NCBI RefSeq assembly: GCF_023016525.1
Contig: NZ_JALKCG010000001.1
Coordinates: 1,116,001-1,180,000 of the forward strand
Source: Ancylobacter koreensis
GTDB lineage: Bacteria > Pseudomonadota > Alphaproteobacteria > Rhizobiales > Xanthobacteraceae
Reading direction: 5' to 3'
Length of the DNA: 64,000 bases
Shown: positions 1 through 64,000 of the stretch, piece after piece
Numbering within the stretch: the stretch's first letter is position 1
Layout: each line of letters begins with the position of its first letter
The notes under the pieces: generated by a model
The model's input: the letters and a program-made list of their open reading frames with translations, nothing else
What the model was told of the DNA's origin: nothing
The model's database searches: none
Translations under genes and position numbers: made by a program

Positions 1-828
1 CAGCGCATCGAGCTTGCTTCCGAGGAGGTCATCCCGAACATCCACCCGGACCGGCGGGACGGCGCCTATCCGCTCTCGGCGGTGGGGCAGGCCGGCTATC
101 ACATGGCCGACACTTCCTGCCCCATCGGCGCCGATACCTATGAATGCGCCCTGCGCAGCGCCCATGCCGCCGCGCAGGCGGCGCGGCTTGTGAGCGCCGG
201 CGATCCGGCGGCCTATGCGCTGTGCCGCCCGCCCGGCCACCACGCCTTCGCCGACCTCGCCGGCGGCTTCTGCTACCTCAACAACGCCGCCATCGCCGCG
301 CAGGCGCTGCGCGCGACGGCGGATCGGGTGACGATCCTCGATGTCGACCTGCATCACGGTAACGGCACGCAGGGCATCTTCTACGCCCGCCCGGACGTGC
401 TCACCGTCTCGATCCATGCCGATCCGGCGCGCTTCTACCCCTTCTTCTGGGGCCATGCGGACGAGCGCGGCCGCGACGCCGGGCTCGGCTACAATCTCAA
501 CCTGCCGCTGGAGCGCAAGACCGGCGACGAGGGCTTCCTCGCCGCGCTCGACCGCGCGCTGGAGCGCATCGCCGCCTTCGCGCCGGGCGCGCTGGTGGTG
601 GCGCTCGGGCTCGACGCCTATGAAGGCGACCCCTTCGCCGGGCTCGCCGTCACCACGCCCGGCTTCGGGCGCATCGGCGCGCGCATCGCCCAGCTCGCAC
701 TGCCGACCGTCATCGTGCAGGAGGGCGGCTATGCCTGCGAGGCGCTGGGGGCGAACCTGGTATCTTTTCTCGACGGTTTCCGCGCCGGCCATCGCGTGGG
801 TGTCGCGCTTGGCGGAGAACGGCCGTGA
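1..828 (+). CDS. Histone deacetylase-like amidohydrolase (acetylpolyamine amidohydrolase family), 5' truncated by window edge
   Basis: Zinc-dependent amidohydrolase of the class II HDAC/acetylpolyamine deacetylase fold, expected to remove acetyl groups from polyamines or lysine-like substrates in the cytoplasm. The frame is open to base 1, so the true start lies upstream; 275 residues are visible. Seen: the RPPGHH segment (visible residues 76-81), the zinc/catalytic block D-V-D-L-H-H-G-N-G (D116 and H118 are the expected metal ligands) and the third-ligand segment GLDAYEGDP (D205). Family members run to about 340 residues, so roughly 60 are missing. The stop overlaps the start of the thioesterase gene by 4 bases, suggesting translational coupling. 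The substrate cannot be told from sequence. Confidence 0.9.
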   Translation, partial: QRIELASEEVIPNIHPDRRDGAYPLSAVGQAGYHMADTSCPIGADTYECALRSAHAAAQAARLVSAGDPAAYALCRPPGHHAFADLAGGFCYLNNAAIAAQALRATADRVTILDVDLHHGNGTQGIFYARPDVLTVSIHADPARFYPFFWGHADERGRDAGLGYNLNLPLERKTGDEGFLAALDRALERIAAFAPGALVVALGLDAYEGDPFAGLAVTTPGFGRIGARIAQLALPTVIVQEGGYACEALGANLVSFLDGFRAGHRVGVALGGERP

Positions 829-1244
829 CGATCCGGACCTTCCAGGGCGTGGTCTATCCCGCCCAGTGCGACGCCATGGGGCACATGAACGTGCAGCATT
901 ATGTCGGCGTGTTCGACCAGGCGACATGGCACCTCTTCGCCGCCTGCGGCTACGATTCCGGCTGGATCGAGACGCGCCGCGAGGGCTGGGCCGATGTGCG
1001 CCACGAGATCGACTACCGCCAGGAGGTGCGGGCGGGCGAGCTCTTCGTCATCGACAGCGCCGTGCGGCGGGTGGGCACCACATCGCTCACCACCTGGCAC
1101 CGGCTTTCCACCGCGCGCGGGGTTAGCGCCGAGATGCTGGCGGTGACGGTCTATTTCGATCTCGCGGCGCGGCGCGCCCGCGAGTTGCCGGAGGGCGTGC
1201 GCGCGGGCGCGCGGGCGCTGCTCGAACCGGGCGAGGGCGCATGA
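825..1244 (+). CDS. Acyl-CoA thioesterase, hotdog fold (4-hydroxybenzoyl-CoA thioesterase type)
   Basis: A 139-residue protein with the hotdog thioesterase signature at its N-terminus: D-A-M-G-H-M-N-V-Q-H-Y (about residues 15-25), where the Asp is the usual catalytic residue and H-M-N-V is the family hallmark. It should hydrolyse an acyl-CoA or aryl-CoA thioester in the cytoplasm. It starts with GTG inside the stop codon of the amidohydrolase gene (GTGA overlap), and its own stop overlaps the next gene, so the three genes probably form one transcript. A role shared with the neighbours is unknown. Confidence 0.85.
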   Translation: MTIRTFQGVVYPAQCDAMGHMNVQHYVGVFDQATWHLFAACGYDSGWIETRREGWADVRHEIDYRQEVRAGELFVIDSAVRRVGTTSLTTWHRLSTARGVSAEMLAVTVYFDLAARRARELPEGVRAGARALLEPGEGA

Positions 1245-1720
1245 GCCTCCTCATCCGTCCGGTGGAGCGGGAGGACCTGCCTGCCGTCGCCACCCTGCTG
1301 GCGCGGCTCGCCGACCATGTGCAGCCCGGCAAGGTGCCGCGCGCGGGCGTCGCCGAGCTCGAACGCTACGGGCCGGCCGGGCTTGGGCTCTTCGAGGCGC
1401 TGGTGGCGTGGCGCGGGGAGGCGGCGGTGGGGCTGTGCCTCTATACCTACACCTTCTCCGGCTGGCGCGGCCGTCCCGGCCTGCGGGTCGAGGACCTCTA
1501 TGTCGAGCCCTCCGAGCGCGGCGGCGGGCTCGGCCGGGCGCTGCTTGCCGCCGCGCTCGGGCGCGAGGCGGACAAGGGCTGCGCCTATGTGAAGCTTGCC
1601 GTCGACCGGAGCAACGAGAGCGGGCTCGGCTTCTACCGCCGGCTCGGCTTCACGCTGGAGGAGCACGACCACGAGATGCTGATCGAGGGCGCCGCGCTGG
1701 CGGCGCTCCTCGATCCGTAG
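1241..1720 (+). CDS. GNAT-family N-acetyltransferase
   Basis: A 159-residue GCN5-related acetyltransferase. Motif A, which binds the acetyl-CoA pyrophosphate, is visible as V-E-P-S-E-R-G-G-G-L-G-R-A (residues 88-100), preceded by the beta-strand D-L-Y, and the C-terminal N-x-x-x-x-x-F-Y-x-R-L-G-F motif of the fold is intact. The ATGA overlap with the thioesterase gene shows it is the last gene of a three-gene run. The acceptor substrate is not predictable. It lies tail to tail with the tartrate dehydrogenase gene, only 9 bases apart. Confidence 0.88.
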   Translation: MSLLIRPVEREDLPAVATLLARLADHVQPGKVPRAGVAELERYGPAGLGLFEALVAWRGEAAVGLCLYTYTFSGWRGRPGLRVEDLYVEPSERGGGLGRALLAAALGREADKGCAYVKLAVDRSNESGLGFYRRLGFTLEEHDHEMLIEGAALAALLDP

Positions 1721-1729
1721 GGGCGAGCC

Positions 1730-2806
1730 TCAGGCGTTCTCGCTCTCGATGGCCTCGATCACGCCGGCGGTCACGTCCGCCGTGCGGGCGGTGCCGCCGA
1801 GGTCGGGCGTGTGGAAGCGCGTATCGCCCGTCACCCGCTCGATCGCCTTCATCAGCCGCGCCGCAGCGGGCTTCTCGCCGAGATGCTCCAGCAGCATCAC
1901 CGACGACCAGAAGGTGCCAACCGGATTGGCGATGCCCTTGCCGATGATGTCGAAGGCCGAGCCGTGGATGGGCTCGAACATGGAGGGGAAGTTCCGCTCC
2001 GGGTTGAGGTTTGCCGTCGGCGCGATGCCGAGCGAGCCGGCCAGCGCCGCCGCGAGGTCCGACAGGATGTCGGCGTGCAGGTTGGTGGCCACGATGGTGT
2101 CGAGGCTTTCCGGCTTCATCACCATGCGCACGGTCATGGCGTCGACCAGCATCTTGTCCCAGGTCACATCGGGGAAGCCGGCGGCGACCTGCGCCGCCAC
2201 CTCGTCCCACATCACCATGGCGTGGCGCTGGGCGTTCGACTTGGTGACGACGGTGAGGTGCTTGCGCGGGCGCGAGCGGGCCAGCTCGAAGGCGAAGCGG
2301 ATGATGCGCTCGACGCCGGCGCGGGTGAACATGGCGACGTCCGTCGCGACCTCGATCGGCTGGCCCTGATGGGCGCGCCCGCCGACGCCGGCATATTCGC
2401 CCTCCGAGTTCTCGCGCACGATCACCCAGTCGAGTTCGGGCCCGTCGACCTTGCGCAGCGGCGAGGTGATGCCGGGCAGGATGCGGGTCGGGCGCACATT
2501 GGCGTACTGGTCGAAGGGCTGGCAGATGTTGAGCCGCAGGCCCCATAGCGTGATGTGGTCCGGGATTTCCGGGTGGCCGGCCGAGCCGAACAGGATGGCG
2601 TCGTGGTGGCGGATCTCGTCGCGCCCGTTCTCCGGCATCATGCGGCCGTGCTTCTTGTAGTACTCGCCGCCCCAGTCGAACGTGTCGACGGCGAAGGAGA
2701 AGCCGCCGTCGCGGCGGGCGAGGGCGTGCAGCACCTCGACGCCGGCCGAAATCACCTCGTCGCCGATGCCGTCGCCGGGGATGGCGGCGATCCTGTAGGT
2801 CTTCAT
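1730..2806 (-). CDS. ttuC: Tartrate / D-malate dehydrogenase (isocitrate/isopropylmalate dehydrogenase family)
   Basis: A 358-residue NAD- and metal-dependent beta-decarboxylating dehydrogenase. Seen: the N-terminal nucleotide motif P-G-D-G-I-G-D-E (10-17), the subgroup segment WGGEYYKKHGRMMPENG, substrate Arg-rich strands and the metal-binding segment H-A-D-I-L-S-D. The longer open frame extends upstream, but the ATG at 2806 is preceded by GGAGGAG at ideal spacing and gives the standard family N-terminus. It probably oxidises tartrate or D-malate to feed central metabolism. A LysR gene is divergently transcribed, with a perfect palindrome between them, suggesting substrate-induced control. 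TtuC and DmlA cannot be separated by eye. Confidence 0.88.
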   Translation of the reverse strand: MKTYRIAAIPGDGIGDEVISAGVEVLHALARRDGGFSFAVDTFDWGGEYYKKHGRMMPENGRDEIRHHDAILFGSAGHPEIPDHITLWGLRLNICQPFDQYANVRPTRILPGITSPLRKVDGPELDWVIVRENSEGEYAGVGGRAHQGQPIEVATDVAMFTRAGVERIIRFAFELARSRPRKHLTVVTKSNAQRHAMVMWDEVAAQVAAGFPDVTWDKMLVDAMTVRMVMKPESLDTIVATNLHADILSDLAAALAGSLGIAPTANLNPERNFPSMFEPIHGSAFDIIGKGIANPVGTFWSSVMLLEHLGEKPAAARLMKAIERVTGDTRFHTPDLGGTARTADVTAGVIEAIESENA

Positions 2807-2902
2807 GGGGTCTCCTCCGGCACGAGCCGTTCGCTGCGGCGCCTGAACGGCGCTCATCGGGGCGCGGAGACTGGGCCGCTCTCCCGCGAAGCTCAATGCG
2901 GT

Positions 2903-2920
2903 TTTAATTGTACAATTAAA
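2903..2920. promoter_or_regulatory. 18-bp perfect palindrome between ttuC and the LysR gene
   Basis: The sequence TTTAATTGTACAATTAAA reads the same on both strands and sits in an AT-rich patch inside otherwise GC-rich DNA, between two divergent genes. It contains a T-N11-A arrangement compatible with a LysR-type binding site and a TTGTACAA core also seen in GntR operators. The best guess is the operator for the adjacent LysR protein. Confidence 0.6.
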
Positions 2921-2978
2921 TGAAATAATATCGTTCGCCATGGCGCCCCTGCGGCGCATGGCGGAGCCGGACGGCCTC

Positions 2979-3893
2979 ATGGACCTTCATCAGTTGCGCT
3001 GCTTCGTGGCGGTGGCGGACGAGCTGCATTTCGGCCGTGCCGCGCGGCGGCTGGAACTGATGCCCTCGGCGCTCGGCCGGCAGGTGAAGCTGCTGGAGGA
3101 ATCGCTCGGCGCCGCCCTGCTCAGCCGCACCACCCGCTCGGTCGCCCTCACCGCCGAGGGCGCGGCGCTGATCGAGGAGGCGCGCGCCCTGCTGGCGGAG
3201 GCGGACGCCATGGCGGCGCGCTTTCGGGCACGGGCCCGGACGCGGGCAACCACGCTGCGGCTGGGCGCGGTCGACACCGCCGCCGCCGGGCTGGTGCCGC
3301 TGCTGCTGCACGATTTCCGCGAGCGACATCCCGATATCGCCGTCGAGCTGGTGGAGGACAAGACCATCCGCCTGCTGCCGCGCCTGCTGTCCGGCCGGCT
3401 CGACCTCGTCTTCATCCGCCCGCCGGCGGTGCTCGGGCGGCAGATCGAGGCGCGCATGCTGTTCCGCGAGAGCGTAGTCGTCGCGATGCGCAGCGACCAC
3501 CGGCTGGCGCGCCGGCGCTCGGTCACGGTGGCGGCGCTGGCCGATGAGCCGCTGATCGTGCCGGACCGGCGCTCGCGCCCGCACAGCCACGATCTCACCA
3601 CCAAGCTGTTCGCGCAGGCCGGGCTGCGCCCGGCGGTGGCGCAGGTCGCCGGCGAGAAGCAGACCATTGTCGGCCTCGTCGCCGCCGGGCTCGGCGTCGC
3701 GCTGGTGCCGCGCTGGACCGCGCGCCTCTCGCTCGCCGGGGTGCGCTACGTGCCGCTGGCCTTCGAGGGCGCCGAGGCTTTGAACATATTGCCGCTGGCC
3801 GCCGCCTGGGCGCGGGGCTCGCGCGATCCCGCCCGCGAGGCGATGCTCGCCCTGTTGGCCGAACGCCTGCCGGACTACTCCCGCGAGGCGTGA
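2979..3893 (+). CDS. LysR-family transcriptional regulator
   Basis: A 304-residue LTTR. The N-terminal winged helix-turn-helix is clear (M-D-L-H-Q-L-R-C-F, then FGRAARRLELMPSALGRQVK, then LLSRTTRSVALT), followed by an alpha/beta effector-binding domain. The ATG at 2979 gives the canonical LysR N-terminus; two upstream in-frame ATGs (2940, 2958) would add an unconserved leader. It is divergent from ttuC with a palindromic site in the intergenic DNA, so it probably controls ttuC and itself. Its last 19 bases overlap the convergent SulP gene. Confidence 0.9.
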   Translation: MDLHQLRCFVAVADELHFGRAARRLELMPSALGRQVKLLEESLGAALLSRTTRSVALTAEGAALIEEARALLAEADAMAARFRARARTRATTLRLGAVDTAAAGLVPLLLHDFRERHPDIAVELVEDKTIRLLPRLLSGRLDLVFIRPPAVLGRQIEARMLFRESVVVAMRSDHRLARRRSVTVAALADEPLIVPDRRSRPHSHDLTTKLFAQAGLRPAVAQVAGEKQTIVGLVAAGLGVALVPRWTARLSLAGVRYVPLAFEGAEALNILPLAAAWARGSRDPAREAMLALLAERLPDYSREA

Positions 3894-5578
3894 GCGCCCG
3901 CGTGCCCGAAGGCGGGAATGACTTCTTCCAGATCGTCGAAGATCATGCCGGCGCCGATGGTTTCCAGCGTGCCGGCGCGCTCCAGTATCTCCATCGGGTC
4001 GCGGTGCAGTTCGGCGATGCCGAGCGCCACGCCCTGGGCGGCGAATTCCGCCTGCACCTCGGCCAGCATGGTGGCGGCGGTTGAATCCACCTGCGCGATG
4101 GCGCTGGCATCGATGACGAACCAGCGGGTGCCCGCCGGCAGCGCGCCGAGATGCGCCTTCAGCAGTGCGCGCACATAGTCCACATTGAAGAACAGCAGGC
4201 TGCCCTGGATCATGCACACCGCGAGCCCCGGCACCGGCCGGGCGCGTGGCTCGCGGTGCAGCTTGTAGAAGCCGGGATGGCCGGGAAGGCGCCCGAGCAT
4301 CGCCTCGCGCGGGCGCATCTCCTTGAGCAGCACATAGGCGAGCGTGGCGGCCACGGCGATCATCACCCCGTTCAGCACGCCGAGGGTGAGCGCCCCCCAC
4401 AAGCTGATCAGCGCGAAGGCGAACTCCATGCGGCTGATGCGCCAGAGCTCGGCGAAGCCGCGCAGGTCGATCAGGCTCAGCGCGGCGGCGCCGAGGATGG
4501 CGCCGAGCGCAGGCACGGGCAGGAGGCGCAGCGCGTCGTTGAGATAGAGCAGCAGCACCGCGAGGCTCAGCGCCGCCACCAGACCGGCAAGCTGCGAGCG
4601 CCCGCCGACCGACAGGTTCACGGCGGTGCGCGAATCCGACACCGTGACCGGGAAGCCGCTGAACAGGCCGGCGGCGATGTTGGCGGCCCCCAGCCCGGTC
4701 AGCTCGGCATTGGGGTCCACCTCGAACCGGCCGCGCGCGCCGAAGCTGCGGGCGGCGACGATGCCGGAGCCGAAGCTGACCAGCCACACGGCGGCGGCGC
4801 CGAGCAGCACCTCCTTCAGCGGCAGGCCGGCTTCGAGCGGCAGGGAGAGGGCGGGAAAACCCTGCGGGATCGGCCCGACCACCTTCATCCCCAGCGCCTC
4901 GAAGCCGAAGGCCCAGGAGGCGAGGATGGCGAGGGTGACCGCCGCCAGCGGACCCGGGATCGGCGATTTCCAGCGGTTGAGCAGCAGGAGCAGGACGAGC
5001 AGCCCGCCGCCCAGCGCCGCCGAGGGCCAGTGTATGCCGCCGGCCTTGCGCGCCAGCTCGATGAGCGGGGAAATCAGCCCGTCGCTCTCGATCCTCAGCC
5101 CGGTGAAGCGGCCGATCTGGCCGACGAGGATGGACAGCGCCACGCCGCTGATGAAGCCGAGCAGGATCGGCCGCGAGAGGAAGGCGGCGACCACCCCGAA
5201 GCGTAGCCGCCCGGCGATGAGGCACATCACGCCGACGGTGAGGGCGAGGAGCGCGCTCGCCGCCACGCGGTCGGCCGGCGTCGCGGCCGTCAGGCTGGCC
5301 AGCACGCCGGCGAGCACCGTCATGGTCGGCGCGTCGGGTCCCACGATGAGCTGGCGCGAGGGACCGAACAGCGCGTAGCCGATGAGCGGGAAGAGGCTGG
5401 CATAGAGGCCCACCTCCGGCGGGAGGCCGGCAATGGCGGGATAGGCGATGGCGCTCGGCACGGCGACGGTGGCGATGGCGAGGCCGGCGGGGACGTCGGC
5501 GCGGATCCAGCCGGGCGTGAAGCCGGCGAAGCCTTTCAGGATGGGAAGCCTGTCCAGCATGGGAAGCCTGTCCATCAT
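3875..5578 (-). CDS. SulP-family inorganic anion transporter with C-terminal STAS domain
   Basis: A 567-residue inner-membrane SLC26/SulP transporter. The start region holds the SulP motif A-Y-P-A-I-A-G-L-P-P-E-V-G-L-Y; about 12-14 hydrophobic segments follow to residue 425, including the G-L-F-S-G-F-P-V-T-V-S-D-S-R-T-A-V-N signature. The last ~120 residues form a STAS domain with the V-I-D-A-S-A-I-A-Q-V-D-S-T segment. It may carry sulfate, bicarbonate or another anion. The first codons are duplicated (M-M-D-R-L-P-M-L-D-R-L-P), so translation could start at 5578, 5575 or 5560; AGAGGA precedes 5578. Confidence 0.9.
   Translation of the reverse strand: MMDRLPMLDRLPILKGFAGFTPGWIRADVPAGLAIATVAVPSAIAYPAIAGLPPEVGLYASLFPLIGYALFGPSRQLIVGPDAPTMTVLAGVLASLTAATPADRVAASALLALTVGVMCLIAGRLRFGVVAAFLSRPILLGFISGVALSILVGQIGRFTGLRIESDGLISPLIELARKAGGIHWPSAALGGGLLVLLLLLNRWKSPIPGPLAAVTLAILASWAFGFEALGMKVVGPIPQGFPALSLPLEAGLPLKEVLLGAAAVWLVSFGSGIVAARSFGARGRFEVDPNAELTGLGAANIAAGLFSGFPVTVSDSRTAVNLSVGGRSQLAGLVAALSLAVLLLYLNDALRLLPVPALGAILGAAALSLIDLRGFAELWRISRMEFAFALISLWGALTLGVLNGVMIAVAATLAYVLLKEMRPREAMLGRLPGHPGFYKLHREPRARPVPGLAVCMIQGSLLFFNVDYVRALLKAHLGALPAGTRWFVIDASAIAQVDSTAATMLAEVQAEFAAQGVALGIAELHRDPMEILERAGTLETIGAGMIFDDLEEVIPAFGHAGAHASRE
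5541..5574. repeat. 18-bp-period tandem duplication at the start of the SulP gene
   Basis: The 16 bases ATGGGAAGCCTGTCCA occur at 5541-5556 and again at 5559-5574 (plus strand), giving a duplicated MLDRLP peptide at the N-terminus of the SulP protein. It looks like a recent slippage duplication that created an extra in-frame start codon. Confidence 0.85.
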
Positions 5579-5632
5579 GGCAGTCCTCTCGCTGCGGGCT
5601 CTGCCGCCGGCGGGCGCGGGGTGCGCGCCGCG

Positions 5633-6547
5633 TCAGCGGTCGACCACGCTCCAGTCCGGTCCCGGATCGAAGCGCCTGATGCCGGGCGCCAGCTTCGCCG
5701 TGTCGGGCCCGAGATTGCGCTCGAAGACTCCGCCGCGCTGGTCGCACAGGAAGGTCATCACGCCGGTCTCCTGCCAGCGTTCGGGGTAGGCGAGCATGGC
5801 GAAGCCCGCCAGTAGCCGGCCCTTGACGAGGTAGCTGTAGGCGCCGCCCGGCGCGTTCGGCCCCTGCGCGGTGAGGATGCGGTAGACATAGCCCTCATAG
5901 GCGCGCGGGCCGGTGCCGCGCGCCACCTTCTCCCGCGCGGCGGCGGCGAGGCGCGCGCCGAGCGGGCTGCGGTCATTGGCGTTCTCGGGCGGCCAGTAGA
6001 GGCCGTCGTGACGGCCGGGCGTGCTGATGAAGCGCCGGGCATATTGCTGCACCGGCTCGTCATCGTGCAGCGCGCCGAAATACTCGTTCTGCGCCGCCAC
6101 GAAATCGGCGCAGGCAGCGATGGCGGCATATTCGTTGCGTCCGATCGTCCGGTCGGTGATCTCCTGCCGGCCTGCGGCGAGGTCGAAGGACCACGTGCCG
6201 TCCTTCTGCGCCAGCGGAATGGGAAAGCGCCAGCCGATGCGCCCGAGCACGACGACCTTCTCGCCCTCCGGCCCGTCGGCAATATTGACGGAGCCGGCGG
6301 CGAGGCCGAGGAACATGTCGCGGCGCCGTGCATCGATGTCGGCGTCGCCGCTCCCCAGCACGTCACGGGCGCCGGCGCCGAAAAGCGCGTCGAGCCGGGC
6401 GGCGTCGCCCGCCCGCACGCCCTCGACGAGGGCGGAGGCCGCCGCCTCGGGCGAGGGGAAGCTTTCCTGCGCACGGGTCGGAGAGGTGAGGGCGAAGCCG
6501 ACGAGGGCCGCGAGAAGCGGCAGCGTACGGCGAGGGCGATGATCCAT
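5633..6547 (-). CDS. DUF2950 family secreted protein
   Basis: A 304-residue protein with a Sec signal peptide at the N-terminus (RRTLPLLAALVGFALTSPTRAQ, cleaved after A-Q-type residues) followed by a DUF2950 domain, recognised from the pattern P-S-P-E-A-A-A-x-A-L-V-E-G-V-R-A-G-D near the start and the G-A-Y-S-Y-L-V-K-G-R-L-L-A-G-F-A-M-L-A-Y-P segment near the end. Function unknown. The ATG at 6547 follows GAGGAGAAC. It lies 10 bases downstream of the DUF3300 gene; the two families commonly travel together, and here they form one minus-strand cluster with an HlyD-type adaptor. Confidence 0.8.
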   Translation of the reverse strand: MDHRPRRTLPLLAALVGFALTSPTRAQESFPSPEAAASALVEGVRAGDAARLDALFGAGARDVLGSGDADIDARRRDMFLGLAAGSVNIADGPEGEKVVVLGRIGWRFPIPLAQKDGTWSFDLAAGRQEITDRTIGRNEYAAIAACADFVAAQNEYFGALHDDEPVQQYARRFISTPGRHDGLYWPPENANDRSPLGARLAAAAREKVARGTGPRAYEGYVYRILTAQGPNAPGGAYSYLVKGRLLAGFAMLAYPERWQETGVMTFLCDQRGGVFERNLGPDTAKLAPGIRRFDPGPDWSVVDR

Positions 6548-6557
6548 CACGTTCTCC

Positions 6558-8051
6558 TCACCGCCGGCCGCCAGGACCGCCACCGCCGCCACCACCACCA
6601 CCGCCGCCCGGCCGGCCGGCGCGCGGCGGCACGGGCGGACGGGACACCGACTGCCGGCTGGAGGCGCCGCGCTTGGCGAGGCCCGCCGCATTGCCGCCGG
6701 CGCCGATGTCGCCGAAGGCGGAAGGACGCTGCGGGCTCGCCGGCCGTCCCGTCGCCGGGCGATCGGGCCGCGGTGCCGGCTTGGTCGCGGGCTGTGTCGC
6801 AGGCTTGGTCGAGGGTTTGGCCGACGGTCCGGTCGACGGCATGCCGCCGGGCGCCCCGCCCGGCTTGCCCGGTCCGCCAACATTCGGGCCTCCCGGCCCG
6901 GCGGGTTTTCCCGGTCCGCCAAAGTTCGGTCCGCCGGCACCGCCAACCCCGCCCGGGCCCGGATTCCCGGGTCCACCGGCATTCGGGCCTCCGGGACCAG
7001 CGGGTCCGCCGGGCCTTCCGGGACCGCCGACATTGGGTCCACCCGGTCCGCCCGGCCGGCCGGGTCCGCCGATGCCCGGCTTGGTGCCCTGGCCGGGGCG
7101 GTAGCGGTCCGCGTCCGGGCGCCAGGGGCGGGTATTGCCGCCACCGATGTTGATCTCGTTGCCGATATTGATGTTGCCGTTGTTGATGCCGCCGGGACGG
7201 TAGGCGGGATAGCCGGGCCAACGCGGCGGGTAGACCCAGCCATAGCGCCAGTCCCACGGATCGCTGACCGCCGCGCCGACCGCGACGCCGAGCCCGAAGC
7301 CGATCAGCCCGGCGGCGACCGCCGCGCTGCTGTCATAGACCGTCGCCGGATTATAGGTCGGCACATAGATGACGCCCGGCTCGGCGGGCTCGATGATGAC
7401 GTAGCTCGTCGTGCCCTGCGTCTCGGTCACGACGCGCTGCTGCGGCGTGGTCTTGAGGGAGCCCGACTTCTGCGCCCGCCGCCGCAGGTCCTGGATCGCC
7501 GCCGCGATGTCCTGCGGCTGGTAGACGAAGGCGTCGCCGAGATCGGAGGTGGCGTCGAGGTCCTCGTTCAGACGGGCGATCACGTCGGGAAAGCGCGCGA
7601 GAGCCTTGACCTCGGGGGTCCAGCTCTGCGCGTCGATGCCGCTGAAATCGCCCTTCGCGACCACCTCCTTGTTCTTCTCCAGCCAGCGTGCCGCCTGCAC
7701 GATCTCGATCGGGTAGGCACTGGCCGGCAGGAGCTGGGCAAGGAGGTCGTCGGGATAGAGCGCGTAGGGCGCCACCAGCTTGGCGATCTCTTCCTGCGAG
7801 AAGCGGACGACGTTGGCGTCGTCCGGCGCCGGCGCGGGGGGAGGCTGGACTGGCGCCGGCGCCGGCACGGTGGCGGTGGGATCGCCGGCGGAGGGCGGCG
7901 CCGTCTGCGCCCGCGCGGGGCCGGGCGCGCCGGCGACCAGCACGGCGAGGGTCAGCATCGATACCGTCGCCCGCAGCCCCGTCGGTTTCAGTCCCGTGGC
8001 CTTTAGCCCTCGCGTCATGCGTTCCCCGTACGTGCCGCCGGCATTGGGCAT
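6558..8051 (-). CDS. DUF3300 family secreted protein with Gly/Pro/Asn-rich repeat tail
   Basis: A 497-residue exported protein. A hydrophobic signal (S-M-L-T-L-A-V-L-V-A-G-A, ending A-R-A-Q) is followed by a Pro-rich linker and the DUF3300 core (E-E-I-A-K-L-V-A-P-Y-A-L-Y-P-D-D-L-L-A-Q-L-L through the Y-V-P-T-Y-N-P segment), a hydrophobic glycine patch, an N-I-N-I-G-N-E-I-N-I-G repeat, then about 80 residues of GGP/GxP triplets broken by Asn, and a poly-Gly end. The start at 8051 has GGGAGG upstream and overlaps the previous stop (ATGA); an ATG at 8018 would give a shorter signal peptide. Function unknown; an envelope or surface role is inferred. Confidence 0.8.
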   Translation of the reverse strand: MPNAGGTYGERMTRGLKATGLKPTGLRATVSMLTLAVLVAGAPGPARAQTAPPSAGDPTATVPAPAPVQPPPAPAPDDANVVRFSQEEIAKLVAPYALYPDDLLAQLLPASAYPIEIVQAARWLEKNKEVVAKGDFSGIDAQSWTPEVKALARFPDVIARLNEDLDATSDLGDAFVYQPQDIAAAIQDLRRRAQKSGSLKTTPQQRVVTETQGTTSYVIIEPAEPGVIYVPTYNPATVYDSSAAVAAGLIGFGLGVAVGAAVSDPWDWRYGWVYPPRWPGYPAYRPGGINNGNINIGNEINIGGGNTRPWRPDADRYRPGQGTKPGIGGPGRPGGPGGPNVGGPGRPGGPAGPGGPNAGGPGNPGPGGVGGAGGPNFGGPGKPAGPGGPNVGGPGKPGGAPGGMPSTGPSAKPSTKPATQPATKPAPRPDRPATGRPASPQRPSAFGDIGAGGNAAGLAKRGASSRQSVSRPPVPPRAGRPGGGGGGGGGGGPGGRR

Positions 8052-9286
8052 CAATGGCCTCCCGAGAAGACGAGGGTCTGCACCGGCAGGATCAGCGCCT
8101 GGATGCGCAGCAACAGGGCATGGACCAGCGCCACCGCATCGACGCCGTGCAGATAGAGCGCGGTCAGCCCGCCCACCTTGCCGGAGGCGATCAGTTCGTG
8201 ATTGCTGGAATAGGCATTGGCGACGCAGCTCGATCCCGGCGGCACGCCATCGAGCCCGTCCTCGTAGAGCGGTTCGAGGAAGACGGTGATCGTACCGGGG
8301 GCGGCGAGCTGCTGCGCGTCGACCAGCGTCTCGCTGGCGCGCAACTGGCCGGCGGCGATGACGTCCTGCACGCTGGTGACGACCATCGGGATGATGGCGA
8401 AGGGCTTCGAGAAGCAGGTCGCCTCCGCCACCATGCCGACCTTCATCACCTGCGCCTCGATCTGGCCGAAGCCGGCGATCAGCCGTTCGCGGCCGGCCCC
8501 GTCCGGGATCAGCACGCCGGCCGGGCGCATCAGCGGGTTGACGAGGTCGCCCACGCGCAGGGTGAACTGCTCGACCCGGCCGGCGACCCCGGCGCGGATC
8601 ACGGTCTTGGCGAGCGCCACCTCGGCCTCGGCCAGGGCGGCCTCGGCGCTGGCCTTCTGGGCGGGCAGCAGCGTCTGCGCGCGCAGCAATGCGCCCTCCT
8701 TGGCCGCCAGCACGGCATCGAGCGTGCCCTGCCGGCCGTCGACCACGGTCTGAAGCCGCTCCAGTTCGCGGCGCGAGACGACGTCGGCATTGCGCCGGTT
8801 CAGCTCGGCCTTGGTGTCGAGCTCGTCGCGCGCCTGCTGCAGCGCCTTCTCGGCCTGGACGATCTGGCCCTCGGCAGCGGCGACCTCGGTGCGCGCAACC
8901 ACGATGGACGCCTCGGTCTCGGCGATGCGCCGGCGCGCGCTTTCCACCGCCGCTTGCTGGGCGGCGTCGTCGAGCCGGAAGATGACGGCGCCCTTCTCGA
9001 CGTGATCGCTGACGCCTACTTCGATCTGCGCCACCCGGCCGATGGTCTCGGGCACGATGGGCACGGTGCGGAAATAGGCGGTGACATTGCCGGAGGATGG
9101 GTGGTTGTAGAAAATGATGGTGATCAGCGCCACCGTCAGCATGAGGCAGGTGGTGATGCCCCAGCGCAGCTCGAACCACACCGAATAGAGCGTGATCTCC
9201 CGACCGATCCGCTTGCCCTGCGCATAGCGGCGGTAGAGGTAGTCGGGAAGGATGGTCAGCACGGAGCACAGCAGCAGCTCAAGCAT
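8051..9286 (-). CDS. HlyD/EmrA-type membrane fusion (periplasmic adaptor) protein
   Basis: A 411-residue inner-membrane adaptor. It has an N-terminal hydrophobic stretch, a transmembrane segment around residues 48-65, the biotinyl-lipoyl half motif V-P-E-T-I-G-R-V-A-Q-I-E-V, a long coiled coil from about residue 105 to 215, and a second lipoyl half and beta-barrel. No exporter gene of the MFS, RND or ABC type lies beside it; instead it is followed by the DUF3300 and DUF2950 genes and preceded by a small membrane protein, with short overlaps on both sides, so it may serve a different complex. Unusually, it ends in a hydrophobic stretch rich in Leu, Ala and Ile. Confidence 0.85.
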   Translation of the reverse strand: MLELLLCSVLTILPDYLYRRYAQGKRIGREITLYSVWFELRWGITTCLMLTVALITIIFYNHPSSGNVTAYFRTVPIVPETIGRVAQIEVGVSDHVEKGAVIFRLDDAAQQAAVESARRRIAETEASIVVARTEVAAAEGQIVQAEKALQQARDELDTKAELNRRNADVVSRRELERLQTVVDGRQGTLDAVLAAKEGALLRAQTLLPAQKASAEAALAEAEVALAKTVIRAGVAGRVEQFTLRVGDLVNPLMRPAGVLIPDGAGRERLIAGFGQIEAQVMKVGMVAEATCFSKPFAIIPMVVTSVQDVIAAGQLRASETLVDAQQLAAPGTITVFLEPLYEDGLDGVPPGSSCVANAYSSNHELIASGKVGGLTALYLHGVDAVALVHALLLRIQALILPVQTLVFSGGH

Positions 9287-9695
9287 GGCCGTGGCTCCCG
9301 CTCTTGGCCGCTTCCGCCTCGGCCGGCGTGGGCGGCTCGGGTTCGGGTGGCGGCAACCCGGCGATCTTCTCCGAGGCGCGGGCGATGCGGTTCATCGGCG
9401 CCAGGAAATCCGGCAGGTCGATGAAGGCCAGCAGCAGCGCCGCCACCCACAGCACATGGGCGTGGGTGAACAGCGCCAGCAGGCACATGACCGCGACGAT
9501 CTCGAACTGCAGCTTCTGGCCCTTGTGGGCCAGCCGCTCGGGCAGCGAATGGATGTGCAGGAAGAGCACGCCCGCCAGCAGCACCGTCGCCACCAGCGTG
9601 ACGGCGGCGACGCCCAGCAAGATGTCGGAATGTCCCGGCGCGGTGATGAAGAAGGGCAGATGCTCGGGGGCGAGCGGGTGCGGCAACGGGCTCAT
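9279..9695 (-). CDS. Small membrane protein of unknown function, first gene of the HlyD cluster
   Basis: A 138-residue protein with about three hydrophobic segments (ILLGVAAVTLVATVLLAGVL, FEIVAVMCLLALFTHAHVLW, VAALLLAFIDLPDFL) and a polar, Pro/Glu-rich cytoplasmic tail ending in G-S-H-G-H-A. AGGAG precedes the ATG at 9695. It overlaps the HlyD-type gene by 8 bases, so the two are almost certainly co-translated. The family is not recognised; it could be an accessory subunit of the adaptor complex. Confidence 0.75.
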   Translation of the reverse strand: MSPLPHPLAPEHLPFFITAPGHSDILLGVAAVTLVATVLLAGVLFLHIHSLPERLAHKGQKLQFEIVAVMCLLALFTHAHVLWVAALLLAFIDLPDFLAPMNRIARASEKIAGLPPPEPEPPTPAEAEAAKSGSHGHA

Positions 9696-9768
9696 GCCCT
9701 TACTCCTGGAACATGCAAGGCGGCAGGCACGGCATGGACGGGCCGCACCGGCGTCGGTGAGGTCGGGA

Positions 9769-10269
9769 TTATTTCTTGCCCCAGGTGAGGAACAGGCCGA
9801 CGTCGCCGGGCATGCCGTTCGGCCATTCGACGATCATCGCGGCGAGGCCGTAGCCGGCGGCCCTGAGATGGTCGCGCCACAGCTCATAGGCCTGACGGGG
9901 GCGGCCGGTCAGCGTCTCCGGCCAGCCTTCCTCGGTGTTGTTGATGGCCCGCCCGTGATCGGTGCACAGGCTGTTGGGGAAGCGCATCACCATGATCTCG
10001 GTTTCGCCGCGCTCGGCGGCGGCGCGCAGCTTCACCAGCAGGCCCTGGGTGATCTCGTGCAGCTTGGCCGGGGTCAGGTCGATCGGCTCGGCCAGCGTCT
10101 TGGCCAGCGCGTCCTTGGCGTGGCGGGCGCGGTCCATCGCCTCCACCGCTTCCTCGGCGCGGGCGGCTTCCAGCTTGTCCATGTAGCCGCGCAGCTCTGT
10201 GGCGGACATGAAGCTCTCGTCGCCGAGCTGGTGTTCCTTTTCGGGGGTCTGGCGGGCGCTCTCGCTCAT
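9769..10269 (-). CDS. Conserved-looking protein of unknown function beside ppk2
   Basis: A 166-residue soluble protein without signal peptide or membrane segments. The first half (about residues 20-85) is charged and predicted helical; the second half holds an alpha/beta-looking segment (E-I-M-V-M-R-F-P-N-S, then A-I-N-N-T-E-E-G-W-P-x-T-L-T-G-R-P-R-Q-A-Y-E-L-W) and ends W-G-K-K. The ATG at 10269 is preceded by GAGGGAAC. It lies 39 bases after the PPK2 gene on the same strand, so it is probably in the same transcript. No family assignment is possible by eye. Confidence 0.7.
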   Translation of the reverse strand: MSESARQTPEKEHQLGDESFMSATELRGYMDKLEAARAEEAVEAMDRARHAKDALAKTLAEPIDLTPAKLHEITQGLLVKLRAAAERGETEIMVMRFPNSLCTDHGRAINNTEEGWPETLTGRPRQAYELWRDHLRAAGYGLAAMIVEWPNGMPGDVGLFLTWGKK

Positions 10270-10308
10270 GGGCGTTCCCTCGTCGATGTGGCTGACGGCC
10301 AACGGGTA

Positions 10309-11166
10309 TCAGAACAGTTCAGGCACGTGATGACGCAGATCATCGGGCTCCACATAGCCGTCCGCCTTCTGGCGCTTGGGCAGCTTCACCTTCTCGCGCC
10401 TGGGCGCGACATAGGGCACCTTCGACAGGAAATGGGAGATGATGTTGAGGCGGGCGCGCTTCTTGTCGTTGGAATCGACGACGTACCAGGGCGCCCAGCC
10501 GCTGTCGGAAGCGGCGAACATGGCGTCGCGGGCACGCGAATAATCGTACCAGCGCCCGTAGGACTTCAGGTCCATGGGCGAGAGCTTCCAGGTCTTGCGC
10601 GGATCGTGGATGCGCTGCTCGATGCGCCGGGTCTGCTCTTCCGGGCTGACTTCCAGCCAGTATTTCAGCAGGATGACGCCGGAATCGATGACCGCCTTCT
10701 CCACCGCCGAGATGGTCGAGAGGAACTTCTCGGCCTGCTCCTCGGTGCAGAAGCCCATCACCCGCTCGACGCCGGCGCGGTTGTACCAGGAGCGGTCGAA
10801 GATCACGACCTCGCCCGCCGCCGGCAGGTGCGGCAGGTAGCGCTGGGCGAACATCTGCGATTTCTCGCGGTCGGTCGGGGCGGGCAGGGCAACGACGCGG
10901 AACACGCGCGGGCTCACCCGCTCGGTCAGCGCCTTGATGACGCCGCCCTTGCCGGCGGTGTCGCGCCCTTCGAACAAGATGCAGACCTTGGCGCCGGTCT
11001 CCTTCGCCCATTCCTGCAGATGCACCAGCTCGCCGTGCAGCCGCTTCAGCTCGGCCTCATAGGCCTTGCGCGAGAACTTCTCGCGCGGCGCCGGGGCTGC
11101 CGTCTCTTCGACCGCCGTTGAATCCGCGGCGTGATGACGGTTCTTCCTGTGATCCTTCGTGCCCAT
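10309..11166 (-). CDS. ppk2: Polyphosphate kinase 2 (PPK2, class I)
   Basis: A 285-residue PPK2 that transfers phosphate between polyphosphate and nucleoside diphosphates. Walker A is F-E-G-R-D-T-A-G-K-G-G (residues 65-75), Walker B is I-F-D-R-S-W-Y-N-R (122-130), followed by the lid-region A-G-V-E-R-V-M-G-F. Length and the single catalytic domain fit class I, which usually makes NTPs from NDPs or the reverse. The ~30-residue basic/acidic N-terminus is low complexity. A small unknown protein follows in the same direction. Confidence 0.93.
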   Translation of the reverse strand: MGTKDHRKNRHHAADSTAVEETAAPAPREKFSRKAYEAELKRLHGELVHLQEWAKETGAKVCILFEGRDTAGKGGVIKALTERVSPRVFRVVALPAPTDREKSQMFAQRYLPHLPAAGEVVIFDRSWYNRAGVERVMGFCTEEQAEKFLSTISAVEKAVIDSGVILLKYWLEVSPEEQTRRIEQRIHDPRKTWKLSPMDLKSYGRWYDYSRARDAMFAASDSGWAPWYVVDSNDKKRARLNIISHFLSKVPYVAPRREKVKLPKRQKADGYVEPDDLRHHVPELF

Positions 11167-11360
11167 GGCCCGACCCGCAAACCTTCCCGACACCTTCCCG
11201 GCCTCAGGTGGATTTGCCACCCTGCCAGCCGGACAGGCGACAGCCGCCCCCGCAGCCGTCCGGGCGCATGATACCGCAGCCGGTCGCGCCGCGCTGCATG
11301 CCGCCGACCCTGCTTCGTTGTTTTTCTTTGGTGCGCCGCGGCAAAGGCGCGCGAGCCCCC

Positions 11361-11993
11361 TCAGCGGGAGAAGACGCGCCCGAGTTCCTCGATCTGCCCG
11401 GCGGTGAGCAGCTGAGGGCGGCTGTCGCGCAGCAGGAACAGCAGCTTGGCGGTTTCCTCCAGCTCTTCGGCGGCATAGACGGCGGAGGCGAGGTCGGGAC
11501 CGGCGACGACGGGGCCATGATTGGCCAGCAGCACCGCCGCGCAGGCCCCGCCCAGCGCGCGGATCATGTCGCCCATGGCGGGGTCGCCGGGCCGGACATA
11601 GGGCAGCAGCCGCACCCGCCCCACGCGCATCACCACATAGGGCGTCAGCGCGGCGATGCAGTCGTCCGGGTCGAGGTCCGGCAGGCAGGACAGCGCGGTG
11701 GCGTAGGTGGAGTGCAGATGCACCACCGCGCCGGTGCCGGGCCGTGTCTCGTAGAGGGCGCGGTGCAGGAAGACCTCCTTGGAGGGCGCGTCGCCCGACA
11801 CGTGCCGCCCGTCCCGGTCGAGCTTGCAGATGCGCGCCTCGTCGAGGAAGCCGAGGCAGGAATTGGTCGGGGTGATCAGCCAGCCATCGTCGAGCGCGAC
11901 GCTGATATTGCCGGCCGAGCCGACGCAGTAGCCGCGCTCGAACAGCGAGCGGGCGAGGCGGACGATCTGCGCGCGGGCCGCCTCTTCGCTCAC
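11361..11993 (-). CDS. otnC: 3-oxo-tetronate 4-phosphate decarboxylase (class II aldolase/fuculose-aldolase fold)
   Basis: A 210-residue zinc enzyme of the class II aldolase/adducin family. Seen: substrate-phosphate segment S-A-G-N-I-S (26-31), catalytic Glu in S-K-E-V-F-L-H (E73), zinc ligands in V-H-L-H-S (H92, H94) and L-A-N-H-G (H159). Its 4-base overlap with the OtnK-like kinase gene is the diagnostic context: in the described acid-sugar pathway OtnC decarboxylates 3-oxo-tetronate 4-phosphate to dihydroxyacetone phosphate. On sequence alone it could be another sugar-phosphate aldolase. Confidence 0.85.
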   Translation of the reverse strand: MSEEAARAQIVRLARSLFERGYCVGSAGNISVALDDGWLITPTNSCLGFLDEARICKLDRDGRHVSGDAPSKEVFLHRALYETRPGTGAVVHLHSTYATALSCLPDLDPDDCIAALTPYVVMRVGRVRLLPYVRPGDPAMGDMIRALGGACAAVLLANHGPVVAGPDLASAVYAAEELEETAKLLFLLRDSRPQLLTAGQIEELGRVFSR

Positions 11994-13276
11994 GCCGCCA
12001 CCCTCCCGGCACCGGCGAGCGCGTCGAGGGCGCGAGCGAAGAAGTCCTCCCCGCCGAAATTCCCCGATTTCAGCGCCACGCCGAGGCCGCTGCCGTCCTC
12101 CGCGACCAGCACCGGCACGCCGGGGTCGATTTCCGGCCCGATGCGGAACGAGGTGACTCCGAGCGCGGTGACCACGGCGCCCGAAGTCTCGCCGCCGCCG
12201 ACGACGATGCGCCGCGTGCCAGCCGCGACGAGCACGCGCGCGGCCTCGCCGAACAGCGCGTCGAGCGCGTGGGCGACCGGCTCGCGGCCATAGGTCTCCT
12301 GCAGCGCGGCGACCCGGTCGGGGTCGGAGGAGGAATAGACCAATGGGCCGGCGCCGCGATGGGCGTCGACGAAGGCGACGATATCGGCGGGGCCGAGGCG
12401 CCCTTCCATCACGGCGTCGACGTCGACCGCCAGCACCGGATGGCCGGCGCGGTGGCGCTCGATCTGCGCGCGGGTGGCGCGCGAGCAGCTTCCCACCAGC
12501 ACCGCCTCGGCGCCGTCGACACCGTCCACGGCCGGCCGTCCGCCGCGCGCCAGCCCGGCGCGGATGAGGTTGCGCGGCAGGCCGCGCGCGATGCCGGAGC
12601 CGCCGGTGATCAGCCGTGCCTCGGCGCAGGCCTGCGCCAGCACCAGCAGGTCGTCATTGGAGATCGCGTCGGCGATGACGAGGCGCTCGCCCCGTCCGGC
12701 GGCTTCGGCCAGCGCGTCGCGCGTCGCCCCGGCGCCCTGCCGGATGACCGGCCAGCCGACCAGCCCGACCGGATCGGTGCTCTGGCGGGTGAGCCAGCGG
12801 CGCAGGTCCGGGTCGGTCATCGGGTTGAGCGGGTGGTGCTCCATGCCGGAATCGTTCAGCAGCCGGTCGCCGACGAACAGGTGGCCCATATAGACCGAGC
12901 GGCCGGCATCCGGGAAAGCCGGACAGGCGACGACGCCGAGCACGCCGAGCCGGCGCGCCAGCGCCTCGGCCACCGGCCCGATATTGCCTTCCGGCGTCGA
13001 ATCGAAGGTCGAGCAGTATTTGAAGACGATCTGCCGGCAGCCCTGCGCCAGCAGCCAGTCGAGCGCGGCGAGCGACTGGGCGACCGCTTCGCCTGCCGGG
13101 ATGGAGCGGCTCTTCAGCGCGATCACCCCCGCCTCGACGTCCGGCGCGGCCGGGTGCGGCGGCACGTTGAGGTACTGCACCGTGCGCAGCCCGCCTTCCG
13201 GCTCGACGCCCTTGGCGATGGTGTTGGCGATGTCGCTCGCCCCGGTGAAGTCGTCCGCAATGACGCCGATGATCAT
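11990..13276 (-). CDS. otnK: 3-oxo-tetronate kinase (DUF1537 four-carbon acid sugar kinase)
   Basis: A 428-residue ATP-dependent kinase of the DUF1537 family. The N-terminal domain has the signature I-A-D-D-F-T-G-A-S-D-I-A-N (7-19) and K-Y-C-S-T-F-D-S-T-P-E-G-N-I-G; the C-terminal nucleotide-binding domain has V-G-G-G-E-T-S-G-A-V. It should phosphorylate the 4-hydroxyl of 3-oxo-tetronate. The ATG at 13276 opens the conserved I-I-G-V-I-A-D-D-F strand; a longer frame upstream is not conserved in character. It is coupled to otnC by an ATGA overlap and lies downstream of the GntR regulator. Confidence 0.9.
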   Translation of the reverse strand: MIIGVIADDFTGASDIANTIAKGVEPEGGLRTVQYLNVPPHPAAPDVEAGVIALKSRSIPAGEAVAQSLAALDWLLAQGCRQIVFKYCSTFDSTPEGNIGPVAEALARRLGVLGVVACPAFPDAGRSVYMGHLFVGDRLLNDSGMEHHPLNPMTDPDLRRWLTRQSTDPVGLVGWPVIRQGAGATRDALAEAAGRGERLVIADAISNDDLLVLAQACAEARLITGGSGIARGLPRNLIRAGLARGGRPAVDGVDGAEAVLVGSCSRATRAQIERHRAGHPVLAVDVDAVMEGRLGPADIVAFVDAHRGAGPLVYSSSDPDRVAALQETYGREPVAHALDALFGEAARVLVAAGTRRIVVGGGETSGAVVTALGVTSFRIGPEIDPGVPVLVAEDGSGLGVALKSGNFGGEDFFARALDALAGAGRVAA

Positions 13277-13348
13277 CTCAATGCTCCGGTAGGCAGGTTC
13301 GTGTCGGCCTGCCGCGCCGGGCAGGGACATGCCACCGGCGCGCGCGGC

Positions 13349-14179
13349 TCACATGTCGGTCCTCTTCTGGAGCACGTCAACCATCTCCTTCAGGTCGCGC
13401 AGCATGGCCGGCACGCGGGCACCGCCCGCCGGGACCTGCTCCTCGCCCTCGGTGTGCACGAGGCGGTTGCGGGCGGCGACGATGTGGCGGCGCATCAGGA
13501 TTTCCGCCATCTGCCCGTCGCGCTCGCAGATCGCCTCGATGATGCGGATATGGTCGCGATAGGCCGGCACCTGATCGGGGCCGGTGGTGCGGTAGCGGCA
13601 CAGCCGGATCAGCGAATAGAGATCGCCGCACAGCAGCCGCTTCAGCAGGTAGGAGCCGGCGCCCTTGGCGATTCGGTAATGAATATCCTCGTCGCCGAAG
13701 GCCTGCGGGTAGATCCGCCCCTCATGGCTGGCGAGGTCGAGATGGTCCTGCAGCAGCGCCTTGAGGCGGACCAGTTCCTCCTCGCTCATGCGCTCGGCGG
13801 CGAGCCGGGCCGCCAGCCCTTCGAGCACCTCGCGGATCTCGTAGATCTCGGCGAGGTCGGAGTTGGAAAGCTCGACCACGCGCACGCCGAGATGGGGCAG
13901 GCGCACCACGAGGCTGCCGCCCTCCAGCCGGCGCAGCGCCTCGCGCAGCGGGCCGCGGCTCACTCCGAAGCGGGCCGCCAGCGTCTCCTCGCCGAGCTTG
14001 GTCCCCATCGGGAGCTTGCCGCTGACGATTTCGAATTCCAGCTCGCGGAAGATGCGGTCGGAGCGCGTCGTGTTGTCTGGCGTGAGCATGGGTACGGTAT
14101 CCGAGCTTGCTGTCAGCAATCTAGAGGCCCGGTCCATACGGTCAAAGCGTCCCTTTGGCGGCAGGGTGCGCGTGTTCAT
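13349..14179 (-). CDS. GntR-family regulator, FCD subfamily
   Basis: A 276-residue regulator, counting from the ATG whose bases overlap the stop of the upstream dehydrogenase gene (ATGA). The winged helix-turn-helix covers about residues 40-105 (G-V-S-R-G-P-L-R-E-A-L-R-R-L-E), followed by a helical FCD effector domain with metal-type residues (I-R-E-V-L-E-G-L, D-x-x-I-H-Y-R-I). An alternative ATG at 14089 would remove 30 unconserved residues; neither start has a strong ribosome site. It sits inside the acid-sugar operon and is the likely reader of the TTGT-N2-ACAA sites at 16.1-16.2 kb. Confidence 0.9.
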   Translation of the reverse strand: MNTRTLPPKGRFDRMDRASRLLTASSDTVPMLTPDNTTRSDRIFRELEFEIVSGKLPMGTKLGEETLAARFGVSRGPLREALRRLEGGSLVVRLPHLGVRVVELSNSDLAEIYEIREVLEGLAARLAAERMSEEELVRLKALLQDHLDLASHEGRIYPQAFGDEDIHYRIAKGAGSYLLKRLLCGDLYSLIRLCRYRTTGPDQVPAYRDHIRIIEAICERDGQMAEILMRRHIVAARNRLVHTEGEEQVPAGGARVPAMLRDLKEMVDVLQKRTDM

Positions 14180-15144
14180 GTCACGACATTCCGCGGCGCG
14201 CCGCGCCAGAAGAGGTTGATATTCTCGACGAGCTGGTCGGCGAGGCTCTGGATCGCCTCGCGGCTCGACCAGGCGACGTGCGGCGTCAGGATGAAATTGT
14301 CATGCGCCAGCAGGCGCATCATCACATGTTCGCGCGGAGGCGGCTCGACGGTGGCGACGTCGAAACCGGCACCGGCGATGCGGCCGCTCTCCAGCGCATC
14401 GGCGAGCGCCTCCTCGTCCACGAGGCCGCCGCGCGCGGTGTTGATGATGAGCGGGCGGCATTCCATCAGCGCGAATTCGGCCGGGCCGATCATGTTGCGC
14501 GTCGCCGGCGTCAGCGGCGCGTGCAGGGTGAGGATGTCGGCGCGCCGCAGCACCTCCTCGAAGGGGGTGTAGAGCGGCCCCATGCCCTCGACGCCCTTGT
14601 AGGACGCATAGAGCGGGATCATGCCGAAGGCCCGCCCGATGGCGGCCACCGCCTGGCCGATCACCCCGTCGCCGAGGATGCCGAGCACCGCGCCGGAGAG
14701 GTCGTGCACGGGATAGTCGAAATAGGAGAACTGGTTGGTCTCGATCCAGCGGCCCCGGGCGACGGAGCCGCGATAGGCCAGCAGGCTGCGGCGCAGCGCG
14801 AGGATGAGCGCGAAAGTGTGCTCGGGCACCGTGTTGATCGCGTAGTTGCGGATGTTGGAGACGACGATCCCGCGTGCCCGGCAGGCGGCGAGGTCCACCA
14901 CGTCGTAGCCCGTCGCCGCGACGGCGACGCATTTCAGCCGGTCGGCACCCTCGATGACATGGGCCGGCAGCCGCACCTTGTTGGTGACGACGATGTCGGC
15001 CCCGGCGATGCGCCCGGCCACCTCGGCATCCGTCGTGGAATCGTAGCTGCGCCATTCATGCTCGAAATCGAGCCTGGGCAGGATGATCTCGGGCGGCAGG
15101 GTCTCGCGGTCGAGAAAGACGACCACCGGCGTGTGGTGTGACAA
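14176..15144 (-). CDS. D-isomer-specific 2-hydroxyacid dehydrogenase (glycerate/hydroxypyruvate type)
   Basis: A 322-residue NAD(P)-dependent oxidoreductase. The Rossmann motif G-I-L-G-D-G-V-I-G-Q-A lies near residue 155, the catalytic Arg is in N-T-A-R-G-G-L-V-D, the catalytic Glu follows in the V-E-P-P-P-R segment, and the catalytic His is in L-T-P-H-V-A-W. It may interconvert a 2-oxo acid and a D-2-hydroxy acid of the four-carbon sugar pathway, or reduce hydroxypyruvate. It is coupled to the downstream gntR gene and lies 78 bases after the isomerase gene. Confidence 0.88.
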   Translation of the reverse strand: MSHHTPVVVFLDRETLPPEIILPRLDFEHEWRSYDSTTDAEVAGRIAGADIVVTNKVRLPAHVIEGADRLKCVAVAATGYDVVDLAACRARGIVVSNIRNYAINTVPEHTFALILALRRSLLAYRGSVARGRWIETNQFSYFDYPVHDLSGAVLGILGDGVIGQAVAAIGRAFGMIPLYASYKGVEGMGPLYTPFEEVLRRADILTLHAPLTPATRNMIGPAEFALMECRPLIINTARGGLVDEEALADALESGRIAGAGFDVATVEPPPREHVMMRLLAHDNFILTPHVAWSSREAIQSLADQLVENINLFWRGAPRNVVT

Positions 15145-15222
15145 GGAAGTCTCCGCAAAAAGACGCGACGGCAGAGAGGATCAACCGTCGCGCTGAAAGT
15201 TGAGCCGGAAAGGCCGCTGGGC

Positions 15223-16044
15223 TCAGGCGACGGCTTCGCCGAGCTCGGCCAGCTTCTCGCGCCCCTCGATCATGTCCTGAAGGGTGCCGAAGGCGTTCAT
15301 GTAGTGGCCCTGGAAGCCGAGCTCGTCGAGCCGGCGGAACAGGTAGGGGAAGTCGAAGTCGCCCTCGCCCGGCCGCAGGTGCTCTTCCTTGCCGTTGCGC
15401 CAGCAGTCGGCGAGGCGCACCTCGTCGCAGCGCTTGATGTCGAAAGCTTCGAGGAAGGCGTCGACACCGTCCTCGACGATGTGGGCGTGGTTGGCGGTGA
15501 AGGCCCAGCGCAGCTTCGGCGAGTCGAGCCGGTCGAAATAGTAGCGGGTCTCCTCGACATTGTGGGCGAGGTAGTGGACCTCGGCGTCGTCCGGCTCCCA
15601 GTTCATGTTCTCGAACAGCAGCGTGAGGTCGATCTTTTCGGCATAGTCGGCCAGGCGCTTGATGCGCTCGACGCCGGCTTCCATGCGCAGCTTGACGTCG
15701 GAGGTGAAGTGATAGCCGGCATGGATGACCATCCATTCGCCGCCGAGCCGCTTGCACGCGTCCATGTGGGTGATGAGATAGCGCTCCACGCCATCGCGCA
15801 CGTCCGGCGCGTATTCGGCCATGTTGACGGCGGACATGGTGTGGATGCCGACATGGATGCCGTGCGCGTCGCAGGTGTCGCGAATGCCCTTGACCCGCTC
15901 CGCGGTCAGCGTCTCGATCGCGTTGGGCGCCACGTCGATCTTGAGGTCGAGATACTTGATGCCGTGCTGGACGGCGGCGGCGAGCCCATCCTCGATCTTG
16001 TTGCGCTGGCCGAGGTCGACTCCGATCCGATCCCGCAAGTTCAT
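15223..16044 (-). CDS. Sugar phosphate isomerase/epimerase-type TIM barrel (OtnI-like)
   Basis: A 273-residue xylose-isomerase-like TIM barrel. Barrel strands are visible as I-K-Y-L-D-L-K, H-V-G-I-H-T, E-W-M-V-I-H-A-G-Y, L-T-L-L-F-E-N-M-N-W and L-R-W-A-F-T-A-N-H, with the metal/substrate Glu in F-E-N-M-N. AAGGGAG precedes the ATG at 16044. By context it is the best candidate for the 2-oxo-tetronate to 3-oxo-tetronate isomerase step. It is the first gene of the minus-strand operon that continues through the dehydrogenase, gntR, otnK and otnC. Confidence 0.8.
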   Translation of the reverse strand: MNLRDRIGVDLGQRNKIEDGLAAAVQHGIKYLDLKIDVAPNAIETLTAERVKGIRDTCDAHGIHVGIHTMSAVNMAEYAPDVRDGVERYLITHMDACKRLGGEWMVIHAGYHFTSDVKLRMEAGVERIKRLADYAEKIDLTLLFENMNWEPDDAEVHYLAHNVEETRYYFDRLDSPKLRWAFTANHAHIVEDGVDAFLEAFDIKRCDEVRLADCWRNGKEEHLRPGEGDFDFPYLFRRLDELGFQGHYMNAFGTLQDMIEGREKLAELGEAVA

Positions 16045-16087
16045 GTCTGCTCTCCCTTTGTCGAGCCGACTGCTGTCCACGACGGCC

Positions 16088-16102
16088 CGTTGTTGACAAT
16101 GA
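16088..16102. promoter_or_regulatory. Predicted GntR/FCD operator, copy 1
   Basis: CGTTGTTGACAATGA; the core TTGT-TG-ACAA is a two-sided repeat of the type bound by FCD-subfamily GntR proteins. It lies about 44 bases upstream of the isomerase operon start and is identical over 15 bases to copy 3. Confidence 0.65.
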
Positions 16103-16130
16103 CCGGGAAAAAAGCACCGACCTTCCGACA

Positions 16131-16139
16131 TGTCAACAA
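16131..16139. promoter_or_regulatory. Predicted GntR/FCD operator, copy 2 (inverted)
   Basis: TGTCAACAA is the reverse complement of the TTGTTGACA core of copies 1 and 3. It abuts and partly overlaps the LacI-like palindrome at 16138-16155, so the two regulators may compete here. Confidence 0.5.
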
Positions 16140-16155
16140 TGGCACCGCTGCCATT
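16138..16155. promoter_or_regulatory. Predicted LacI-family operator
   Basis: AATGGCACCGCTGCCATT is an 18-bp inverted repeat with a single mismatched pair. Its TGGCA-N4-TGCCA arrangement and CGC centre match the perfect palindrome next to the lacI-type gene at 23589-23604, suggesting that one LacI protein acts at both places. Confidence 0.65.
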
Positions 16156-16212
16156 CTGCGCTGCGCCGCAAAAACGGTCGAACGTCGCTAAAAATCGTCA
16201 TCTTCCGAAATT

Positions 16213-16227
16213 CGTTGTTGACAATGA
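16213..16227. promoter_or_regulatory. Predicted GntR/FCD operator, copy 3
   Basis: An exact 15-base repeat of copy 1 placed 125 bases further on, closer to the plus-strand dehydrogenase gene. Having copies near both divergent transcription units fits joint control of the two operons. Confidence 0.65.
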
Positions 16228-16339
16228 GACTGAGGGTGCGAGGCTTGGCTCCGGAAACGCACGTCCGGTGCAAACAGGCGCCGGCATCGCCATAGGGCTC
16301 GGCAGGCGACGTCAGATCGCTGCGGCCCGGGGAGGAGCA

Positions 16340-17281
16340 ATGAAGGTCGGTTTCGCCGGCCTCGGCGCCATGGGCGCGCCGATGGCACATAATCTCATCA
16401 AGGCCGGTTTCTCGCTGACGGTGCATTCGCGTCGCCGCGAATCCGCCGAGCCGCTGCTGGCCAAAGGCGCCGAATGGGCCTCGACGCCGCAGGAACTCGC
16501 CCAGCAGTCCGACATCGTGCTCACCAGCCTGCCCGACCCCGCGACCGTCGATGCGGTGATGGACGGCGAGACGGGCCTGCTCGCCGGGCTGCGGCACGGG
16601 AGCTGCTTCATCGACCTGTCGACCAATGCGCCCGCCTCGGTGCGCAGCCTGTCGCAGAGACTGGAGGCGCATGGCATCGGCATGCTGGACGCCCCGGTCA
16701 GCGGCGGCCCGAAGGGCGCGGCCTCCGGCAAGCTGGCGATCTGGGCCAGCGGCAGCCTCGCCGCCTTCGAGACCAGCCGGCCGGTGCTGGAAGCCATGGG
16801 CGACCAGGTGCGCTTCCTCGGCGAGATCGGCAACGCAACCGTCGCCAAGCTGGTGCACAACTGCGCCAACTACACGATCAACCTCGTGCTGGCGGAGGTG
16901 TTCACCCTCGGCGTGAAGGCCGGCGTGCCGCCGCTCGAACTTTTCGCGGCCGTACGGCAGGGCTCCCTCGGTCGCCAGAGCACCATCGACCGGCTGGCCG
17001 ACCACTTCTTGCCGGCGCTTTTCGAGACGCCCTCCTTCGCGCTGAACCTCGCGCACAAGGACGTGGCGCTCGCCACCGGGCTGGCGCGCGACGTCGGCGT
17101 GCCGATGCGGCTGGCCAATCTCGCCTACGCCGAAATGACGGAAGCCCTCAACCGCGGTTGGGGCGCCAATGATTCACGCTCGGCCATGAAGCTCCAGACG
17201 GAGCGGGCCGGGGTGGAGATCGAGGTGCCGCAGGAGAGCCTGCGGGCCCTGATCAAGAACGAGCCGCTCGACCGGCGCTGA
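16340..17281 (+). CDS. 3-hydroxyisobutyrate dehydrogenase-family NAD(P)-dependent oxidoreductase
   Basis: A 313-residue beta-hydroxyacid dehydrogenase. The N-terminal Rossmann motif is G-F-A-G-L-G-A-M-G-A-P-M-A (about 4-16), the substrate-binding D-A-P-V-S-G-G-P-K-G-A block is near residue 120, and the catalytic Lys is in A-K-L-V-H-N-C-A-N-Y. GGAGGAG lies 3 bases before the ATG, a strong ribosome site. It heads the plus-strand operon with the transporter and DUF849 genes and faces the acid-sugar operon, so a sugar acid such as threonate or erythronate is a likely substrate. Confidence 0.88.
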   Translation: MKVGFAGLGAMGAPMAHNLIKAGFSLTVHSRRRESAEPLLAKGAEWASTPQELAQQSDIVLTSLPDPATVDAVMDGETGLLAGLRHGSCFIDLSTNAPASVRSLSQRLEAHGIGMLDAPVSGGPKGAASGKLAIWASGSLAAFETSRPVLEAMGDQVRFLGEIGNATVAKLVHNCANYTINLVLAEVFTLGVKAGVPPLELFAAVRQGSLGRQSTIDRLADHFLPALFETPSFALNLAHKDVALATGLARDVGVPMRLANLAYAEMTEALNRGWGANDSRSAMKLQTERAGVEIEVPQESLRALIKNEPLDRR

Positions 17282-17342
17282 CGCCGGACGGAGGAAATGA
17301 CCGGCGAAAAAACAACAGCCGGATTGGAGGAGGAAAAGACCC

Positions 17343-18320
17343 ATGGCAACTCGCATTGCGTGCACTTTTGCAGCTCTCGCCTCGCTCGCGGCTGTCGCCG
17401 CGGCCGGGCCGGCCCTCGCCGCCGACAAGATCGCCTATCCCGTCACGACAGGCACGATGATCATGCAGTCGAGCCCCGGCTCCGGCGGCGACCTGTTCCT
17501 GCGCGCGGTGGCCGACGCTGCGAACCGCCAGATCGGCGCGAACTTCGCGGTCGAGAACGTGACCGGCGGTTCCGGCGCCAAGGCGATGGCGCTGCTCGGC
17601 AAGAGTCCCGGCGACGGCAGCATGCTGATGGGCGTCTCGCCCACCTATGTGAACACCTCGCTGCTCAGCAAGCCGCCGGTGAGCTACACCGACCTGCAGC
17701 CCATTGTCCGCCTGTTCCTCGACTCGGTCATCGTCGTGGTGCGTGAGGACAGCCCCTACAAAACGCTGAAGGACGTGATCGAGGCGGCGAAGAAGGCGCC
17801 GCATTCGGTGAAGGTCGCGGTGGGCGAGCCGGGCGGGCTCGAAACCCAGACGATGATCGAGCTGATGCAGAAGACCGGCACCCAGCTCACCGTCATCAGC
17901 CATGACGGCGGCGGCGACGCGCTGCTGAGCGTGCTCAACGGCACCGGTGACATGGCCATCGGCGAGGCGGCCGAGCTGAAGAGCCAGCTCGACGCCAAGC
18001 AGATCCGCCCCATCGCCGCCTATACCGAGGCGCGCATCGCCACCTTCCCCGACCTGCCGACCGCGCGCGAGCAGGGCATCGACATGGTGGTGCAGAAGTT
18101 CCGCGGCATCATCGGCCCGAAGAACGTCTCTCCCGAAGTCATCAAGGCGTGGGAGGCCGCCGTTCCCAAGATGCTGAACGATCCGGCGTTCAAGAAATGG
18201 TACGAGGAAGGCGCTCTCATCCCGGCGTTCCAGCCTCATGACCAGTTCGAGGCGTTCATCGACAATTTCGGCGCCAAGCAGAAGCAGTTCTTCCTCGACA
18301 ACAACATGATCAAGGGCTGA
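17343..18320 (+). CDS. Bug-type solute-binding protein of a tripartite tricarboxylate transporter (TctC family)
   Basis: A 325-residue periplasmic binding protein. The signal peptide is clear (A-A-V-A-A-A-G-P-A-L-A-A-D). The mature protein has the Bug pattern: P-G-S-G-G-D near the start, V-E-N-V-T-G-G-S-G-A-K-A-M, and T-F-P-D-L-P-T-A-R-E-Q-G-I-D-M towards the end. It should capture a carboxylated compound and deliver it to the TctA/TctB pair that follows at 26 and 19 bases spacing. Given the neighbouring enzymes, a C4 sugar acid is a plausible ligand. Confidence 0.92.
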   Translation: MATRIACTFAALASLAAVAAAGPALAADKIAYPVTTGTMIMQSSPGSGGDLFLRAVADAANRQIGANFAVENVTGGSGAKAMALLGKSPGDGSMLMGVSPTYVNTSLLSKPPVSYTDLQPIVRLFLDSVIVVVREDSPYKTLKDVIEAAKKAPHSVKVAVGEPGGLETQTMIELMQKTGTQLTVISHDGGGDALLSVLNGTGDMAIGEAAELKSQLDAKQIRPIAAYTEARIATFPDLPTAREQGIDMVVQKFRGIIGPKNVSPEVIKAWEAAVPKMLNDPAFKKWYEEGALIPAFQPHDQFEAFIDNFGAKQKQFFLDNNMIKG

Positions 18321-18346
18321 CGCCCGGACGTCGGGAGGAGTACGAC

Positions 18347-18865
18347 ATGCTCACGAGAATCGTCACCGGCCTCGCGCTGATCGTCCTGTCGGGTCTCTAC
18401 TGGCTGCAGGCGGACGCCATACCCCAGAGCCCGATGAGCGGAAGCGTCGGCGCCGACGGACTGCCCAAGCTGCTGGCTCTGGTGCTCTGCGGGCTGTCGC
18501 TCATCTTCGTCGTGCAATCGATCCTGGTGCGGCAGCCCCTTGCCGCACCAGGCATCCCCGAAGACGACCAGGACGAGGACGACGCCGCCTTCACGCGGCG
18601 GGGCCACGTGCTGGCGGGGGCGCTGCTCGCCATCTCCATCGTCTACTCGGTGATCCTGCCCTATGCCGGCTACACCGTGGCGATGGGCTTCCTGCTGCTG
18701 GCGGTCGGCGTCTTCTACCACCGCCGCATGAGCGCGGGGATCGCGACCTTCGCCATCCTCGGTGCCGTCGTCTTCCACCTCATCTTCATCACGCTGCTCG
18801 GCGTGCGGATGCCCGAGGGCATCTGGCCGAACGTCCTTGCTTTCCTTCACGCCCACACCGCGTGA
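18347..18865 (+). CDS. Tripartite tricarboxylate transporter small membrane subunit (TctB family)
   Basis: A 172-residue protein with four hydrophobic segments (starting near residues 4, 38, 83 and 140) separated by an acidic loop (E-D-D-Q-D-E-D-D-A), the usual TctB shape. GGGAGGAG precedes the ATG. It partners the large TctA subunit in sodium- or proton-driven uptake. It is flanked by the binding-protein and TctA genes in the normal C-B-A order. Confidence 0.9.
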   Translation: MLTRIVTGLALIVLSGLYWLQADAIPQSPMSGSVGADGLPKLLALVLCGLSLIFVVQSILVRQPLAAPGIPEDDQDEDDAAFTRRGHVLAGALLAISIVYSVILPYAGYTVAMGFLLLAVGVFYHRRMSAGIATFAILGAVVFHLIFITLLGVRMPEGIWPNVLAFLHAHTA

Positions 18866-18884
18866 CCGGACGGAGAGACCGCAA

Positions 18885-20393
18885 GTGACCAATCTCTATT
18901 ACATCTGGGAGGGGCTCACCTCCCTGCCGATCCTGCTCGCCGCCATGGCCGGCGTGCTGTGGGGCATGTGCGGGGGTGCCCTGCCGGGCATCTCGACGGC
19001 GATCGCCATGTCGCTGGTGCTGCCCTTCACCTATGGCATGGACCCCTCGGCGGCGCTGGTGCTGCTGGGCGCCATCTATATCGGCTCGGAATATGGTGGC
19101 TCGATCCCGGCCATCCTGATCCGCACCCCGGCATCGGGCTCTTCCGCCGCCACTGTCGTCGACGGCTATGCCATGCAGCGCCAGGGGCGGGGCGGCGAGG
19201 CGCTTGGCCTGTCGCTGGTCGGCGGCACCATCGGCGGCTTCGTCGGCCTTCTGCTGCTCAGCCTGCTGACCCAGCAGCTTTCCAAGGTGGCGCTGTGGTT
19301 CACGCCGCCGGCCTATTTCGCGCTCGGCATCCTCGGCATCAGCGTGATCGCCTCGCTGTCGGAGCGCAACGTGATCCGGGGGCTGATCGCCGGCGTGCTC
19401 GGCCTCATGGTGGCGACCATCGGCACCGACCCGGTGTCCGGCGTGATGCGCTTCACCTTCGGCTATCCCGAGCTGATGGGCGGCGTGCCGGTCATCATCG
19501 TGATGATGGGCGTGTTCGCTGTCACCGAGCTGATGATCCAGGCGCGCGAGCGCGACTACTCGGAAGACGTCACCGAACGCTCGACGCGGCTCAAGCTGCC
19601 GAGCCTGAAGAAGCTGTGGAGCCTGCGCGTCCCGCAGATCATTGCCATCGTCTTCGGCACCATTGAGGGCCTGACGCCGGGCGGTGGCGGCTCCATCGCG
19701 GCCTTCATGTCCTACAACGAGGCCAAACGCTGGTCGAAGGAGCCGGAGAAGTTCGGCAAGGGCTCCGAAGAAGGCGTCATCGCGCCCGAGACCGCCAACA
19801 ATGTGGTGGCCCTGACCGCGCTCATCCCGACGCTGAGCTTCGGCATTCCCGGCACGGCGACCGCGGCCATCCTGCTCGCCGCGCTGCTGATCCACGGCCT
19901 GCATCCCGGCCCGAACCTGTTCACCAGCCATCCCGAAGTCGTCTACCAGCTCTTCAGCGGGCTCTTTCTCGCCAATCTCGGCATGTTCGTGTTCGGCCTC
20001 ATCATCCTCAGCCCGATCATCTGGCTGGTGAACCGCCCGCGCGCCTATCTGCGCGCCGGCATCTTCGGGCTGATCTTCTCCGGCATCTATTCGGTCAATG
20101 GCAGCGAGTTCGACCTCTATCTCGTGATGGCCATCGGCGTGGTCGGCTACCTGCTGCGCTCGCTGCGCTTCCCCTTCCTGCCTTTCGTCCTCGCCGTGGT
20201 GCTTGGCTACATGATCGAGGCCAATTACCGCCGGTCGCTTCTCATCACCAATGGCGACCACATCGTGTTCCTGCAGAACCCGATCAGCGTCTGCCTGCTC
20301 GCGCTCTCCGCCCTCTTCATCGTGCTTCCGCTCTACCGGCAGTTCCGGCAGCGGCGCCGGTCGTCACAAGCCGCCCATCCTCAGCAGCCGTGA
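18885..20393 (+). CDS. Tripartite tricarboxylate transporter large permease subunit (TctA family)
   Basis: A 502-residue permease with about 11-12 hydrophobic segments. Family landmarks are visible: G-A-L-P-G-I-S-T-A-I-A-M near residue 30, A-I-Y-I-G-S-E-Y-G-G-S-I-P-A-I-L, and the second G-L-T-P-G-G-G-G-S repeat followed by P-E-T-A-N-N-V and P-T-L-S-F-G-I-P-G. The start is taken as the GTG at 18885, which gives the usual short N-terminus and follows GGAGAG. Its last codons overlap the start region of the DUF849 gene. Confidence 0.92.
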   Translation: MTNLYYIWEGLTSLPILLAAMAGVLWGMCGGALPGISTAIAMSLVLPFTYGMDPSAALVLLGAIYIGSEYGGSIPAILIRTPASGSSAATVVDGYAMQRQGRGGEALGLSLVGGTIGGFVGLLLLSLLTQQLSKVALWFTPPAYFALGILGISVIASLSERNVIRGLIAGVLGLMVATIGTDPVSGVMRFTFGYPELMGGVPVIIVMMGVFAVTELMIQARERDYSEDVTERSTRLKLPSLKKLWSLRVPQIIAIVFGTIEGLTPGGGGSIAAFMSYNEAKRWSKEPEKFGKGSEEGVIAPETANNVVALTALIPTLSFGIPGTATAAILLAALLIHGLHPGPNLFTSHPEVVYQLFSGLFLANLGMFVFGLIILSPIIWLVNRPRAYLRAGIFGLIFSGIYSVNGSEFDLYLVMAIGVVGYLLRSLRFPFLPFVLAVVLGYMIEANYRRSLLITNGDHIVFLQNPISVCLLALSALFIVLPLYRQFRQRRRSSQAAHPQQP

Positions 20394-20413
20394 ATACAAG
20401 GAAAGGAAACCCT

Positions 20414-21337
20414 ATGGTCCCCGCGATCTCCAACAAGAAGTTCATCATTCTGGCGCGCGTCAACGAGTACAAGATGCGCGACAAGAACCCTCACATCCCC
20501 TTCACCCCCGACGAGATCGCCGACGCGGCGGTGGAGTGCGAGGCAGCGGGCGCGGCGATCATCCATTTCCACGCCCGCACCCCGGACGGCGGCAAATGCT
20601 ACGATCCCGAAGTGTATCTGGAGATCGCCCGCAAGATCCGCGAACGCACCAGCCTCATCATCGATTCGACGCTGGGCCAAAACACGATCAAGGGCGACGA
20701 GGCGCGCTCGGCGCATATCGTGAAGATGGGCGAGGACCCCGATGCGCGCGCCGACATGGCGGCGATCGACGTGGGCAGCACCAATCTCGACGTCTACGAC
20801 TACGAGACGAAGCAGTTCGAGACCACGGACCACACCTATGTGAACACGGTGAAGACCACCATGTTCCTGGCCGAGCGCATGCACGCCAACGGCATCCGCC
20901 CGCATCTGTCGTGCTGGACCATCCCGTTCCTGCGCCAGACCGACGCGCTGCTCGACATGGGCGTGTTCAAGGAGCCGGGCTTCATCCAGCTCTGCTTCTG
21001 CGAGGGTGGCATCGTCGGCGGCCACCGCTGCACCACGGACGAGGCCATGGCCTATATCCGCGCCATGCCGACCAGCAAGAAGGTCGAGTGGACCTGCAAC
21101 TGCAAGGAAGGCAACCTGCTGCCGGCCGCCACCCTCGCCATGGAACTGGGCGGCCACATCTCCATCGGCATCGGCGACTACGAATATCCCGAGCTCGGCT
21201 ACCCCACCAACGGCCAGCTTGTTAAGTTCTTCGCCGATCTCGCCCGTGGCTACGGGCGTCCGATCGCGACGCCGGCCGAGGCGCGCGAGATGCTCGGCCT
21301 GCCGGCGCAGGAGAAGCGCATCACCCGCGCCGCCTGA
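20414..21337 (+). CDS. DUF849 beta-keto acid cleavage enzyme (BKACE)
   Basis: A 307-residue TIM-barrel, metal-dependent enzyme. The family condenses a beta-keto acid with acetyl-CoA to give acetoacetate and a new CoA thioester. The metal-binding I-I-H-F-H-A-R motif is near residues 47-53, the substrate-region D-S-T-L-G-Q and the late G-D-Y-E-Y strand are present. AAGGAAAGG precedes the ATG at 20414; a GTG at 20390 would overlap the tctA stop. Its place behind a sugar-acid transporter is unusual, and it may act on a 3-oxo acid derived from the imported compound. Confidence 0.88.
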   Translation: MVPAISNKKFIILARVNEYKMRDKNPHIPFTPDEIADAAVECEAAGAAIIHFHARTPDGGKCYDPEVYLEIARKIRERTSLIIDSTLGQNTIKGDEARSAHIVKMGEDPDARADMAAIDVGSTNLDVYDYETKQFETTDHTYVNTVKTTMFLAERMHANGIRPHLSCWTIPFLRQTDALLDMGVFKEPGFIQLCFCEGGIVGGHRCTTDEAMAYIRAMPTSKKVEWTCNCKEGNLLPAATLAMELGGHISIGIGDYEYPELGYPTNGQLVKFFADLARGYGRPIATPAEAREMLGLPAQEKRITRAA

Positions 21338-21406
21338 AGCCTTCCCGAGTGCCTTGGGCCGGAGCGCTTGCGGGCGCTCCGGCATCCGCCAACGAATACA
21401 GTTGCA

Positions 21407-22492
21407 ATGACCCGCTCAGACTTCGGGCGAAGTGCCCTCGACACCGCTGTCGCGCTCGCCATAGGCGGGGCCGGCGGGACGCTGTTCTTCGTGCTGCATT
21501 CGCCGCTTCCCTGGACGCTCGGCTCGCTCTTCGCCACGGCGCTCGTCACCGGTTTCGGCGGCAGATGGTTCCTGCCGCGCTTCGCCTGGGCCTTCGCGCG
21601 CCCCTTCGTCGGCGTGCTGGCGGGCAGCGCCTTCACCCTGCCGGTGATCTTGAGCATGCCCGGCTGGTGGGACTCCATACTGGCGCTCGTCGTCTATTCC
21701 GGCGTCATCACCGTGCTCGGCTGGCTGCTCTTCACCCGCGTCTGCAAATATGACGACGTGACGGCGTTCTTCGCCTCGGCGCCCGGCGGGCTCGGCGAGC
21801 TGTCGCTGCTCGGCAGCACGCTCGGCGGCAAGGTGCGCACCATCGTGCTCATCCATGCGGTGCGTATCGTGGTTGTCGTGTTCACCGTGCCCTTCCTCGT
21901 GCAGTGGCTGATCTGGCCGACCGTGCTGCCCTCGGGCGGCGCGGCGGCGAACCATGCCTCGGTCGGGCTGGAGCTTTCCGACTGGCTGGTGATGACGGCC
22001 TGCGGCGTCGCCGGCTATTTCATCGGCCGCCCGTTCCGCAGCTTTGGCGGCGTGATGCTGGTGCCGATGGCGCTGAGCGCCGCCGTGCACATCGCCGGCC
22101 TCACCGCCGTCTCGCCACCCTACTGGCTGGTCGCGGCGGTGCAGGTGGTGATCGGCGCCATTTCCGGCGCGCGCTTCGCCGGCACCACCTGGAACGAGCT
22201 GCGCACCACCGCCTTCTTCGCCTTCGTCTGGGCGATCGTCATCCTCGTCACCGCGCTGTTCGCCGCCTGGCTGTGCACCTTCTTCTCCGACGCGCCGCTG
22301 GTCGCGCTGGTGCTTGCCTTCTCGCCGGGCGGCATCGTCGAGGTGACGGTGATGGCCTATGCCATCGGCCTGCACGTCGCCTTCATCGTCACCTGCCAGA
22401 TTTGCCGCACCACCCTCGTGCTGCTGATCACGCCGGCGCTGTTCCGGCTGGCGCGCATAACCGGGCGCCTGCACGGCGACGAGATGGATTGA
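21407..22492 (+). CDS. AbrB-family integral membrane protein
   Basis: A 361-residue protein with about ten hydrophobic segments in two related halves, each holding the W-x-L-G-x-L-x-x-x and A-P-G-G-L/S-P-G-G-I elements (A-S-A-P-G-G-L-G-E-L; F-S-P-G-G-I-V-E-V-T-V-M-A). This is the pattern of the AbrB/'ammonia monooxygenase' membrane family, whose biochemical role is unproven; transport is likely. It lies 69 bases after the DUF849 gene, probably the last gene of the importer operon. The start at 21407 has no clear ribosome site, so a start at 21368 (TTG) cannot be excluded. Confidence 0.8.
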   Translation: MTRSDFGRSALDTAVALAIGGAGGTLFFVLHSPLPWTLGSLFATALVTGFGGRWFLPRFAWAFARPFVGVLAGSAFTLPVILSMPGWWDSILALVVYSGVITVLGWLLFTRVCKYDDVTAFFASAPGGLGELSLLGSTLGGKVRTIVLIHAVRIVVVVFTVPFLVQWLIWPTVLPSGGAAANHASVGLELSDWLVMTACGVAGYFIGRPFRSFGGVMLVPMALSAAVHIAGLTAVSPPYWLVAAVQVVIGAISGARFAGTTWNELRTTAFFAFVWAIVILVTALFAAWLCTFFSDAPLVALVLAFSPGGIVEVTVMAYAIGLHVAFIVTCQICRTTLVLLITPALFRLARITGRLHGDEMD

Positions 22493-22533
22493 CGCCCATG
22501 CCGCATTCCATCCCAGGCCGCGCCGCTCCCCTC

Positions 22534-23532
22534 TCAGGCCGTCGCGCCCTCGATCAGGATGAAGCCGAGGTCGACCGTCGCGGCGGGCTCGTCCGCAAGC
22601 GCGAGGCGTGCCGCCTCGCGGCCGATCTCCACGCGCGGTGTCAGTATGGTGGCAAGCGGCTGCGGCGCGAGGCGCGCCACGTCCAGCCCGTTGAAGCCGA
22701 ACAAAGCGAGGCGTTCGGGAATGGCGATGCCGCGCGCGACGCAGTGGAAGTAGCCGCCGATCGCCATGTCGTCATTGGAGAAATAGACCGCGTCGAGCGC
22801 CGGCGCGCGCGCCAGCAGCCGCTCCAGCCCGTCGCGCCCGGCGCCGATGGAGGAGGGGCCGGCGTGCAGCTCGCGCGCGACCAGCGCGAGGCCGTGCCGC
22901 GCCAGCTCCGCCTCGAAGCCGGCCAGCCGCTTGCCCGCGCGCGTGTCGCGGGAAATCTCGTGGCCGACATAGCCGATGCGCCGGTAGCCGCGGCCGATGA
23001 GATGGCGGGCGCTCGCCTCCGCCGCCGCGCGGTTCGAATAGCCGACAACAATGTCGAGCCCCTCGCCGTCGACATCGAGCATCTCGACCACCCGCGCGCC
23101 GGAGGAGCGCAGCCTGTCCGGCGTCGCCCGCTCATGCTCCAGCCCGGTGATCATCACCGCGGCCGGGCGCCAGGCGAGCATGGAAGCGACAAGCTCGGCC
23201 TCGCGCGCGCCGTCATAGTCGCTCACCCCGATCACCGCCTGGTAGCCCATCAGGTCGAGCTGGCCGGCGGCGCCGCGCAGCAGATCGGGAAACACGATGT
23301 TGGTCAGCGAAGGCACCACGATGCCGACCACGCGCGAGCCGGCCGCCGCCAGCGTGCCCGCGATGCGGTTCGGCACATAGCCGAGCGCCGCCACCACCTG
23401 CCGCACGCGCGCGCGCGTCTCCTCCGACACCGAGCCGCTGTTGCGCAGCACGCGCGACACCGTGCTCTCGCCGACGCCCGCGGCGGCGGCGATGTCCGAC
23501 AGGCGAAGTGATGGAAAGTCCTTCCGGGTCAT
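22534..23532 (-). CDS. LacI-family transcriptional regulator
   Basis: A 332-residue repressor-type regulator. The N-terminal DNA-binding domain is canonical (L-R-L-S-D-I-A-A-A-A-G-V-G-E-S-T-V-S-R-V, then the hinge R-I-A-G-T-L-A), followed by a periplasmic-binding-protein-like sensor domain. It is divergent from the LtnD-like gene, with a perfect TTGGCAGCGCTGCCAA palindrome between them. A closely similar palindrome upstream of the acid-sugar operon suggests that it is a local regulon controller responding to a sugar acid or its intermediate. Confidence 0.92.
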   Translation of the reverse strand: MTRKDFPSLRLSDIAAAAGVGESTVSRVLRNSGSVSEETRARVRQVVAALGYVPNRIAGTLAAAGSRVVGIVVPSLTNIVFPDLLRGAAGQLDLMGYQAVIGVSDYDGAREAELVASMLAWRPAAVMITGLEHERATPDRLRSSGARVVEMLDVDGEGLDIVVGYSNRAAAEASARHLIGRGYRRIGYVGHEISRDTRAGKRLAGFEAELARHGLALVARELHAGPSSIGAGRDGLERLLARAPALDAVYFSNDDMAIGGYFHCVARGIAIPERLALFGFNGLDVARLAPQPLATILTPRVEIGREAARLALADEPAATVDLGFILIEGATA

Positions 23533-23588
23533 GGCCGGGTCTTACCACGCGCCCCTGCCGGCGGGGAGGGGAGGGGCCGTCATGGGTG

Positions 23589-23604
23589 TTGGCAGCGCTG
23601 CCAA
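23589..23604. promoter_or_regulatory. Predicted LacI-family operator between lacI-type gene and ltnD
   Basis: TTGGCAGCGCTGCCAA is a perfect 16-bp palindrome with a central CG step, the classic form of LacI/GalR-family operators, placed between divergent lacI-type and ltnD-like genes. Confidence 0.8.
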
Positions 23605-23649
23605 TGCGTGCAAACCTTCATCATCGACACGCGTAAGGGCGGCCCGCAC

Positions 23650-24546
23650 ATGGAAATCGCAGTCATCGGTCTCGGCTCCATGGGGCTCGGCATGGCGTGC
23701 TCGCTGCTGCGCGCGGGGTTTTCCGTCACGGGTTGCGATCCCGTCGCCGCGCAGGGCGAGCGGCTGGCGGGCGAGGGCGGGCGGGTCGCCGCGACGCCAG
23801 CGCAGGCCTGCGCGGGGGCGGATCTGGCGGTTCTCGCCGTCATCAACGCCGCGCAGACCGAGGCCGTGCTGTTCGGCGAGGAAGGGGCGCTGACGGCGCT
23901 GGCCGAGGGCGGCGTGGTGATCTCCTGCGCCACCATGGCGCCGGAGGCGGCGCGCCGGCTCGCCGAGCGCACGGCGGCGGCCGGCTGCCACTATCTCGAC
24001 GCACCGATGAGCGGGGGCGCGGCCCGCGCGGGCAGCGGCGAGCTGACCTTCCTCGTCTCCGGCGGCGGGGCGGGGCTGGACAAGGCGCGGCCGGCGCTGG
24101 AGGCGATGTCCGCGCGCATCTACGAGCTTGGGGAGGAGCCCGGTACGGGGGCGGCGTTCAAGATGATCAACCAGCTGCTTGCCGGCGTGCATATCGCGGC
24201 GGCCTGCGAGGCGATGGCCTTCGCCGCCCGGCAGGGGCTCGATCTGGCGCAGGTCTATGAGGTCATCTCCAACTCGGCCGGCAATTCCTGGATGTTCGGC
24301 AACCGCGTGCCGCACATATTGGCGGGCGACTACACGCCGCTGAGCGCGGTCGACATCTTCGTGAAGGATCTCGGCATCGTGCAGGAGATGGCGCAGTCGG
24401 CACGTTTCCCGGTGCCGGTGAGCGCGGCGGCGCTGCAGATGTTCCTCGCCACCTCCGGCGCCGGCATGGGCCGCGACGACGATGCCTCCCTCGCCCGCCT
24501 CTACGCCCAGATCGCCGGCGTCGAGTTGCCCGAAGCGATGCCGTGA
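23650..24546 (+). CDS. ltnD: L-threonate dehydrogenase-like oxidoreductase (3-hydroxyisobutyrate dehydrogenase family)
   Basis: A 298-residue NAD-dependent dehydrogenase. Rossmann motif G-L-G-S-M-G-L-G-M-A (7-16), the D-A-P-M-S-G-G block near residue 119, and the catalytic Lys in F-K-M-I-N-Q-L-L-A-G-V-H-I, a segment typical of LtnD-type enzymes. It should oxidise L-threonate to 2-oxo-tetronate, the entry step of the OtnI-OtnK-OtnC pathway encoded upstream. The ATG at 23650 gives the conserved I-A-V-I-G-L-G start. It is probably repressed through the LacI operator just upstream. Confidence 0.8.
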   Translation: MEIAVIGLGSMGLGMACSLLRAGFSVTGCDPVAAQGERLAGEGGRVAATPAQACAGADLAVLAVINAAQTEAVLFGEEGALTALAEGGVVISCATMAPEAARRLAERTAAAGCHYLDAPMSGGAARAGSGELTFLVSGGGAGLDKARPALEAMSARIYELGEEPGTGAAFKMINQLLAGVHIAAACEAMAFAARQGLDLAQVYEVISNSAGNSWMFGNRVPHILAGDYTPLSAVDIFVKDLGIVQEMAQSARFPVPVSAAALQMFLATSGAGMGRDDDASLARLYAQIAGVELPEAMP

Positions 24547-24797
24547 GCTGAGCCCGGCGGTATCCATCCCGGCAACGCCGCGATGCGAGGGTCGAGATGG
24601 CGTGGCAATGGCCGGCGATGCGCGGGCGGCTTGTCTATGGCGGCGCCCTCCGCGCCGGCGGCCGATGCTCGTCTTCGCGAACAATGCGCGGGTCTGGGCC
24701 GCGCCGTCGACGGGCAGGCGGCGGGGAAGCCAGCCCGGCATGATCCTTGCGTTCCCGTAGATTCACAAAGGCGCGCGCTGAACCCTGCAACATTGAG

Positions 24798-24827
24798 TTG
24801 AGTCTGACAAAAACTTGTCGCTATAGT
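24798..24827 (+). promoter_or_regulatory. Predicted promoter of the TIR-gene group, with embedded inverted repeat
   Basis: The 313-base stretch 24547-24859 has no gene. Its right end is AT-richer and holds a candidate -35 TTGAGT (24798-24803) and -10 TATAGT (24822-24827) with an 18-base spacer. Inside the spacer is the inverted repeat GACAA-N4-TTGTC (24806-24819), placed where a repressor would block polymerase. The rest of the stretch shows nothing recognisable. Confidence 0.5.
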
Positions 24828-24859
24828 GATGGGAATGGGGCTTTGCGGATATTGCCGAC

Positions 24860-26578
24860 ATGCCGGATTTGTTTATTTGTTATTCGGCCAAGGACAGAGA
24901 GCAAATACGCCCCATCGTCGCAGCATACCGACGTGCCGGCCTCGATGTTTGGTGGGACCAGTGCCTGGAGGAAGGGGATTGGGGCCCGCAAATCGAAGCA
25001 GCCCTGAAGGGTGCGCGGCGTGTGCTGGCCTTTATCACGCCCTATGCTGTCCGTTCTGAAAATCATTTCATTGTAGCCGAAATCGCTCAGGCGCATCTCG
25101 CCGGCAAGCTCATACCGGTGAAGGTCGGCGAATTCGAGATTCCCTATATCATCCAGGGATACGTTTTCGGCAAGCAGATGGCGCTCGTGAGCGATTTCGA
25201 GGCTTTCGTTCGCGGGCCGGATTTCGAGCGGGTATCCAGCATTTTATCGAGGGTGAGCGGAGCAGCCGCTGCGCCCGAAGCGAATCCAGCGAGCGAACTG
25301 GTCGATCAATATGCCGACCCCGCGAGCCTCGCCCTGGCCCTCGCAGTGGCGGTTGCGGAGAACGCGCCCCTCGCGGCGATCACTGAAATTGCGGAAGATC
25401 TGGAGCGGCGGTTCACCAAGCTGATCGCCCCTGCCCCGACAGAGACCGGGGGGCAGCCTTTCTCGGCGTTTCTGCAGAGTAACGCGCGGCGCTTGCAGGG
25501 CATCAGCGCCGAAATCCATTATCGCAAGCACCGGCGCTACAACACGAATGTCGAATGCGTCCGTTTCACGGATTCCGAGCGTGCGGCAAAGCTGCTGGAG
25601 CGTGTCTGGCGCGAGCTTGACGGGTTACGTCCTACGCTGATCGAGTGGCTGGACCATCTGTCCCACACGGCCAGTGCGCCGTTGCGCCAGCGCATTGCAC
25701 TGGTGCTCGGCGTCTTGGCGCGGACGCCGGCGACCTTCGGCTCGGTCTATGATGGGCTGTTTGATCGATGGATCGTCCATGAGGGAGCCGCCGCCCGCGA
25801 ACTTGTGGATCTGGCCCTGTGCTTCGTGGTGCTCGACAAGCGGTTGGAAGCGACCATAAGCCAGCGTGTCCGCGAGTATGCGAGAAGCCAACGTCCCGAT
25901 CGGTTGCGCGCGGCGATCGAGCTGGCCTGCGGCTTCACCGGCTCGCGCATTCAGGGGCTTCCGGTCGAAATCCTCAAGACGGTCGCCCAATCTCGGCACA
26001 AGGACTTCAAGGTGCTGAAAGCCATGGACGACGCGATCACCTTCATGATCGCGTCGAGCGGCGAGAGGGACGATGCGAGCCTGCTCGACTGGCCCCGGCT
26101 CATCAACGACCTGTCGGACTGGGCGCGGAGCCCGGATCAGCGGACTCCGCAACGTCTGCCAATGTATCTTTTCCTCAGCCTGATGGGAAAGATGTCGCTC
26201 CGTTCCCACCCGAGCGTTGCCGGGGTTCTCTCGCTTGAGGCTCTGGTCGAGGCAGATGCGCAGTCGTTCGAGCGGTCTGTGTCGGTGCTTGAGCCGACCG
26301 CGAGAGTCTTCGAGGCGGCGCTCCGTGATCCGGGAGACGAAGAGTTCCGGCCGCGCGACGCCGCTCTCGCGATCCTCAAGGACTGGATCGCAACGAAGCC
26401 AACGGCGACCGCCGTCGATCCGCTTCTTACCCTGCTTCGAGAGATCCATGCCGCTTGCCCAACGACGCGGGACCGAGATCGCCTGATCTACGCCGTGCGC
26501 AGCCGATATGAGCGGGAGCAGATTTCCGTAGGTGGCAGGGCGCCGGCTCCGGCTATCGTCGAAAGGGGCGTCGCGTGA
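24860..26578 (+). CDS. TIR-domain protein with long helical C-terminal region
   Basis: A 572-residue cytoplasmic protein. Residues 1-130 form a TIR domain: strand A L-F-I-C-Y-S-A-K-D (4-12), V-W-W-D-Q-C-L-E-E-G-D-W (30-41), L-A-F-I-T-P-Y-A-V-R-S-E-N-H-F-I-V-A-E-I, and L-I-P-V-K-V. The usual catalytic Glu position just before L-x-x-G reads Cys35, with Glu37/Glu38 next to it, so NADase activity is uncertain. The remaining ~430 residues are helical and HEAT-like in rhythm, without recognised motifs. It heads a plus-strand group with SPFH-like and membrane proteins. Codon use is less GC-biased than the flanks. A defence or signalling role is inferred. Confidence 0.8.
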   Translation: MPDLFICYSAKDREQIRPIVAAYRRAGLDVWWDQCLEEGDWGPQIEAALKGARRVLAFITPYAVRSENHFIVAEIAQAHLAGKLIPVKVGEFEIPYIIQGYVFGKQMALVSDFEAFVRGPDFERVSSILSRVSGAAAAPEANPASELVDQYADPASLALALAVAVAENAPLAAITEIAEDLERRFTKLIAPAPTETGGQPFSAFLQSNARRLQGISAEIHYRKHRRYNTNVECVRFTDSERAAKLLERVWRELDGLRPTLIEWLDHLSHTASAPLRQRIALVLGVLARTPATFGSVYDGLFDRWIVHEGAAARELVDLALCFVVLDKRLEATISQRVREYARSQRPDRLRAAIELACGFTGSRIQGLPVEILKTVAQSRHKDFKVLKAMDDAITFMIASSGERDDASLLDWPRLINDLSDWARSPDQRTPQRLPMYLFLSLMGKMSLRSHPSVAGVLSLEALVEADAQSFERSVSVLEPTARVFEAALRDPGDEEFRPRDAALAILKDWIATKPTATAVDPLLTLLREIHAACPTTRDRDRLIYAVRSRYEREQISVGGRAPAPAIVERGVA

Positions 26579-26737
26579 CGGAGTGCCTCGATTCGATGGT
26601 CGAGCCGTCGGCCGTGCCGTCTCGTTTCGGTGGCGCAGAAAGTGTGGCGGATCCGCCCGCCGTCGGGGTGCCTCTGCCGACCACAGCTCTGCTTTGCAGC
26701 AGTATGGTTCACGTCCCGCGCAAGATTTGAGGCGAGC

Positions 26738-27601
26738 ATGGCGCTTTTCGAAGGACCGGATTCCAGACTTCCCAGCTTTCGTGCCGGTTTCGTCGTGGTC
26801 GCGGCGGGTCCGAAGGGAATTCGATCGCTCGCCAATGGAGCACGTCTCACCTGGGGTGAACGCGTCTTCGGTGGGTATAATGCGTTCTATTATGTCGATA
26901 TCGGCGTCAATTCATACACCAAGTCAATCAAGTGCTCTTCAAAGGCGATTGGGATCGACTTCGACGTGGTGGTTCGCCTCAGCTTCACAGTCGAGGAACC
27001 AACACGCGTCGTTCAGTTCGGCCTCGGTGATCCGGAGGCGCTTTTCGGCGCACCGGTGCATCGCCTCGTCGCCGATGCGGTCAGCCGCTTCACCGTCGAC
27101 CAGTCCGCCGACGCCAAGAAGGCTGTCGACATCGCCTTTAAGAAGCTGGCGGCCGACCCGGCCGTGAAAGTGCTCAACGCCACCTCGGAGGTGAAGGCGG
27201 ATGCTGCTGCGCTCCCATTGCTGCGGACCATCGCGGAGGAGGGCATCTCAACGATGGCACACCAAGCCACCGCACGCCTCGACAAGGCGCGACGGGACGA
27301 AATTCTGGCGCTGCTGGATTCACCGAACCATCTGCTCGCCCAGAGTATGATCACGCGGGATCCCGCCTTCCGCGAGGCGCTGAACTACAAACTCACGGAA
27401 CTCAACAGCGACCGCCAGCGGCAGATCGATCTGCTGAAGATGCTGATCGCTGAGAAGATCATCGAGCCGCACGATTTCGAAGGCAGATACCGCCCGCTCA
27501 TCGAAGCGGCGATGGCAACCTTACGCGGCCCTATCCTCCCGGCACCGGAGCCCCCCGTCGCCAGTATCGCCGCGCCTCCAGGCAACCGAACGCCGGACTG
27601 A
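26738..27601 (+). CDS. SPFH/band-7-like protein (tentative), TIR-associated
   Basis: A 287-residue protein without a signal peptide. Residues ~15-125 have the strand rhythm of an SPFH/band-7 domain: V-T-W-G-E-R-type hairpin, Y-Y-V-D-I-G-V-N-S-Y-T-K-S-I-K, then I-D-F-D-V-V-V-R-L-S-F-T-V-E-E-P. The C-terminal half (about 125-270) is helical and charged and could be a coiled coil, as in stomatin/flotillin relatives. The start at 26738 follows GAGGCGAG; the 159 bases before it hold no other gene. It is 8 bases from the small membrane protein, suggesting a membrane-linked partnership. The family call rests on pattern only. Confidence 0.55.
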   Translation: MALFEGPDSRLPSFRAGFVVVAAGPKGIRSLANGARLTWGERVFGGYNAFYYVDIGVNSYTKSIKCSSKAIGIDFDVVVRLSFTVEEPTRVVQFGLGDPEALFGAPVHRLVADAVSRFTVDQSADAKKAVDIAFKKLAADPAVKVLNATSEVKADAAALPLLRTIAEEGISTMAHQATARLDKARRDEILALLDSPNHLLAQSMITRDPAFREALNYKLTELNSDRQRQIDLLKMLIAEKIIEPHDFEGRYRPLIEAAMATLRGPILPAPEPPVASIAAPPGNRTPD

Positions 27602-27609
27602 CAGGCAAG

Positions 27610-28005
27610 ATGCTTGACTACATAGCTCCGCCTTTTCTCGCATTGTCCATACGGCAGCTGGTTGAGGCGATCCCCAATCCGTATCAGGCCGCAGCCTTTG
27701 CTTTCATCTTGTCTCTGTATGTCTACGTCGTCGTGCGGGTCGCGGCCTTGGGATATTGCTACGCCGACTACGCGATCGCGACCTGGCTTCGGCAGCGGAA
27801 TGGCCGCCCCTCGGCAGTCCAGTACTGGCTCGGGGATCGGATCGAGGTGGTCCATAACTATGTCGCGCTGGCAGGAACCCTGCTGACGCTGGCCGCAGTC
27901 GCTTACGAGGTCGTAGCGTTCGGTGTTCAGCCGAGAGAAGGCACGTTTCTGTTCCAGTTCAAGACGCTTGTCTTGGATTTCATCATGTTTCTCTGGAAGG
28001 CGTGA
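27610..28005 (+). CDS. Small membrane protein of unknown function, TIR-associated
   Basis: A 131-residue protein with hydrophobic segments at about residues 24-50 (A-A-F-A-F-I-L-S-L-Y-V-Y-V-V-V-R-V-A-A-L-G) and 80-105 (V-A-L-A-G-T-L-L-T-L-A-A-V-A-Y-E-V-V-A-F), and a short hydrophobic end that finishes F-M-F-L-W-K-A style. It follows the SPFH-like gene by 8 bases. No family recognised. In this context it could be a membrane effector or the anchor for the SPFH-like protein. Confidence 0.65.
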   Translation: MLDYIAPPFLALSIRQLVEAIPNPYQAAAFAFILSLYVYVVVRVAALGYCYADYAIATWLRQRNGRPSAVQYWLGDRIEVVHNYVALAGTLLTLAAVAYEVVAFGVQPREGTFLFQFKTLVLDFIMFLWKA

Positions 28006-28157
28006 GCCGATGCTGACCGATCTTCGAAGGTCGGAAGCCTTTCTTTTTTCATTTGAATCGACGGGTGCCTGAATCTCGACCGATACGCGCGACGGCAAAC
28101 CGTCCGCCATTCCTCTGGGTCTTGGCTTCGCAGTGGCCTGAACGTGGGGTTGGACAG

Positions 28158-29522
28158 ATGATGTACTCTAATGATCTCCATCCGTCGGCGGGGCGATGCG
28201 TCCGGGCGCTGGCTCTCACGCTTTTCTTTTCCGTGCCCGCCGAGGCCCAGACGAGTTCCGTCGGCCAACCGCAGGCTGCGGCTGCGGAAAAGTTTCAGGG
28301 GGAGTGCGAAAGGGTGCAGAATGTCTCCCTTACGATCCGCGAACCGCTCCCTGTTTTCTCCGAGTATGGCCACGTCCGCCAGCAGGCGGTCTCTCGGGCC
28401 AGAAAGCAGGCGATCGAGCGGGCGATGGACCTTGAGGCCGCCTCGTCCAGCGACATCAGGAACGCGCTGAGCAACGAGCTGGTCGACAGCGCGCCCGCCG
28501 ACAGCACCTCCGGCGGGTCGAGCGGCCTGGTGCGGCCGCGCATCGAATCCGAGAAGGTCAGGCAGATCGACGGCGGCAATGTCATGGAACTCGCGGTCCT
28601 GGTTTCAATCTGTATCCCCAGGACGCTGAAGGTTCCTCCGCGCCGGATCGCCGATCCGCCCGGCAACTTCTTCGACCCTCTGTCCGGTGCGGCCACCGTC
28701 TGGTACTGGCGCTCTGCCGAGGGCGACTTTGAATTCTACGACAATCAGGGCTTTCACCCCGGAACCGGTGACGCGCTCAAGCCGATGACGCGCGAATTGG
28801 TCGCCGAATGGCGGGAGCAGGAACAGCGCAGGATCGAGAAGGGGCGGCAGCAAAAGGAGCAGGAATTCCGCGAGGCGCAATCGCTGACGCGCTGCGACGA
28901 GTTGGCGGCCAACCCTCATGATCTTCAACGCCCGAATACGATACCCGGCGCCGAATACGCATTTCTCAAGCTTAACGGCCGGGAGGCGGTTGACGCCTGC
29001 CGGGACGCGCTGAAGCGGAACCCCAGGGATGGAAGAATTTCTTACCAGCTAGGCCGCGCGCTGCAGGCCCAGCGCGATCTGCGTGCGGCCGTGAAATCCC
29101 TCACGGTCGCGATCCAGCTCGATCACGTCGTCGCGTATGACAATCTCGGTTGGATCCTGCTTGGGCAGGGAAAGCTCGCCGAGGCTCGCTCGATGTTTGT
29201 CAAGGGGGCCGCTGCGGGCGATCCCTCCTGTATGGTCAGCCTTGCGGGCCTGTATGAAGAGCAGGCGAGGTCAGGCAGCTATGACGCCATGATGACCCAG
29301 GCAATCCGTCTCTACGAACAGGCGGCGGCGCTCGGCAACAGCGTGGCGCAACGCCGTCTTGTCGAATTGCCGGCCGAGATGCGGGCTCGCAAAGAGGAGG
29401 AGAATCGTCTGGCACAGGAACAGGCCAGACAGCGGGAAATGGAAATTGAGCGCAACCGGCGGGCGATGGAGTTGATGAACCATATGATCGGTACATTCTC
29501 GCGTGGCATTGGGGTGCGCTGA
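28158..29522 (+). CDS. Secreted TPR/Sel1-like repeat protein at the edge of the TIR group
   Basis: A 454-residue protein with a signal peptide (R-C-V-R-A-L-A-L-T-L-F-F-S-V-P-A-E-A-Q). A central W-Y-W-R-S-A-E-G-D-F-E-F-Y-D segment is followed by a charged linker. Residues ~275-400 contain TPR/Sel1-type repeats (R-I-S-Y-Q-L-G-R-A-L-Q-A-Q, A-Y-D-N-L-G-W-I-L-L-G-Q-G, S-L-A-G-L-Y-E-E-Q-A), then a coiled-coil-like E/R-rich end. Start at 28158 or the adjacent ATG at 28161. The 152-base gap from the membrane-protein gene leaves it uncertain whether it shares that transcript. Function unknown; periplasmic scaffolding is possible. Confidence 0.7.
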   Translation: MMYSNDLHPSAGRCVRALALTLFFSVPAEAQTSSVGQPQAAAAEKFQGECERVQNVSLTIREPLPVFSEYGHVRQQAVSRARKQAIERAMDLEAASSSDIRNALSNELVDSAPADSTSGGSSGLVRPRIESEKVRQIDGGNVMELAVLVSICIPRTLKVPPRRIADPPGNFFDPLSGAATVWYWRSAEGDFEFYDNQGFHPGTGDALKPMTRELVAEWREQEQRRIEKGRQQKEQEFREAQSLTRCDELAANPHDLQRPNTIPGAEYAFLKLNGREAVDACRDALKRNPRDGRISYQLGRALQAQRDLRAAVKSLTVAIQLDHVVAYDNLGWILLGQGKLAEARSMFVKGAAAGDPSCMVSLAGLYEEQARSGSYDAMMTQAIRLYEQAAALGNSVAQRRLVELPAEMRARKEEENRLAQEQARQREMEIERNRRAMELMNHMIGTFSRGIGVR

Positions 29523-29651
29523 CGCTCGTCTACACGGAAGGTATCCGGTGCGTGCCGGGGCGCGTGCTTTCACGATAGTGGAGCGTTGATCTAGCGACGC
29601 ATCTACGCCAAGCGTGCAGGACGGGTGCGGTACGAGGGTGCCGATCGGTGC

Positions 29652-30308
29652 TCACGATCGGTCGCCGGGTCGCCAGTATCGCTCGGTGACTTCTGCCGGC
29701 TGCAGGTCCGGCCGCTCAAAGCGACGCTCACGCACCGAAATGCCCAGTTGGCGATGAAACAGAGCGACGAAGTCGCGATCACCAGCCAGATCGGTGGAAG
29801 CACCGCCGAGCGCCTCGACAATCTTGAGTGCGGCTCCTCCCGTCAGACTGATCGGCACGATCTTCGCCTTCGGTTGTTGACGGCTGAACAGTTCGTATTC
29901 TTCGAGAACGCCGTCCATGCCACCGATGAACACTGCGGAAGAGAACTGGACTTCGCTGAACATGCGCTCGCGCATGTGTCGAAGGCTCGCCTGCCGATCG
30001 TTCGGCGTCGCCTCGGTAAAGGTGACGTTGGCGAAGCGCTCATTGTCCTTTGGGAATTCGTCCTCGAAGAATCGCGACTGATAGAGGCGAACCCATCGGC
30101 CATAGTCGACGCCGATGTCCTCGGCGAATACGAGGATCATCGGTGTGATCGCAGGCTGGCCACCCCAGACCAAAGGGCGGCGGCCAAGCACGACATGGAT
30201 CAAGGCCGAGACGGCAGCGGTGATGGCGACCGTATCGGCGGTGGCCGCGTATTCAGGCCCGCGCCGCGGATCGGGCACGCCGGCGGAGAGGAAGATGGCG
30301 TCTTTCAT
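29652..30308 (-). CDS. SLOG-like nucleotide-sensor protein in TIR operon
   Basis: A 218-residue Rossmann-like protein. It opens A-I-F-L-S-A-G-V-P-D-P (4-13), has a glycine loop V-W-G-G-Q-P-A-I-T-P-M-I (47-58), and later S-A-V-F-I-G-G-M-D-G-V-L-E-E-Y (124-138), the arrangement of SLOG/LOG-fold proteins that bind nucleotide-derived signals. In Thoeris, a SLOG domain in ThsA senses the cyclic ADP-ribose isomer made by a TIR protein. Here it is a free-standing protein whose ATG overlaps the TIR gene stop (ATGA), so the products should be co-made. No effector domain is fused to it. Confidence 0.7.
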   Translation of the reverse strand: MKDAIFLSAGVPDPRRGPEYAATADTVAITAAVSALIHVVLGRRPLVWGGQPAITPMILVFAEDIGVDYGRWVRLYQSRFFEDEFPKDNERFANVTFTEATPNDRQASLRHMRERMFSEVQFSSAVFIGGMDGVLEEYELFSRQQPKAKIVPISLTGGAALKIVEALGGASTDLAGDRDFVALFHRQLGISVRERRFERPDLQPAEVTERYWRPGDRS

Positions 30309-31492
30309 GCCTCGGGCTCCCAGCCGGCCAATCTCCATCCTGCCTCCGCCACCTTGAGTGCGCGCACCGATTTGATCTCGTTGTCGAGCCAGCTCAAGTG
30401 GTTGCCCCAGGCCGCATGGATGCCGATGTGATCATAGACGAGCACCGGCGTCTCCAGCTGGTCCGCCATTCGTGCCTTGACGGCGATATCGTTCAGGGTT
30501 TCAGCAGTCGGTACGCCGACGACAGGGTAGGCCCAAAAGCGTCGACCGTCGAACAGTCGCACGGAGATCGCTCGATGAGCACCGATCGCCTCGATCGTTC
30601 CGCCGATTTTCTCGACATCTGCGCGCAGCTTGCCTGTAATCGCCATGTAGCGGGCGGAGATGCTCCGGCTGCGCAGCCGCTCGACCTGGAGGGCGATTGC
30701 GTAGACCTTGTTCTCGACGATCGGGCCGTCGGGGTCTTTCAGATCGGCGGAGTCGAGATGCAGCGTCTCGGAGAGGTCGGTCATCCTGCTCGGCGTGTGG
30801 GCGGGCCAGACCACGCGCAACACCTGAATGTCCTTCGCCCGCGCCCTGCCGATCTCCTCCCGTGTCCAACGGCTTTCGAAATAGGTTGGCGTGTCGAGCA
30901 TCACCAACACGTCGGAATCCACCAGGCGGTGCCATAATACATCCTGAAAGGGGTCGCCGGGGCGGATGCGGTGGGTGTCAAGGAAGACGTCGAACCCTCG
31001 CGCACTGAGCAGGTCGTGCAACTGGACGGCAGCGGCGCGTGCCTCGGTGCGACGATAGCTGACGAAGACCCGTCGCTGGCGGTGGAGAAGACCAACGCAT
31101 TCCAGAAGCGCACTGGCGAGCTCGACCATCTTCGGATCGTCGAGGCGGCGCTTGAGGCCATTGGCCGCCTGGAGCATTGCCGGGACCTGAGCGAAGCTGC
31201 CGCTCGCCGCGATGGTCGGAATAATTGGCATGCTTGCCGAGATGAGACTGCCGACCGCGCCGATATCGGCATTGCCACCGGCCGCGAAATACGCCGCAGC
31301 GAACGCCACGCGAGGATCTCTGTCGCCGACCGTGGCGGCGTCGAGAAGGTTCACGTCGGTGCCGAGTTCAAGTTCGAAGTCGGCGATCATCTCGCGGAGC
31401 GTATCCGCCAGGATTTGTCGTTCCACGGCGTCGATGTCGCCGAGGATGGCCAACTGATAGACGCCATAAGCAGCGGGAGGCGGGCTGTTCAT
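30305..31492 (-). CDS. TIR-domain protein with unknown N- and C-terminal domains
   Basis: A 395-residue cytoplasmic protein. The TIR domain starts at residue 141 (R-V-F-V-S-Y-R-R-T-E), with F-D-V-F-L-D-T-H-R-I-R-P-G (167-179), L-V-M-L-D-T-P-T-Y-F-E-S-R-W-T-R-E-E-I, and V-V-W-P. The usual catalytic Glu position reads His in T-H-R-I-R-P-G, so it may bind rather than cleave NAD. Residues 1-140 (F-A-A-A-Y-F-A-A-G-G-N, S-M-P-I-I-P-T-I, then helical) and 285-395 (beta-rich) are not recognised. The ATG at 31492 follows AAGGACC; it is 11 bases from the ThsB-like gene and overlaps the SLOG-like gene. Confidence 0.78.
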   Translation of the reverse strand: MNSPPPAAYGVYQLAILGDIDAVERQILADTLREMIADFELELGTDVNLLDAATVGDRDPRVAFAAAYFAAGGNADIGAVGSLISASMPIIPTIAASGSFAQVPAMLQAANGLKRRLDDPKMVELASALLECVGLLHRQRRVFVSYRRTEARAAAVQLHDLLSARGFDVFLDTHRIRPGDPFQDVLWHRLVDSDVLVMLDTPTYFESRWTREEIGRARAKDIQVLRVVWPAHTPSRMTDLSETLHLDSADLKDPDGPIVENKVYAIALQVERLRSRSISARYMAITGKLRADVEKIGGTIEAIGAHRAISVRLFDGRRFWAYPVVGVPTAETLNDIAVKARMADQLETPVLVYDHIGIHAAWGNHLSWLDNEIKSVRALKVAEAGWRLAGWEPEA

Positions 31493-31503
31493 CGTTCGGT
31501 CCT

Positions 31504-32103
31504 TCAACGCCCGGCCAGACCGGCTGCCGTCTCGATCCAGCCGGCGATGTTCTGCTGTCCGTTCTGTGTGGCGAAGTCGTAGCGCATGCAATGTGCCGAC
31601 AGCGGAATGACGGAGGCCGAACTTGGCGGATCGAACCACAGGCACGTGGCGGGAACGGCGCTCGTGTAGTCGCCATATTTAATCCATTCACCGTTCGAGA
31701 CTTCTGCGAAGAACATGCCGTTGTCCGTCTTATAGAGTCCGACGCAGCTCAAAGGATCGCGCCCTTTGTCCGCAACGTAGCCGCCTTCGTTCTTGACCCC
31801 GTCGATATCGATGGTGAGAAGACCGTTGCCTTTCAGAATCGCGCGCACGATTTCGTAGCGGACCCAGCGGCGTTCCGAGGTGCGGGCACCTGACAGCACG
31901 CAGGTTACGGAGGAGCTCTTCATGCCGTCGCGGAGGAAAGCTTTGAGGCTGGCTTCGCTCTCGCGCTTCGATGCTTCAAACACGCTGTTGTCGAAGAAGC
32001 CGTCGACGGCCTCTTCGGGCATGAATTTCAGGCACTTGCGGACATTCATCGCCCGCCAGACATCGGGCAGGTAGTGAAAGGAGAAGAAGGTACGGCGGGC
32101 CAT
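31504..32103 (-). CDS. ThsB-like TIR protein (Thoeris-type, DUF1863 fold)
   Basis: A 199-residue protein. It starts R-T-F-F-S-F-H-Y-L-P-D-V-W-R-A-M-N-V-R (4-22), the N-terminus typical of ThsB/DUF1863 TIR-like proteins, and continues with S-S-V-T-C-V-L-S-G-A-R-T-S-E-R-R-W-V-R-Y-E-I (64-85); the Glu at 84 lies where a functionally needed Glu is found in this family. Known ThsB proteins sense phage infection and make a NAD-derived cyclic signal. Residues ~110-199 are not recognised. It is the first gene of a three-gene minus-strand operon with TIR and SLOG-like proteins. Confidence 0.8.
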   Translation of the reverse strand: MARRTFFSFHYLPDVWRAMNVRKCLKFMPEEAVDGFFDNSVFEASKRESEASLKAFLRDGMKSSSVTCVLSGARTSERRWVRYEIVRAILKGNGLLTIDIDGVKNEGGYVADKGRDPLSCVGLYKTDNGMFFAEVSNGEWIKYGDYTSAVPATCLWFDPPSSASVIPLSAHCMRYDFATQNGQQNIAGWIETAAGLAGR

Positions 32104-32518
32104 CTATGTGTCCTCGAGCGGCAGGGCGAACCCTGCACGGGAGACGTGCCATCCGCGTATGCTGGCATATGGGAGCATCCCGTATATACCATTCCGTGCA
32201 CCCCTCCGCGCCGCGTCAAGGCCATGCCAACGTCGACATGGACAAGGTGAGGAAGAACGTCGTTGCTGGCCGGCGCGCCTATAGTCGCGATGTACCACGG
32301 TCGTTTCCTACCGCAGCATTGAAGCCTCCCTCGCAGCGCAGATCCTCAACAAGGTGTTGGGGGGCAGCGTGAGGGTAGCGGTGCATGCGCGAATCTCGTC
32401 GCCGCCCGCTTTGCGCGACGGTCCGCTGCCACAGGCTGCAGTCAGCTTCCGCAGCAAGTCAGAGGCGTATAGCCCCGAAAGGGCGCTTTGATAAAGCCCT
32501 GATTTTACAATAGAAAAT
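32104..32518. other. Gene-free stretch between the TIR operon and tRNA-Arg
   Basis: These 415 bases carry no supported gene on either strand. They should hold the promoter of the minus-strand TIR operon (AT-richer around 32160-32195) and the junction of the accessory region with the tRNA gene. The 60 bases next to the tRNA are AT-rich. No integrase remnant, insertion-sequence end or direct repeat was recognised. Confidence 0.6.
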
Positions 32519-32595
32519 TGGCGCACCCGGCACGATTCGAACGTGCGACCTTTGCCTTCGGAGGGCAACGCTCTATCCAGCTGAGCTACGGGTGC
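32519..32595 (-). tRNA. tRNA-Arg (anticodon CCG)
   Basis: Read on the minus strand this folds as a standard 77-nt tRNA including an encoded 3' CCA: acceptor stem GCACCCG/CGGGTGC, D arm GCTC-AGCTGGATA-GAGC, anticodon stem TTGCC/GGCAA with loop CTCCGAA (anticodon CCG), and T loop TTCGAAT. It reads the CGG arginine codon. Its 3' end points towards the TIR-rich accessory region, the usual geometry for tRNA-integrated islands. Confidence 0.96.
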
Positions 32596-32743
32596 GTGCG
32601 GCGCGCGGAGCACCGATGCAGCGTCTTCATAGTCGAACGGCCCGGTGTGGGCAACCGGCTCCGGTCAGCCTCGGCAGGCGTCGGCGCCGCAGAGGCCGCC
32701 TGCGCGTGGCGCGGCGATGGATCGTTGCTATATAGCGGCGGTG

Positions 32744-33601
32744 ATGAGCACCAATGCCCCCGCCGACATCAGCAACCCTGCCACCGCGCGCAAGCCCTTC
32801 TTCTCGGCCGAGGAGGTGGAACGCTACGCCCGCCATCTCGTGCTCGGCGAGATTGGCGGGCCGGGCCAGCAGAAGCTGAAGAAGGCGAGCATGCTGGTGG
32901 TAGGGGCCGGTGGCCTCGGCGCGCCCGCGCTGGTCTATCTCGCCGCCGCCGGTGTCGGCCGGCTGGTGGTGGTCGATGACGACGTGGTGTCGCTGTCGAA
33001 CCTGCAGCGGCAGGTCGTCCACACCACGGCGGATATCGGCCGGCCGAAGATCGAGAGCGCCGCCGACTTCATCGCCGCGCTCAACCCGCATGTGATCGTC
33101 GAGGGCATTGCCGGGCGCATCGATGCCGGCAACGCGCTGGAAATGGTCGCGGGCGTCGATGTGGTGATCGACGGCTCGGACAATTTCTCCACGCGCTATC
33201 TCGTCTCGGACGCCTGCGCGCTCGCCGGGCGGCCGCTGGTGACGGCGGCGCTCGGGCGCTTCGACGCCACGGTGACGACGCTGCGCCCGCACGAGAAGGG
33301 CGCCGACGGCACGCCGAACCCGACCTATCGCTGCCTGTTCCCCGAACCGCCGCCGGCCGGCACGGTGCCGAGCTGCGCGGAGGCGGGCATTCTGGGCGCG
33401 GTGGCCGGGGTGGCCGGTTCGCTGGTGGCGCTGGAGGCGATCCGCGCCGTCGTGCCCTTCGGCGAGGGGCTGGTGGGGCGGCTCTTGATGATTGACACCC
33501 GCTCCATGCGCTTCGAGACGCTGAGCTATGGCTGGGACCCGGACAATCCGCTGACCGGCGAGAACCCGACGATCAGGGATCTATCGGGGCACCCGCGCTG
33601 A
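32744..33601 (+). CDS. moeB: MoeB/ThiF-family adenylyltransferase
   Basis: A 285-residue E1-like enzyme that should adenylate the C-terminal Gly-Gly of a ubiquitin-like sulfur carrier such as MoaD or ThiS. Seen: R-Y-A-R-H-L-V-L (28-35), the ATP loop V-G-A-G-G-L-G-A-P, D-D-D-V-V-S-L-S-N-L-Q-R-Q, D-G-S-D-N-F-S-T-R-Y, and P-S-C-A-E-A-G-I-L-G. Of the four zinc cysteines usual in MoeB only one remains (in T-Y-R-C-L-F); the C-terminal CxxC pair is missing. No sulfur-carrier gene lies nearby. A MoeB or a ThiF role cannot be decided here. Confidence 0.85.
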   Translation: MSTNAPADISNPATARKPFFSAEEVERYARHLVLGEIGGPGQQKLKKASMLVVGAGGLGAPALVYLAAAGVGRLVVVDDDVVSLSNLQRQVVHTTADIGRPKIESAADFIAALNPHVIVEGIAGRIDAGNALEMVAGVDVVIDGSDNFSTRYLVSDACALAGRPLVTAALGRFDATVTTLRPHEKGADGTPNPTYRCLFPEPPPAGTVPSCAEAGILGAVAGVAGSLVALEAIRAVVPFGEGLVGRLLMIDTRSMRFETLSYGWDPDNPLTGENPTIRDLSGHPR

Positions 33602-33613
33602 GGCCCCGCCGCC

Positions 33614-34615
33614 TCACAGCATCGCGGGCAGCACGCGGTCGGGGAGGCGGTGGCCGTCCATGAAGGCGCGGATGTTCACGATCACCTTCTCGCCGGTGTC
33701 GATGCGCGCCTCGACGGTCGCCGAGCCCATATGCGGCAGCAGCACGACCTTGCCGGAGCGGGCGAGCTTGAGCAGCTTCGGGCTCACCGCCGGCTCGCGC
33801 TCGAACACGTCGAGCCCCGCGCCGGCAATCTCGCCGGCCTCGATCATGCGGATCAGCGCGTGCTCGTCGATCACCTCGCCGCGGGCGGTGTTGACGATGT
33901 AGGCGTCGGGCCGCACCAGCTTGAGCCGGCGCGCCGAGAGCAGGTGGAAAGTCGCCGGCGTGTGCGGGCAGTTGACGGACAAGATGTCCATGCGCGCCAG
34001 CATCTGGTCGAGGCTGTCCCAGTAGGTCGCCTCAAGTTCCTCCTCGATATGGGCGGGGAGGGGGCGGCGGTTGTGGTAGTGGATCTGCAGGCCGAAGGCG
34101 CGCGCGCGGCGGGCCACCGCCTGGCCGATGCGGCCCATGCCGATGATGCCGAGCCGCTTGCCCCAGATGCGGTGGCCGAGCATCCAGGTCGGCGACCAGC
34201 CGGGCCAGTTGCCGTCGCCATTGGTGATGAGCGCAGCGCCCTCGGTGAGCCGGCGCGGCACGGCGAGGATCAGCGCCATGGTGAGGTCGGCGGTGTCCTC
34301 GGTCAGCACGCCGGGCGTGTTGGTGATGGCGATGCCGCGCTGGGTGGCGGCGGCGACGTCGATATGATCGACGCCATTGCCGAAATTGGCGATCAGCTTG
34401 AAGTTCGGGCCGGCGGCCTCGATCACCCGGGCGTCGATGCGGTCGGTCAGCGCCGGCACCAGCACGTCGGCGGTGGCGGCGGCCTCGATCAGCGCGGCCT
34501 GGCTCATGGGAACGTCATCGACGTTCAGCCGGGCGTCGAACAGCTCGCGCATGCGGGTTTCGATCTTGTCGGGCAACCGGCGCGTCACAACCACCAGCGG
34601 CTTCTTGCGGGCCAT
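33614..34615 (-). CDS. D-2-hydroxyacid dehydrogenase, glyoxylate/hydroxypyruvate reductase type
   Basis: A 333-residue NAD(P)H-dependent dehydrogenase. The Rossmann motif is G-I-I-G-M-G-R-I-G-Q-A (about 157-167), followed by catalytic Arg in N-T-A-R-G-E-V-I-D, the Glu downstream in the D-V-F-E-R-E-P segment, and catalytic His in L-L-P-H-M-G-S-A-T. The N-G-V-D-H-I-D strand before the Rossmann domain is typical. It probably reduces glyoxylate or hydroxypyruvate. It is convergent with moeB, 12 bases apart, and appears monocistronic. Confidence 0.88.
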   Translation of the reverse strand: MARKKPLVVVTRRLPDKIETRMRELFDARLNVDDVPMSQAALIEAAATADVLVPALTDRIDARVIEAAGPNFKLIANFGNGVDHIDVAAATQRGIAITNTPGVLTEDTADLTMALILAVPRRLTEGAALITNGDGNWPGWSPTWMLGHRIWGKRLGIIGMGRIGQAVARRARAFGLQIHYHNRRPLPAHIEEELEATYWDSLDQMLARMDILSVNCPHTPATFHLLSARRLKLVRPDAYIVNTARGEVIDEHALIRMIEAGEIAGAGLDVFEREPAVSPKLLKLARSGKVVLLPHMGSATVEARIDTGEKVIVNIRAFMDGHRLPDRVLPAML

Positions 34616-34829
34616 GTCGCTCCCCGTACAAATCCGCCCGCGGTCAAGCTCCCGTTAACGCTACGGGCCCACACTCGCGCCGACCGGGCGAAGCGTTCCT
34701 TAGCAGACGGGTCGGTGAAACACAAAAATGCACCGATTCAGCGTGCAGGCGTGTGGCCCGGCGTGTCTGGGCATGTGTGGATCTGTCCGGAAAACGTGCC
34801 GTGCCGGTGGACGAATGGGTGAACGGGTG

Positions 34830-35417
34830 ATGCGTAAGGACTGGCTTCGAGGCCGGGCGAAGCTGCGGAATATGAAGCTGCGAAATATACTGGGCGTTCT
34901 AACGCTGGGCGGGCTCCTCGTCGGAGTGCCGGGCGGCGCGCGCGCGCAAGAGGCCGCCCCGGAAGAGGCGAGCGGCCCGGTGGGGCGCACCAGCGGGTTG
35001 CCGGTGCCGCGCTTCGTCAGCATCAAGGCCGACAAGGTGAATGTGCGCTCCGGCCCGACCCGCGACCATGCGGTGGCCTGGGTGTTCACCCGCGCCGGAC
35101 TGCCGGTCGAGATCACCGCCGAGTTCGAGAACTGGCGGCGCATCCGCGACGCGGATGGCGCCGAGGGCTGGGTCTACCATTCGATGCTGTCGGGCCGGCG
35201 CACCGCGCTGGTGAGCCCCTGGAAGGGCGGCGAGCCGACCGCCCTCTATGCCGAGCCCAACCGCTCCGCCAGCATGCGCGCCCGGCTGGAGCCGGGCGTT
35301 CTGGGCAAGGTCGAGCATTGCGACGGGCGCTGGTGCCACTTCTTCGAGAGCGGCTTCGACGGCTTCGTCGAGCAGGAGCGCCTTTGGGGCGTCTATCCCG
35401 GCGAGAAGGTGGAATAG
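34830..35417 (+). CDS. Exported SH3-domain protein
   Basis: A 195-residue protein with a basic N-terminus and signal peptide (L-R-N-I-L-G-V-L-T-L-G-G-L-L-V-G-V, cleaved near A-R-A-Q). The mature part carries a bacterial SH3 repeat (K-A-D-K-V-N-V-R-S-G-P-T-R-D-H) and a second diverged one (T-A-L-Y-A-E-P-N-R-S-A-S-M-R-A-R-L-E-P-G). Such proteins bind cell-wall or envelope partners. The start is uncertain: ATGs at 34815, 34830 and 34872 are possible; 34830 is chosen since it gives a normal signal peptide. Confidence 0.8.
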   Translation: MRKDWLRGRAKLRNMKLRNILGVLTLGGLLVGVPGGARAQEAAPEEASGPVGRTSGLPVPRFVSIKADKVNVRSGPTRDHAVAWVFTRAGLPVEITAEFENWRRIRDADGAEGWVYHSMLSGRRTALVSPWKGGEPTALYAEPNRSASMRARLEPGVLGKVEHCDGRWCHFFESGFDGFVEQERLWGVYPGEKVE

Positions 35418-35419
35418 CC

Positions 35420-35854
35420 CTAGCTGCGGGGTCTGGCGCTGTCGGGCGCGGGGCGGGCGGCGATGTAGCGGCGCTCCTGGGTGAGCCCGCCATAGCCGTA
35501 GGCATCCGCCCGCGCCTCCACCACATGGACATAGCTTTCCGGGTGCAGCGGGCCGAGCAGTTCGGCCATCGCCGCGAAGGTCGCTGCGACGAAGGCGGCC
35601 TTCTCGTCCTTGGTGTTGGTACCCTCGGTCACGCGGATATCGAGCCAGGAGGCGGCGAGGCCCTCCTGCGCGAGGGAGCGGCCGCCCACAAACCAGTGAT
35701 GTGCCTCGGCCCGCTCGACCAGCACGGCGGTGACGGTGGGATCCTTTCCCAGCCATTGCGCGGCGAGCGCGGCGGCTCGGGCGGCGATGCCGGCCTCAAG
35801 CCCGGTCGCAGGGGAAGAGGCAGGGGCGGCGAATCTGATCTGGATCATCGGCAT
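35420..35854 (-). CDS. Tautomerase-superfamily protein
   Basis: A 144-residue protein that begins M-P-M-I-Q-I-R-F. Removal of the initiator Met would leave Pro-1, the catalytic base of the 4-oxalocrotonate tautomerase/MIF superfamily, which is why the ATG at 35854 (preceded by AGGAGGCC) is chosen over one 5 codons upstream. The second half holds S-W-L-D-I-R-V-T-E-G-T-N-T-K-D-E-K and V-H-V-V-E-A-R, the later strands of the fold. The substrate is unknown. It is divergent from a LysR gene that likely controls it. Confidence 0.75.
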   Translation of the reverse strand: MPMIQIRFAAPASSPATGLEAGIAARAAALAAQWLGKDPTVTAVLVERAEAHHWFVGGRSLAQEGLAASWLDIRVTEGTNTKDEKAAFVAATFAAMAELLGPLHPESYVHVVEARADAYGYGGLTQERRYIAARPAPDSARPRS

Positions 35855-35900
35855 GTCGGCCTCCTTCATCGGTTGAGGAGGATTGCCTACGACGTTCCCT

Positions 35901-35929
35901 TAGATAAGATAATCATATCATTTTATCTA
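35901..35929. promoter_or_regulatory. Imperfect 29-bp palindrome between tautomerase and LysR genes
   Basis: Outer arms TAGATAA (35901-35907) and TTATCTA (35923-35929) are perfect inverted repeats around an AT-rich, partly symmetric centre. The site is in a 94-base intergenic region between divergent genes and is the likely LysR binding site. Confidence 0.55.
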
Positions 35930-35948
35930 TCAGTGATAATGAACGGAT

Positions 35949-36797
35949 ATGATCGAGCGGCCACTGGACCTCGAACTTGTGCAGGCCTTCGTGCGGGTGG
36001 CGGAACTGGCGAGCTTTACCCGCGCCGCCGAGACGCTGGGCACCACGCAGGCAGCGGTGAGCCTGCGGCTGCGCAGGCTGGAGGAGCGGCTCGGTCGCCC
36101 GCTGCTGGAGCGTTCGCCGCGCCATGTCCGCCTCACCGCCGACGGCGCCGCCTTTCTGGAGCGGGCGCGGCGGCTGCTGGCCGCCGACCGCGAGGCGCGG
36201 GTGTGGCAGGCGGCGGGGCCGGCGCGGCTGCGCCTCGGCATTTCCGATCACACCACCGGCGACACGCTGCCCGCCCTGCTGCGCCGGGTGGCGGCGGCGA
36301 GCCCGGAGGTGGTGTTCGAGGTGCGCATGGGTTTTTCGCGCACGCTGCTCGACGCCTATGACGCCGGCGAGCTCGACGCCGTGCTGGTGCGCCGCGAGGG
36401 CGACCGGCGCGACGGCGAAGAGGTGCGGCGCGACGCCTATGGCTGGTTTGCGCTGCCGGGCGCGCTGCCGCCTAAGGGCGCCCCGCTGCCGCTCGCCCTG
36501 CTTGCCCACCCCTGCGGCGTGCGGGCCACGGCGATACGCGCGCTGGATGGCGCCGGCATCGGCTGGCGGGAGGCTTTCGTCGGCGGCAGCGTTTCCTCGG
36601 TATCGGCGGCGGTGACGGCCGGGCTGGCGGTGGCGCCGCTCGCCGCCCATCTCGCCCCGCCCGGCAGCGCCGATGCCGGCCCGCGTCTCGGCCTGCCCGG
36701 CCTGCCACCGGCGCGTGTGGTGCTGATCGGGCGGGCCGGGGAGCCGGCCGCGAGCGGCGCGTTGCGTGCCCTCGCGGCCTTCCTGCGGGCGGGCTGA
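35949..36797 (+). CDS. LysR-family transcriptional regulator
   Basis: A 282-residue LTTR with the standard N-terminal helix-turn-helix (L-D-L-E-L-V-Q-A-F-V-R-V-A-E-L-A-S-F, then T-L-G-T-T-Q-A-A-V-S-L-R-L-R-R-L-E-E-R-L) and a shorter than usual effector domain. It faces the tautomerase gene across a palindromic spacer and probably regulates it. The inducer is not predictable. Confidence 0.9.
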   Translation: MIERPLDLELVQAFVRVAELASFTRAAETLGTTQAAVSLRLRRLEERLGRPLLERSPRHVRLTADGAAFLERARRLLAADREARVWQAAGPARLRLGISDHTTGDTLPALLRRVAAASPEVVFEVRMGFSRTLLDAYDAGELDAVLVRREGDRRDGEEVRRDAYGWFALPGALPPKGAPLPLALLAHPCGVRATAIRALDGAGIGWREAFVGGSVSSVSAAVTAGLAVAPLAAHLAPPGSADAGPRLGLPGLPPARVVLIGRAGEPAASGALRALAAFLRAG

Positions 36798-36804
36798 CGC
36801 CGCC

Positions 36805-37224
36805 CTACTGCTTCTTCAGCGTGAAGCAGGAGACGACCTTGTTCTTGGGGTAGAGGTGGTCGTAGCAGACGTCGATGGTGCCGGCGTCGCGCACGCTCAC
36901 GCTGTAGCGCCCGTCATCGTCGAGCATGGTGCCGGAGGTGAAAGCCGGCGCCTGCAGCGCACCGATCAGCGTTTCCTTGCCGCTGCCCGAGCTCATATTG
37001 CCGATGAAGCGCGCGCCGTGCTGCTCGGTGATCGTGTAGGTGAACTCCATCTCCTTGTCGAAGAATACCGGCCCCGGCCCGTCGGGCAGGCGATAGGGCG
37101 TCGGGCCGATGCCGACGGCCTGCGCCATGCCCTTCCACGTTCCGACCAGATTCGGCGGCTCCTGCGCCTGCGAGAGTCCTGTCGACATCAACAGCAACGC
37201 GGACGCGATGACATAGGCACGCAT
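36805..37224 (-). CDS. Small exported protein of unknown function
   Basis: A 139-residue protein with a signal peptide (Y-V-I-A-S-A-L-L-L-M-S-T-G-L-S-Q-A-Q). The mature part looks like a small beta-barrel or lipocalin-type fold: L-V-G-T-W-K-G-M-A-Q at its start, repeated strands (M-E-F-T-Y-T-I-T-E, R-Y-S-V-S-V-R-D, V-V-S-C-F-T-L) and two cysteines near the end that may form a disulfide. The ATG at 37224 is preceded by GGGGGA. Function unknown; the family is not certain. Confidence 0.75.
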   Translation of the reverse strand: MRAYVIASALLLMSTGLSQAQEPPNLVGTWKGMAQAVGIGPTPYRLPDGPGPVFFDKEMEFTYTITEQHGARFIGNMSSGSGKETLIGALQAPAFTSGTMLDDDGRYSVSVRDAGTIDVCYDHLYPKNKVVSCFTLKKQ

Positions 37225-37313
37225 GAGAGTCCCCCCAACTATATGGCGGGCGGACGATAGCACCGGCGATGGGGTCGGCAAGGGGGTAGGGCAGCGAGGC
37301 GGGCTCAAACGAA

Positions 37314-37338
37314 ACGCCCCGGCGAAGGACCGGGGCGT
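37314..37338 (-). terminator. Rho-independent terminator after irr
   Basis: On the minus strand ACGCCCCGG and CCGGGGCGT form a 9-bp stem with a 7-base loop, followed by TTTCGTTT. It lies 39-63 bases past the irr stop codon. Confidence 0.75.
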
Positions 37339-37376
37339 GAATTCGGGGCAGGCTGGCGCGGGATCGGTCGCGGGGA

Positions 37377-37907
37377 TCAGCCCCGGCGCTTGGGGCGCAG
37401 GCGCACCACCACGTCGACGCGGGCGATCTCGTAGCCTTCCGGCGGCTCGGGCACGCGCTCGACTTCCACCGCCGCGCTCGGGATGTCGACGAGGTTGTTC
37501 TCGCCCTCGAGGAAGAAGTGGTGGTGGTCGGAGGGGTTGGTGTCGAAATAGGTCTTCGAGCCGTCGACCGCCAGTTCGCGCAGCAGCCCGACCTCGGTGA
37601 ACTGGTGCAGCGTGTTGTAGACGGTGGCCAGCGAGACCGGGAAGCGCGCCTTGATCGCCTCCTCGTGCAGGATTTCCGCCGACACATGGCGGTCGCCCTT
37701 GGCGAAGAGCAGCCAGCCGAGCGCAAGGCGCTGGCGGGTCGGGCGCAGGCCGACGTCGCGGAGCATGTGGCGCACGTCGTGGAACGGGCAGCCGGTGCGG
37801 CTCGTGCCGGCGCCGTCGCGCAGCCGGGCGACCGGAAGCACGGGCTCGTCATCCTCGATGAGGACGCGGGAGACGGCAATGTTGTGAGGGCGGACGCCTT
37901 CAGTCAT
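37377..37907 (-). CDS. irr: Iron response regulator Irr (Fur family)
   Basis: A 176-residue Fur-superfamily regulator. Irr traits: an N-terminal heme-regulatory Cys-Pro in G-C-P-F-H-D (39-44), the winged-helix core L-R-P-T-R-Q-R-L-A-L-G-W-L-L-F, A-T-V-Y-N-T-L, and the histidine run D-H-H-H-F-F (127-132) used in heme binding. In rhizobia and relatives Irr represses heme and iron-demanding genes when iron is low and is degraded in response to heme. A longer frame upstream exists, but the ATG at 37907 gives the standard length. It is divergent from fabA. Confidence 0.92.
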   Translation of the reverse strand: MTEGVRPHNIAVSRVLIEDDEPVLPVARLRDGAGTSRTGCPFHDVRHMLRDVGLRPTRQRLALGWLLFAKGDRHVSAEILHEEAIKARFPVSLATVYNTLHQFTEVGLLRELAVDGSKTYFDTNPSDHHHFFLEGENNLVDIPSAAVEVERVPEPPEGYEIARVDVVVRLRPKRRG

Positions 37908-38353
37908 CTTGCATTCCGAACCATTGTAAACCGGCCGTCCGGCGCGCCATCGGGCTCCGGCGCGGCCGATCCGCAACATACCTGCACCGTCGCCGGCCGC
38001 CGGACCGAGGTCCCCACGTGGCCGCGCCGATGCGTTTTTCATCGGGGATTATATCTGCACGCCAAGCGCAGGGGCAATATCGCGGCGGATAATCGTAATC
38101 GTTCCAATCTGTGCCGGTATCCCGGCGCGCGGGGGGCATGTGCCCTCTTCGTGCCGGCTCCGTCACACCCGTGACATTTTGATTGGCGCGCCCGCCGCGC
38201 CGACGGCTTTGATGGGGCAGGACGCTGTGATAGGAAGCGCCGAGCGATCGGCGGCCGGCCGGGGCGTTGCCCCCGCGACCGCTGCCGGGAGGGGAGCCGG
38301 CGGCGAGGCCGCTCAAAGCAAAGAAAGTGGCAAGCGTGGGTAACACCGATACG
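37908..38353. other. 446-bp divergent promoter region between irr and fabA
   Basis: No gene is supported here. The stretch must hold both the irr and the fabA promoters. An AT-richer patch at about 38040-38110 is the only compositional break; no convincing -35/-10 pair or iron-control palindrome could be fixed by eye. A GTG at 38336 could extend fabA by six codons. Confidence 0.6.
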
Positions 38354-38860
38354 ATGGTCGAGCGGCAGACGAGCTTCACTTACGAGGAACTGCTGGCGTG
38401 CGGGCGCGGCGAGCTTTTCGGGCCGGGCAACGCGCAGCTTCCCGCGCCGCCGATGCTGATGTTCGACCGCATCACCGAGATTTCCGAGACCGGCGGGCCG
38501 AACGGCAAGGGCCATGTGCGCGCCGAGCTCGACGTGAAGCCGGAGCTCTGGTTCTTCGGCTGCCACTTCATCGGCGATCCCGTCATGCCGGGCTGCCTGG
38601 GCCTCGACGCGCTGTGGCAGCTCGTCGGCTTCCATCTCGGCTGGCTCGGTGCCCCGGGGCGCGGGCGCGCGCTCGGCGCCGGTGAGATCAAGTTTTCCGG
38701 TCAGGTGCTGCCCAGCGTGAAGAAGGTGGTCTACGGCATCGACTTCAAGCGCGTCATGCGCTCGAAGCTGGTGCTTGGCATTGCCGATGGCTGGCTGGAG
38801 GCCGATGGCGAAGTGATCTACCGCGCGAGCGATCTCAAGGTCGGTCTGTTCCAGGCCTGA
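38354..38860 (+). CDS. fabA: 3-hydroxydecanoyl-ACP dehydratase/isomerase FabA
   Basis: A 168-residue dehydratase/isomerase that introduces the cis double bond of unsaturated fatty acids. The catalytic segment is [18 protein letters not shown] (68-85) with catalytic His71 and Asp85. [14 protein letters not shown] near the N-terminus matches family members closely. The ATG at 38354 gives the normal length. It is followed by fabB and fabI in the same direction, the classic alphaproteobacterial order. Confidence 0.96.
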
Positions 38861-38896
38861 GCCGCGCGTCACCTGCGGCCCTTGCGGGGCGCCCTT

Positions 38897-38926
38897 CGCG
38901 GTGCCATCTCGCGCGGTGCCATCTCG
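38897..38926. repeat. 15-bp perfect tandem duplication in the fabB leader
   Basis: CGCGGTGCCATCTCG occurs twice end to end at 38897-38911 and 38912-38926 in the 90-base fabA-fabB spacer, ending 25 bases before the fabB start codon and just upstream of its ribosome site. Confidence 0.9.
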
Positions 38927-38950
38927 CCTGCACTGAAGGAAAGGAAGCCT

Positions 38951-40177
38951 ATGCGCCGCGTTGTCGTAACCGGAATGGGCATCGTCTCGTCGATCGGCAA
39001 CTCCACGCAGGAGGTGCTCGCCTCGCTGCGCGAGGGCAAGAGCGGCATCACCCGCAGCGAGAGCTACGCCGAACTCGGCTTCCGCAGCCAGGTCTTCGGC
39101 GCGCCCCAGCTCGACGCCAGCGAGATCGTCGACCGCCGCGCCATGCGCTTCCACGGCGGCGGCACAGCGTGGAACCATGTCGCCATGGATCAGGCGATCC
39201 GCGACGCGGGGCTTGAGGAGCATGAGGTTTCCAACGAGCGCACCGGCCTCATCATGGGCTCGGGCGGTTCCTCGACCCGCACCATCGTCGAAGCGGCGGA
39301 CATCACCCGCAAGAACAATAGCCCCAAGCGCGTCGGCCCCTTCGCGGTGCCCAAGGCCATGGGCTCGACGGCGTCCGCCACCCTCTCGACCTGGTTCAAG
39401 ATCAAGGGCGCGAGCTATTCCATCTCGGCCGCCTGCGCGACGACCAACATCTGCATCGGCAACGCCGCCGAGCAGATTCGCTGGGGCAAGCAGGACATCA
39501 TCTTCGCCGGCGGCTGCGAGGATCTCGACTGGACGCTGTCCTGCCTGTTCGACGCCATGGGCGCCATGTCGTCCGACTATAATGACCGCCCGGCGGTCGC
39601 CTCGCGCCCCTATGACAAGAATCGCGACGGCTTCGTGATCTCCGGCGGCGCGGGCGTGCTGGTGCTCGAGGAACTGGAGCATGCGAAGGCGCGCGGCGCG
39701 CGCATCTATGCCGAGGTCGTCGGCTATGGCGCGACCTCGGACGGCGCCGACATGGTGGCCCCTTCGGGCGAGGGCGCGGCCCGCGCCATGCGCCTCGCGC
39801 TGCAGGAGGCCGGCGGCGCCGGCATCGACTACATCAACCCGCACGCCACCTCGACCCCGATCGGCGATCTCAAGGAGATCGAGGCGATCCGTGCCGTGTT
39901 TGGTGACAAGGCGCCGCCGATCTCGGCCACCAAGTCGCTCACCGGCCATTCGCAGGGCGCGACCGGCGTGCATGAGGCGATCTATTCGATCCTGATGATG
40001 CAGAACGGCTTCATCGCCGCCAGCGCCCATATCGACGAAATCGACCCCGCCTTCGCCGACATGCCGATCGTGCGCGAGCGCGTCGACAATGCGAATCTCG
40101 GTCGCGTGCTCTCCAACGGCTTCGGCTTCGGCGGCACCAACGCCGTGCTGGTGCTGCAGCATCCCGAAGCGGCGTGA
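38951..40177 (+). CDS. fabB: Beta-ketoacyl-ACP synthase I FabB
   Basis: A 408-residue condensing enzyme that elongates unsaturated acyl chains. The Cys-His-His triad is visible: Cys162 in S-A-A-C-A-T-T, His298 in N-P-H-A-T-S-T, and His333 in [12 protein letters not shown] (with Lys328). AAGGAAAGGAAG precedes the ATG at 38951. Its stop lies 26 bases before the fabI start, and the three fab genes are probably one transcript. Confidence 0.96.
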
Positions 40178-40203
40178 GCGCCCGAGCGGAAGGAACATCG
40201 AGC

Positions 40204-41040
40204 ATGAGCCTGATGCAGGGCAAGCGCGGCCTGATCATGGGCGTCGCGAACGATCACTCGATCGCCTGGGGCATCGCCAAGTCGCTGGCCGCTCAGGGCG
40301 CCGAGCTCGCCTTCACCTATCAGGGCGAGGCGCTCGGCCGCCGGGTGAAGCCGCTCGCCGAGCAGCTCGGCAGCGACACGGTGCTCGCCTGCGACGTCGA
40401 GGACATCGCCTCGGTCGACGTCACCTTCGAGGCGCTGAAGGAGAAGTGGGGCACGCTGGACTTCCTCGTCCACGCCATTGGCTTCTCCGACAAGAACGAG
40501 CTGAAGGGCCGCTACGCCGACACCACGCGCGCCAATTTCACCCGCACCATGGTGATCTCCTGCTTCTCCTTCACCGAGCTCGCCAAGCGCGCTGCGGCCC
40601 TGATGCCGGATGGCGGCTCGCTGATCACGCTGACCTATGGCGGCTCCACCCGCGTCATGCCGAACTACAACGTCATGGGTGTGGCCAAGGCGGCGCTGGA
40701 GGCGAGCGTGCGTTATCTCGCGGCCGATTACGGCCCGCAGGGCGTCCGCGTGAACGCGATCTCGGCCGGTCCGATCCGCACGCTGGCGGGGGCGGGCATC
40801 GCCGATGCGCGGCTGATGTTCAATTACCAGAAGCGCCACGCCCCGCTGCGCCGCACCGTCACCATCGACGAGGTGGGCGGCGCCGCGCTCTATCTGCTGT
40901 CCGACCTGTCGACGGGCGTCACCGGCGAGGTGCACTTTGTCGATTCCGGCTACAACATCATCTCGATGCCGCACCCCGACGCGCTGAAGACCATCGAGGA
41001 CGCCGAGGAGCGCGCCGCCGGCAGCGCCGCGGCGGAATAG
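40204..41040 (+). CDS. fabI: Enoyl-ACP reductase FabI, first copy (fabA-fabB-linked)
   Basis: A 278-residue NADH-dependent enoyl-ACP reductase. Landmarks: G-L-I-M-G-V-A-N-D-H-S-I-A-W-G-I (9-24) for NAD, Tyr145 and Tyr155 with Lys162 in P-N-Y-N-V-M-G-V-A-K. Compared with the E. coli enzyme, the position of Phe203 is Ala202 and the segment after Tyr145 is G-G-S-T rather than L-G-A-E. GGAAGGAAC precedes the ATG. A second fabI is encoded at 56.9 kb, so this copy may be specialised for the unsaturated branch. Confidence 0.93.
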   Translation: MSLMQGKRGLIMGVANDHSIAWGIAKSLAAQGAELAFTYQGEALGRRVKPLAEQLGSDTVLACDVEDIASVDVTFEALKEKWGTLDFLVHAIGFSDKNELKGRYADTTRANFTRTMVISCFSFTELAKRAAALMPDGGSLITLTYGGSTRVMPNYNVMGVAKAALEASVRYLAADYGPQGVRVNAISAGPIRTLAGAGIADARLMFNYQKRHAPLRRTVTIDEVGGAALYLLSDLSTGVTGEVHFVDSGYNIISMPHPDALKTIEDAEERAAGSAAAE

Positions 41041-41054
41041 CCTCCGGAGGGTGG

Positions 41055-41141
41055 GTCATCCCGGACGGCCGCAGGCCGATCCGGGATCGCATGACGTCAT
41101 GGAGGCCGATCCCGGCTCTCGCTACGCTCGGCCGGGATGAC
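41055..41141. repeat. Palindromic element, family A, between fabI and pheA
   Basis: Starts GTCATCCCGGACGGCCG and ends CCGGGATGAC, so the termini are inverted repeats; 87 bases. The left half is nearly identical to the element at 63437-63521 (shared GACGGCCGCAGGCCGATCC block). Confidence 0.85.
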
Positions 41142-41158
41142 GTGAACAATGGGCGGGA

Positions 41159-42010
41159 CTACGCCCGCAGCGCGACGCGGTAGGCGTGCGCGGGGTAGAC
41201 GCCCAGAATCCGCACTTCCTTCGAAAAGAACGACAGTTCCTCCAGCGCCAGCTTCAGGCCGGGATCGTCCGGGTGGCCGTCGACATCGGCGTAGAACTGG
41301 GTGGCGAAGAACTCGCCGTCGAGCTGGTAGGATTCCAGCTTCGTCATGTTCACGCCATTGGTGGCGAAGCCGCCCAGCGCCTTGTAGAGCGCCGCCGGTA
41401 CGTTGCGCACGCGGAACACGAAGGTGGTCACCGTCGGCCCGTTATTGGCCGGCGCCCAGTCGCCCTCCTTGGCGAGGATGATGAAGCGCGTGGTGTTGTG
41501 CGCCTCGTCCTCGATGTTCTCGGCGATGATGTCGAGCCCGTAGATCTCCGCCGCCAGCCGTGAGGCGATGGCCGCGCGGGTGGGGTCCTGCGCCTCGGCG
41601 ACGAGGCGGGCCGAGCCGGCGGTGTCGGCGCCGACGATGGCCTTGAGCCCCAGCTTGCGGATGATGTTGCGGCACTGGCCGAGCGCCATGACATGGCTTT
41701 CCGCCGACTTCACCGTCGCCAGCGTGGCGCCGGGAATCGCCATCAGCTGGTGCGACAGCGGCAGGAAGAACTCGCCGATGATGGTGAGCCCGGAGGTCGG
41801 CATCAGGTGGTGGATGTCCGCCACCCGGCCGGCGACCGAATTCTCGATCGGGATCATGCCGAGATCGGCCTCGCCATTCTGCAGCTGCGCGAAGGCGTCT
41901 TCGAAAGTGGGGCAGGGCACCACCTCGTGGTCGGGATAGACCTCGCGGCAGGCGATGTGCGAGTTCGCGCCCGGCTCGCCCTGGAAGACGATGGTGCGGC
42001 GGCTGGTCAT
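41159..42010 (-). CDS. pheA: Prephenate dehydratase
   Basis: A 283-residue enzyme converting prephenate to phenylpyruvate in phenylalanine synthesis. The catalytic domain (1-185) contains [18 protein letters not shown] and the catalytic N-T-T-R-F (172-176). A C-terminal ACT domain with [15 protein letters not shown] (about 213-227) provides feedback inhibition by phenylalanine. No chorismate mutase domain is fused. It overlaps kdsB by 4 bases and is its downstream partner. Confidence 0.95.
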
Positions 42011-42771
42011 GACGGCGTTCCTGTCAGGCTCGTTTCACGCGCGAGAAAAGCGCGCGCCTTGTCCAGATCCTCCGGCGTGTCGACGCCGAGCGGGACGGTA
42101 TCGACGATGGCGACGTCGATCCGCATGCCGGCCTCCAGCGCGCGAAGCTGCTCCAGCTTCTCGCGGCTCTCCAGCGGCGAAGGCGGCAGCGCGACGAATC
42201 GCTCCAGCGCCGCCCGCCGGTAGGCATAAAGGCCGATATGGTGGAACAGCGGGCCCTCGCCATGCGGGGCAGTGGCGCGGGAGAAATACAGCGCGCGCAG
42301 CCGGCGGGGCGCGACCGGGCTGCCGATCACCTTCACCACGTTGGGGTTGGTGCGTTCGTGCGGGTCGGTGATCTCGGCGGTCAGCGTGCCGATATCCACC
42401 ATCGGATCGTCGATGAGGTCGACGGCGGCGCGGATCAGCGCCGGGTCGATGGTCGGCAGGTCGCCCTGCACGTTGACGATGCGCGTGGCGCGGCCATCCG
42501 GGTCGACATGGCCAAGCGCCTCGAAGATGCGGTCGGAGCCCGAGGCGTGGTCGGGGCGGGTCATGACGACGGCGAATCCGGCGTTTTCCACCGCTTTGCG
42601 CACGTCCTCGTCGTCGGTCGCCACCACCACGCGGCCGATCTGCGCCGCGGCGGAACGCCGCGCCACCTCGACGATCATCGGCCGGCCGCCGAGGTCGGCG
42701 AGCGGCTTTCCCGGCAGCCGGGTTGAGGCCATGCGGGCTGGAATAAGAATAAGTGTGTCCTGGGCGGACAT
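42007..42771 (-). CDS. kdsB: 3-deoxy-manno-octulosonate cytidylyltransferase (CMP-KDO synthetase)
   Basis: A 254-residue enzyme that activates KDO with CTP for lipopolysaccharide core synthesis. The N-terminal nucleotide motif [15 protein letters not shown] (11-25), V-V-V-A-T-D-D, N-V-Q-G-D-L-P and the H-I-G-L-Y-A-Y-R-R segment are all present. It is the upstream gene of the kdsB-pheA pair and is divergent from the cytochrome c gene across a 221-base spacer with the inverted repeat GGTTGC-N3-GCAACC (42856-42870). Confidence 0.95.
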
Positions 42772-42992
42772 TTCAGGGCCTTGTCACCGTCACATAGCGC
42801 GCCCGCGCGCCGGCCCTCAGGGTGGCGAAACGTAGCACCGCGGCGCGCTTATACGGGTTGCACGGCAACCGTCAAAATGATTAGTTCCGCCGCGCCATTG
42901 GCGGTCGACGCAGGCGGCTGTTACATTTGCGCGCGGGGCGTTGGCGGGCCAGCCGGATGGTCGCCGCGTCGGGTGAGGGAGCTAATATTTCG

Positions 42993-43766
42993 ATGGACAG
43001 CTTCGAGCTGAACAAGATTGCTGGTGCGGTTCTGGGTGTGCTCACCTTCACGCTCGGCCTGAACGTGTTCGCCGACATCCTGTTCTCCAGCCATGCGCCT
43101 GAGAAGGCCGGTTTCGAGATCGCCGTGCAGGAGGAACTGACGGGCCAGGCCGAGGCCGCCCCGTCCGTCGTGCCGCTTCCCCTGCTGCTCGCCTCCGCGA
43201 GCCCCGAGAAGGGCGCGGCCGTCGCCAAGAAGTGCGCCGCCTGCCACAACTTCGTCGAAGGCGCCGGCGCCAAGGTCGGTCCGGACCTCTACGGAGTCGT
43301 TGGCCGCCCGGTCGCCAGCGCGGAAGGTTTCGCCTATTCCGCCGCGCTGAAGGCGCATGGCGGCAACTGGACCTTCCAGGACCTGTCCGACTTCATCAAG
43401 AACCCGAAGGCCGATGTTCCCGGCACCGCGATGGGCTTCGCCGGCATCGCCAAGGACACCGAGCGCGCCGACCTTCTGGTCTATCTGAACACGCTCTCGC
43501 ACAGCCCGCAGCCGCTGCCCAAGCCCGAGGAGGCCGCCCCGGCCGCCGCTCCTGCGGCTGCCGAGCCGGCGCCCGCCGCTCCCGCGCCGGCGGCTGCTCC
43601 GGCTCCTGCCGCCCCGGCTCCGGAAGCCCCTGCCGTTGCCCCGGCGCCCGCGCCCGAGGCCACTCCGGCTCCCGCGCCGGAAGCACCTGCGGCTCCGGCT
43701 CCCGAGGCGGCGCCCCCCGCGCCGGCTCCCGAGACGCCGGCTCCGGCAGCGCCCACGACTCCCTGA
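42993..43766 (+). CDS. Membrane-anchored cytochrome c (CycM-like) with Ala/Pro-rich tail
   Basis: A 257-residue class I cytochrome c. Residues ~10-32 form an uncleaved N-terminal anchor, the heme-attachment site is C-A-A-C-H (81-85) and the axial Met is in G-T-A-M-G-F-A-G (M147). This is the CycM/c552 layout that shuttles electrons between the bc1 complex and aa3 oxidase. Unusually, residues ~175-257 are an Ala/Pro/Glu-rich low-complexity tail. The ATG at 42993 follows GAGGGAGC. Two strong hairpins follow the stop. Confidence 0.9.
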   Translation: MDSFELNKIAGAVLGVLTFTLGLNVFADILFSSHAPEKAGFEIAVQEELTGQAEAAPSVVPLPLLLASASPEKGAAVAKKCAACHNFVEGAGAKVGPDLYGVVGRPVASAEGFAYSAALKAHGGNWTFQDLSDFIKNPKADVPGTAMGFAGIAKDTERADLLVYLNTLSHSPQPLPKPEEAAPAAAPAAAEPAPAAPAPAAAPAPAAPAPEAPAVAPAPAPEATPAPAPEAPAAPAPEAAPPAPAPETPAPAAPTTP

Positions 43767-43768
43767 GA

Positions 43769-43796
43769 AAAGGCGCGCCGCAGGGCGCGCTTTTTT
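43769..43796 (+). terminator. Rho-independent terminator of the cytochrome c gene
   Basis: A GC-rich stem (GGCGCGC/GCGCGC with a short CGCAGG loop) is followed by six T residues, and preceded by four A residues, 3 bases after the stop codon. Confidence 0.85.
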
Positions 43797-43808
43797 CACG
43801 ATCACGTC

Positions 43809-43839
43809 AGGCCGGCGACGCAATGCGTCGCCGGCCTTA
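43809..43839. terminator. Second strong hairpin after the cytochrome c gene
   Basis: GGCCGGCGACGCA and its perfect inverted copy form a 13-bp or longer stem with almost no loop, followed by TTATTCTTTT on the plus strand. It may be a backup terminator. Confidence 0.7.
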
Positions 43840-43962
43840 TTCTTTTCCGAAGCGCGCCCTTCATAGTTGCCGTTCCCGATCGTCGCCAAAGCGTCGGCGA
43901 TCGGTATTGTGGAACGGATGCGCCCGCATCGACGTGCAAGGACGTGCAAGAGGGATATGTGC

Positions 43963-45897
43963 ATGCAGAACCGGCCCCGTCGCCCCGACATCTCCGCTTC
44001 CGCCCCCGCCGCCCGGCGTCCGGCGGGGAGGCTGCCGGCGGGGAGGCTGCCCGCGCTCGCCGCCGTTCTGCTCGGCCTGTGCCTGACGGCTGCGCCGTTG
44101 ATGGCGCAGGAGGGCACGGCGCCGTCGGCGCCGCAGTGGCGGCACGGCCTGTCACTGATGGGGCAGCCGAAATACCCGGCCGATTTCAAGCATTTCGACT
44201 ATGTGAACCCGCAGGCGCCGAAGGCCGGCCTGCTGCGTCTCTCGGTCGACGGCACCTTCGATTCGCTGAACGACATCGTGCCGCGCGGCACGCCGGCGTC
44301 CGGGCTCCAGCTTATCTACGACACGCTGATGACCACCGCCTATGACGAGGTGGCGACCGAATATGGCCTGCTCGCCGAGGCGGTCAGCTACCCCGCCGAC
44401 TTCTCCTCCGTCACCTACCGTCTGCGCCCCGAGGCAAAGTGGCACGACGGCCAGCCGGTGACGGCGGACGACGTGGTGTGGTCTTTCGAGCAACTGACCA
44501 AGAACAACCCGCGTCAGGCCTATTACTACAGCCATGTGAAGTCGGCGGCGAAGACGGGCGAGCGCGAGGTGACCTTCACCTTCGACCAGGCGGGGAACCG
44601 CGAGCTGCCGCAGATCGTCGGCCAGATCCGCGTCATGCCCAAGCACTGGTGGACCGGCACGGACGCCAACGGCAAGCCGCGCGACATCAGCCAGGGCACG
44701 CTGGAGATCCCGCTCGGCTCCGGCCCCTACAAGGTGAAGCAGGTCACCCCCGGCCGTTCGATCTCTTTCGAGCGGGTGCCGGACTACTGGGGCGCCGATC
44801 TGCCCGTGAACATCGGCACGAACAATTTCGCCGAGCAGCGCTACGAGTATTTCCGCGACAACACGGTAGAGCTCGAAGCCTTCAAGGGCGACCAGTACGA
44901 TTTCCGCGTCGAGACGTCGGCCAAGGATTGGGCGACCGCGTATGATTTCCCGGCGGTAAAGGCTGGCAAGGTGGTGCTCGAAGAGTTCCCCGACCGTGCC
45001 TCGGGCTCCATGCAGGCCTTCGTGCCGAACCTGCGCCGCGAGAAGTTCCAGGACCAGCGCGTGCGCCGGGCGCTGAACTACGCGCTCGATTTCGACGGCA
45101 TGAACCGCACCCTGTTCTTCGGCCAGTACAAGCGCACGTCGAGCTATTTCCAGAACACCGAGCTCGCCTCCTCTGGTCTGCCGACCGGCAAGGAGCTGGA
45201 AATCCTTCAGAGCGTGAAGGACCAGGTGCCCGCCAGCGTCTTTACCCAGCCCTACGAAAATCCCCCCGCCGGCGGCGAGGATGTGCGCCGCGCCAATCTG
45301 CGCGAAGCGGCGAAGCTGCTTCGCGAGGCCGGCTACGAGATCAAGGGCGGCAAGCTGGTGAACGCCAAGGGCGAGCCCTTCACCATCGAGTTCCTGCTGG
45401 CCAGCCCCGCCTTCGAGCGTGTCGCACTGTTCTACAAGCCGACTCTGGAGCGCCTCGGCATCACCGTGAACGTCCGCCAGGTCGACATCTCGCAATACAT
45501 CAACCGGCTGCGCGCCCGCGACTTCGACATCATCATCACCGGCTGGGGCCAGTCGCTCTCGCCCGGCAACGAGCAGCGCGATTTCTGGGGTTCGGCGGCG
45601 GCCGACCGCGAGGGCTCGTCCAATTATGCCGGCATCAAGGATCCCGGTATCGACGCGCTGATCGAGAAGGTGATTTACGCCAAGGACCGCGAGGAACTGG
45701 TCGCTGCCACCCACGCGCTCGACCGCGTGCTGCTGGCGCATGACTATGTGATCCCGAGCTGGAACTACCCGGCCACCCGCACCGCCCGCTGGAACCGCTT
45801 CGGCCGCCCGGAGAAGCTGCCCGAATATTCCTTCGGCTTCCCGGACATCTGGTGGTGGGACGCGGCGCTCGCTGCCAAGACCGGGGGTACGCAGTGA
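43963..45897 (+). CDS. yejA: YejA-type extracellular solute-binding protein (family 5), first of two
   Basis: A 644-residue periplasmic binding protein of the ABC oligopeptide/microcin C group. The basic N-terminus is followed by a signal (P-A-L-A-A-V-L-L-G-L-C-L-T-A-A-P-L-M-A-Q). The mature start R-H-G-L-S-L-M-G-Q-P-K-Y-P-A-D-F is the YejA signature, followed by the D-Y-V-N-P-Q-A-P-K-A-G block. The n-region holds a 15-bp tandem DNA repeat (44021-44050, peptide P-A-G-R-L-P-A-G-R-L-P-A). The ATG at 43963 has AGAGGGA at better spacing than the one at 43957. It heads the Yej importer operon. Confidence 0.9.
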   Translation: MQNRPRRPDISASAPAARRPAGRLPAGRLPALAAVLLGLCLTAAPLMAQEGTAPSAPQWRHGLSLMGQPKYPADFKHFDYVNPQAPKAGLLRLSVDGTFDSLNDIVPRGTPASGLQLIYDTLMTTAYDEVATEYGLLAEAVSYPADFSSVTYRLRPEAKWHDGQPVTADDVVWSFEQLTKNNPRQAYYYSHVKSAAKTGEREVTFTFDQAGNRELPQIVGQIRVMPKHWWTGTDANGKPRDISQGTLEIPLGSGPYKVKQVTPGRSISFERVPDYWGADLPVNIGTNNFAEQRYEYFRDNTVELEAFKGDQYDFRVETSAKDWATAYDFPAVKAGKVVLEEFPDRASGSMQAFVPNLRREKFQDQRVRRALNYALDFDGMNRTLFFGQYKRTSSYFQNTELASSGLPTGKELEILQSVKDQVPASVFTQPYENPPAGGEDVRRANLREAAKLLREAGYEIKGGKLVNAKGEPFTIEFLLASPAFERVALFYKPTLERLGITVNVRQVDISQYINRLRARDFDIIITGWGQSLSPGNEQRDFWGSAAADREGSSNYAGIKDPGIDALIEKVIYAKDREELVAATHALDRVLLAHDYVIPSWNYPATRTARWNRFGRPEKLPEYSFGFPDIWWWDAALAAKTGGTQ

Positions 45898-47915
45898 GCG
45901 GCGCGGGAAGGGGCTCGTCGTCATCCCGGCCGCAACCGGAGAGCCGGGACCGCCCGCTCTGTCTGTCGTCGGAGCGCGATCCCGGATCGGTCGTTCCGGC
46001 CGTCCGGGATGACATCCTTTTCATCTCCCGCCGCACGTTGCTCGCGCTGGCGGCCGGAGCCGGGTCCGCCCTCGCCCTGCCGCGCGGCGCCTCCGCGCAG
46101 GATGCGGCGCCCGTCGATGCGGTGCCCGGAGTGCCGACCTCCGCATCGGCCGAGCGTCACGGCCTCTCCGTCTTCGGCGACCTGAAATACCCCGCCGACT
46201 TCACCCATTTCGATTATGTTGACCCCGCCGCGCCCAAGGGCGGCACCTTCTCGCAGATCGGCTCGACGGCGGCGTTCAACCAGTCCTTCCAGACCTTCAA
46301 CTCGCTGAATGGCTACATCCTCAGGGGCGACGGCGCGCAGGGCATCGACCTGACCTTCGACACGCTGATGACACGCGCCTTCGACGAGCCGGACGCGATC
46401 TACGGCCTGGTGGCCCGCAGCGTTTCCGTCTCGCCCGATGGCACACTCTACCGCTTCCGCCTGCGCCCGGAGGCCCGCTTCCACGATGGCTCGAAGCTGA
46501 CCGCGCAGGACGTCGCGTTCTCGCTGAACCTGCTCAAGGAAAAGGGCCACCCGATCATCGCGCAGAACCTGCGCGACCTGACCGGCGCCGAGGCCGAGGG
46601 CGAGGAGGTCGCGGTGCTGCGCTTCGCCCCGACGCGGGCGCGCGACGTGCCGCTCTTCGCTGCTTCGCTGCCGATCTTCTCCAGGGCCTATTACAGCGTG
46701 AAGCCGTTCGAGGAGAGCACGCTGGAGCCGCCGCTCGGCTCGGGCCCCTACAAGGTCGGGCGCTTCGAGCCCGGCCGCTACATCGAGTACCAGCGCGATG
46801 CCGGCTACTGGGGGAACACGCTGCCGGTGAATGCCGGCGTGAACAATTTCGATGTGCTGCGCTACGAATATTTCCGCGACCGCGAGGTCGGGTTCGAGGC
46901 GTTCAAGGCGCGGACCTATCTGTTCCGGCAGGAATTCACCGCCCGCACCTGGGCGACCGGCTACGATTTCCCCGCGCTGCGCGAGGGCCGGGTGAAGCAG
47001 GCCGTGCTGCCTGACCGCACGCCCTCCGGCGCGCAGGGCTGGTTCCTCAACCTGCGCCGACCGCATTTCGCCGATCCGCGCGTGCGCGAGGCATTGTCCT
47101 ATGCTTTCGACTTCGAGTGGACCAACAAGAATCTGATGTTCGATGCGTATAAGCGCACGACCTCCTTCTTCGAGAATTCCGACCTCAAGGCGGAAGGCGA
47201 GGCGGGGCCGGACGAGGTGGCGCTGATCGACGCGCTGGGCAGCGCCGTCACGCCGGTGGAAATCGCGGTGCTGAAGGCACCGCCCTGGAGCCCGCCGGTT
47301 TCCGACGGTTCGGGGCAGGACCGCGCTTTGCTGCGCAAGGGCACCCAGCTTCTGCGCGAGGCCGGCTGGACGATCCGCGACGGGCGCCTCGTCGGCCCCG
47401 ACGGCAAGGGCCTGACCATCGAGTTCCTCGACGACGAGGGCTCGCTGGAACGCCACACCGCGCCCTTCATCAAGAATCTGCGGCTGCTGGGCATCGAGGC
47501 GAATTTCCGGCTCGTCGACCCCCCGCAATATCAGCGCCGGCTCAACGAGTTCGACTTCGACACCACGGTGCGGCGCTTCTCCGTTTCCACCGTCCCGGGC
47601 GAGTCGCTGCGCAACTATTTCGGCTCCGCCTCGGCAAAGATTTCCGGCTCGAACAACCTGTCGGGCATCGCCGATCCGCTCATCGACCTGCTGATCGAGA
47701 AGGTGATCGCCGCGCCGGACCGCGCGCAATTGCGCACCGCCTGCCGGGTGCTCGACCGGCGTCTGCGGGCTGGGCGCTACTGGGTGCCGCAATGGTACTC
47801 GGCCGAGTTCCGCATCGCCTTCTGGGACGAGTTCTCATGGCCCACCGCCGAGCGCCCGACCTATGCCCGCGCCATTCCCGAGATCTGGTCGGCGCGCACC
47901 CGTTCGGCGGGGTGA
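45894..47915 (+). CDS. YejA-type extracellular solute-binding protein, second copy, with Tat signal
   Basis: A paralogue of the preceding gene (H-G-L-S-V-F-G-D-L-K-Y-P-A-D-F start of the mature domain). Its export signal is twin-arginine type: I-S-R-R-T-L-L-A-L-A-A-G followed by a hydrophobic core and A-S-A-Q. No ATG lies in frame between the previous stop and the R-R; the only conventional start is a GTG overlapping the previous stop (GTGA), which gives 673 residues. The ~36 residues between this start and the Tat motif are encoded by a palindromic repeat element. It probably supplies a second ligand specificity to YejBEF. Confidence 0.85.
   Translation: MSGAGRGSSSSRPQPESRDRPLCLSSERDPGSVVPAVRDDILFISRRTLLALAAGAGSALALPRGASAQDAAPVDAVPGVPTSASAERHGLSVFGDLKYPADFTHFDYVDPAAPKGGTFSQIGSTAAFNQSFQTFNSLNGYILRGDGAQGIDLTFDTLMTRAFDEPDAIYGLVARSVSVSPDGTLYRFRLRPEARFHDGSKLTAQDVAFSLNLLKEKGHPIIAQNLRDLTGAEAEGEEVAVLRFAPTRARDVPLFAASLPIFSRAYYSVKPFEESTLEPPLGSGPYKVGRFEPGRYIEYQRDAGYWGNTLPVNAGVNNFDVLRYEYFRDREVGFEAFKARTYLFRQEFTARTWATGYDFPALREGRVKQAVLPDRTPSGAQGWFLNLRRPHFADPRVREALSYAFDFEWTNKNLMFDAYKRTTSFFENSDLKAEGEAGPDEVALIDALGSAVTPVEIAVLKAPPWSPPVSDGSGQDRALLRKGTQLLREAGWTIRDGRLVGPDGKGLTIEFLDDEGSLERHTAPFIKNLRLLGIEANFRLVDPPQYQRRLNEFDFDTTVRRFSVSTVPGESLRNYFGSASAKISGSNNLSGIADPLIDLLIEKVIAAPDRAQLRTACRVLDRRLRAGRYWVPQWYSAEFRIAFWDEFSWPTAERPTYARAIPEIWSARTRSAG
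45920..46013. repeat. Palindromic element, family A, inside the second binding-protein gene
   Basis: Begins GTCATCCCGG and ends CCGGGATGAC (94 bases), the same termini as the intergenic elements at 41.1 and 63.4 kb. It lies in frame between the GTG start and the Tat signal. Confidence 0.75.
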
Positions 47916-47943
47916 GGCATGTTCGCCGGTCGGCCTTGGTGGA

Positions 47944-48030
47944 CCGTCATCCCCGGGCCTGGCCCGGCGATCCATGCCTCCGGTTCGCGAGGCGAGTCGT
48001 GGATGGCCGGGTCAAGCCCGGCCATGACGG
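47944..48030. repeat. Palindromic element, family B, before yejB
   Basis: An 87-base element starting CCGTCATCCCCGGGC and ending GCCCGGCCATGACGG, with the inner GATGGCCGGGTCAAGCCCGG block shared with the element at 54116-54210. It occupies the 225-base gap between the second binding-protein gene and yejB, where no gene is supported. Confidence 0.85.
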
Positions 48031-48140
48031 CAAAGAGCGCAACCGCATCGCCGCGCATGAACGGACGTTAAGTTGACGCGGCTGCGGCCGCCCGCCACCT
48101 TGAGCGCCATGGCCGGAAAGGCCGGAGGAAGCCAGATCGC

Positions 48141-49247
48141 ATGCTCGCCTATATCGTCCGACGCCTCGCGCTGATGGTGCCGACCGTCATCGGCATCATG
48201 CTGGTCTCCTTCCTGGTGGTTCAGTTCGCTCCCGGCGGCCCCGTCGAGCGGGTGATCGCCGAATTGACCGGGCAGGGCACCTCCGCCACCGCCCGCATCT
48301 CCGGCGGCGGCGGCGATTTCGGCGGCATGCCGCAGAATTCTCCGGCCGGCGATCCGGTTTCCTCCAAATATCGCGGCGCGCAGGGGCTCGACCCCGCCTT
48401 CATCCAGCAACTGGAGAAGCAGTTCGGCTTCGACCGGCCGGCCCATGAGCGTTTCCTGAAGATGATGTGGGACTATGCCCGCTTCGACTTCGGCCGCTCC
48501 TATTTCCGCGACATCTCGGTCATCGACCTGATCGCCGAGAAGATGCCGGTTTCCATCTCGCTCGGCCTGTGGATGACGCTGATCACCTACGCGATCTCGA
48601 TCCCGCTGGGCATCGCCAAGGCGGTGCGCGACGGCTCGCGCTTCGACATGTGGACCTCGGCGATCATCATTGTCGGCTATGCGATACCGAGCTTCCTGTT
48701 CGCGGTGCTGCTCATCATCCTGTTCGCCGGTGGCTCGTTCTTCTCGTGGTTCCCCTTGCGAGGACTGACCTCGGACAATTGGGACCAGCTCTCGCTCGGC
48801 GCCAAGATCCTCGATTATTTCTGGCATCTCGCCCTGCCGATCACCTCCATGGTGCTGGGCGCCTTTGCCACCATGGCGCTGCTGACCAAGAATTCCTTCC
48901 TCGACGAGATCCGCAAGCAGTATGTCGTCACCGCGCGGATGAAGGGCCTCTCCGAACGGGCGGTGCTCTACCGCCACGTCTTCCGCAACGCGATGCTCAT
49001 CATCATCGCCGGCTTTCCCGGAGCGTTCGTGGCCGCCTTCTTCTCGGGCTCGCTGCTGATCGAGACCATCTTCTCGCTCGACGGGCTCGGCCTGCTGGGC
49101 TTCGAGAGCGTGCTCAACCGCGACTATCCCGTGGTGTTCGCCAATCTCTACATCTTCTCGCTGGTCGGGCTGGTGGTGAACCTGATCTCCGACCTCACCT
49201 ATACCTGGGTCGATCCGCGCATCGACTTCGACACGCGGGACGTCTGA
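48141..49247 (+). CDS. yejB: ABC transporter permease YejB
   Basis: A 368-residue inner-membrane permease of the oligopeptide/microcin C importer. It starts M-L-A-Y-I-V-R-R-L-A-L-M-V-P-T-V-I-G, typical of this subunit, has about six membrane segments and the EAA-loop region V-T-A-R-M-K-G-L-S-E-R-A-V-L-Y-R-H. GGAGGAAG precedes the ATG. It is followed at once by yejE. Confidence 0.92.
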   Translation: MLAYIVRRLALMVPTVIGIMLVSFLVVQFAPGGPVERVIAELTGQGTSATARISGGGGDFGGMPQNSPAGDPVSSKYRGAQGLDPAFIQQLEKQFGFDRPAHERFLKMMWDYARFDFGRSYFRDISVIDLIAEKMPVSISLGLWMTLITYAISIPLGIAKAVRDGSRFDMWTSAIIIVGYAIPSFLFAVLLIILFAGGSFFSWFPLRGLTSDNWDQLSLGAKILDYFWHLALPITSMVLGAFATMALLTKNSFLDEIRKQYVVTARMKGLSERAVLYRHVFRNAMLIIIAGFPGAFVAAFFSGSLLIETIFSLDGLGLLGFESVLNRDYPVVFANLYIFSLVGLVVNLISDLTYTWVDPRIDFDTRDV

Positions 49248-49249
49248 CG

Positions 49250-50409
49250 ATGGACGCCGCGAACGCCACCCTGCCGCCGACCGCCCCGGCCACGTCCGCG
49301 ACGCCCGCCCGCCCGCGCCTGTCGCCGCTCAACCAGCGCCGCTGGGCGAACTTCAAGCGCAACCGGCGTGGCTGGTGGAGCTTCTGGATCTTTTCTGTGC
49401 TCTTCATCCTGAGCCTGGGCGCCGAGTTCATCGCCAACGACAAGCCGTTCCTCGTCGAATATGACGGCGGCTATTATTTCCCGGGGCTCAAGGCCTATCC
49501 CGAGACGACCTTCGGCGGCGATTTCGAGACCGAGGCGGACTATCGCGATCCCTACCTACAGAAGCTCATCGCGTCGAGCGGCGGCTGGATGATCTGGCCG
49601 CCGATCCGCTATTCCTATTCGACGCATAATCTGGACCTTCCCACCCCCGCGCCGTCGCCTCCGACCTGGATGCTGACGGACGCGCAATGCGCGCCGGTGG
49701 TGGAGCGGCTGGGCCGCACCGGCGGCTGCGGCGCGCTGGAGTGGAACTGGCTCGGCACCGACGATCAGGGCCGCGACGTGCTGGCCCGGCTCATCTACGG
49801 CTTCCGCTTGTCGGTGCTGTTCGGCCTCGTGCTCACCATCATCTCCTCGGTGATCGGCGTGGCGGCGGGGGCAGTGCAGGGCTATTTCGGCGGCTGGACC
49901 GACCTTATCTTCCAGCGCGTCATCGAGATCTGGACCTCGATTCCCGCGCTCTACCTGCTGCTGATCATCTCCTCGATCCTCGCTCCCGGCTTCTGGGTGC
50001 TGCTCGGCATATTGCTGCTGTTCTCCTGGGTGTCGCTGGTCGGACTGGTGCGGGCCGAATTCCTGCGTGCGCGCAACTTCGAATATGTACAGGCGGCGCG
50101 CGCGCTGGGCGTGTCGAACCCGGTCATCATGTGGCGGCACCTGCTGCCCAACGCGATGGTGGCGACACTGACCATGCTGCCCTTCATCGTCTCGTCCTCG
50201 GTGATGACGCTGACCGCGCTGGACTTCCTCGGCTTCGGCCTGCCGCCCGGCTCGCCCTCGCTCGGCGAATTGCTGGCGCAGGGAAAATCCAACGTGCAGG
50301 CCCCCTGGCTTGGCCTCACCGGCTTCTTCACCGTGGCGATCATGCTGAGCCTGCTGATCTTCATCGGCGAGGCCGTGCGCGACGCCTTCGACCCCAGGAA
50401 GACCTTCCA

Positions 50410-50413
<4 letters not shown>
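49250..50413 (+). CDS. yejE: ABC transporter permease YejE
   Basis: A 387-residue second permease of the importer. A long N-terminal Pro/Ala leader is followed by S-P-L-N-Q-R-R-W-A-N-F-K-R-N-R-R-G-W-W-S, then a large periplasmic loop and the membrane core with the EAA-type A-A-R-A-L-G-V-S-N-P-V-I-M-W-R-H. The ATG lies 2 bases after the yejB stop and the gene overlaps yejF (GTGA). Confidence 0.92.
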
Positions 50414-52037
<1,624 letters not shown>

Positions 52038-52041
<4 letters not shown>

Positions 52042-52685
52042 GCGCACGCGCACGGCCGGAGCCGCTGGCCGACCGCGCGATTCCCGTCGAGACCAGCGCG
52101 CCGGAATCGGTCGGTACGGGCTTCCGCCCCTATCACCGCTTCCGGGCGACCTTTGCGGGTGCCGGCGGCGCGCCGCTCTCCCAGCAGCGCGACATATTGC
52201 GGGTCGGCCCGGTGGTCGGCGTGCTGGCCTACGATCCGGCCAAGGACTGCTTCGTGTTGATCCGCCAGTTCCGCCTCGGCGCCGAACTCGCCACCGGCAG
52301 CGGCGAACTGGTCGAGATCGCTGCCGGACTGATCGAGCCGGGCGAGGATGCCGCCGTGGCGGCCGGGCGGGAATGCCGAGAAGAGATCGGCGTCGCCCCG
52401 CGCGCGCTGCTGCCCATGCTCAGCTTCCTGCCGTCGCCCGGCGTCACCGACGAATTCGCCACGCTCTATCTCGGCCTCGTCGATTCGCGCGACGTGCCGG
52501 CCGAGGCCGGCGAGCCCGGCGAGACCGAGCACACGCGGCCGTTCCTCGTGCCGGTGGACGAGGCGATGGCGGAACTGGCCGCGCCGTTTCCCGCGCGCGT
52601 CGCCAATGGTTTCGTGCTGATCGCGCTGCAATGGTTCGCGCTGAACCGGGCGCGGGTGGCCGCCTTCGTGGCGGAGGCCGGCTAA
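52038..52685 (+). CDS. NUDIX hydrolase (ADP-ribose pyrophosphatase type)
   Basis: A 215-residue hydrolase. The Nudix box G-L-I-E-P-G-E-D-A-A-V-A-A-G-R-E-C-R-E-E-I-G-V (97-119, shown with its key G, E and REEIG residues) is complete. The E-L-V-E-I-A-A-G segment before it and the overall length fit the ADP-ribose or GDP-mannose pyrophosphatase group. Its ATG overlaps the yejF stop (ATGA), so it is expressed with the importer, though a functional link is not obvious. Confidence 0.9.
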
Positions 52686-53545
52686 AGACGGCGCACGCTG
52701 CGCAGCTTCGTGCCGCCGGCCTCGATGCGGGCGAGGGCGGCGGCGAGCGGCTCGTGTACCACCGACATGGTGAAGGCGGTGGCGTGCAGCAGGGTCGCGC
52801 CGTCCTGGACGATGCCGACATGGCCGGGCCAGAACAGCAGGTCGCCGCGTTGCAGCGCGTCGAGGTCGCCCGAGAAGTCGACCGACCGGCCGACCGCCTT
52901 TTCCTGCATGTCGGTGTCGCGCGGCGCCGCGATGCCCGCGGCGGCGAGCGCGACCTGCACGAGGCCCGAACAGTCCAGCCCGAGGCTGGAGCGGCCGCCC
53001 CAGAGATAGGCGGCGCCGAGGAAGCGCGCGGCGACCTCGACGAAATCGGCCTCCTGCGTCTCCAGCGGGGCGAGGTGGTCGGCGAAGATGAAGCCGCCTG
53101 CCTCCGTCACCGCGAAGCGCTCGCGCGTGCCGGTGATCGCCAGCCGACTGCCAAGCGAGAGGAGTTCTGTCGGCGGCAGCTTTATCGACGGGCCGGGGAA
53201 GACCGGCGTTCGCAGCGCCCGCACGCGATGGGTCGCCGACGCGCCGGGCGGGAAGAGCGCTTCGGCGGGCAGCCAGCCGACATAGGCGTCACCGTCGAGC
53301 TGGCCCCAGGCCCAGCCTTCCATCGTGGTCTCGTAGACCGTGACGGTCTCGCCGAAGAGGGCTTCCGTCGCCAGCGGCGCCAGCGGATCGGGCTCCTTGC
53401 GCACCGGCACGCCGGGCCGGCTGACCAAGCGCCGCTCGCCGGCGACGAAGCTTTCCGCCTCGACGAGGCCCTTGAGGTGGAGGGCGGCAACGTCCGGGCG
53501 GGCCGGGGTCAGTCGCGGGTCGAGGCCGTCGGGCAGAGAGGTCAT
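52682..53545 (-). CDS. NlpC/P60 (C40) cell-wall peptidase with SH3-type N-terminal domains
   Basis: A 287-residue putative gamma-D-glutamyl-diamino acid endopeptidase. The catalytic Cys192 lies in L-D-C-S-G-L-V-Q, the His242 in G-H-V-G-I-V. Residues ~45-160 form two SH3-like domains (S-R-P-G-V-P-V-R-K-E-P; Y-V-G-W-L-P-A-E-A-L) of the sort that bind peptidoglycan. No signal peptide is visible, which is common for this DUF-type layout. It is convergent with the NUDIX gene and overlaps it by 4 bases. Confidence 0.88.
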   Translation of the reverse strand: MTSLPDGLDPRLTPARPDVAALHLKGLVEAESFVAGERRLVSRPGVPVRKEPDPLAPLATEALFGETVTVYETTMEGWAWGQLDGDAYVGWLPAEALFPPGASATHRVRALRTPVFPGPSIKLPPTELLSLGSRLAITGTRERFAVTEAGGFIFADHLAPLETQEADFVEVAARFLGAAYLWGGRSSLGLDCSGLVQVALAAAGIAAPRDTDMQEKAVGRSVDFSGDLDALQRGDLLFWPGHVGIVQDGATLLHATAFTMSVVHEPLAAALARIEAGGTKLRSVRRL

Positions 53546-53582
53546 CGGGTAGTCACTCGGTAGGAAGATCAGACGCGGAAGG

Positions 53583-53933
53583 TCAGCGCGGCAGCGCGCG
53601 GGCGGTGGCGACCACGAGATCGCCGAGCCGCTCCACGAAGAGCGCGCCTTCCACCGTACGCTGGATGATGACGTTCCGTCGATCCGCCTCGTCGCGGCGG
53701 CGCGACAGCAGCCCGAGATGGCCCATCGTGTCGAGGGCGCGGGTGATCACCGGCTTGGTGACGCCGAGCCGGGCGGCCAGGCCGCGCACCGTGTGCGGCG
53801 GGGCTTCCAGATAGACGCCGAGCAGAATGGCGAGCTGGCGCGGGCTGAGGTCGGGCGCGTCGTCGCGCACCTGCGCGAGCGAGAGCTCGTGCAGGAGGCG
53901 CAATGCCTGCGATGGTCGCAGCTCGACCGCCAT
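53583..53933 (-). CDS. MarR-family transcriptional regulator
   Basis: A 116-residue winged-helix regulator. The helix-turn-helix and wing are visible as L-A-A-R-L-G-V-T-K-P-V-I-T-R-A-L-D-T-M-G-H-L-G-L-L-S-R-R-R-D-E-A-D-R-R-N-V. A longer open frame runs upstream, but the M-A-V-E-L-R-P-S start at 53933 fits the family. It is upstream of the C40 peptidase on the same strand and may regulate it; its ligand is unknown. Confidence 0.82.
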   Translation of the reverse strand: MAVELRPSQALRLLHELSLAQVRDDAPDLSPRQLAILLGVYLEAPPHTVRGLAARLGVTKPVITRALDTMGHLGLLSRRRDEADRRNVIIQRTVEGALFVERLGDLVVATARALPR

Positions 53934-54115
53934 GATGGCCCGTCCCCGGCCCCTGAACCGCGCCGCAATCGTTACGGCTACGGATTGTTCGCCGGAATAT
54001 GCGGCGCGCGCGCCGAAGAAATCCTTAACAGGCGAGGGAGATGACGCAGCGTCTGCGGGGCGCACGCCATGGGGGCAACAGAGCCGAAGGCGGCGCGCGG
54101 TCTCCTCCCATCACA

Positions 54116-54210
54116 CCGTCATCCCCGGGCTTGACCCGGGGATCCACGACTTGAGGCGCCGCCACGCCGCGAGAAGGCGTGGATGGCCGGGTCAAGCCCG
54201 GCCATGACGG
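54116..54210. repeat. Palindromic element, family B, upstream of the MarR gene
   Basis: A 95-base element starting CCGTCATCCCCGGGC and ending GCCCGGCCATGACGG, matching the copy at 47944-48030 at both ends. It sits in the 317-base gap 53934-54250, which holds no gene apart from the MarR promoter. Confidence 0.88.
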
Positions 54211-54250
54211 TGCTTATTGCCCCCCGCGCGGCTCGCGAGCGGCTGTCCCG

Positions 54251-55627
54251 TCAGCCAAAGCGCTCCGCAATCAGCGCGTCGAGGGCGCGGATGGTCTGCG
54301 CTTCCCCGCCTTCCGGCCGGCCGGGGCGGGAGGAGGGGTTCCAGGCATAGATGTCGAGATGCAGCCAGGCGCCGGCGCGCTCGACGAAGCGCTGGAGGAA
54401 CAGCGCGGCGGTGATCGAGCCGGCGAAGCCCCCGCCCGGCGCGTTGTTGAGGTCGGCGATCTTGCTGTCGAGCATGGAGGCATAGGGCTGCCAGAGCGGC
54501 AGCCGCCAGGAGGGGTCGGCCTCGGCAGCGCCGTGGCGGGCGAGGTCGGCGGCGAGGCCGTCATCCTCGGTATAGGCGGGCGGAAGCTGCGGCCCGAGCG
54601 CCACGCGCGCCGCGCCGGTGAGCGTCGCGAAGTCGATCAGCAGTTCGGGCGCCTCCTCGTCGGCGAGGCTGAGCGCGTCGGCGAGGATCAGCCGGCCCTC
54701 GGCGTCGGTATTGCCGATCTCGACGGTGAGGCCCTTGCGCGAGGGGAACACGTCGCCGGGGCGGAAGGCCGAGCCGTCGATGGCGTTCTCCACCGCCGCG
54801 ATGATGAGGCGCAGGCGCACGGGAAGCCCGCGGCCCATGATCATCTGCGCGAGGCCGAGCGCATTGGCCGCCCCGCCCATGTCCTTCTTCATCAGCAGCA
54901 TGCCGCTCGACGGCTTGATGTCGAGCCCGCCCGTGTCGAAGGCGACGCCCTTGCCGACCAGCGTCACCTTGCGCGCGTTCGGGTCGCCCCAGCTCAGGTC
55001 GATGAGGCGCGGGGCGCGCGGCGAGGCGCGCCCGACCGCGTGGATCAGCGGGAAATTGGCGGCGAGCAGGTCCTCGCCGGCCGTCACATTGATCTCGGCG
55101 CCGAAGCGGGCGGCGAGTGCGCGGGCCGCCGCCTCGATCTCGGCCGGGCCGAGGTCGTTGGCGGGGGTGTTGACAAGGTCGCGGGTCAGCGTCACCGCCT
55201 CCGCCGTGCGCCGCACATAGGCCTCGTCCACGCCGTCGGGAACCACGAGGCGTACATCGTTGCCTGGCCGCTTGCCGTAGCGGGTGAAGCGGTAGCCGCC
55301 GAGCAGGAAGCCAAGCGCGGCAAGGCGCGGATCGGCCGGGGGATGAGCGACGGCGTAGTCGCCGGCCGGCAGGGCGGTGGCGAGCTTGCCGAAGGCGAGC
55401 GGATCGCGTGGAGCAGCCTCGGTGCCGAACAGCACGCCGGCGATGGAGCCGTCGGCGGCGGGCAGCACCAGCAGCGCGCCGGGCTCGGCCTTGTAACCCG
55501 ATGCCTCGGCGAAGGCGAGCGCGGGGGCGGCCAACAGGCCCGCGACCTCGCGCCAGTTCTGCGGCCTCACGCACCAGATCGGGCGGGGATTGGCGGCCTC
55601 CTCGGCCCGGATCAGCGCGGCAGCCAT
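54251..55627 (-). CDS. Leucyl aminopeptidase (M17 family)
   Basis: A 458-residue dizinc aminopeptidase. The C-terminal catalytic domain is intact: V-G-K-G-V-A-F-D-T-G-G-L-D-I-K, K-K-D-M-G-G-A-A, and the signature N-T-D-A-E-G-R-L. It removes N-terminal residues from peptides in the cytoplasm, and may help to use peptides brought in by the Yej importer. The start at 55627 is preceded by GGGAG; a longer frame exists but lies over the phosphatase gene. Confidence 0.92.
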   Translation of the reverse strand: MAAALIRAEEAANPRPIWCVRPQNWREVAGLLAAPALAFAEASGYKAEPGALLVLPAADGSIAGVLFGTEAAPRDPLAFGKLATALPAGDYAVAHPPADPRLAALGFLLGGYRFTRYGKRPGNDVRLVVPDGVDEAYVRRTAEAVTLTRDLVNTPANDLGPAEIEAAARALAARFGAEINVTAGEDLLAANFPLIHAVGRASPRAPRLIDLSWGDPNARKVTLVGKGVAFDTGGLDIKPSSGMLLMKKDMGGAANALGLAQMIMGRGLPVRLRLIIAAVENAIDGSAFRPGDVFPSRKGLTVEIGNTDAEGRLILADALSLADEEAPELLIDFATLTGAARVALGPQLPPAYTEDDGLAADLARHGAAEADPSWRLPLWQPYASMLDSKIADLNNAPGGGFAGSITAALFLQRFVERAGAWLHLDIYAWNPSSRPGRPEGGEAQTIRALDALIAERFG

Positions 55628-55650
55628 GGCGACATCTCCCTCAGGCGGCG

Positions 55651-56238
55651 TCAGGCGACGGCCAGCTCGAACGCCCCGTTCTCGATCAGGTAGACCGCGC
55701 CCTGGCGCACGGGCAGCTCCACCGCCTCGGCGGCCGGCATGCCGGCGAAGGCGTGCAGCATCGCCCGCACCACCCCGCCATGTGTCACCACCACGCTGTC
55801 GCCGGTCAGCTCGGCGATGGCGGCGAGCACGCGGGTGGAAAGGTCGACATAGTTCTCGCCGCCCGGCGGGGTGTAGTTCCACGGATCGGCGTCGCGGGCG
55901 GCGAGGTTTGCCGGGTCGCGCCGGCGCAGCTCCGGCCAGGTGGAACCCTCCCAGCGGCCGAAGCTGATCTCGCGCAGGCGCGGGTCGCGGCGGAAGCCGT
56001 CCGGCGGCAGGCCGAGCTCGCCGCGCAGGATCGCCATGGTCTGCGAGGCGCGGCTCAGCGGGCTCGCCACGAAGTCGAGGCCGCGCGCGCCGCGGCTCAG
56101 CCGCTCCACCACGCGCGCTGCATCGGCCGCCTGCTCGCGTCCGAGATCGTTGAGCGGGATGTCGTGCGTGCCCTGCAGCCGGCCGGCAAGGTTCCAGTCG
56201 GTCTCGCCATGCCGGACGAGGAAGATGCGTCTCATCAT
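55651..56238 (-). CDS. Histidine phosphatase family protein
   Basis: A 195-residue phosphatase of the phosphoglycerate mutase-like fold. The R-H-G-E motif (His10 catalytic) is at residues 9-12, the second catalytic His is in V-V-T-H-G-G-V, and S-P-L-S-R-A-S-Q-T is in place. The substrate could be a sugar phosphate or alpha-ribazole phosphate. Its ATG overlaps the stop of the upstream exported-protein gene (ATGA). Confidence 0.88.
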   Translation of the reverse strand: MMRRIFLVRHGETDWNLAGRLQGTHDIPLNDLGREQAADAARVVERLSRGARGLDFVASPLSRASQTMAILRGELGLPPDGFRRDPRLREISFGRWEGSTWPELRRRDPANLAARDADPWNYTPPGGENYVDLSTRVLAAIAELTGDSVVVTHGGVVRAMLHAFAGMPAAEAVELPVRQGAVYLIENGAFELAVA

Positions 56239-56846
56239 TTCGAGGGGAGCGCCACGACGTGCGTGTAGCTGGGGCCGTTCAGCGGGTAAGTGACGCGCAG
56301 CGTCACGCTCGACCCGCGCGGTGCACGGCCGGTGGCGAAGACGCGCGCGCCGCCCGCCATGCGGCCGACGCAGCGGCGCGCGCCGGCATCGGTGCCGGTG
56401 GCGAGGAAGGAGCCGATATCCTGCGTGATCTTCACGCCGGCCGGCGCGCTCATCACGCGGATGCGGGGGGTCTGCGTCATCTGGCACAGCCGGTCGGCGG
56501 TGCCGGCGGCGAAGATCATGCGGCCCTGGCCGCCGCCGGTGAGGAAGGCGACCCGGTCGCGGTCATTGCGCCCGTTGCTGGGGCTTACATAGCCGGGAAA
56601 GATCGCGCCGCCGAAGCCGAAGATGCGGTCGAGCAGCGGGTATTGCTGGAAGTTGGGCGGGACGCCGCGATCCTGCGCGTCCGGGCCCGGCACGAAGGGC
56701 AGACCCGAGCCCGGCGGCGGGCCGATGACGATGGAGCCGTCCTGCTGCGCGCGCGCGGGCGCGACGAAGGCGGGCATCGCCAGCGCGGCCAGCGCGGCGG
56801 CAGTCAGCAGAAAACGCGATATCCGGGAAAGGCCGGCCTTCGACAT
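56235..56846 (-). CDS. Exported protein of unknown function
   Basis: A 203-residue protein with a signal peptide (I-S-R-F-L-L-T-A-A-A-L-A-A-L-A-M-P-A-F, cleaved near A-R-A-Q). The mature part is Gly/Pro-rich at first, has a hydrophobic F-G-F-G-G-A-I-F-P-G-Y stretch, and then a beta-rich domain with three cysteines in L-C-Q-M-T-Q and R-R-C-V-G. The ATG at 56846 follows GGAG. It lies between fabI2 and the phosphatase gene on the same strand. No family recognised. Confidence 0.72.
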   Translation of the reverse strand: MSKAGLSRISRFLLTAAALAALAMPAFVAPARAQQDGSIVIGPPPGSGLPFVPGPDAQDRGVPPNFQQYPLLDRIFGFGGAIFPGYVSPSNGRNDRDRVAFLTGGGQGRMIFAAGTADRLCQMTQTPRIRVMSAPAGVKITQDIGSFLATGTDAGARRCVGRMAGGARVFATGRAPRGSSVTLRVTYPLNGPSYTHVVALPSK

Positions 56847-56872
56847 GACGCCATGCTCCGCGATTGGGCGCT

Positions 56873-57688
56873 TCACTCGCGATCGAGGGTGAGGTCGGGC
56901 GCCTCGGGGTTCTTCATCCCGACGATATGATAGCCGGCGTCGACATGATGTACCTCGCCGGTCACAGCGCGGCCGAGATCGGAAAGGAAATAGACGCCGG
57001 CATCGCCGACCTCGTCCACCGTCACCGTGCGGCGCAGCGGCGCGTTCAGCTCGTTCCACTTCAGTATGTAGCGGAAATCGCCGATGCCGGAGGCGGCCAG
57101 CGTCTTGATCGGGCCGGCCGAGATGGCGTTGACGCGGATGTTCTTCGGGCCGAGATCGGCGGCGAGGTAGCGCACGCTCGCCTCCAGCGCCGCCTTGGCG
57201 ACGCCCATGACGTTGTAGTGGGGCATCCACTTCTCGGCGCCGTAATAGGTGAGCGTCAGCATGGAGCCGCCCTCCGTCATCAGCTTCTCGGCGCGCTGGG
57301 CGACGGCGGTGAAGCTGTAGCAGGAGATCAGCATGGTCTTGCTGAAATTGTCGGCCGTGGTGTCGACATAGCGCCCGTCCAGCTCGTTCTTGTCCGAGAA
57401 GGCGATGGCGTGGACGAGGAAGTCGAGCCCCCCGAGCTGGCGCTGGGTCTCTTCGAACACCGCGTCGATGGTCGCGGGGTCGGTGACGTCGCAATGGCCG
57501 ACGACGGCGGCGTCGAGCTCGGCCGCCAAAGGCTCGACCCGCTTCTTCAGCGGTTCGCCCTGATAGGTGAAGGCGAGCTTCGCGCCCTGCGCATGGGCGG
57601 CCTTGGCTATGCCCCAGGCGATGGAGCGGTTGTTCGCCACTCCCATCACCAGGCCGCGCTTTCCGCTCATCAATCCGCCCGATGCCAT
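56873..57688 (-). CDS. fabI: Enoyl-ACP reductase FabI, second copy
   Basis: A 271-residue enoyl-ACP reductase, the housekeeping-like copy. It starts M-A-S-G-G-L-M-S-G-K-R-G-L-V-M-G-V-A-N-N, has Tyr158 and Lys165 in P-H-Y-N-V-M-G-V-A-K and the S-A-G-P-I-K-T-L-A-A-S-G-I-G-D-F-R segment, where Phe205 is the counterpart of E. coli Phe203. The Gly93 position of E. coli is Ala96 here. It differs from the fabA-linked copy at both drug-contact positions. It is upstream of the exported-protein and phosphatase genes. Confidence 0.94.
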   Translation of the reverse strand: MASGGLMSGKRGLVMGVANNRSIAWGIAKAAHAQGAKLAFTYQGEPLKKRVEPLAAELDAAVVGHCDVTDPATIDAVFEETQRQLGGLDFLVHAIAFSDKNELDGRYVDTTADNFSKTMLISCYSFTAVAQRAEKLMTEGGSMLTLTYYGAEKWMPHYNVMGVAKAALEASVRYLAADLGPKNIRVNAISAGPIKTLAASGIGDFRYILKWNELNAPLRRTVTVDEVGDAGVYFLSDLGRAVTGEVHHVDAGYHIVGMKNPEAPDLTLDRE

Positions 57689-57832
57689 GCTCACGCCATG
57701 CTCCGTCCACGTTACCCACCTTGCGGTGGCGCTGGTTCCTATCGCACAGCAGCAACACCCGCTCAAGCGAGCGCTGGAGAAGCGTTGCGGGCGGCTCACC
57801 GGCCGCGGCCGGCAAAGGTAGCGGGCGCCCGC

Positions 57833-57957
57833 TCAGGCGCCGCCACGGCGGTGTCCTCGTTTCGGTCAGGCGCCGCCGTCGCGGCAAGAGTTCTCAGTCA
57901 GGCACCGCGTCGCGGCGAGGTATTCCAGTCAGGCGCCGCTGTCGCGGCGCCGGCGCA
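57833..57957. repeat. Tandem repeats copied from the 3' end of the DnaJ-like gene
   Basis: Four units beginning TCAGGCGCCGC-type sequence start at 57833, 57866, 57898 and 57929 (spacing 33, 32 and 31 bases). The unit at 57929 is the real end of the DnaJ-like gene (R-R-D-S-G-A-stop on the minus strand); the other three are degenerate copies downstream of it. Confidence 0.8.
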
Positions 57958-58876
57958 TCAGTTCTTCAAGCTCCGGGTCGGCCGTCTCGGACAGCACGAT
58001 GCGGGTGGTGGCCAGCAGGTCGCCGGACGAACCGTCGGCCTTGGGCAGGCCCTTGCCGCGCAGCCGGAAGGTACGCCCCGAACTGGTGCGGGCGGGCACC
58101 GAGAGTTCCACCTCGCCGGCGAGCGTGGGCACGCGCACCTTGCCGCCGAGCACCGCCTCGGTGAGCGGCAGCGACACATCGGTGCGCAGGTCCGCGCCCT
58201 CGACACGAAAATGGCGGTGGGGCGCGTAGGCAACGATCACATAGGCGTCGCCCGGCGCGCCGCCGAAGGCGCTCGGCTCGCCCTGGCCCTTCATCCGCAT
58301 GCGGTGGCCCTCGGCCACCCGGGCGGGAATCTTGACCTCGACGGTGCGCCCGTTCGGCAGGTGGACCTTGACCGGCCCGCCTTCGATCACGCGCTCCAGC
58401 GCCACCGGCACGGTGATCTCCACATCGTTGCCGCGCGGCGCCTCTCCGCCGCCACGGGCGCGTCCGCGGCCGCCGAGGCCGCCGAGAATATCGGCGATCA
58501 CGTCGTCGAAGCCGCCGGCCTCGTGAGGGCCGTGGCCGGAGCGGCGCGCGCCCTCAGGGCCATAGGAGAAGCTCTCGAAGATGGTTTCGCCGCGCGGGCC
58601 GCGCCGGAAGCCGCCCGGCCCGCCACCGCCGGGGAAGCCCTCGAAGCCGCGCGGTTTGCCCTCGGCGTCGATCTCGCCCCGGTCGTACTGGCCGCGCTTC
58701 TCGACGTCGGACAGGATCTCGTGGGCCGAATTCAGCTCGGCGAATTTCTCCTGCGCCTTCGGATCGTCCTTGTTGGCGTCCGGGTGCAGCTTCTTGGCGA
58801 GCTTTCGGAAAGCCCGCTTGATCTCGTTCTGGTCGGCGTTGCGGGCAACGCCGAGAATGTCATAGGGATCGCGCAT
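57929..58876 (-). CDS. DnaJ-domain co-chaperone (CbpA-like)
   Basis: A 315-residue J-domain protein. The J domain (1-68) carries H-P-D at 31-33; a Gly/Phe-rich linker follows (about 70-125), then two C-terminal beta domains ([23 protein letters not shown]). No zinc-finger Cys repeats are present, so it is a CbpA-type rather than a DnaJ-type protein. It helps DnaK. Its 3' end has been copied several times just downstream. Confidence 0.92.
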
Positions 58877-58963
58877 GGATGACCGTTCTCGTCCGGCAGT
58901 TCCGGCTCTCCGTCCATGTAGGCACGGTGTTGCCGCAATGCAACGGTCGGACCGTACCGGAGG

Positions 58964-59368
58964 TCAGCTTCGCTCCAGCATCCGCGCCTGATCGACCTTC
59001 CAGGCCCCCTTGGCAGCCTTGCACGCTTCGCCCTGCAGCCATTCCTCGCGCTCCTCGCGCACGAAGCTCATGAGGAATTCGCGGCATTTGCCCCCGCCGT
59101 CGGCGGTGCGTTCGGCGAGCGGGGTGACGGTGCCGCGCGTCGAACCGGCGAGGTTCTCCCACGGCACGCTGGGCGCGGAAGCCTTGGTTCCCAAGGCTTC
59201 GGTGAGCGCGCCGCGCGCGGCGGTCCAGTCCTCGGTGGCGATGCCCTTGGGGATCGGCTCGCGGGCATAGGCGCTGGTGCGTACCGGCACGGAGCCGGTC
59301 GCCATGGTGTCGACGGGCGGCAAGGAGGAGCAGCCCGCGAGCAGCAGCGCGCAGGCGGGCAGGCTCAT
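58964..59368 (-). CDS. Lipoprotein, RT0821/Lpp0805-like surface protein
   Basis: A 134-residue lipoprotein. The lipobox is L-L-A-G-C-S-S (Cys about residue 13). The mature part follows the pattern of the RT0821/Lpp0805 surface family: [24 protein letters not shown], then C-R-E-F-L-M-S-F and W-L-Q-G-E-A-C-K. The start at 59368 gives a normal lipoprotein signal. Role unknown, probably outer membrane. It is divergent from pdxH. Confidence 0.75.
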
Positions 59369-59512
59369 TGTCGATGCTGCTGTGCGGAACGACGCCGCAC
59401 GCTTATATGGAGTGTCGCGGTGCGTCGAGGCATCGCCCGTCCGCCCCGCCGTCGTCCGCCGCCTGTGGAACATGCCCATGGGTTCCGTGGTCCAACCGCC
59501 GAAGATGCCGCT

Positions 59513-60139
59513 ATGGAAGCCCCCGAAGAGTTAAAATCCGGTGATTTCACCGCCGCCTCCGAGCCGTTTCGTCTGTTTGAGGAATGGTTTGCCGAGGCGA
59601 AGGAAAGCGAGCCCAACGATCCCAACGCCATGGCGCTCGCCACCGTCGACGCCGACGGGCTGCCGGATGTGCGCATGGTGCTGCTGAACGCGCGCGACGA
59701 GCGGGGTTTCGTCTTCTTCACCAACACCGACAGCGCCAAGGGGCGCGAGCTTGCCGCCGTGCCAAAGGCGGCCGTCGTGTTCCACTGGAAGTCGCTGCGC
59801 CGGCAAATTCGGGTGCGCGGCCCGGTCGAGACAGTGAGCGACGCCGAGGCGGACGCCTATTTCGCCACCCGCCCGCGCCTGTCGCAGATCGGCGCCTGGG
59901 CGAGCCAGCAGTCGCGCCCGCTGGAAGGGCGCTTCGCGCTGGAGGGGGCCATCGCCAAGGTGACGGCGCAATATGCGCTGGGCAGCGTGCCGCGCCCCCC
60001 GCACTGGACCGGCTTCCGCATCCGCCCGCTGCAGGTCGAGTTCTGGCACGACCGGCCGTTCCGGCTGCATGACCGCGTGGTGTTCCGCCGCGAGGCGCCC
60101 GGCGAGGGCGAATGGATCCGCACCCGGCTCTTCCCGTGA
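59513..60139 (+). CDS. pdxH: Pyridoxamine 5'-phosphate oxidase
   Basis: A 208-residue FMN-dependent oxidase that makes pyridoxal 5'-phosphate. Family segments: [34 protein letters not shown], and the C-terminal [24 protein letters not shown]. The ATG at 59513 matches the usual length. Confidence 0.95.
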
Positions 60140-60209
60140 CGGCGACGTCACGCCCTTCCGCTACGCTTTGCCCCTGACACCACCCCCGCGCTGAGCTAAG
60201 ACAACCGCC

Positions 60210-60953
60210 ATGAACTCCAATCAGCCCCGCCGCACCCTGCTGCTCACCGGCGCCTCGCGCGGCATCGGCCACGCGACCGTCAAGCGCTTCTCGGCCGCCG
60301 GCTGGCGCGTCATCACCTGCTCGCGCCATGCCTTCCCGGAGAACTGCCCGTGGGAGATGGGGCCGGAGGATCACATCCAGGTCGACCTTTCCGACCCGCA
60401 GGACACGCTGCGCGCGGTGGACGAGATCAAGAGCCGGCTGCCCGAGGGCGAGCTGCACGCGCTGGTGAACAATGCCGGCATATCGCCAAAGGGCACGGGC
60501 GGCACGCGCCTCGGCACGCTCAACACGCCGGAGGAAGACTGGCGGCGGGTGTTCCAGGTGAATTTCTTCGCGCCGATCCTGCTCGCCCGCGGCTTGCTCG
60601 AAGAGCTGAAGAAGACGCATGGCGCGGTGGTGAATGTCACCTCCATCGCCGGCTCGCGGGTGCACCCTTTCGCGGGCGCCGCCTACGCCACCTCCAAGGC
60701 GGCGCTGGCCGGGCTGACGCGCGAGATGGCGGCCGATTTCGGCCGTCTCGGCGTGCGCGTCAACGCCATCGCGCCGGGCGAGATCGACACCTCGATCCTC
60801 TCCCCCGGCACCGAGAAGATCGTCGAGCAGATCCCCATGCAGCGCCTCGGCACGCCCGACGAGGTGGCCAAGATCATCTATGTGCTGTGCACCGAGACGT
60901 CCTCCTACCTCAACGGGTCGGAGATCCACATCAATGGCGGCCAGCACGTGTGA
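60210..60953 (+). CDS. Short-chain dehydrogenase/reductase (SDR)
   Basis: A 247-residue oxidoreductase. Cofactor motif T-G-A-S-R-G-I-G (13-20), N-N-A-G-I-S, catalytic Ser in the T-S-I-A-G-S segment, and Y-A-T-S-K-A-A-L (Tyr and Lys at the usual spacing). The end I-H-I-N-G-G-Q-H-V is typical for the 3-oxoacyl-ACP-reductase-like group. The substrate is unknown. It appears monocistronic between pdxH and corA. Confidence 0.9.
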   Translation: MNSNQPRRTLLLTGASRGIGHATVKRFSAAGWRVITCSRHAFPENCPWEMGPEDHIQVDLSDPQDTLRAVDEIKSRLPEGELHALVNNAGISPKGTGGTRLGTLNTPEEDWRRVFQVNFFAPILLARGLLEELKKTHGAVVNVTSIAGSRVHPFAGAAYATSKAALAGLTREMAADFGRLGVRVNAIAPGEIDTSILSPGTEKIVEQIPMQRLGTPDEVAKIIYVLCTETSSYLNGSEIHINGGQHV

Positions 60954-60991
60954 AGGTGCCTGCGATCATCCCGATGGGATGACCGCGCGCC

Positions 60992-61969
60992 TCACAGCCA
61001 TTTCTTCCATTTGAAGAACAGGTAGGGAAGCACCGCCGCCAGCGCCATGGCGCCGAGCGCCAGCGGGTAGCCCCAGCGCTCGTCGAGTTCCGGCATGTGC
61101 TGGAAGTTCATGCCGTAGACCGAGGCGATCAGCGTCGGCGGCATCAGCACCACCGACAGCACCGCGAAGATCTTGATGATGTTGTTCTGCTCGATGCCGA
61201 CCATGCCGAGGGTGGCGTCGAGCAGGAAGGTGATCTTGCCGCCGAGATAGGTGAGGTGGTCGCTCAGCGAGGCGACGTCCCGCTGCATGCTCTTCAAGAG
61301 CGCGCGCTGCTCCTTGTCGAAGCGCTGTGCCTCCCCCTCGGTGGCGAGGAAGGTGACGAGCCGCCCGATGGAGACGAGGCTCTCACGCGCCTTGGACGCG
61401 AGGTCGCCGCGCCGGCCGAGCTGCTTGAGGATGACGCGGAAGCGCTGGCTGTCGCCGGCGCGGGCGCTTTCGCGCTCGAACACCTGATGCGACACCGCGT
61501 CGATTTCCTGCGACAGCCGTTCGATGATGTCGGCGGCGCGGTCGATGATGGTGTCGAGCATGACCAGCAGCAGCCGGTCGCCCTTCATGCCGTCCGGGCA
61601 GGTGCGGTCGAGCGTGGCGACCACGACCTTGAAGGGCTTGGGCTCGTCATAGCGCACCGTGGCGAGGCGGCCGCCGGCGAGGATGAAGGTGACCTCGGCG
61701 AGGGCGGGAAGCTCGCCCTCGCTGTTGCAGATGACGGAGGCGGTCATGTAGCGCGCGCCGTTCTCGACCCGCAGGCGGCTCGACGGCTCGATCTCGACCA
61801 TCTCCTCGCGCGTCGGCACGCTGATGCCGAGCGCGGCCTCGACGATGCGGTCCTCACCCTCGCCGGGCTTGAACAGGTCGAGCCACACCGCATCCGGCGG
61901 CAGCGCCTCGTCGGGGCCGAGCCGATGGGGCACGAGCGCGCCGGCGCGCACGCTGTAGGCGGTGATCAT
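60992..61969 (-). CDS. corA: Magnesium/cobalt transport protein CorA
   Basis: A 325-residue CorA-type divalent cation channel. The long N-terminal cytoplasmic domain with coiled coil is followed by two C-terminal membrane segments and the Y-G-M-N-F filter motif between them. The ATG at 61969 follows GGAGACC. The end is lysine-rich (F-K-W-K-K-W-L), as in known CorA proteins. It is convergent with the SDR gene, 38 bases apart. Confidence 0.93.
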   Translation of the reverse strand: MITAYSVRAGALVPHRLGPDEALPPDAVWLDLFKPGEGEDRIVEAALGISVPTREEMVEIEPSSRLRVENGARYMTASVICNSEGELPALAEVTFILAGGRLATVRYDEPKPFKVVVATLDRTCPDGMKGDRLLLVMLDTIIDRAADIIERLSQEIDAVSHQVFERESARAGDSQRFRVILKQLGRRGDLASKARESLVSIGRLVTFLATEGEAQRFDKEQRALLKSMQRDVASLSDHLTYLGGKITFLLDATLGMVGIEQNNIIKIFAVLSVVLMPPTLIASVYGMNFQHMPELDERWGYPLALGAMALAAVLPYLFFKWKKWL

Positions 61970-62213
61970 GCGGTCTCCGAGGCTCCCTCGCTGGCGCCGA
62001 ACATGCGACGGAACCGGGCGGACCGCCAGCCGGCACGGCGCCGCGCAGGACCGCAACGATTCCCGCGCCTTGCCGTTCCCGACAACGGAACGAGCGCCCG
62101 GACGACGGCCTGCGCGCGGATGCGCGCAGGCGGCACCCGGCGAGGGGCGCACCGTCTTCCTTCAGCTCAGGGAGATGAGGCGGCTGTGCGGCACGGCCCT
62201 GCGGCCGGCGGCG

Positions 62214-62447
62214 TCAGGCCGCGAAATATTCGACGTCGCGAAGCGTGACGATTTTGGCTTCCGCGTCTTCGGTCCGCGCCGCGCCCGTCGCAACGGGGGC
62301 ATCGGATACCGTCTTGGTGGGGCCGGCATAGCGGGCTGCGGCGGCAACCGCGGAAATTCCGATCTCGCGCCATTGGCTGGCTTGCTGCGAACGCTCCCAG
62401 CGCTCGCTCGGCCGGCTCGGCTGAGCCGGGGATTCTTCGGTCGACAT
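62214..62447 (-). CDS. Small hydrophilic protein of unknown function
   Basis: A 77-residue protein, start chosen at 62447 because GGAGGAAG precedes it. It opens M-S-T-E-E-S-P-A-Q-P-S, is Ser/Glu/Arg-rich, has a short Ala-rich helix, and ends T-L-R-D-V-E-Y-F-A-A. No family recognised. The strong ribosome site supports it being real. The 293 bases upstream to the L,D-transpeptidase gene hold nothing else. Confidence 0.65.
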   Translation of the reverse strand: MSTEESPAQPSRPSERWERSQQASQWREIGISAVAAAARYAGPTKTVSDAPVATGAARTEDAEAKIVTLRDVEYFAA

Positions 62448-62740
62448 GTCTTCCTCCGGTGTCTGCTGTCCCGATGAACGGGCAACTGCCGATGAAATGA
62501 TCGGCGAGTGCGTCGAAAATAAGCAGAATCGCGGTCCCGGATAAGGCCTCGCAGCGCTCTGGAGCGGTTTTCGGCGGGTTTTCGACCTCTTCCAACGTAA
62601 CTGAGGTATTTCCGCAACAAGTTGCGCCGACAAACTCATGGCGACGTCGTGGCCCCTTCAAGGCCGCACCCACATCGGCTAATCGACATATGGGCTGAGA
62701 GACACGCATCCAGGCGTGCAGGCGATTCGGAGCATCGAAA

Positions 62741-63343
62741 ATGGTTTTGCGCGGGGCGGTGGTTGTCCTGTTGGCGGTTCTGCTGGGCGCGTGCAGCAAT
62801 GCGCAGCGTCAGCCCGCACCGGAGGCGTCGCTGACGCCGCGTGACAAGCAGCTTCTGGCGAATGCGCCCTACAAAAAGGTGCTGCCGCCGGAGATGTACC
62901 AGCGCTCGCTCGTCGACTATGCCGGTACCGAGAAGCCGGGCACCATCGTCGTCGATACCGAGAAGAAGTATCTCTATTACGTGCAGGACGGCGGCAAGGC
63001 GATCCGCTACGGCGTGACCGTCGGCGAGGAAGGCCTGGCGTTCAAGGGCGAGGCCAAGGTGGGCCGCAAGGCCGAGTGGCCGACCTGGACCCCGACCGCT
63101 GAGATCAAGGAGCGCCTGACCGGCGTGCCGAACTTCGTCGGCCCCGGCCCGCACAACCCGATGGGTGCCCGCGCGCTCTACCTCTATCAGGGCAACAAGG
63201 ACACGCTGTTCCGCATCCACGGCACCAACCAGCCCGAATATATCGGTCAGGCCATCTCCTCCGGCTGCATCCGCATGCTCAACGAGGACGTGATCGACCT
63301 CTACACCCGCGTGCCGGCCGGCACCAACGTGGTCGTGCTCTGA
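62741..63343 (+). CDS. L,D-transpeptidase (YkuD domain) lipoprotein
   Basis: A 200-residue envelope enzyme. The lipobox is L-L-G-A-C with Cys18. The YkuD active site H-G-T-N (His160) and S-S-G-C-I-R-M (Cys176) are intact. It should cross-link peptidoglycan 3-3 or tether an outer-membrane protein, with the lipid anchor placing it in the envelope. A strong terminator follows. Confidence 0.92.
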   Translation: MVLRGAVVVLLAVLLGACSNAQRQPAPEASLTPRDKQLLANAPYKKVLPPEMYQRSLVDYAGTEKPGTIVVDTEKKYLYYVQDGGKAIRYGVTVGEEGLAFKGEAKVGRKAEWPTWTPTAEIKERLTGVPNFVGPGPHNPMGARALYLYQGNKDTLFRIHGTNQPEYIGQAISSGCIRMLNEDVIDLYTRVPAGTNVVVL

Positions 63344-63369
63344 GCCGACCCGACGGGTTCCGATACGAC

Positions 63370-63399
63370 AAGGGCGCTGCTGACGGCAGCGCCCTTTTT
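63370..63399 (+). terminator. Rho-independent terminator after the L,D-transpeptidase gene
   Basis: GGGCGCTGC and GCAGCGCCC form a 9-bp stem with a short TGACG loop, followed by TTTTTG. Confidence 0.9.
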
Positions 63400-63436
63400 G
63401 TTTGTGCGGTCGTGTTTGTTTATGCGCTCCTGCGCC

Positions 63437-63521
63437 GTTATCCCGGACGGCCGCAGGCCGATCCGGGATCGTCGCCGGAATGGGGAGCGATCCCGGCTCC
63501 CGCCTGCTGGACCGGGATGAC
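63437..63521. repeat. Palindromic element, family A, between the transpeptidase and aminotransferase genes
   Basis: An 85-base element beginning GTTATCCCGGACGGCCG and ending CCGGGATGAC, with a GACGGCCGCAGGCCGATCC block that matches the copy at 41055-41141. Confidence 0.85.
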
Positions 63522-63538
63522 GACGATCCCGGCGCGGC

Positions 63539-64000
63539 TCACGCCGCCAGCAGCTTCTCGCGCACGGCCCAGTCGAGTGTCCTGTCGAGCGCGCGGGTGA
63601 GGCGATCGAACAGTTCGTCGATTTCCGCCGGCGAGATCACCAGCGGCGGGCAGATGGTGACGGCATCGCCGAACACGTTGCGCAGGATCAGCCCCTCCTG
63701 CTGGCAGAACGCCACCGTCTTGGCGGCCACCCCCAGCTTGGGGTCGAACTGGTGCTTGGTCTTCTTGTCGGCCACCAGCTCGATGCCGGCGACGAGCCCG
63801 GCGCCGCGCGCCTCGCCCACCAGCGGATGGTCTTCCAGCGCCGCGCGGCGGGCGGCGAACTGCGGGATCTTGGCCCGCACCCGCTCGAAGATGCTCTCGC
63901 GCTCGTAGATTTCCAGCGTCTTCACCGCCACGGCGGCGGCCACCGGATGGCCGGAATAGGTGTAGCCGTGGCCGAAGCTGCCGAGCTTGGCGCTCTCCGT
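63539..64000 (-). CDS. Class III aminotransferase, 5' end cut by window edge
   Basis: The C-terminal 153 residues of a PLP-dependent class III (omega/ornithine-type) aminotransferase. Visible: H-G-Y-T-Y-S-G-H-P-V-A at the cut end, R-G-A-G-L-V-A-G-I-E-L, and the late I-C-P-P-L-V-I-S segment. The PLP Lys would lie in the missing part. The frame is open to base 64000, so the start is outside the window. The amino donor is unknown. Confidence 0.88.
   Translation of the reverse strand, partial: TESAKLGSFGHGYTYSGHPVAAAVAVKTLEIYERESIFERVRAKIPQFAARRAALEDHPLVGEARGAGLVAGIELVADKKTKHQFDPKLGVAAKTVAFCQQEGLILRNVFGDAVTICPPLVISPAEIDELFDRLTRALDRTLDWAVREKLLAA

Follow-up and report, generated by a model that had tools for sequence, protein, structure and literature searches.

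Putative GntR and LacI operators in the gap between two divergent operons of Ancylobacter koreensis

The gap of about 295 bp (16045-16339) separating two divergently oriented sugar-acid operons in a 64,000-nucleotide stretch of the Ancylobacter koreensis genome (hereafter the window) is quite probably a control region, combining GntR autoregulation of both operons with a LacI operator for the threonate-type genes otnK and otnC. This view is built on the sites themselves, their conservation, the co-occurrence of sites with regulators across genomes and the gene layout. The circuit is an ordinary kind of bacterial gene switch and an instructive case of apparent rewiring: operator motifs can be proposed for two regulators, and the locus offers a before/after comparison of how a promoter is rewired when genes join an operon.

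Organization of the locus

The minus-strand operon begins with a TIM-barrel (xylose isomerase-like) gene at 15223..16044 (Pfam PF01261), followed by a D-2-hydroxyacid dehydrogenase family gene at 14176..15144, assigned by profile matches, and the FCD-GntR regulator gene at 13349..14179 (Pfam GntR PF00392, 57.3 bits, and FCD PF07729, 74 bits). Next come otnK, for 3-oxo-tetronate kinase, at 11990..13330 (NF043035, 534.3 bits against a cut-off of 350), where the coordinates are those of the listed ORF and the true start may lie further in, and otnC, for 3-oxo-tetronate 4-phosphate decarboxylase, at 11361..11993 (NF043034, 311.5 bits, cut-off 250). On the plus strand, the operon opens with a 3-hydroxyisobutyrate dehydrogenase-like gene at 16340..17281, also assigned by profile matches. 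It continues with tripartite carboxylate transporter genes at 17343..20393 that have homologues in the loci of relatives, a gene for a BKACE (beta-keto acid cleavage enzyme) at 20390..21337 (PF05853) and a gene for an AbrB-type membrane protein. By sequence resemblance, the transporter genes are presumably tctC, tctB and tctA; the TctC-like protein had no NCBIfam match at 1e-20.

Beyond the plus operon lies a convergent gene for a LacI-family regulator of the gluconate GntR/IdnR-like type (22534..23532, minus strand, by profile matches). Divergent from it is ltnD, for L-threonate dehydrogenase (23650..24546, plus strand; NF043037, 424.3 bits, cut-off 350), with the score computed on the ORF at 23608-24546 and the start placed at the ATG at 23650. 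All three members of the threonate/erythronate set ltnD, otnK and otnC lie above the NCBIfam curated cut-offs, as in L-threonate/D-erythronate clusters (ltnD-otnK-otnC); unlike in those clusters, otnK and otnC stand apart from ltnD and lacI, behind gntR. No OtnI was found above the cut-off among the ten window proteins profiled, the TIM barrel at 15223 reaching 35.8 bits against 325. According to the available text of PMC10580937, the regulator of the Brucella threonate/erythronate cluster is a DeoR-family protein. No paper dealing with both Ancylobacter and threonate was found in a literature search.

Further along the plus strand, 24860-26578 encodes a protein of 572 amino acids with the N-terminus FICYSAKDREQ..., for which there was no NCBIfam match at 1e-20 and whose start we take to resemble a TIR/SEFIR-type domain.

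GntR-type sites and their conservation

The motif TTGTTGACA occurs three times in the window, each time in the gap, at 16090-16098 (plus strand), 16131-16139 (minus) and 16215-16223 (plus). In 100 shuffled windows it averaged 0.11 copies and never reached three, and the 4.06 Mb genome holds six copies in total. The two plus-strand copies have 15 bases in common, CGTTGTTGACAATGA, and both are perfect TTGTNNACAA dyads, while the inverted copy, TTGTTGACAT, carries one mismatch. The sequence-only reading had described three copies, one of them inverted and two identical over 15 bases, that match a TTGT-N2-ACAA FCD-GntR site; this description holds, with the dyad perfect in two.

These sites are treated below as putative GntR operators. 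Operator 1 (TTGTTGACAA, 16090..16099, plus strand) precedes the isomerase gene by about 46 bp, and the centre of operator 2 (TTGTTGACAT, 16130..16139, minus strand) is 40 bp away. Operator 3 (TTGTTGACAA, 16215..16224, plus strand), with its centre 85 bp from that of operator 2, precedes the dehydrogenase gene by about 116 bp. For FadR-subfamily (FCD) GntR operators, the available text of PMC4494728 gives 2-nt spacing as a published variant, found for GntR, HpxS, HypR, MdcY, PrpR and UxuR. The TTGT-TG-ACAA sites at 16090 and 16215 consist of inverted TKGT/ACMA boxes within the published distance of 2 or 3 nt, and the site at 16130 does so with one mismatch. The TKGT/ACMA boxes, the 2-nt spacing, the multiple sites and the divergon with the regulator gene in one of its operons are all as in that subfamily. 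Unlike its known operators, sites of the window's type are nearly always TG-centred (17 of 18), and here there are three of them. Among the titles listed for a literature search with TTGTTGACAA or its complement, none points to a paper on a bacterial regulator for this site.

The protein search for this GntR covered 101 genomes, own included. Orthologues at 80-81% identity were found in two others, G025 and G022, each of which also encodes a 61-62% paralogue. A scan of a named genome collection, which used two peptide patterns only, gave a metagenome-assembled genome with GntR relatives at 72 and 57%, plus one 30% match elsewhere. Copies of TTGTTGACAA recur in the divergent gaps of both orthologues, of the 72% metagenome relative and of the 57-62% paralogue loci. 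The gap of L031 (G025) has three copies, the middle one in the same one-mismatch form as in the window; L032 (G022) has two, and L077 (the 72% metagenome relative) has three perfect ones, with TTGTTGACAA at the middle position too. Paralogue loci L033 and L034 have four TTGTNNACAA each, half of them in the divergent gap and half between gntR and BKACE, with one dyad of L033 in the TTGTCGACAA form, and L079 has one. Site centres are 40 and 85 bp apart in the window, 42 and 85 bp in L031 and 42 and 120 bp in L077; the wide pairs of L032, L033 and L034 are spaced by 118, 127 and 128 bp. The site set comprised 18 sites picked by TTGT..ACAA, with the centre left free and TG in 17 of them, and two one-mismatch middle sites picked by TTGTTGACA. 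When the window was aligned with L031, its closest relative, 30 of 30 positions in the three GntR sites were identical, against 122 of 252 outside (Fisher p = 2.5e-9). The GntR half of a motif search in relatives, which had been put forward as a check, accordingly finds the sites conserved upstream of the orthologous operons (L031, L032 and L077).

As a specific mark, TTGTNNACAA alone was rejected: at least one TTGTTGACAA is present in 85 of the 101 genomes, so a single copy means little. With one mismatch allowed, TTGTTGACAA has 29 forward and 38 reverse matches in the genome (control, 8 and 7), and because such matches are this common the middle copy counts only by its place and conservation. 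Pairs of TTGTNNACAA 100-130 bp apart were found in 5 of 391 family genomes and, for the reversed control, in none. Three of the five are known carriers of this GntR, carriers being known only for those genomes that were within the 101 searched for the protein. The 3.1 kb fetched for the other two, G053 and G193, held no homologue (E up to 1e-5) of 14 window proteins. Among other FCD-GntR loci, 5 of 27 have a TTGTNNACAA, which in three takes the TTGTCGACAA form, and ten threonate loci without this GntR showed no TTGTNNACAA in 151,010 bases. The telling features of the GntR sites are clustering, the TG centre and conservation only.

Several related loci came to light. The paralogous locus (L033, L034 and L079) combines the 57-62% GntR with a TIM barrel and TctA/TctC, and in L033 and L034 with BKACE; it makes up another set of operons for this regulator subfamily. 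In L005, L006 and L012, TTGTCGACAA dyads lie near the start of genes for FCD-GntR proteins 40-45% identical to that of the window, which suggests a sister motif. Elsewhere in the A. koreensis genome, at C11:253632 (L035 1133), TTGTTGACA precedes a further FCD-GntR gene by about 30 bp, and a TctC-like gene comes after that gene. Another genomic copy falls inside an ORF (L071), and another precedes a gene that we take to be hydrolase-like (L072).

LacI-type sites and their distribution

A near-perfect palindrome of the TGGCA-N4-TGCCA type had been noticed in the gap, and it is indeed present: TGGCACCGCTGCCA at 16140..16153, which extends to AATGGCACCGCTGCCATT at 16138-16155, centred on CG and with a single pair broken. 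This putative LacI-family operator adjoins GntR operator 2 and is located 96-109 bp upstream of the start of the isomerase gene. It agrees with the form found in relatives at 13 of 14 positions, the single mismatch falling in the left half. A second putative operator, absent from the sequence-only reading, is the perfect TGGCAGCGCTGCCA at 23590..23603, between lacI and ltnD. TGGCANCGNTGCCA has two matches in the whole 4.06 Mb of the genome, in the gap and at 23590-23603, and its reversed control has one. Palindromes of the LacI-like type with up to one mismatch number four in the window, a count reached in 13 of 100 shuffles, so that simply as a palindrome the site in the gap is not rare.

According to the available text of PMC4052901, LacI-family operators typically have a central CG and lie 140-30 bp ahead of the start; both sites here are even palindromes with central CG, TGGCAGCGCTGCCA perfect and TGGCACCGCTGCCA with its one broken pair. 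The even CG-centred palindrome and the T(V/A)SR helix are shared with local regulators of the gluconate GntR/IdnR type, as are a site within 140-30 bp of a start and a site beside the regulator's own gene. Unlike the gluconate type, the window's LacI goes with a threonate-type gene set, and unlike for LacI-family local regulators its second operator lies 7.4 kb away in a GntR-controlled gap. No paper with the operator sequence TGGCAGCGCTGCCA was found in a literature search.

Matches to LacI at E up to 1e-50 were present in 28 of the 101 genomes, and 20 lacI loci were examined. In all nine loci in which LacI is at least 58% identical (own included), TGGCA-N4-TGCCA stands upstream of lacI, in four of them twice. 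In L046 (LacI 51%) TGACA-N4-TGTCA occurs twice, and L045 (52-53%) has a weaker TGACAACGTTATCA. The other nine of the 20 have neither exact form; six of these show other CG-centred dyads, the one in L054 being TGACAGCGCTATCA, downstream of lacI. Across genomes, the perfect 14-mer TGGCAGCGCTGCCA is found in 12 of 101, namely in 9 of 9 with a LacI at least 58% identical against 3 of 92 others (G002, G010 and G056; p = 1e-10). The reversed 14-mer, by chance, is found in 14 of 101 (3 of the 9 and 11 of the 92). For 14 of the 20 loci the recognition helix was read. TGGCA is paired with ES or MS before T(V/A)SR in nine loci, and TGACA with EI in two loci only, one of whose sites is weak. In the LacI family, two residues of the recognition helix set two operator bases, according to the available text of PMC2978694; with the residue numbering mapped by us, the pairing seen here appears in line with that code.

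In G064 (L070 4219-4232 and 7176-7189), the LacI operator occurs at two promoters in a setting without threonate genes, once before a dihydroxy-acid dehydratase gene and once between lacI and the gene for an ABC transporter ATPase.

Proposed joint control by GntR and LacI

In the mechanism that we propose, the local FCD-GntR would bind the three TTGT-TG-ACAA operators, a pair spaced by 40 bp on the side of the minus operon and a third 85 bp further on, towards the plus operon, at near whole-turn spacings. It would thereby autoregulate the divergent pair, most likely repressing both operons until a ligand appears. LacI would probably control lacI and ltnD from 23590 and, from 16140, otnKC along with the other minus-operon genes, so that threonate-type control is added. 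Binding, repression, ligands and mutual exclusion at the abutting sites are all inferred. One prediction is that the beta-keto-acid and threonate pathways are co-regulated in this organism.

The inverted GntR copy had been said to touch the LacI-like site, and the cores at 16130-16139 and 16140-16153 do abut, with their centres 12 bp apart. Because the cores lie side by side on neighbouring dyads, GntR operator 2 and the LacI operator are unlikely to be occupied together, which would amount to mutual exclusion. On this geometry, competition between the two proteins is plausible. It is rather unlikely, in our estimate, that both proteins bind independently and without competing, with each acting chiefly on one of the divergent operons. 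Operon-specific sites are often found in FadR-subfamily divergons with two sites (available text of PMC4494728), and GntR operator 3 does stand apart from the two on the isomerase side; against this, a distance of 12 bp between centres would, on structural grounds, hardly allow two dimers to sit on neighbouring dyads.

The exact TGGCA-N4-TGCCA was found in none of the three orthologous GntR gaps (L031, L032 and L077), and in the alignment with L031 the LacI site is identical at 8 of 14 positions, against 122 of 252 outside (Fisher p = 0.59). In the LacI half of the motif search, the motif is conserved upstream of the orthologous lacI genes (9 of 9) and, in its exact form, missing from the orthologous GntR gaps. 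The suggested joint control by GntR and LacI is supported by these comparisons, in which both site-regulator assignments pass, and with the LacI site missing from the orthologous gaps it looks lineage-specific.

The placement of otnK and otnC bears on this point. In A. koreensis the only otnK match found is the one in the minus operon, with otnC, behind gntR. In the eight relatives with a LacI at least 58% identical, ltnD and otnK share the 15-16 kb stretch of lacI in seven, and otnC does so too in six; the eighth is G064. In the 19-21 kb fetched for the orthologous GntR loci of G025, G022 and the metagenome relative, otnK-otnC is absent. The window's otnK is 45-49% and its otnC 53-60% identical to the LacI-linked copies of relatives; among themselves, with the divergent G022 and G094 set aside, those copies are 61-92% (otnK) and 83-99% (otnC) identical. 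The window's ltnD is slightly further off (66-70% to the LacI-linked set against 69-97% within it) and its lacI hardly so (59-67% against 55-98%). Relatives without a match at 1e-30 were left out of these identities, namely G064 for LtnD, OtnK and OtnC and G005 for OtnC. Matches to otnK at 1e-120 occur in 68 of 397 genomes of the order, own included, with closer relatives at up to 66%. Eleven such loci were fetched; otnC adjoins otnK in each, and neither the GntR-type nor the LacI-type operator was found in their stretches of 4.3 kb each.

A LacI operator is present in the GntR gap only where its presumed targets, otnKC, have joined the operon, and this merged layout is known from one genome. 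The best reading of these comparisons would be that a GntR-autoregulated divergent pair gained a LacI operator when the threonate genes joined it, and the rewiring of the gap is apparently recent. A fuller version, which we hold only tentatively, is a recent regulatory capture in which a divergent otnK-otnC pair ended up behind gntR, after which the promoter acquired the LacI operator, with either repressor blocking the same site. Were this so, both ligands would be needed for full expression, and the promoter would act as an AND gate of two mutually exclusive repressors.

As the LacI site is not conserved in the orthologous gap, it could also be a chance match (about 5e-4 for the gap at the control's density), so that only the GntR circuit would be real; this we judge to be unlikely. 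The site does differ by one mismatch from the form in relatives, and in the genome up to one mismatch to TGGCAGCGCTGCCA is found at three places against seven for the reversed control, so that a LacI-like site alone is not proof. Of the three places, however, two lie in intergenic gaps of this locus, and the third is coding, within a sigma-54-activator ORF (its N-terminal part). In the relatives L038, L042 and L043, too, perfect operators are accompanied by one-mismatch ones, and the site in the gap lies where a LacI site would be expected, given its otnKC target.

Promoter-like and terminator-like signals

No convincing sigma-70 promoter was seen in the gap, and a stricter scan finds none there. 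A candidate weak promoter for the minus operon may be formed by TTGACA inside operator 2, a 17-bp spacer and TTTTTT (16108..16136, minus strand), the hexamer being TCTTTT in the L031 counterpart. Such a promoter would place operator 1 immediately downstream of the start and the LacI site immediately upstream of the -35 element. That the TTGTTGACA copies are -35 promoter elements and not operators is very improbable and was rejected on the strict scan and the -10 hexamer counts: TTGACA is the sigma-70 -35 consensus, a T-rich hexamer follows the middle copy at 17 bp in the window and L031 alike, and a -10 hexamer of at least 4/6 follows 3 of 19 copies (16%, the background rate being 7% of positions), but the other 16 lack one, the mean best score is 2.5 against 2.0 for background, the copies lie in both orientations and the full TTGT..ACAA dyad is conserved.

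Within 11000-16100, four terminator-like sites were counted on both strands (2.0 expected), and the three on the minus strand are all inside genes. A promoter-like site inside gntR (14145-14118, minus strand) scores 9/12, with 0.4 expected in the same region, and might drive otnKC separately from the gap.
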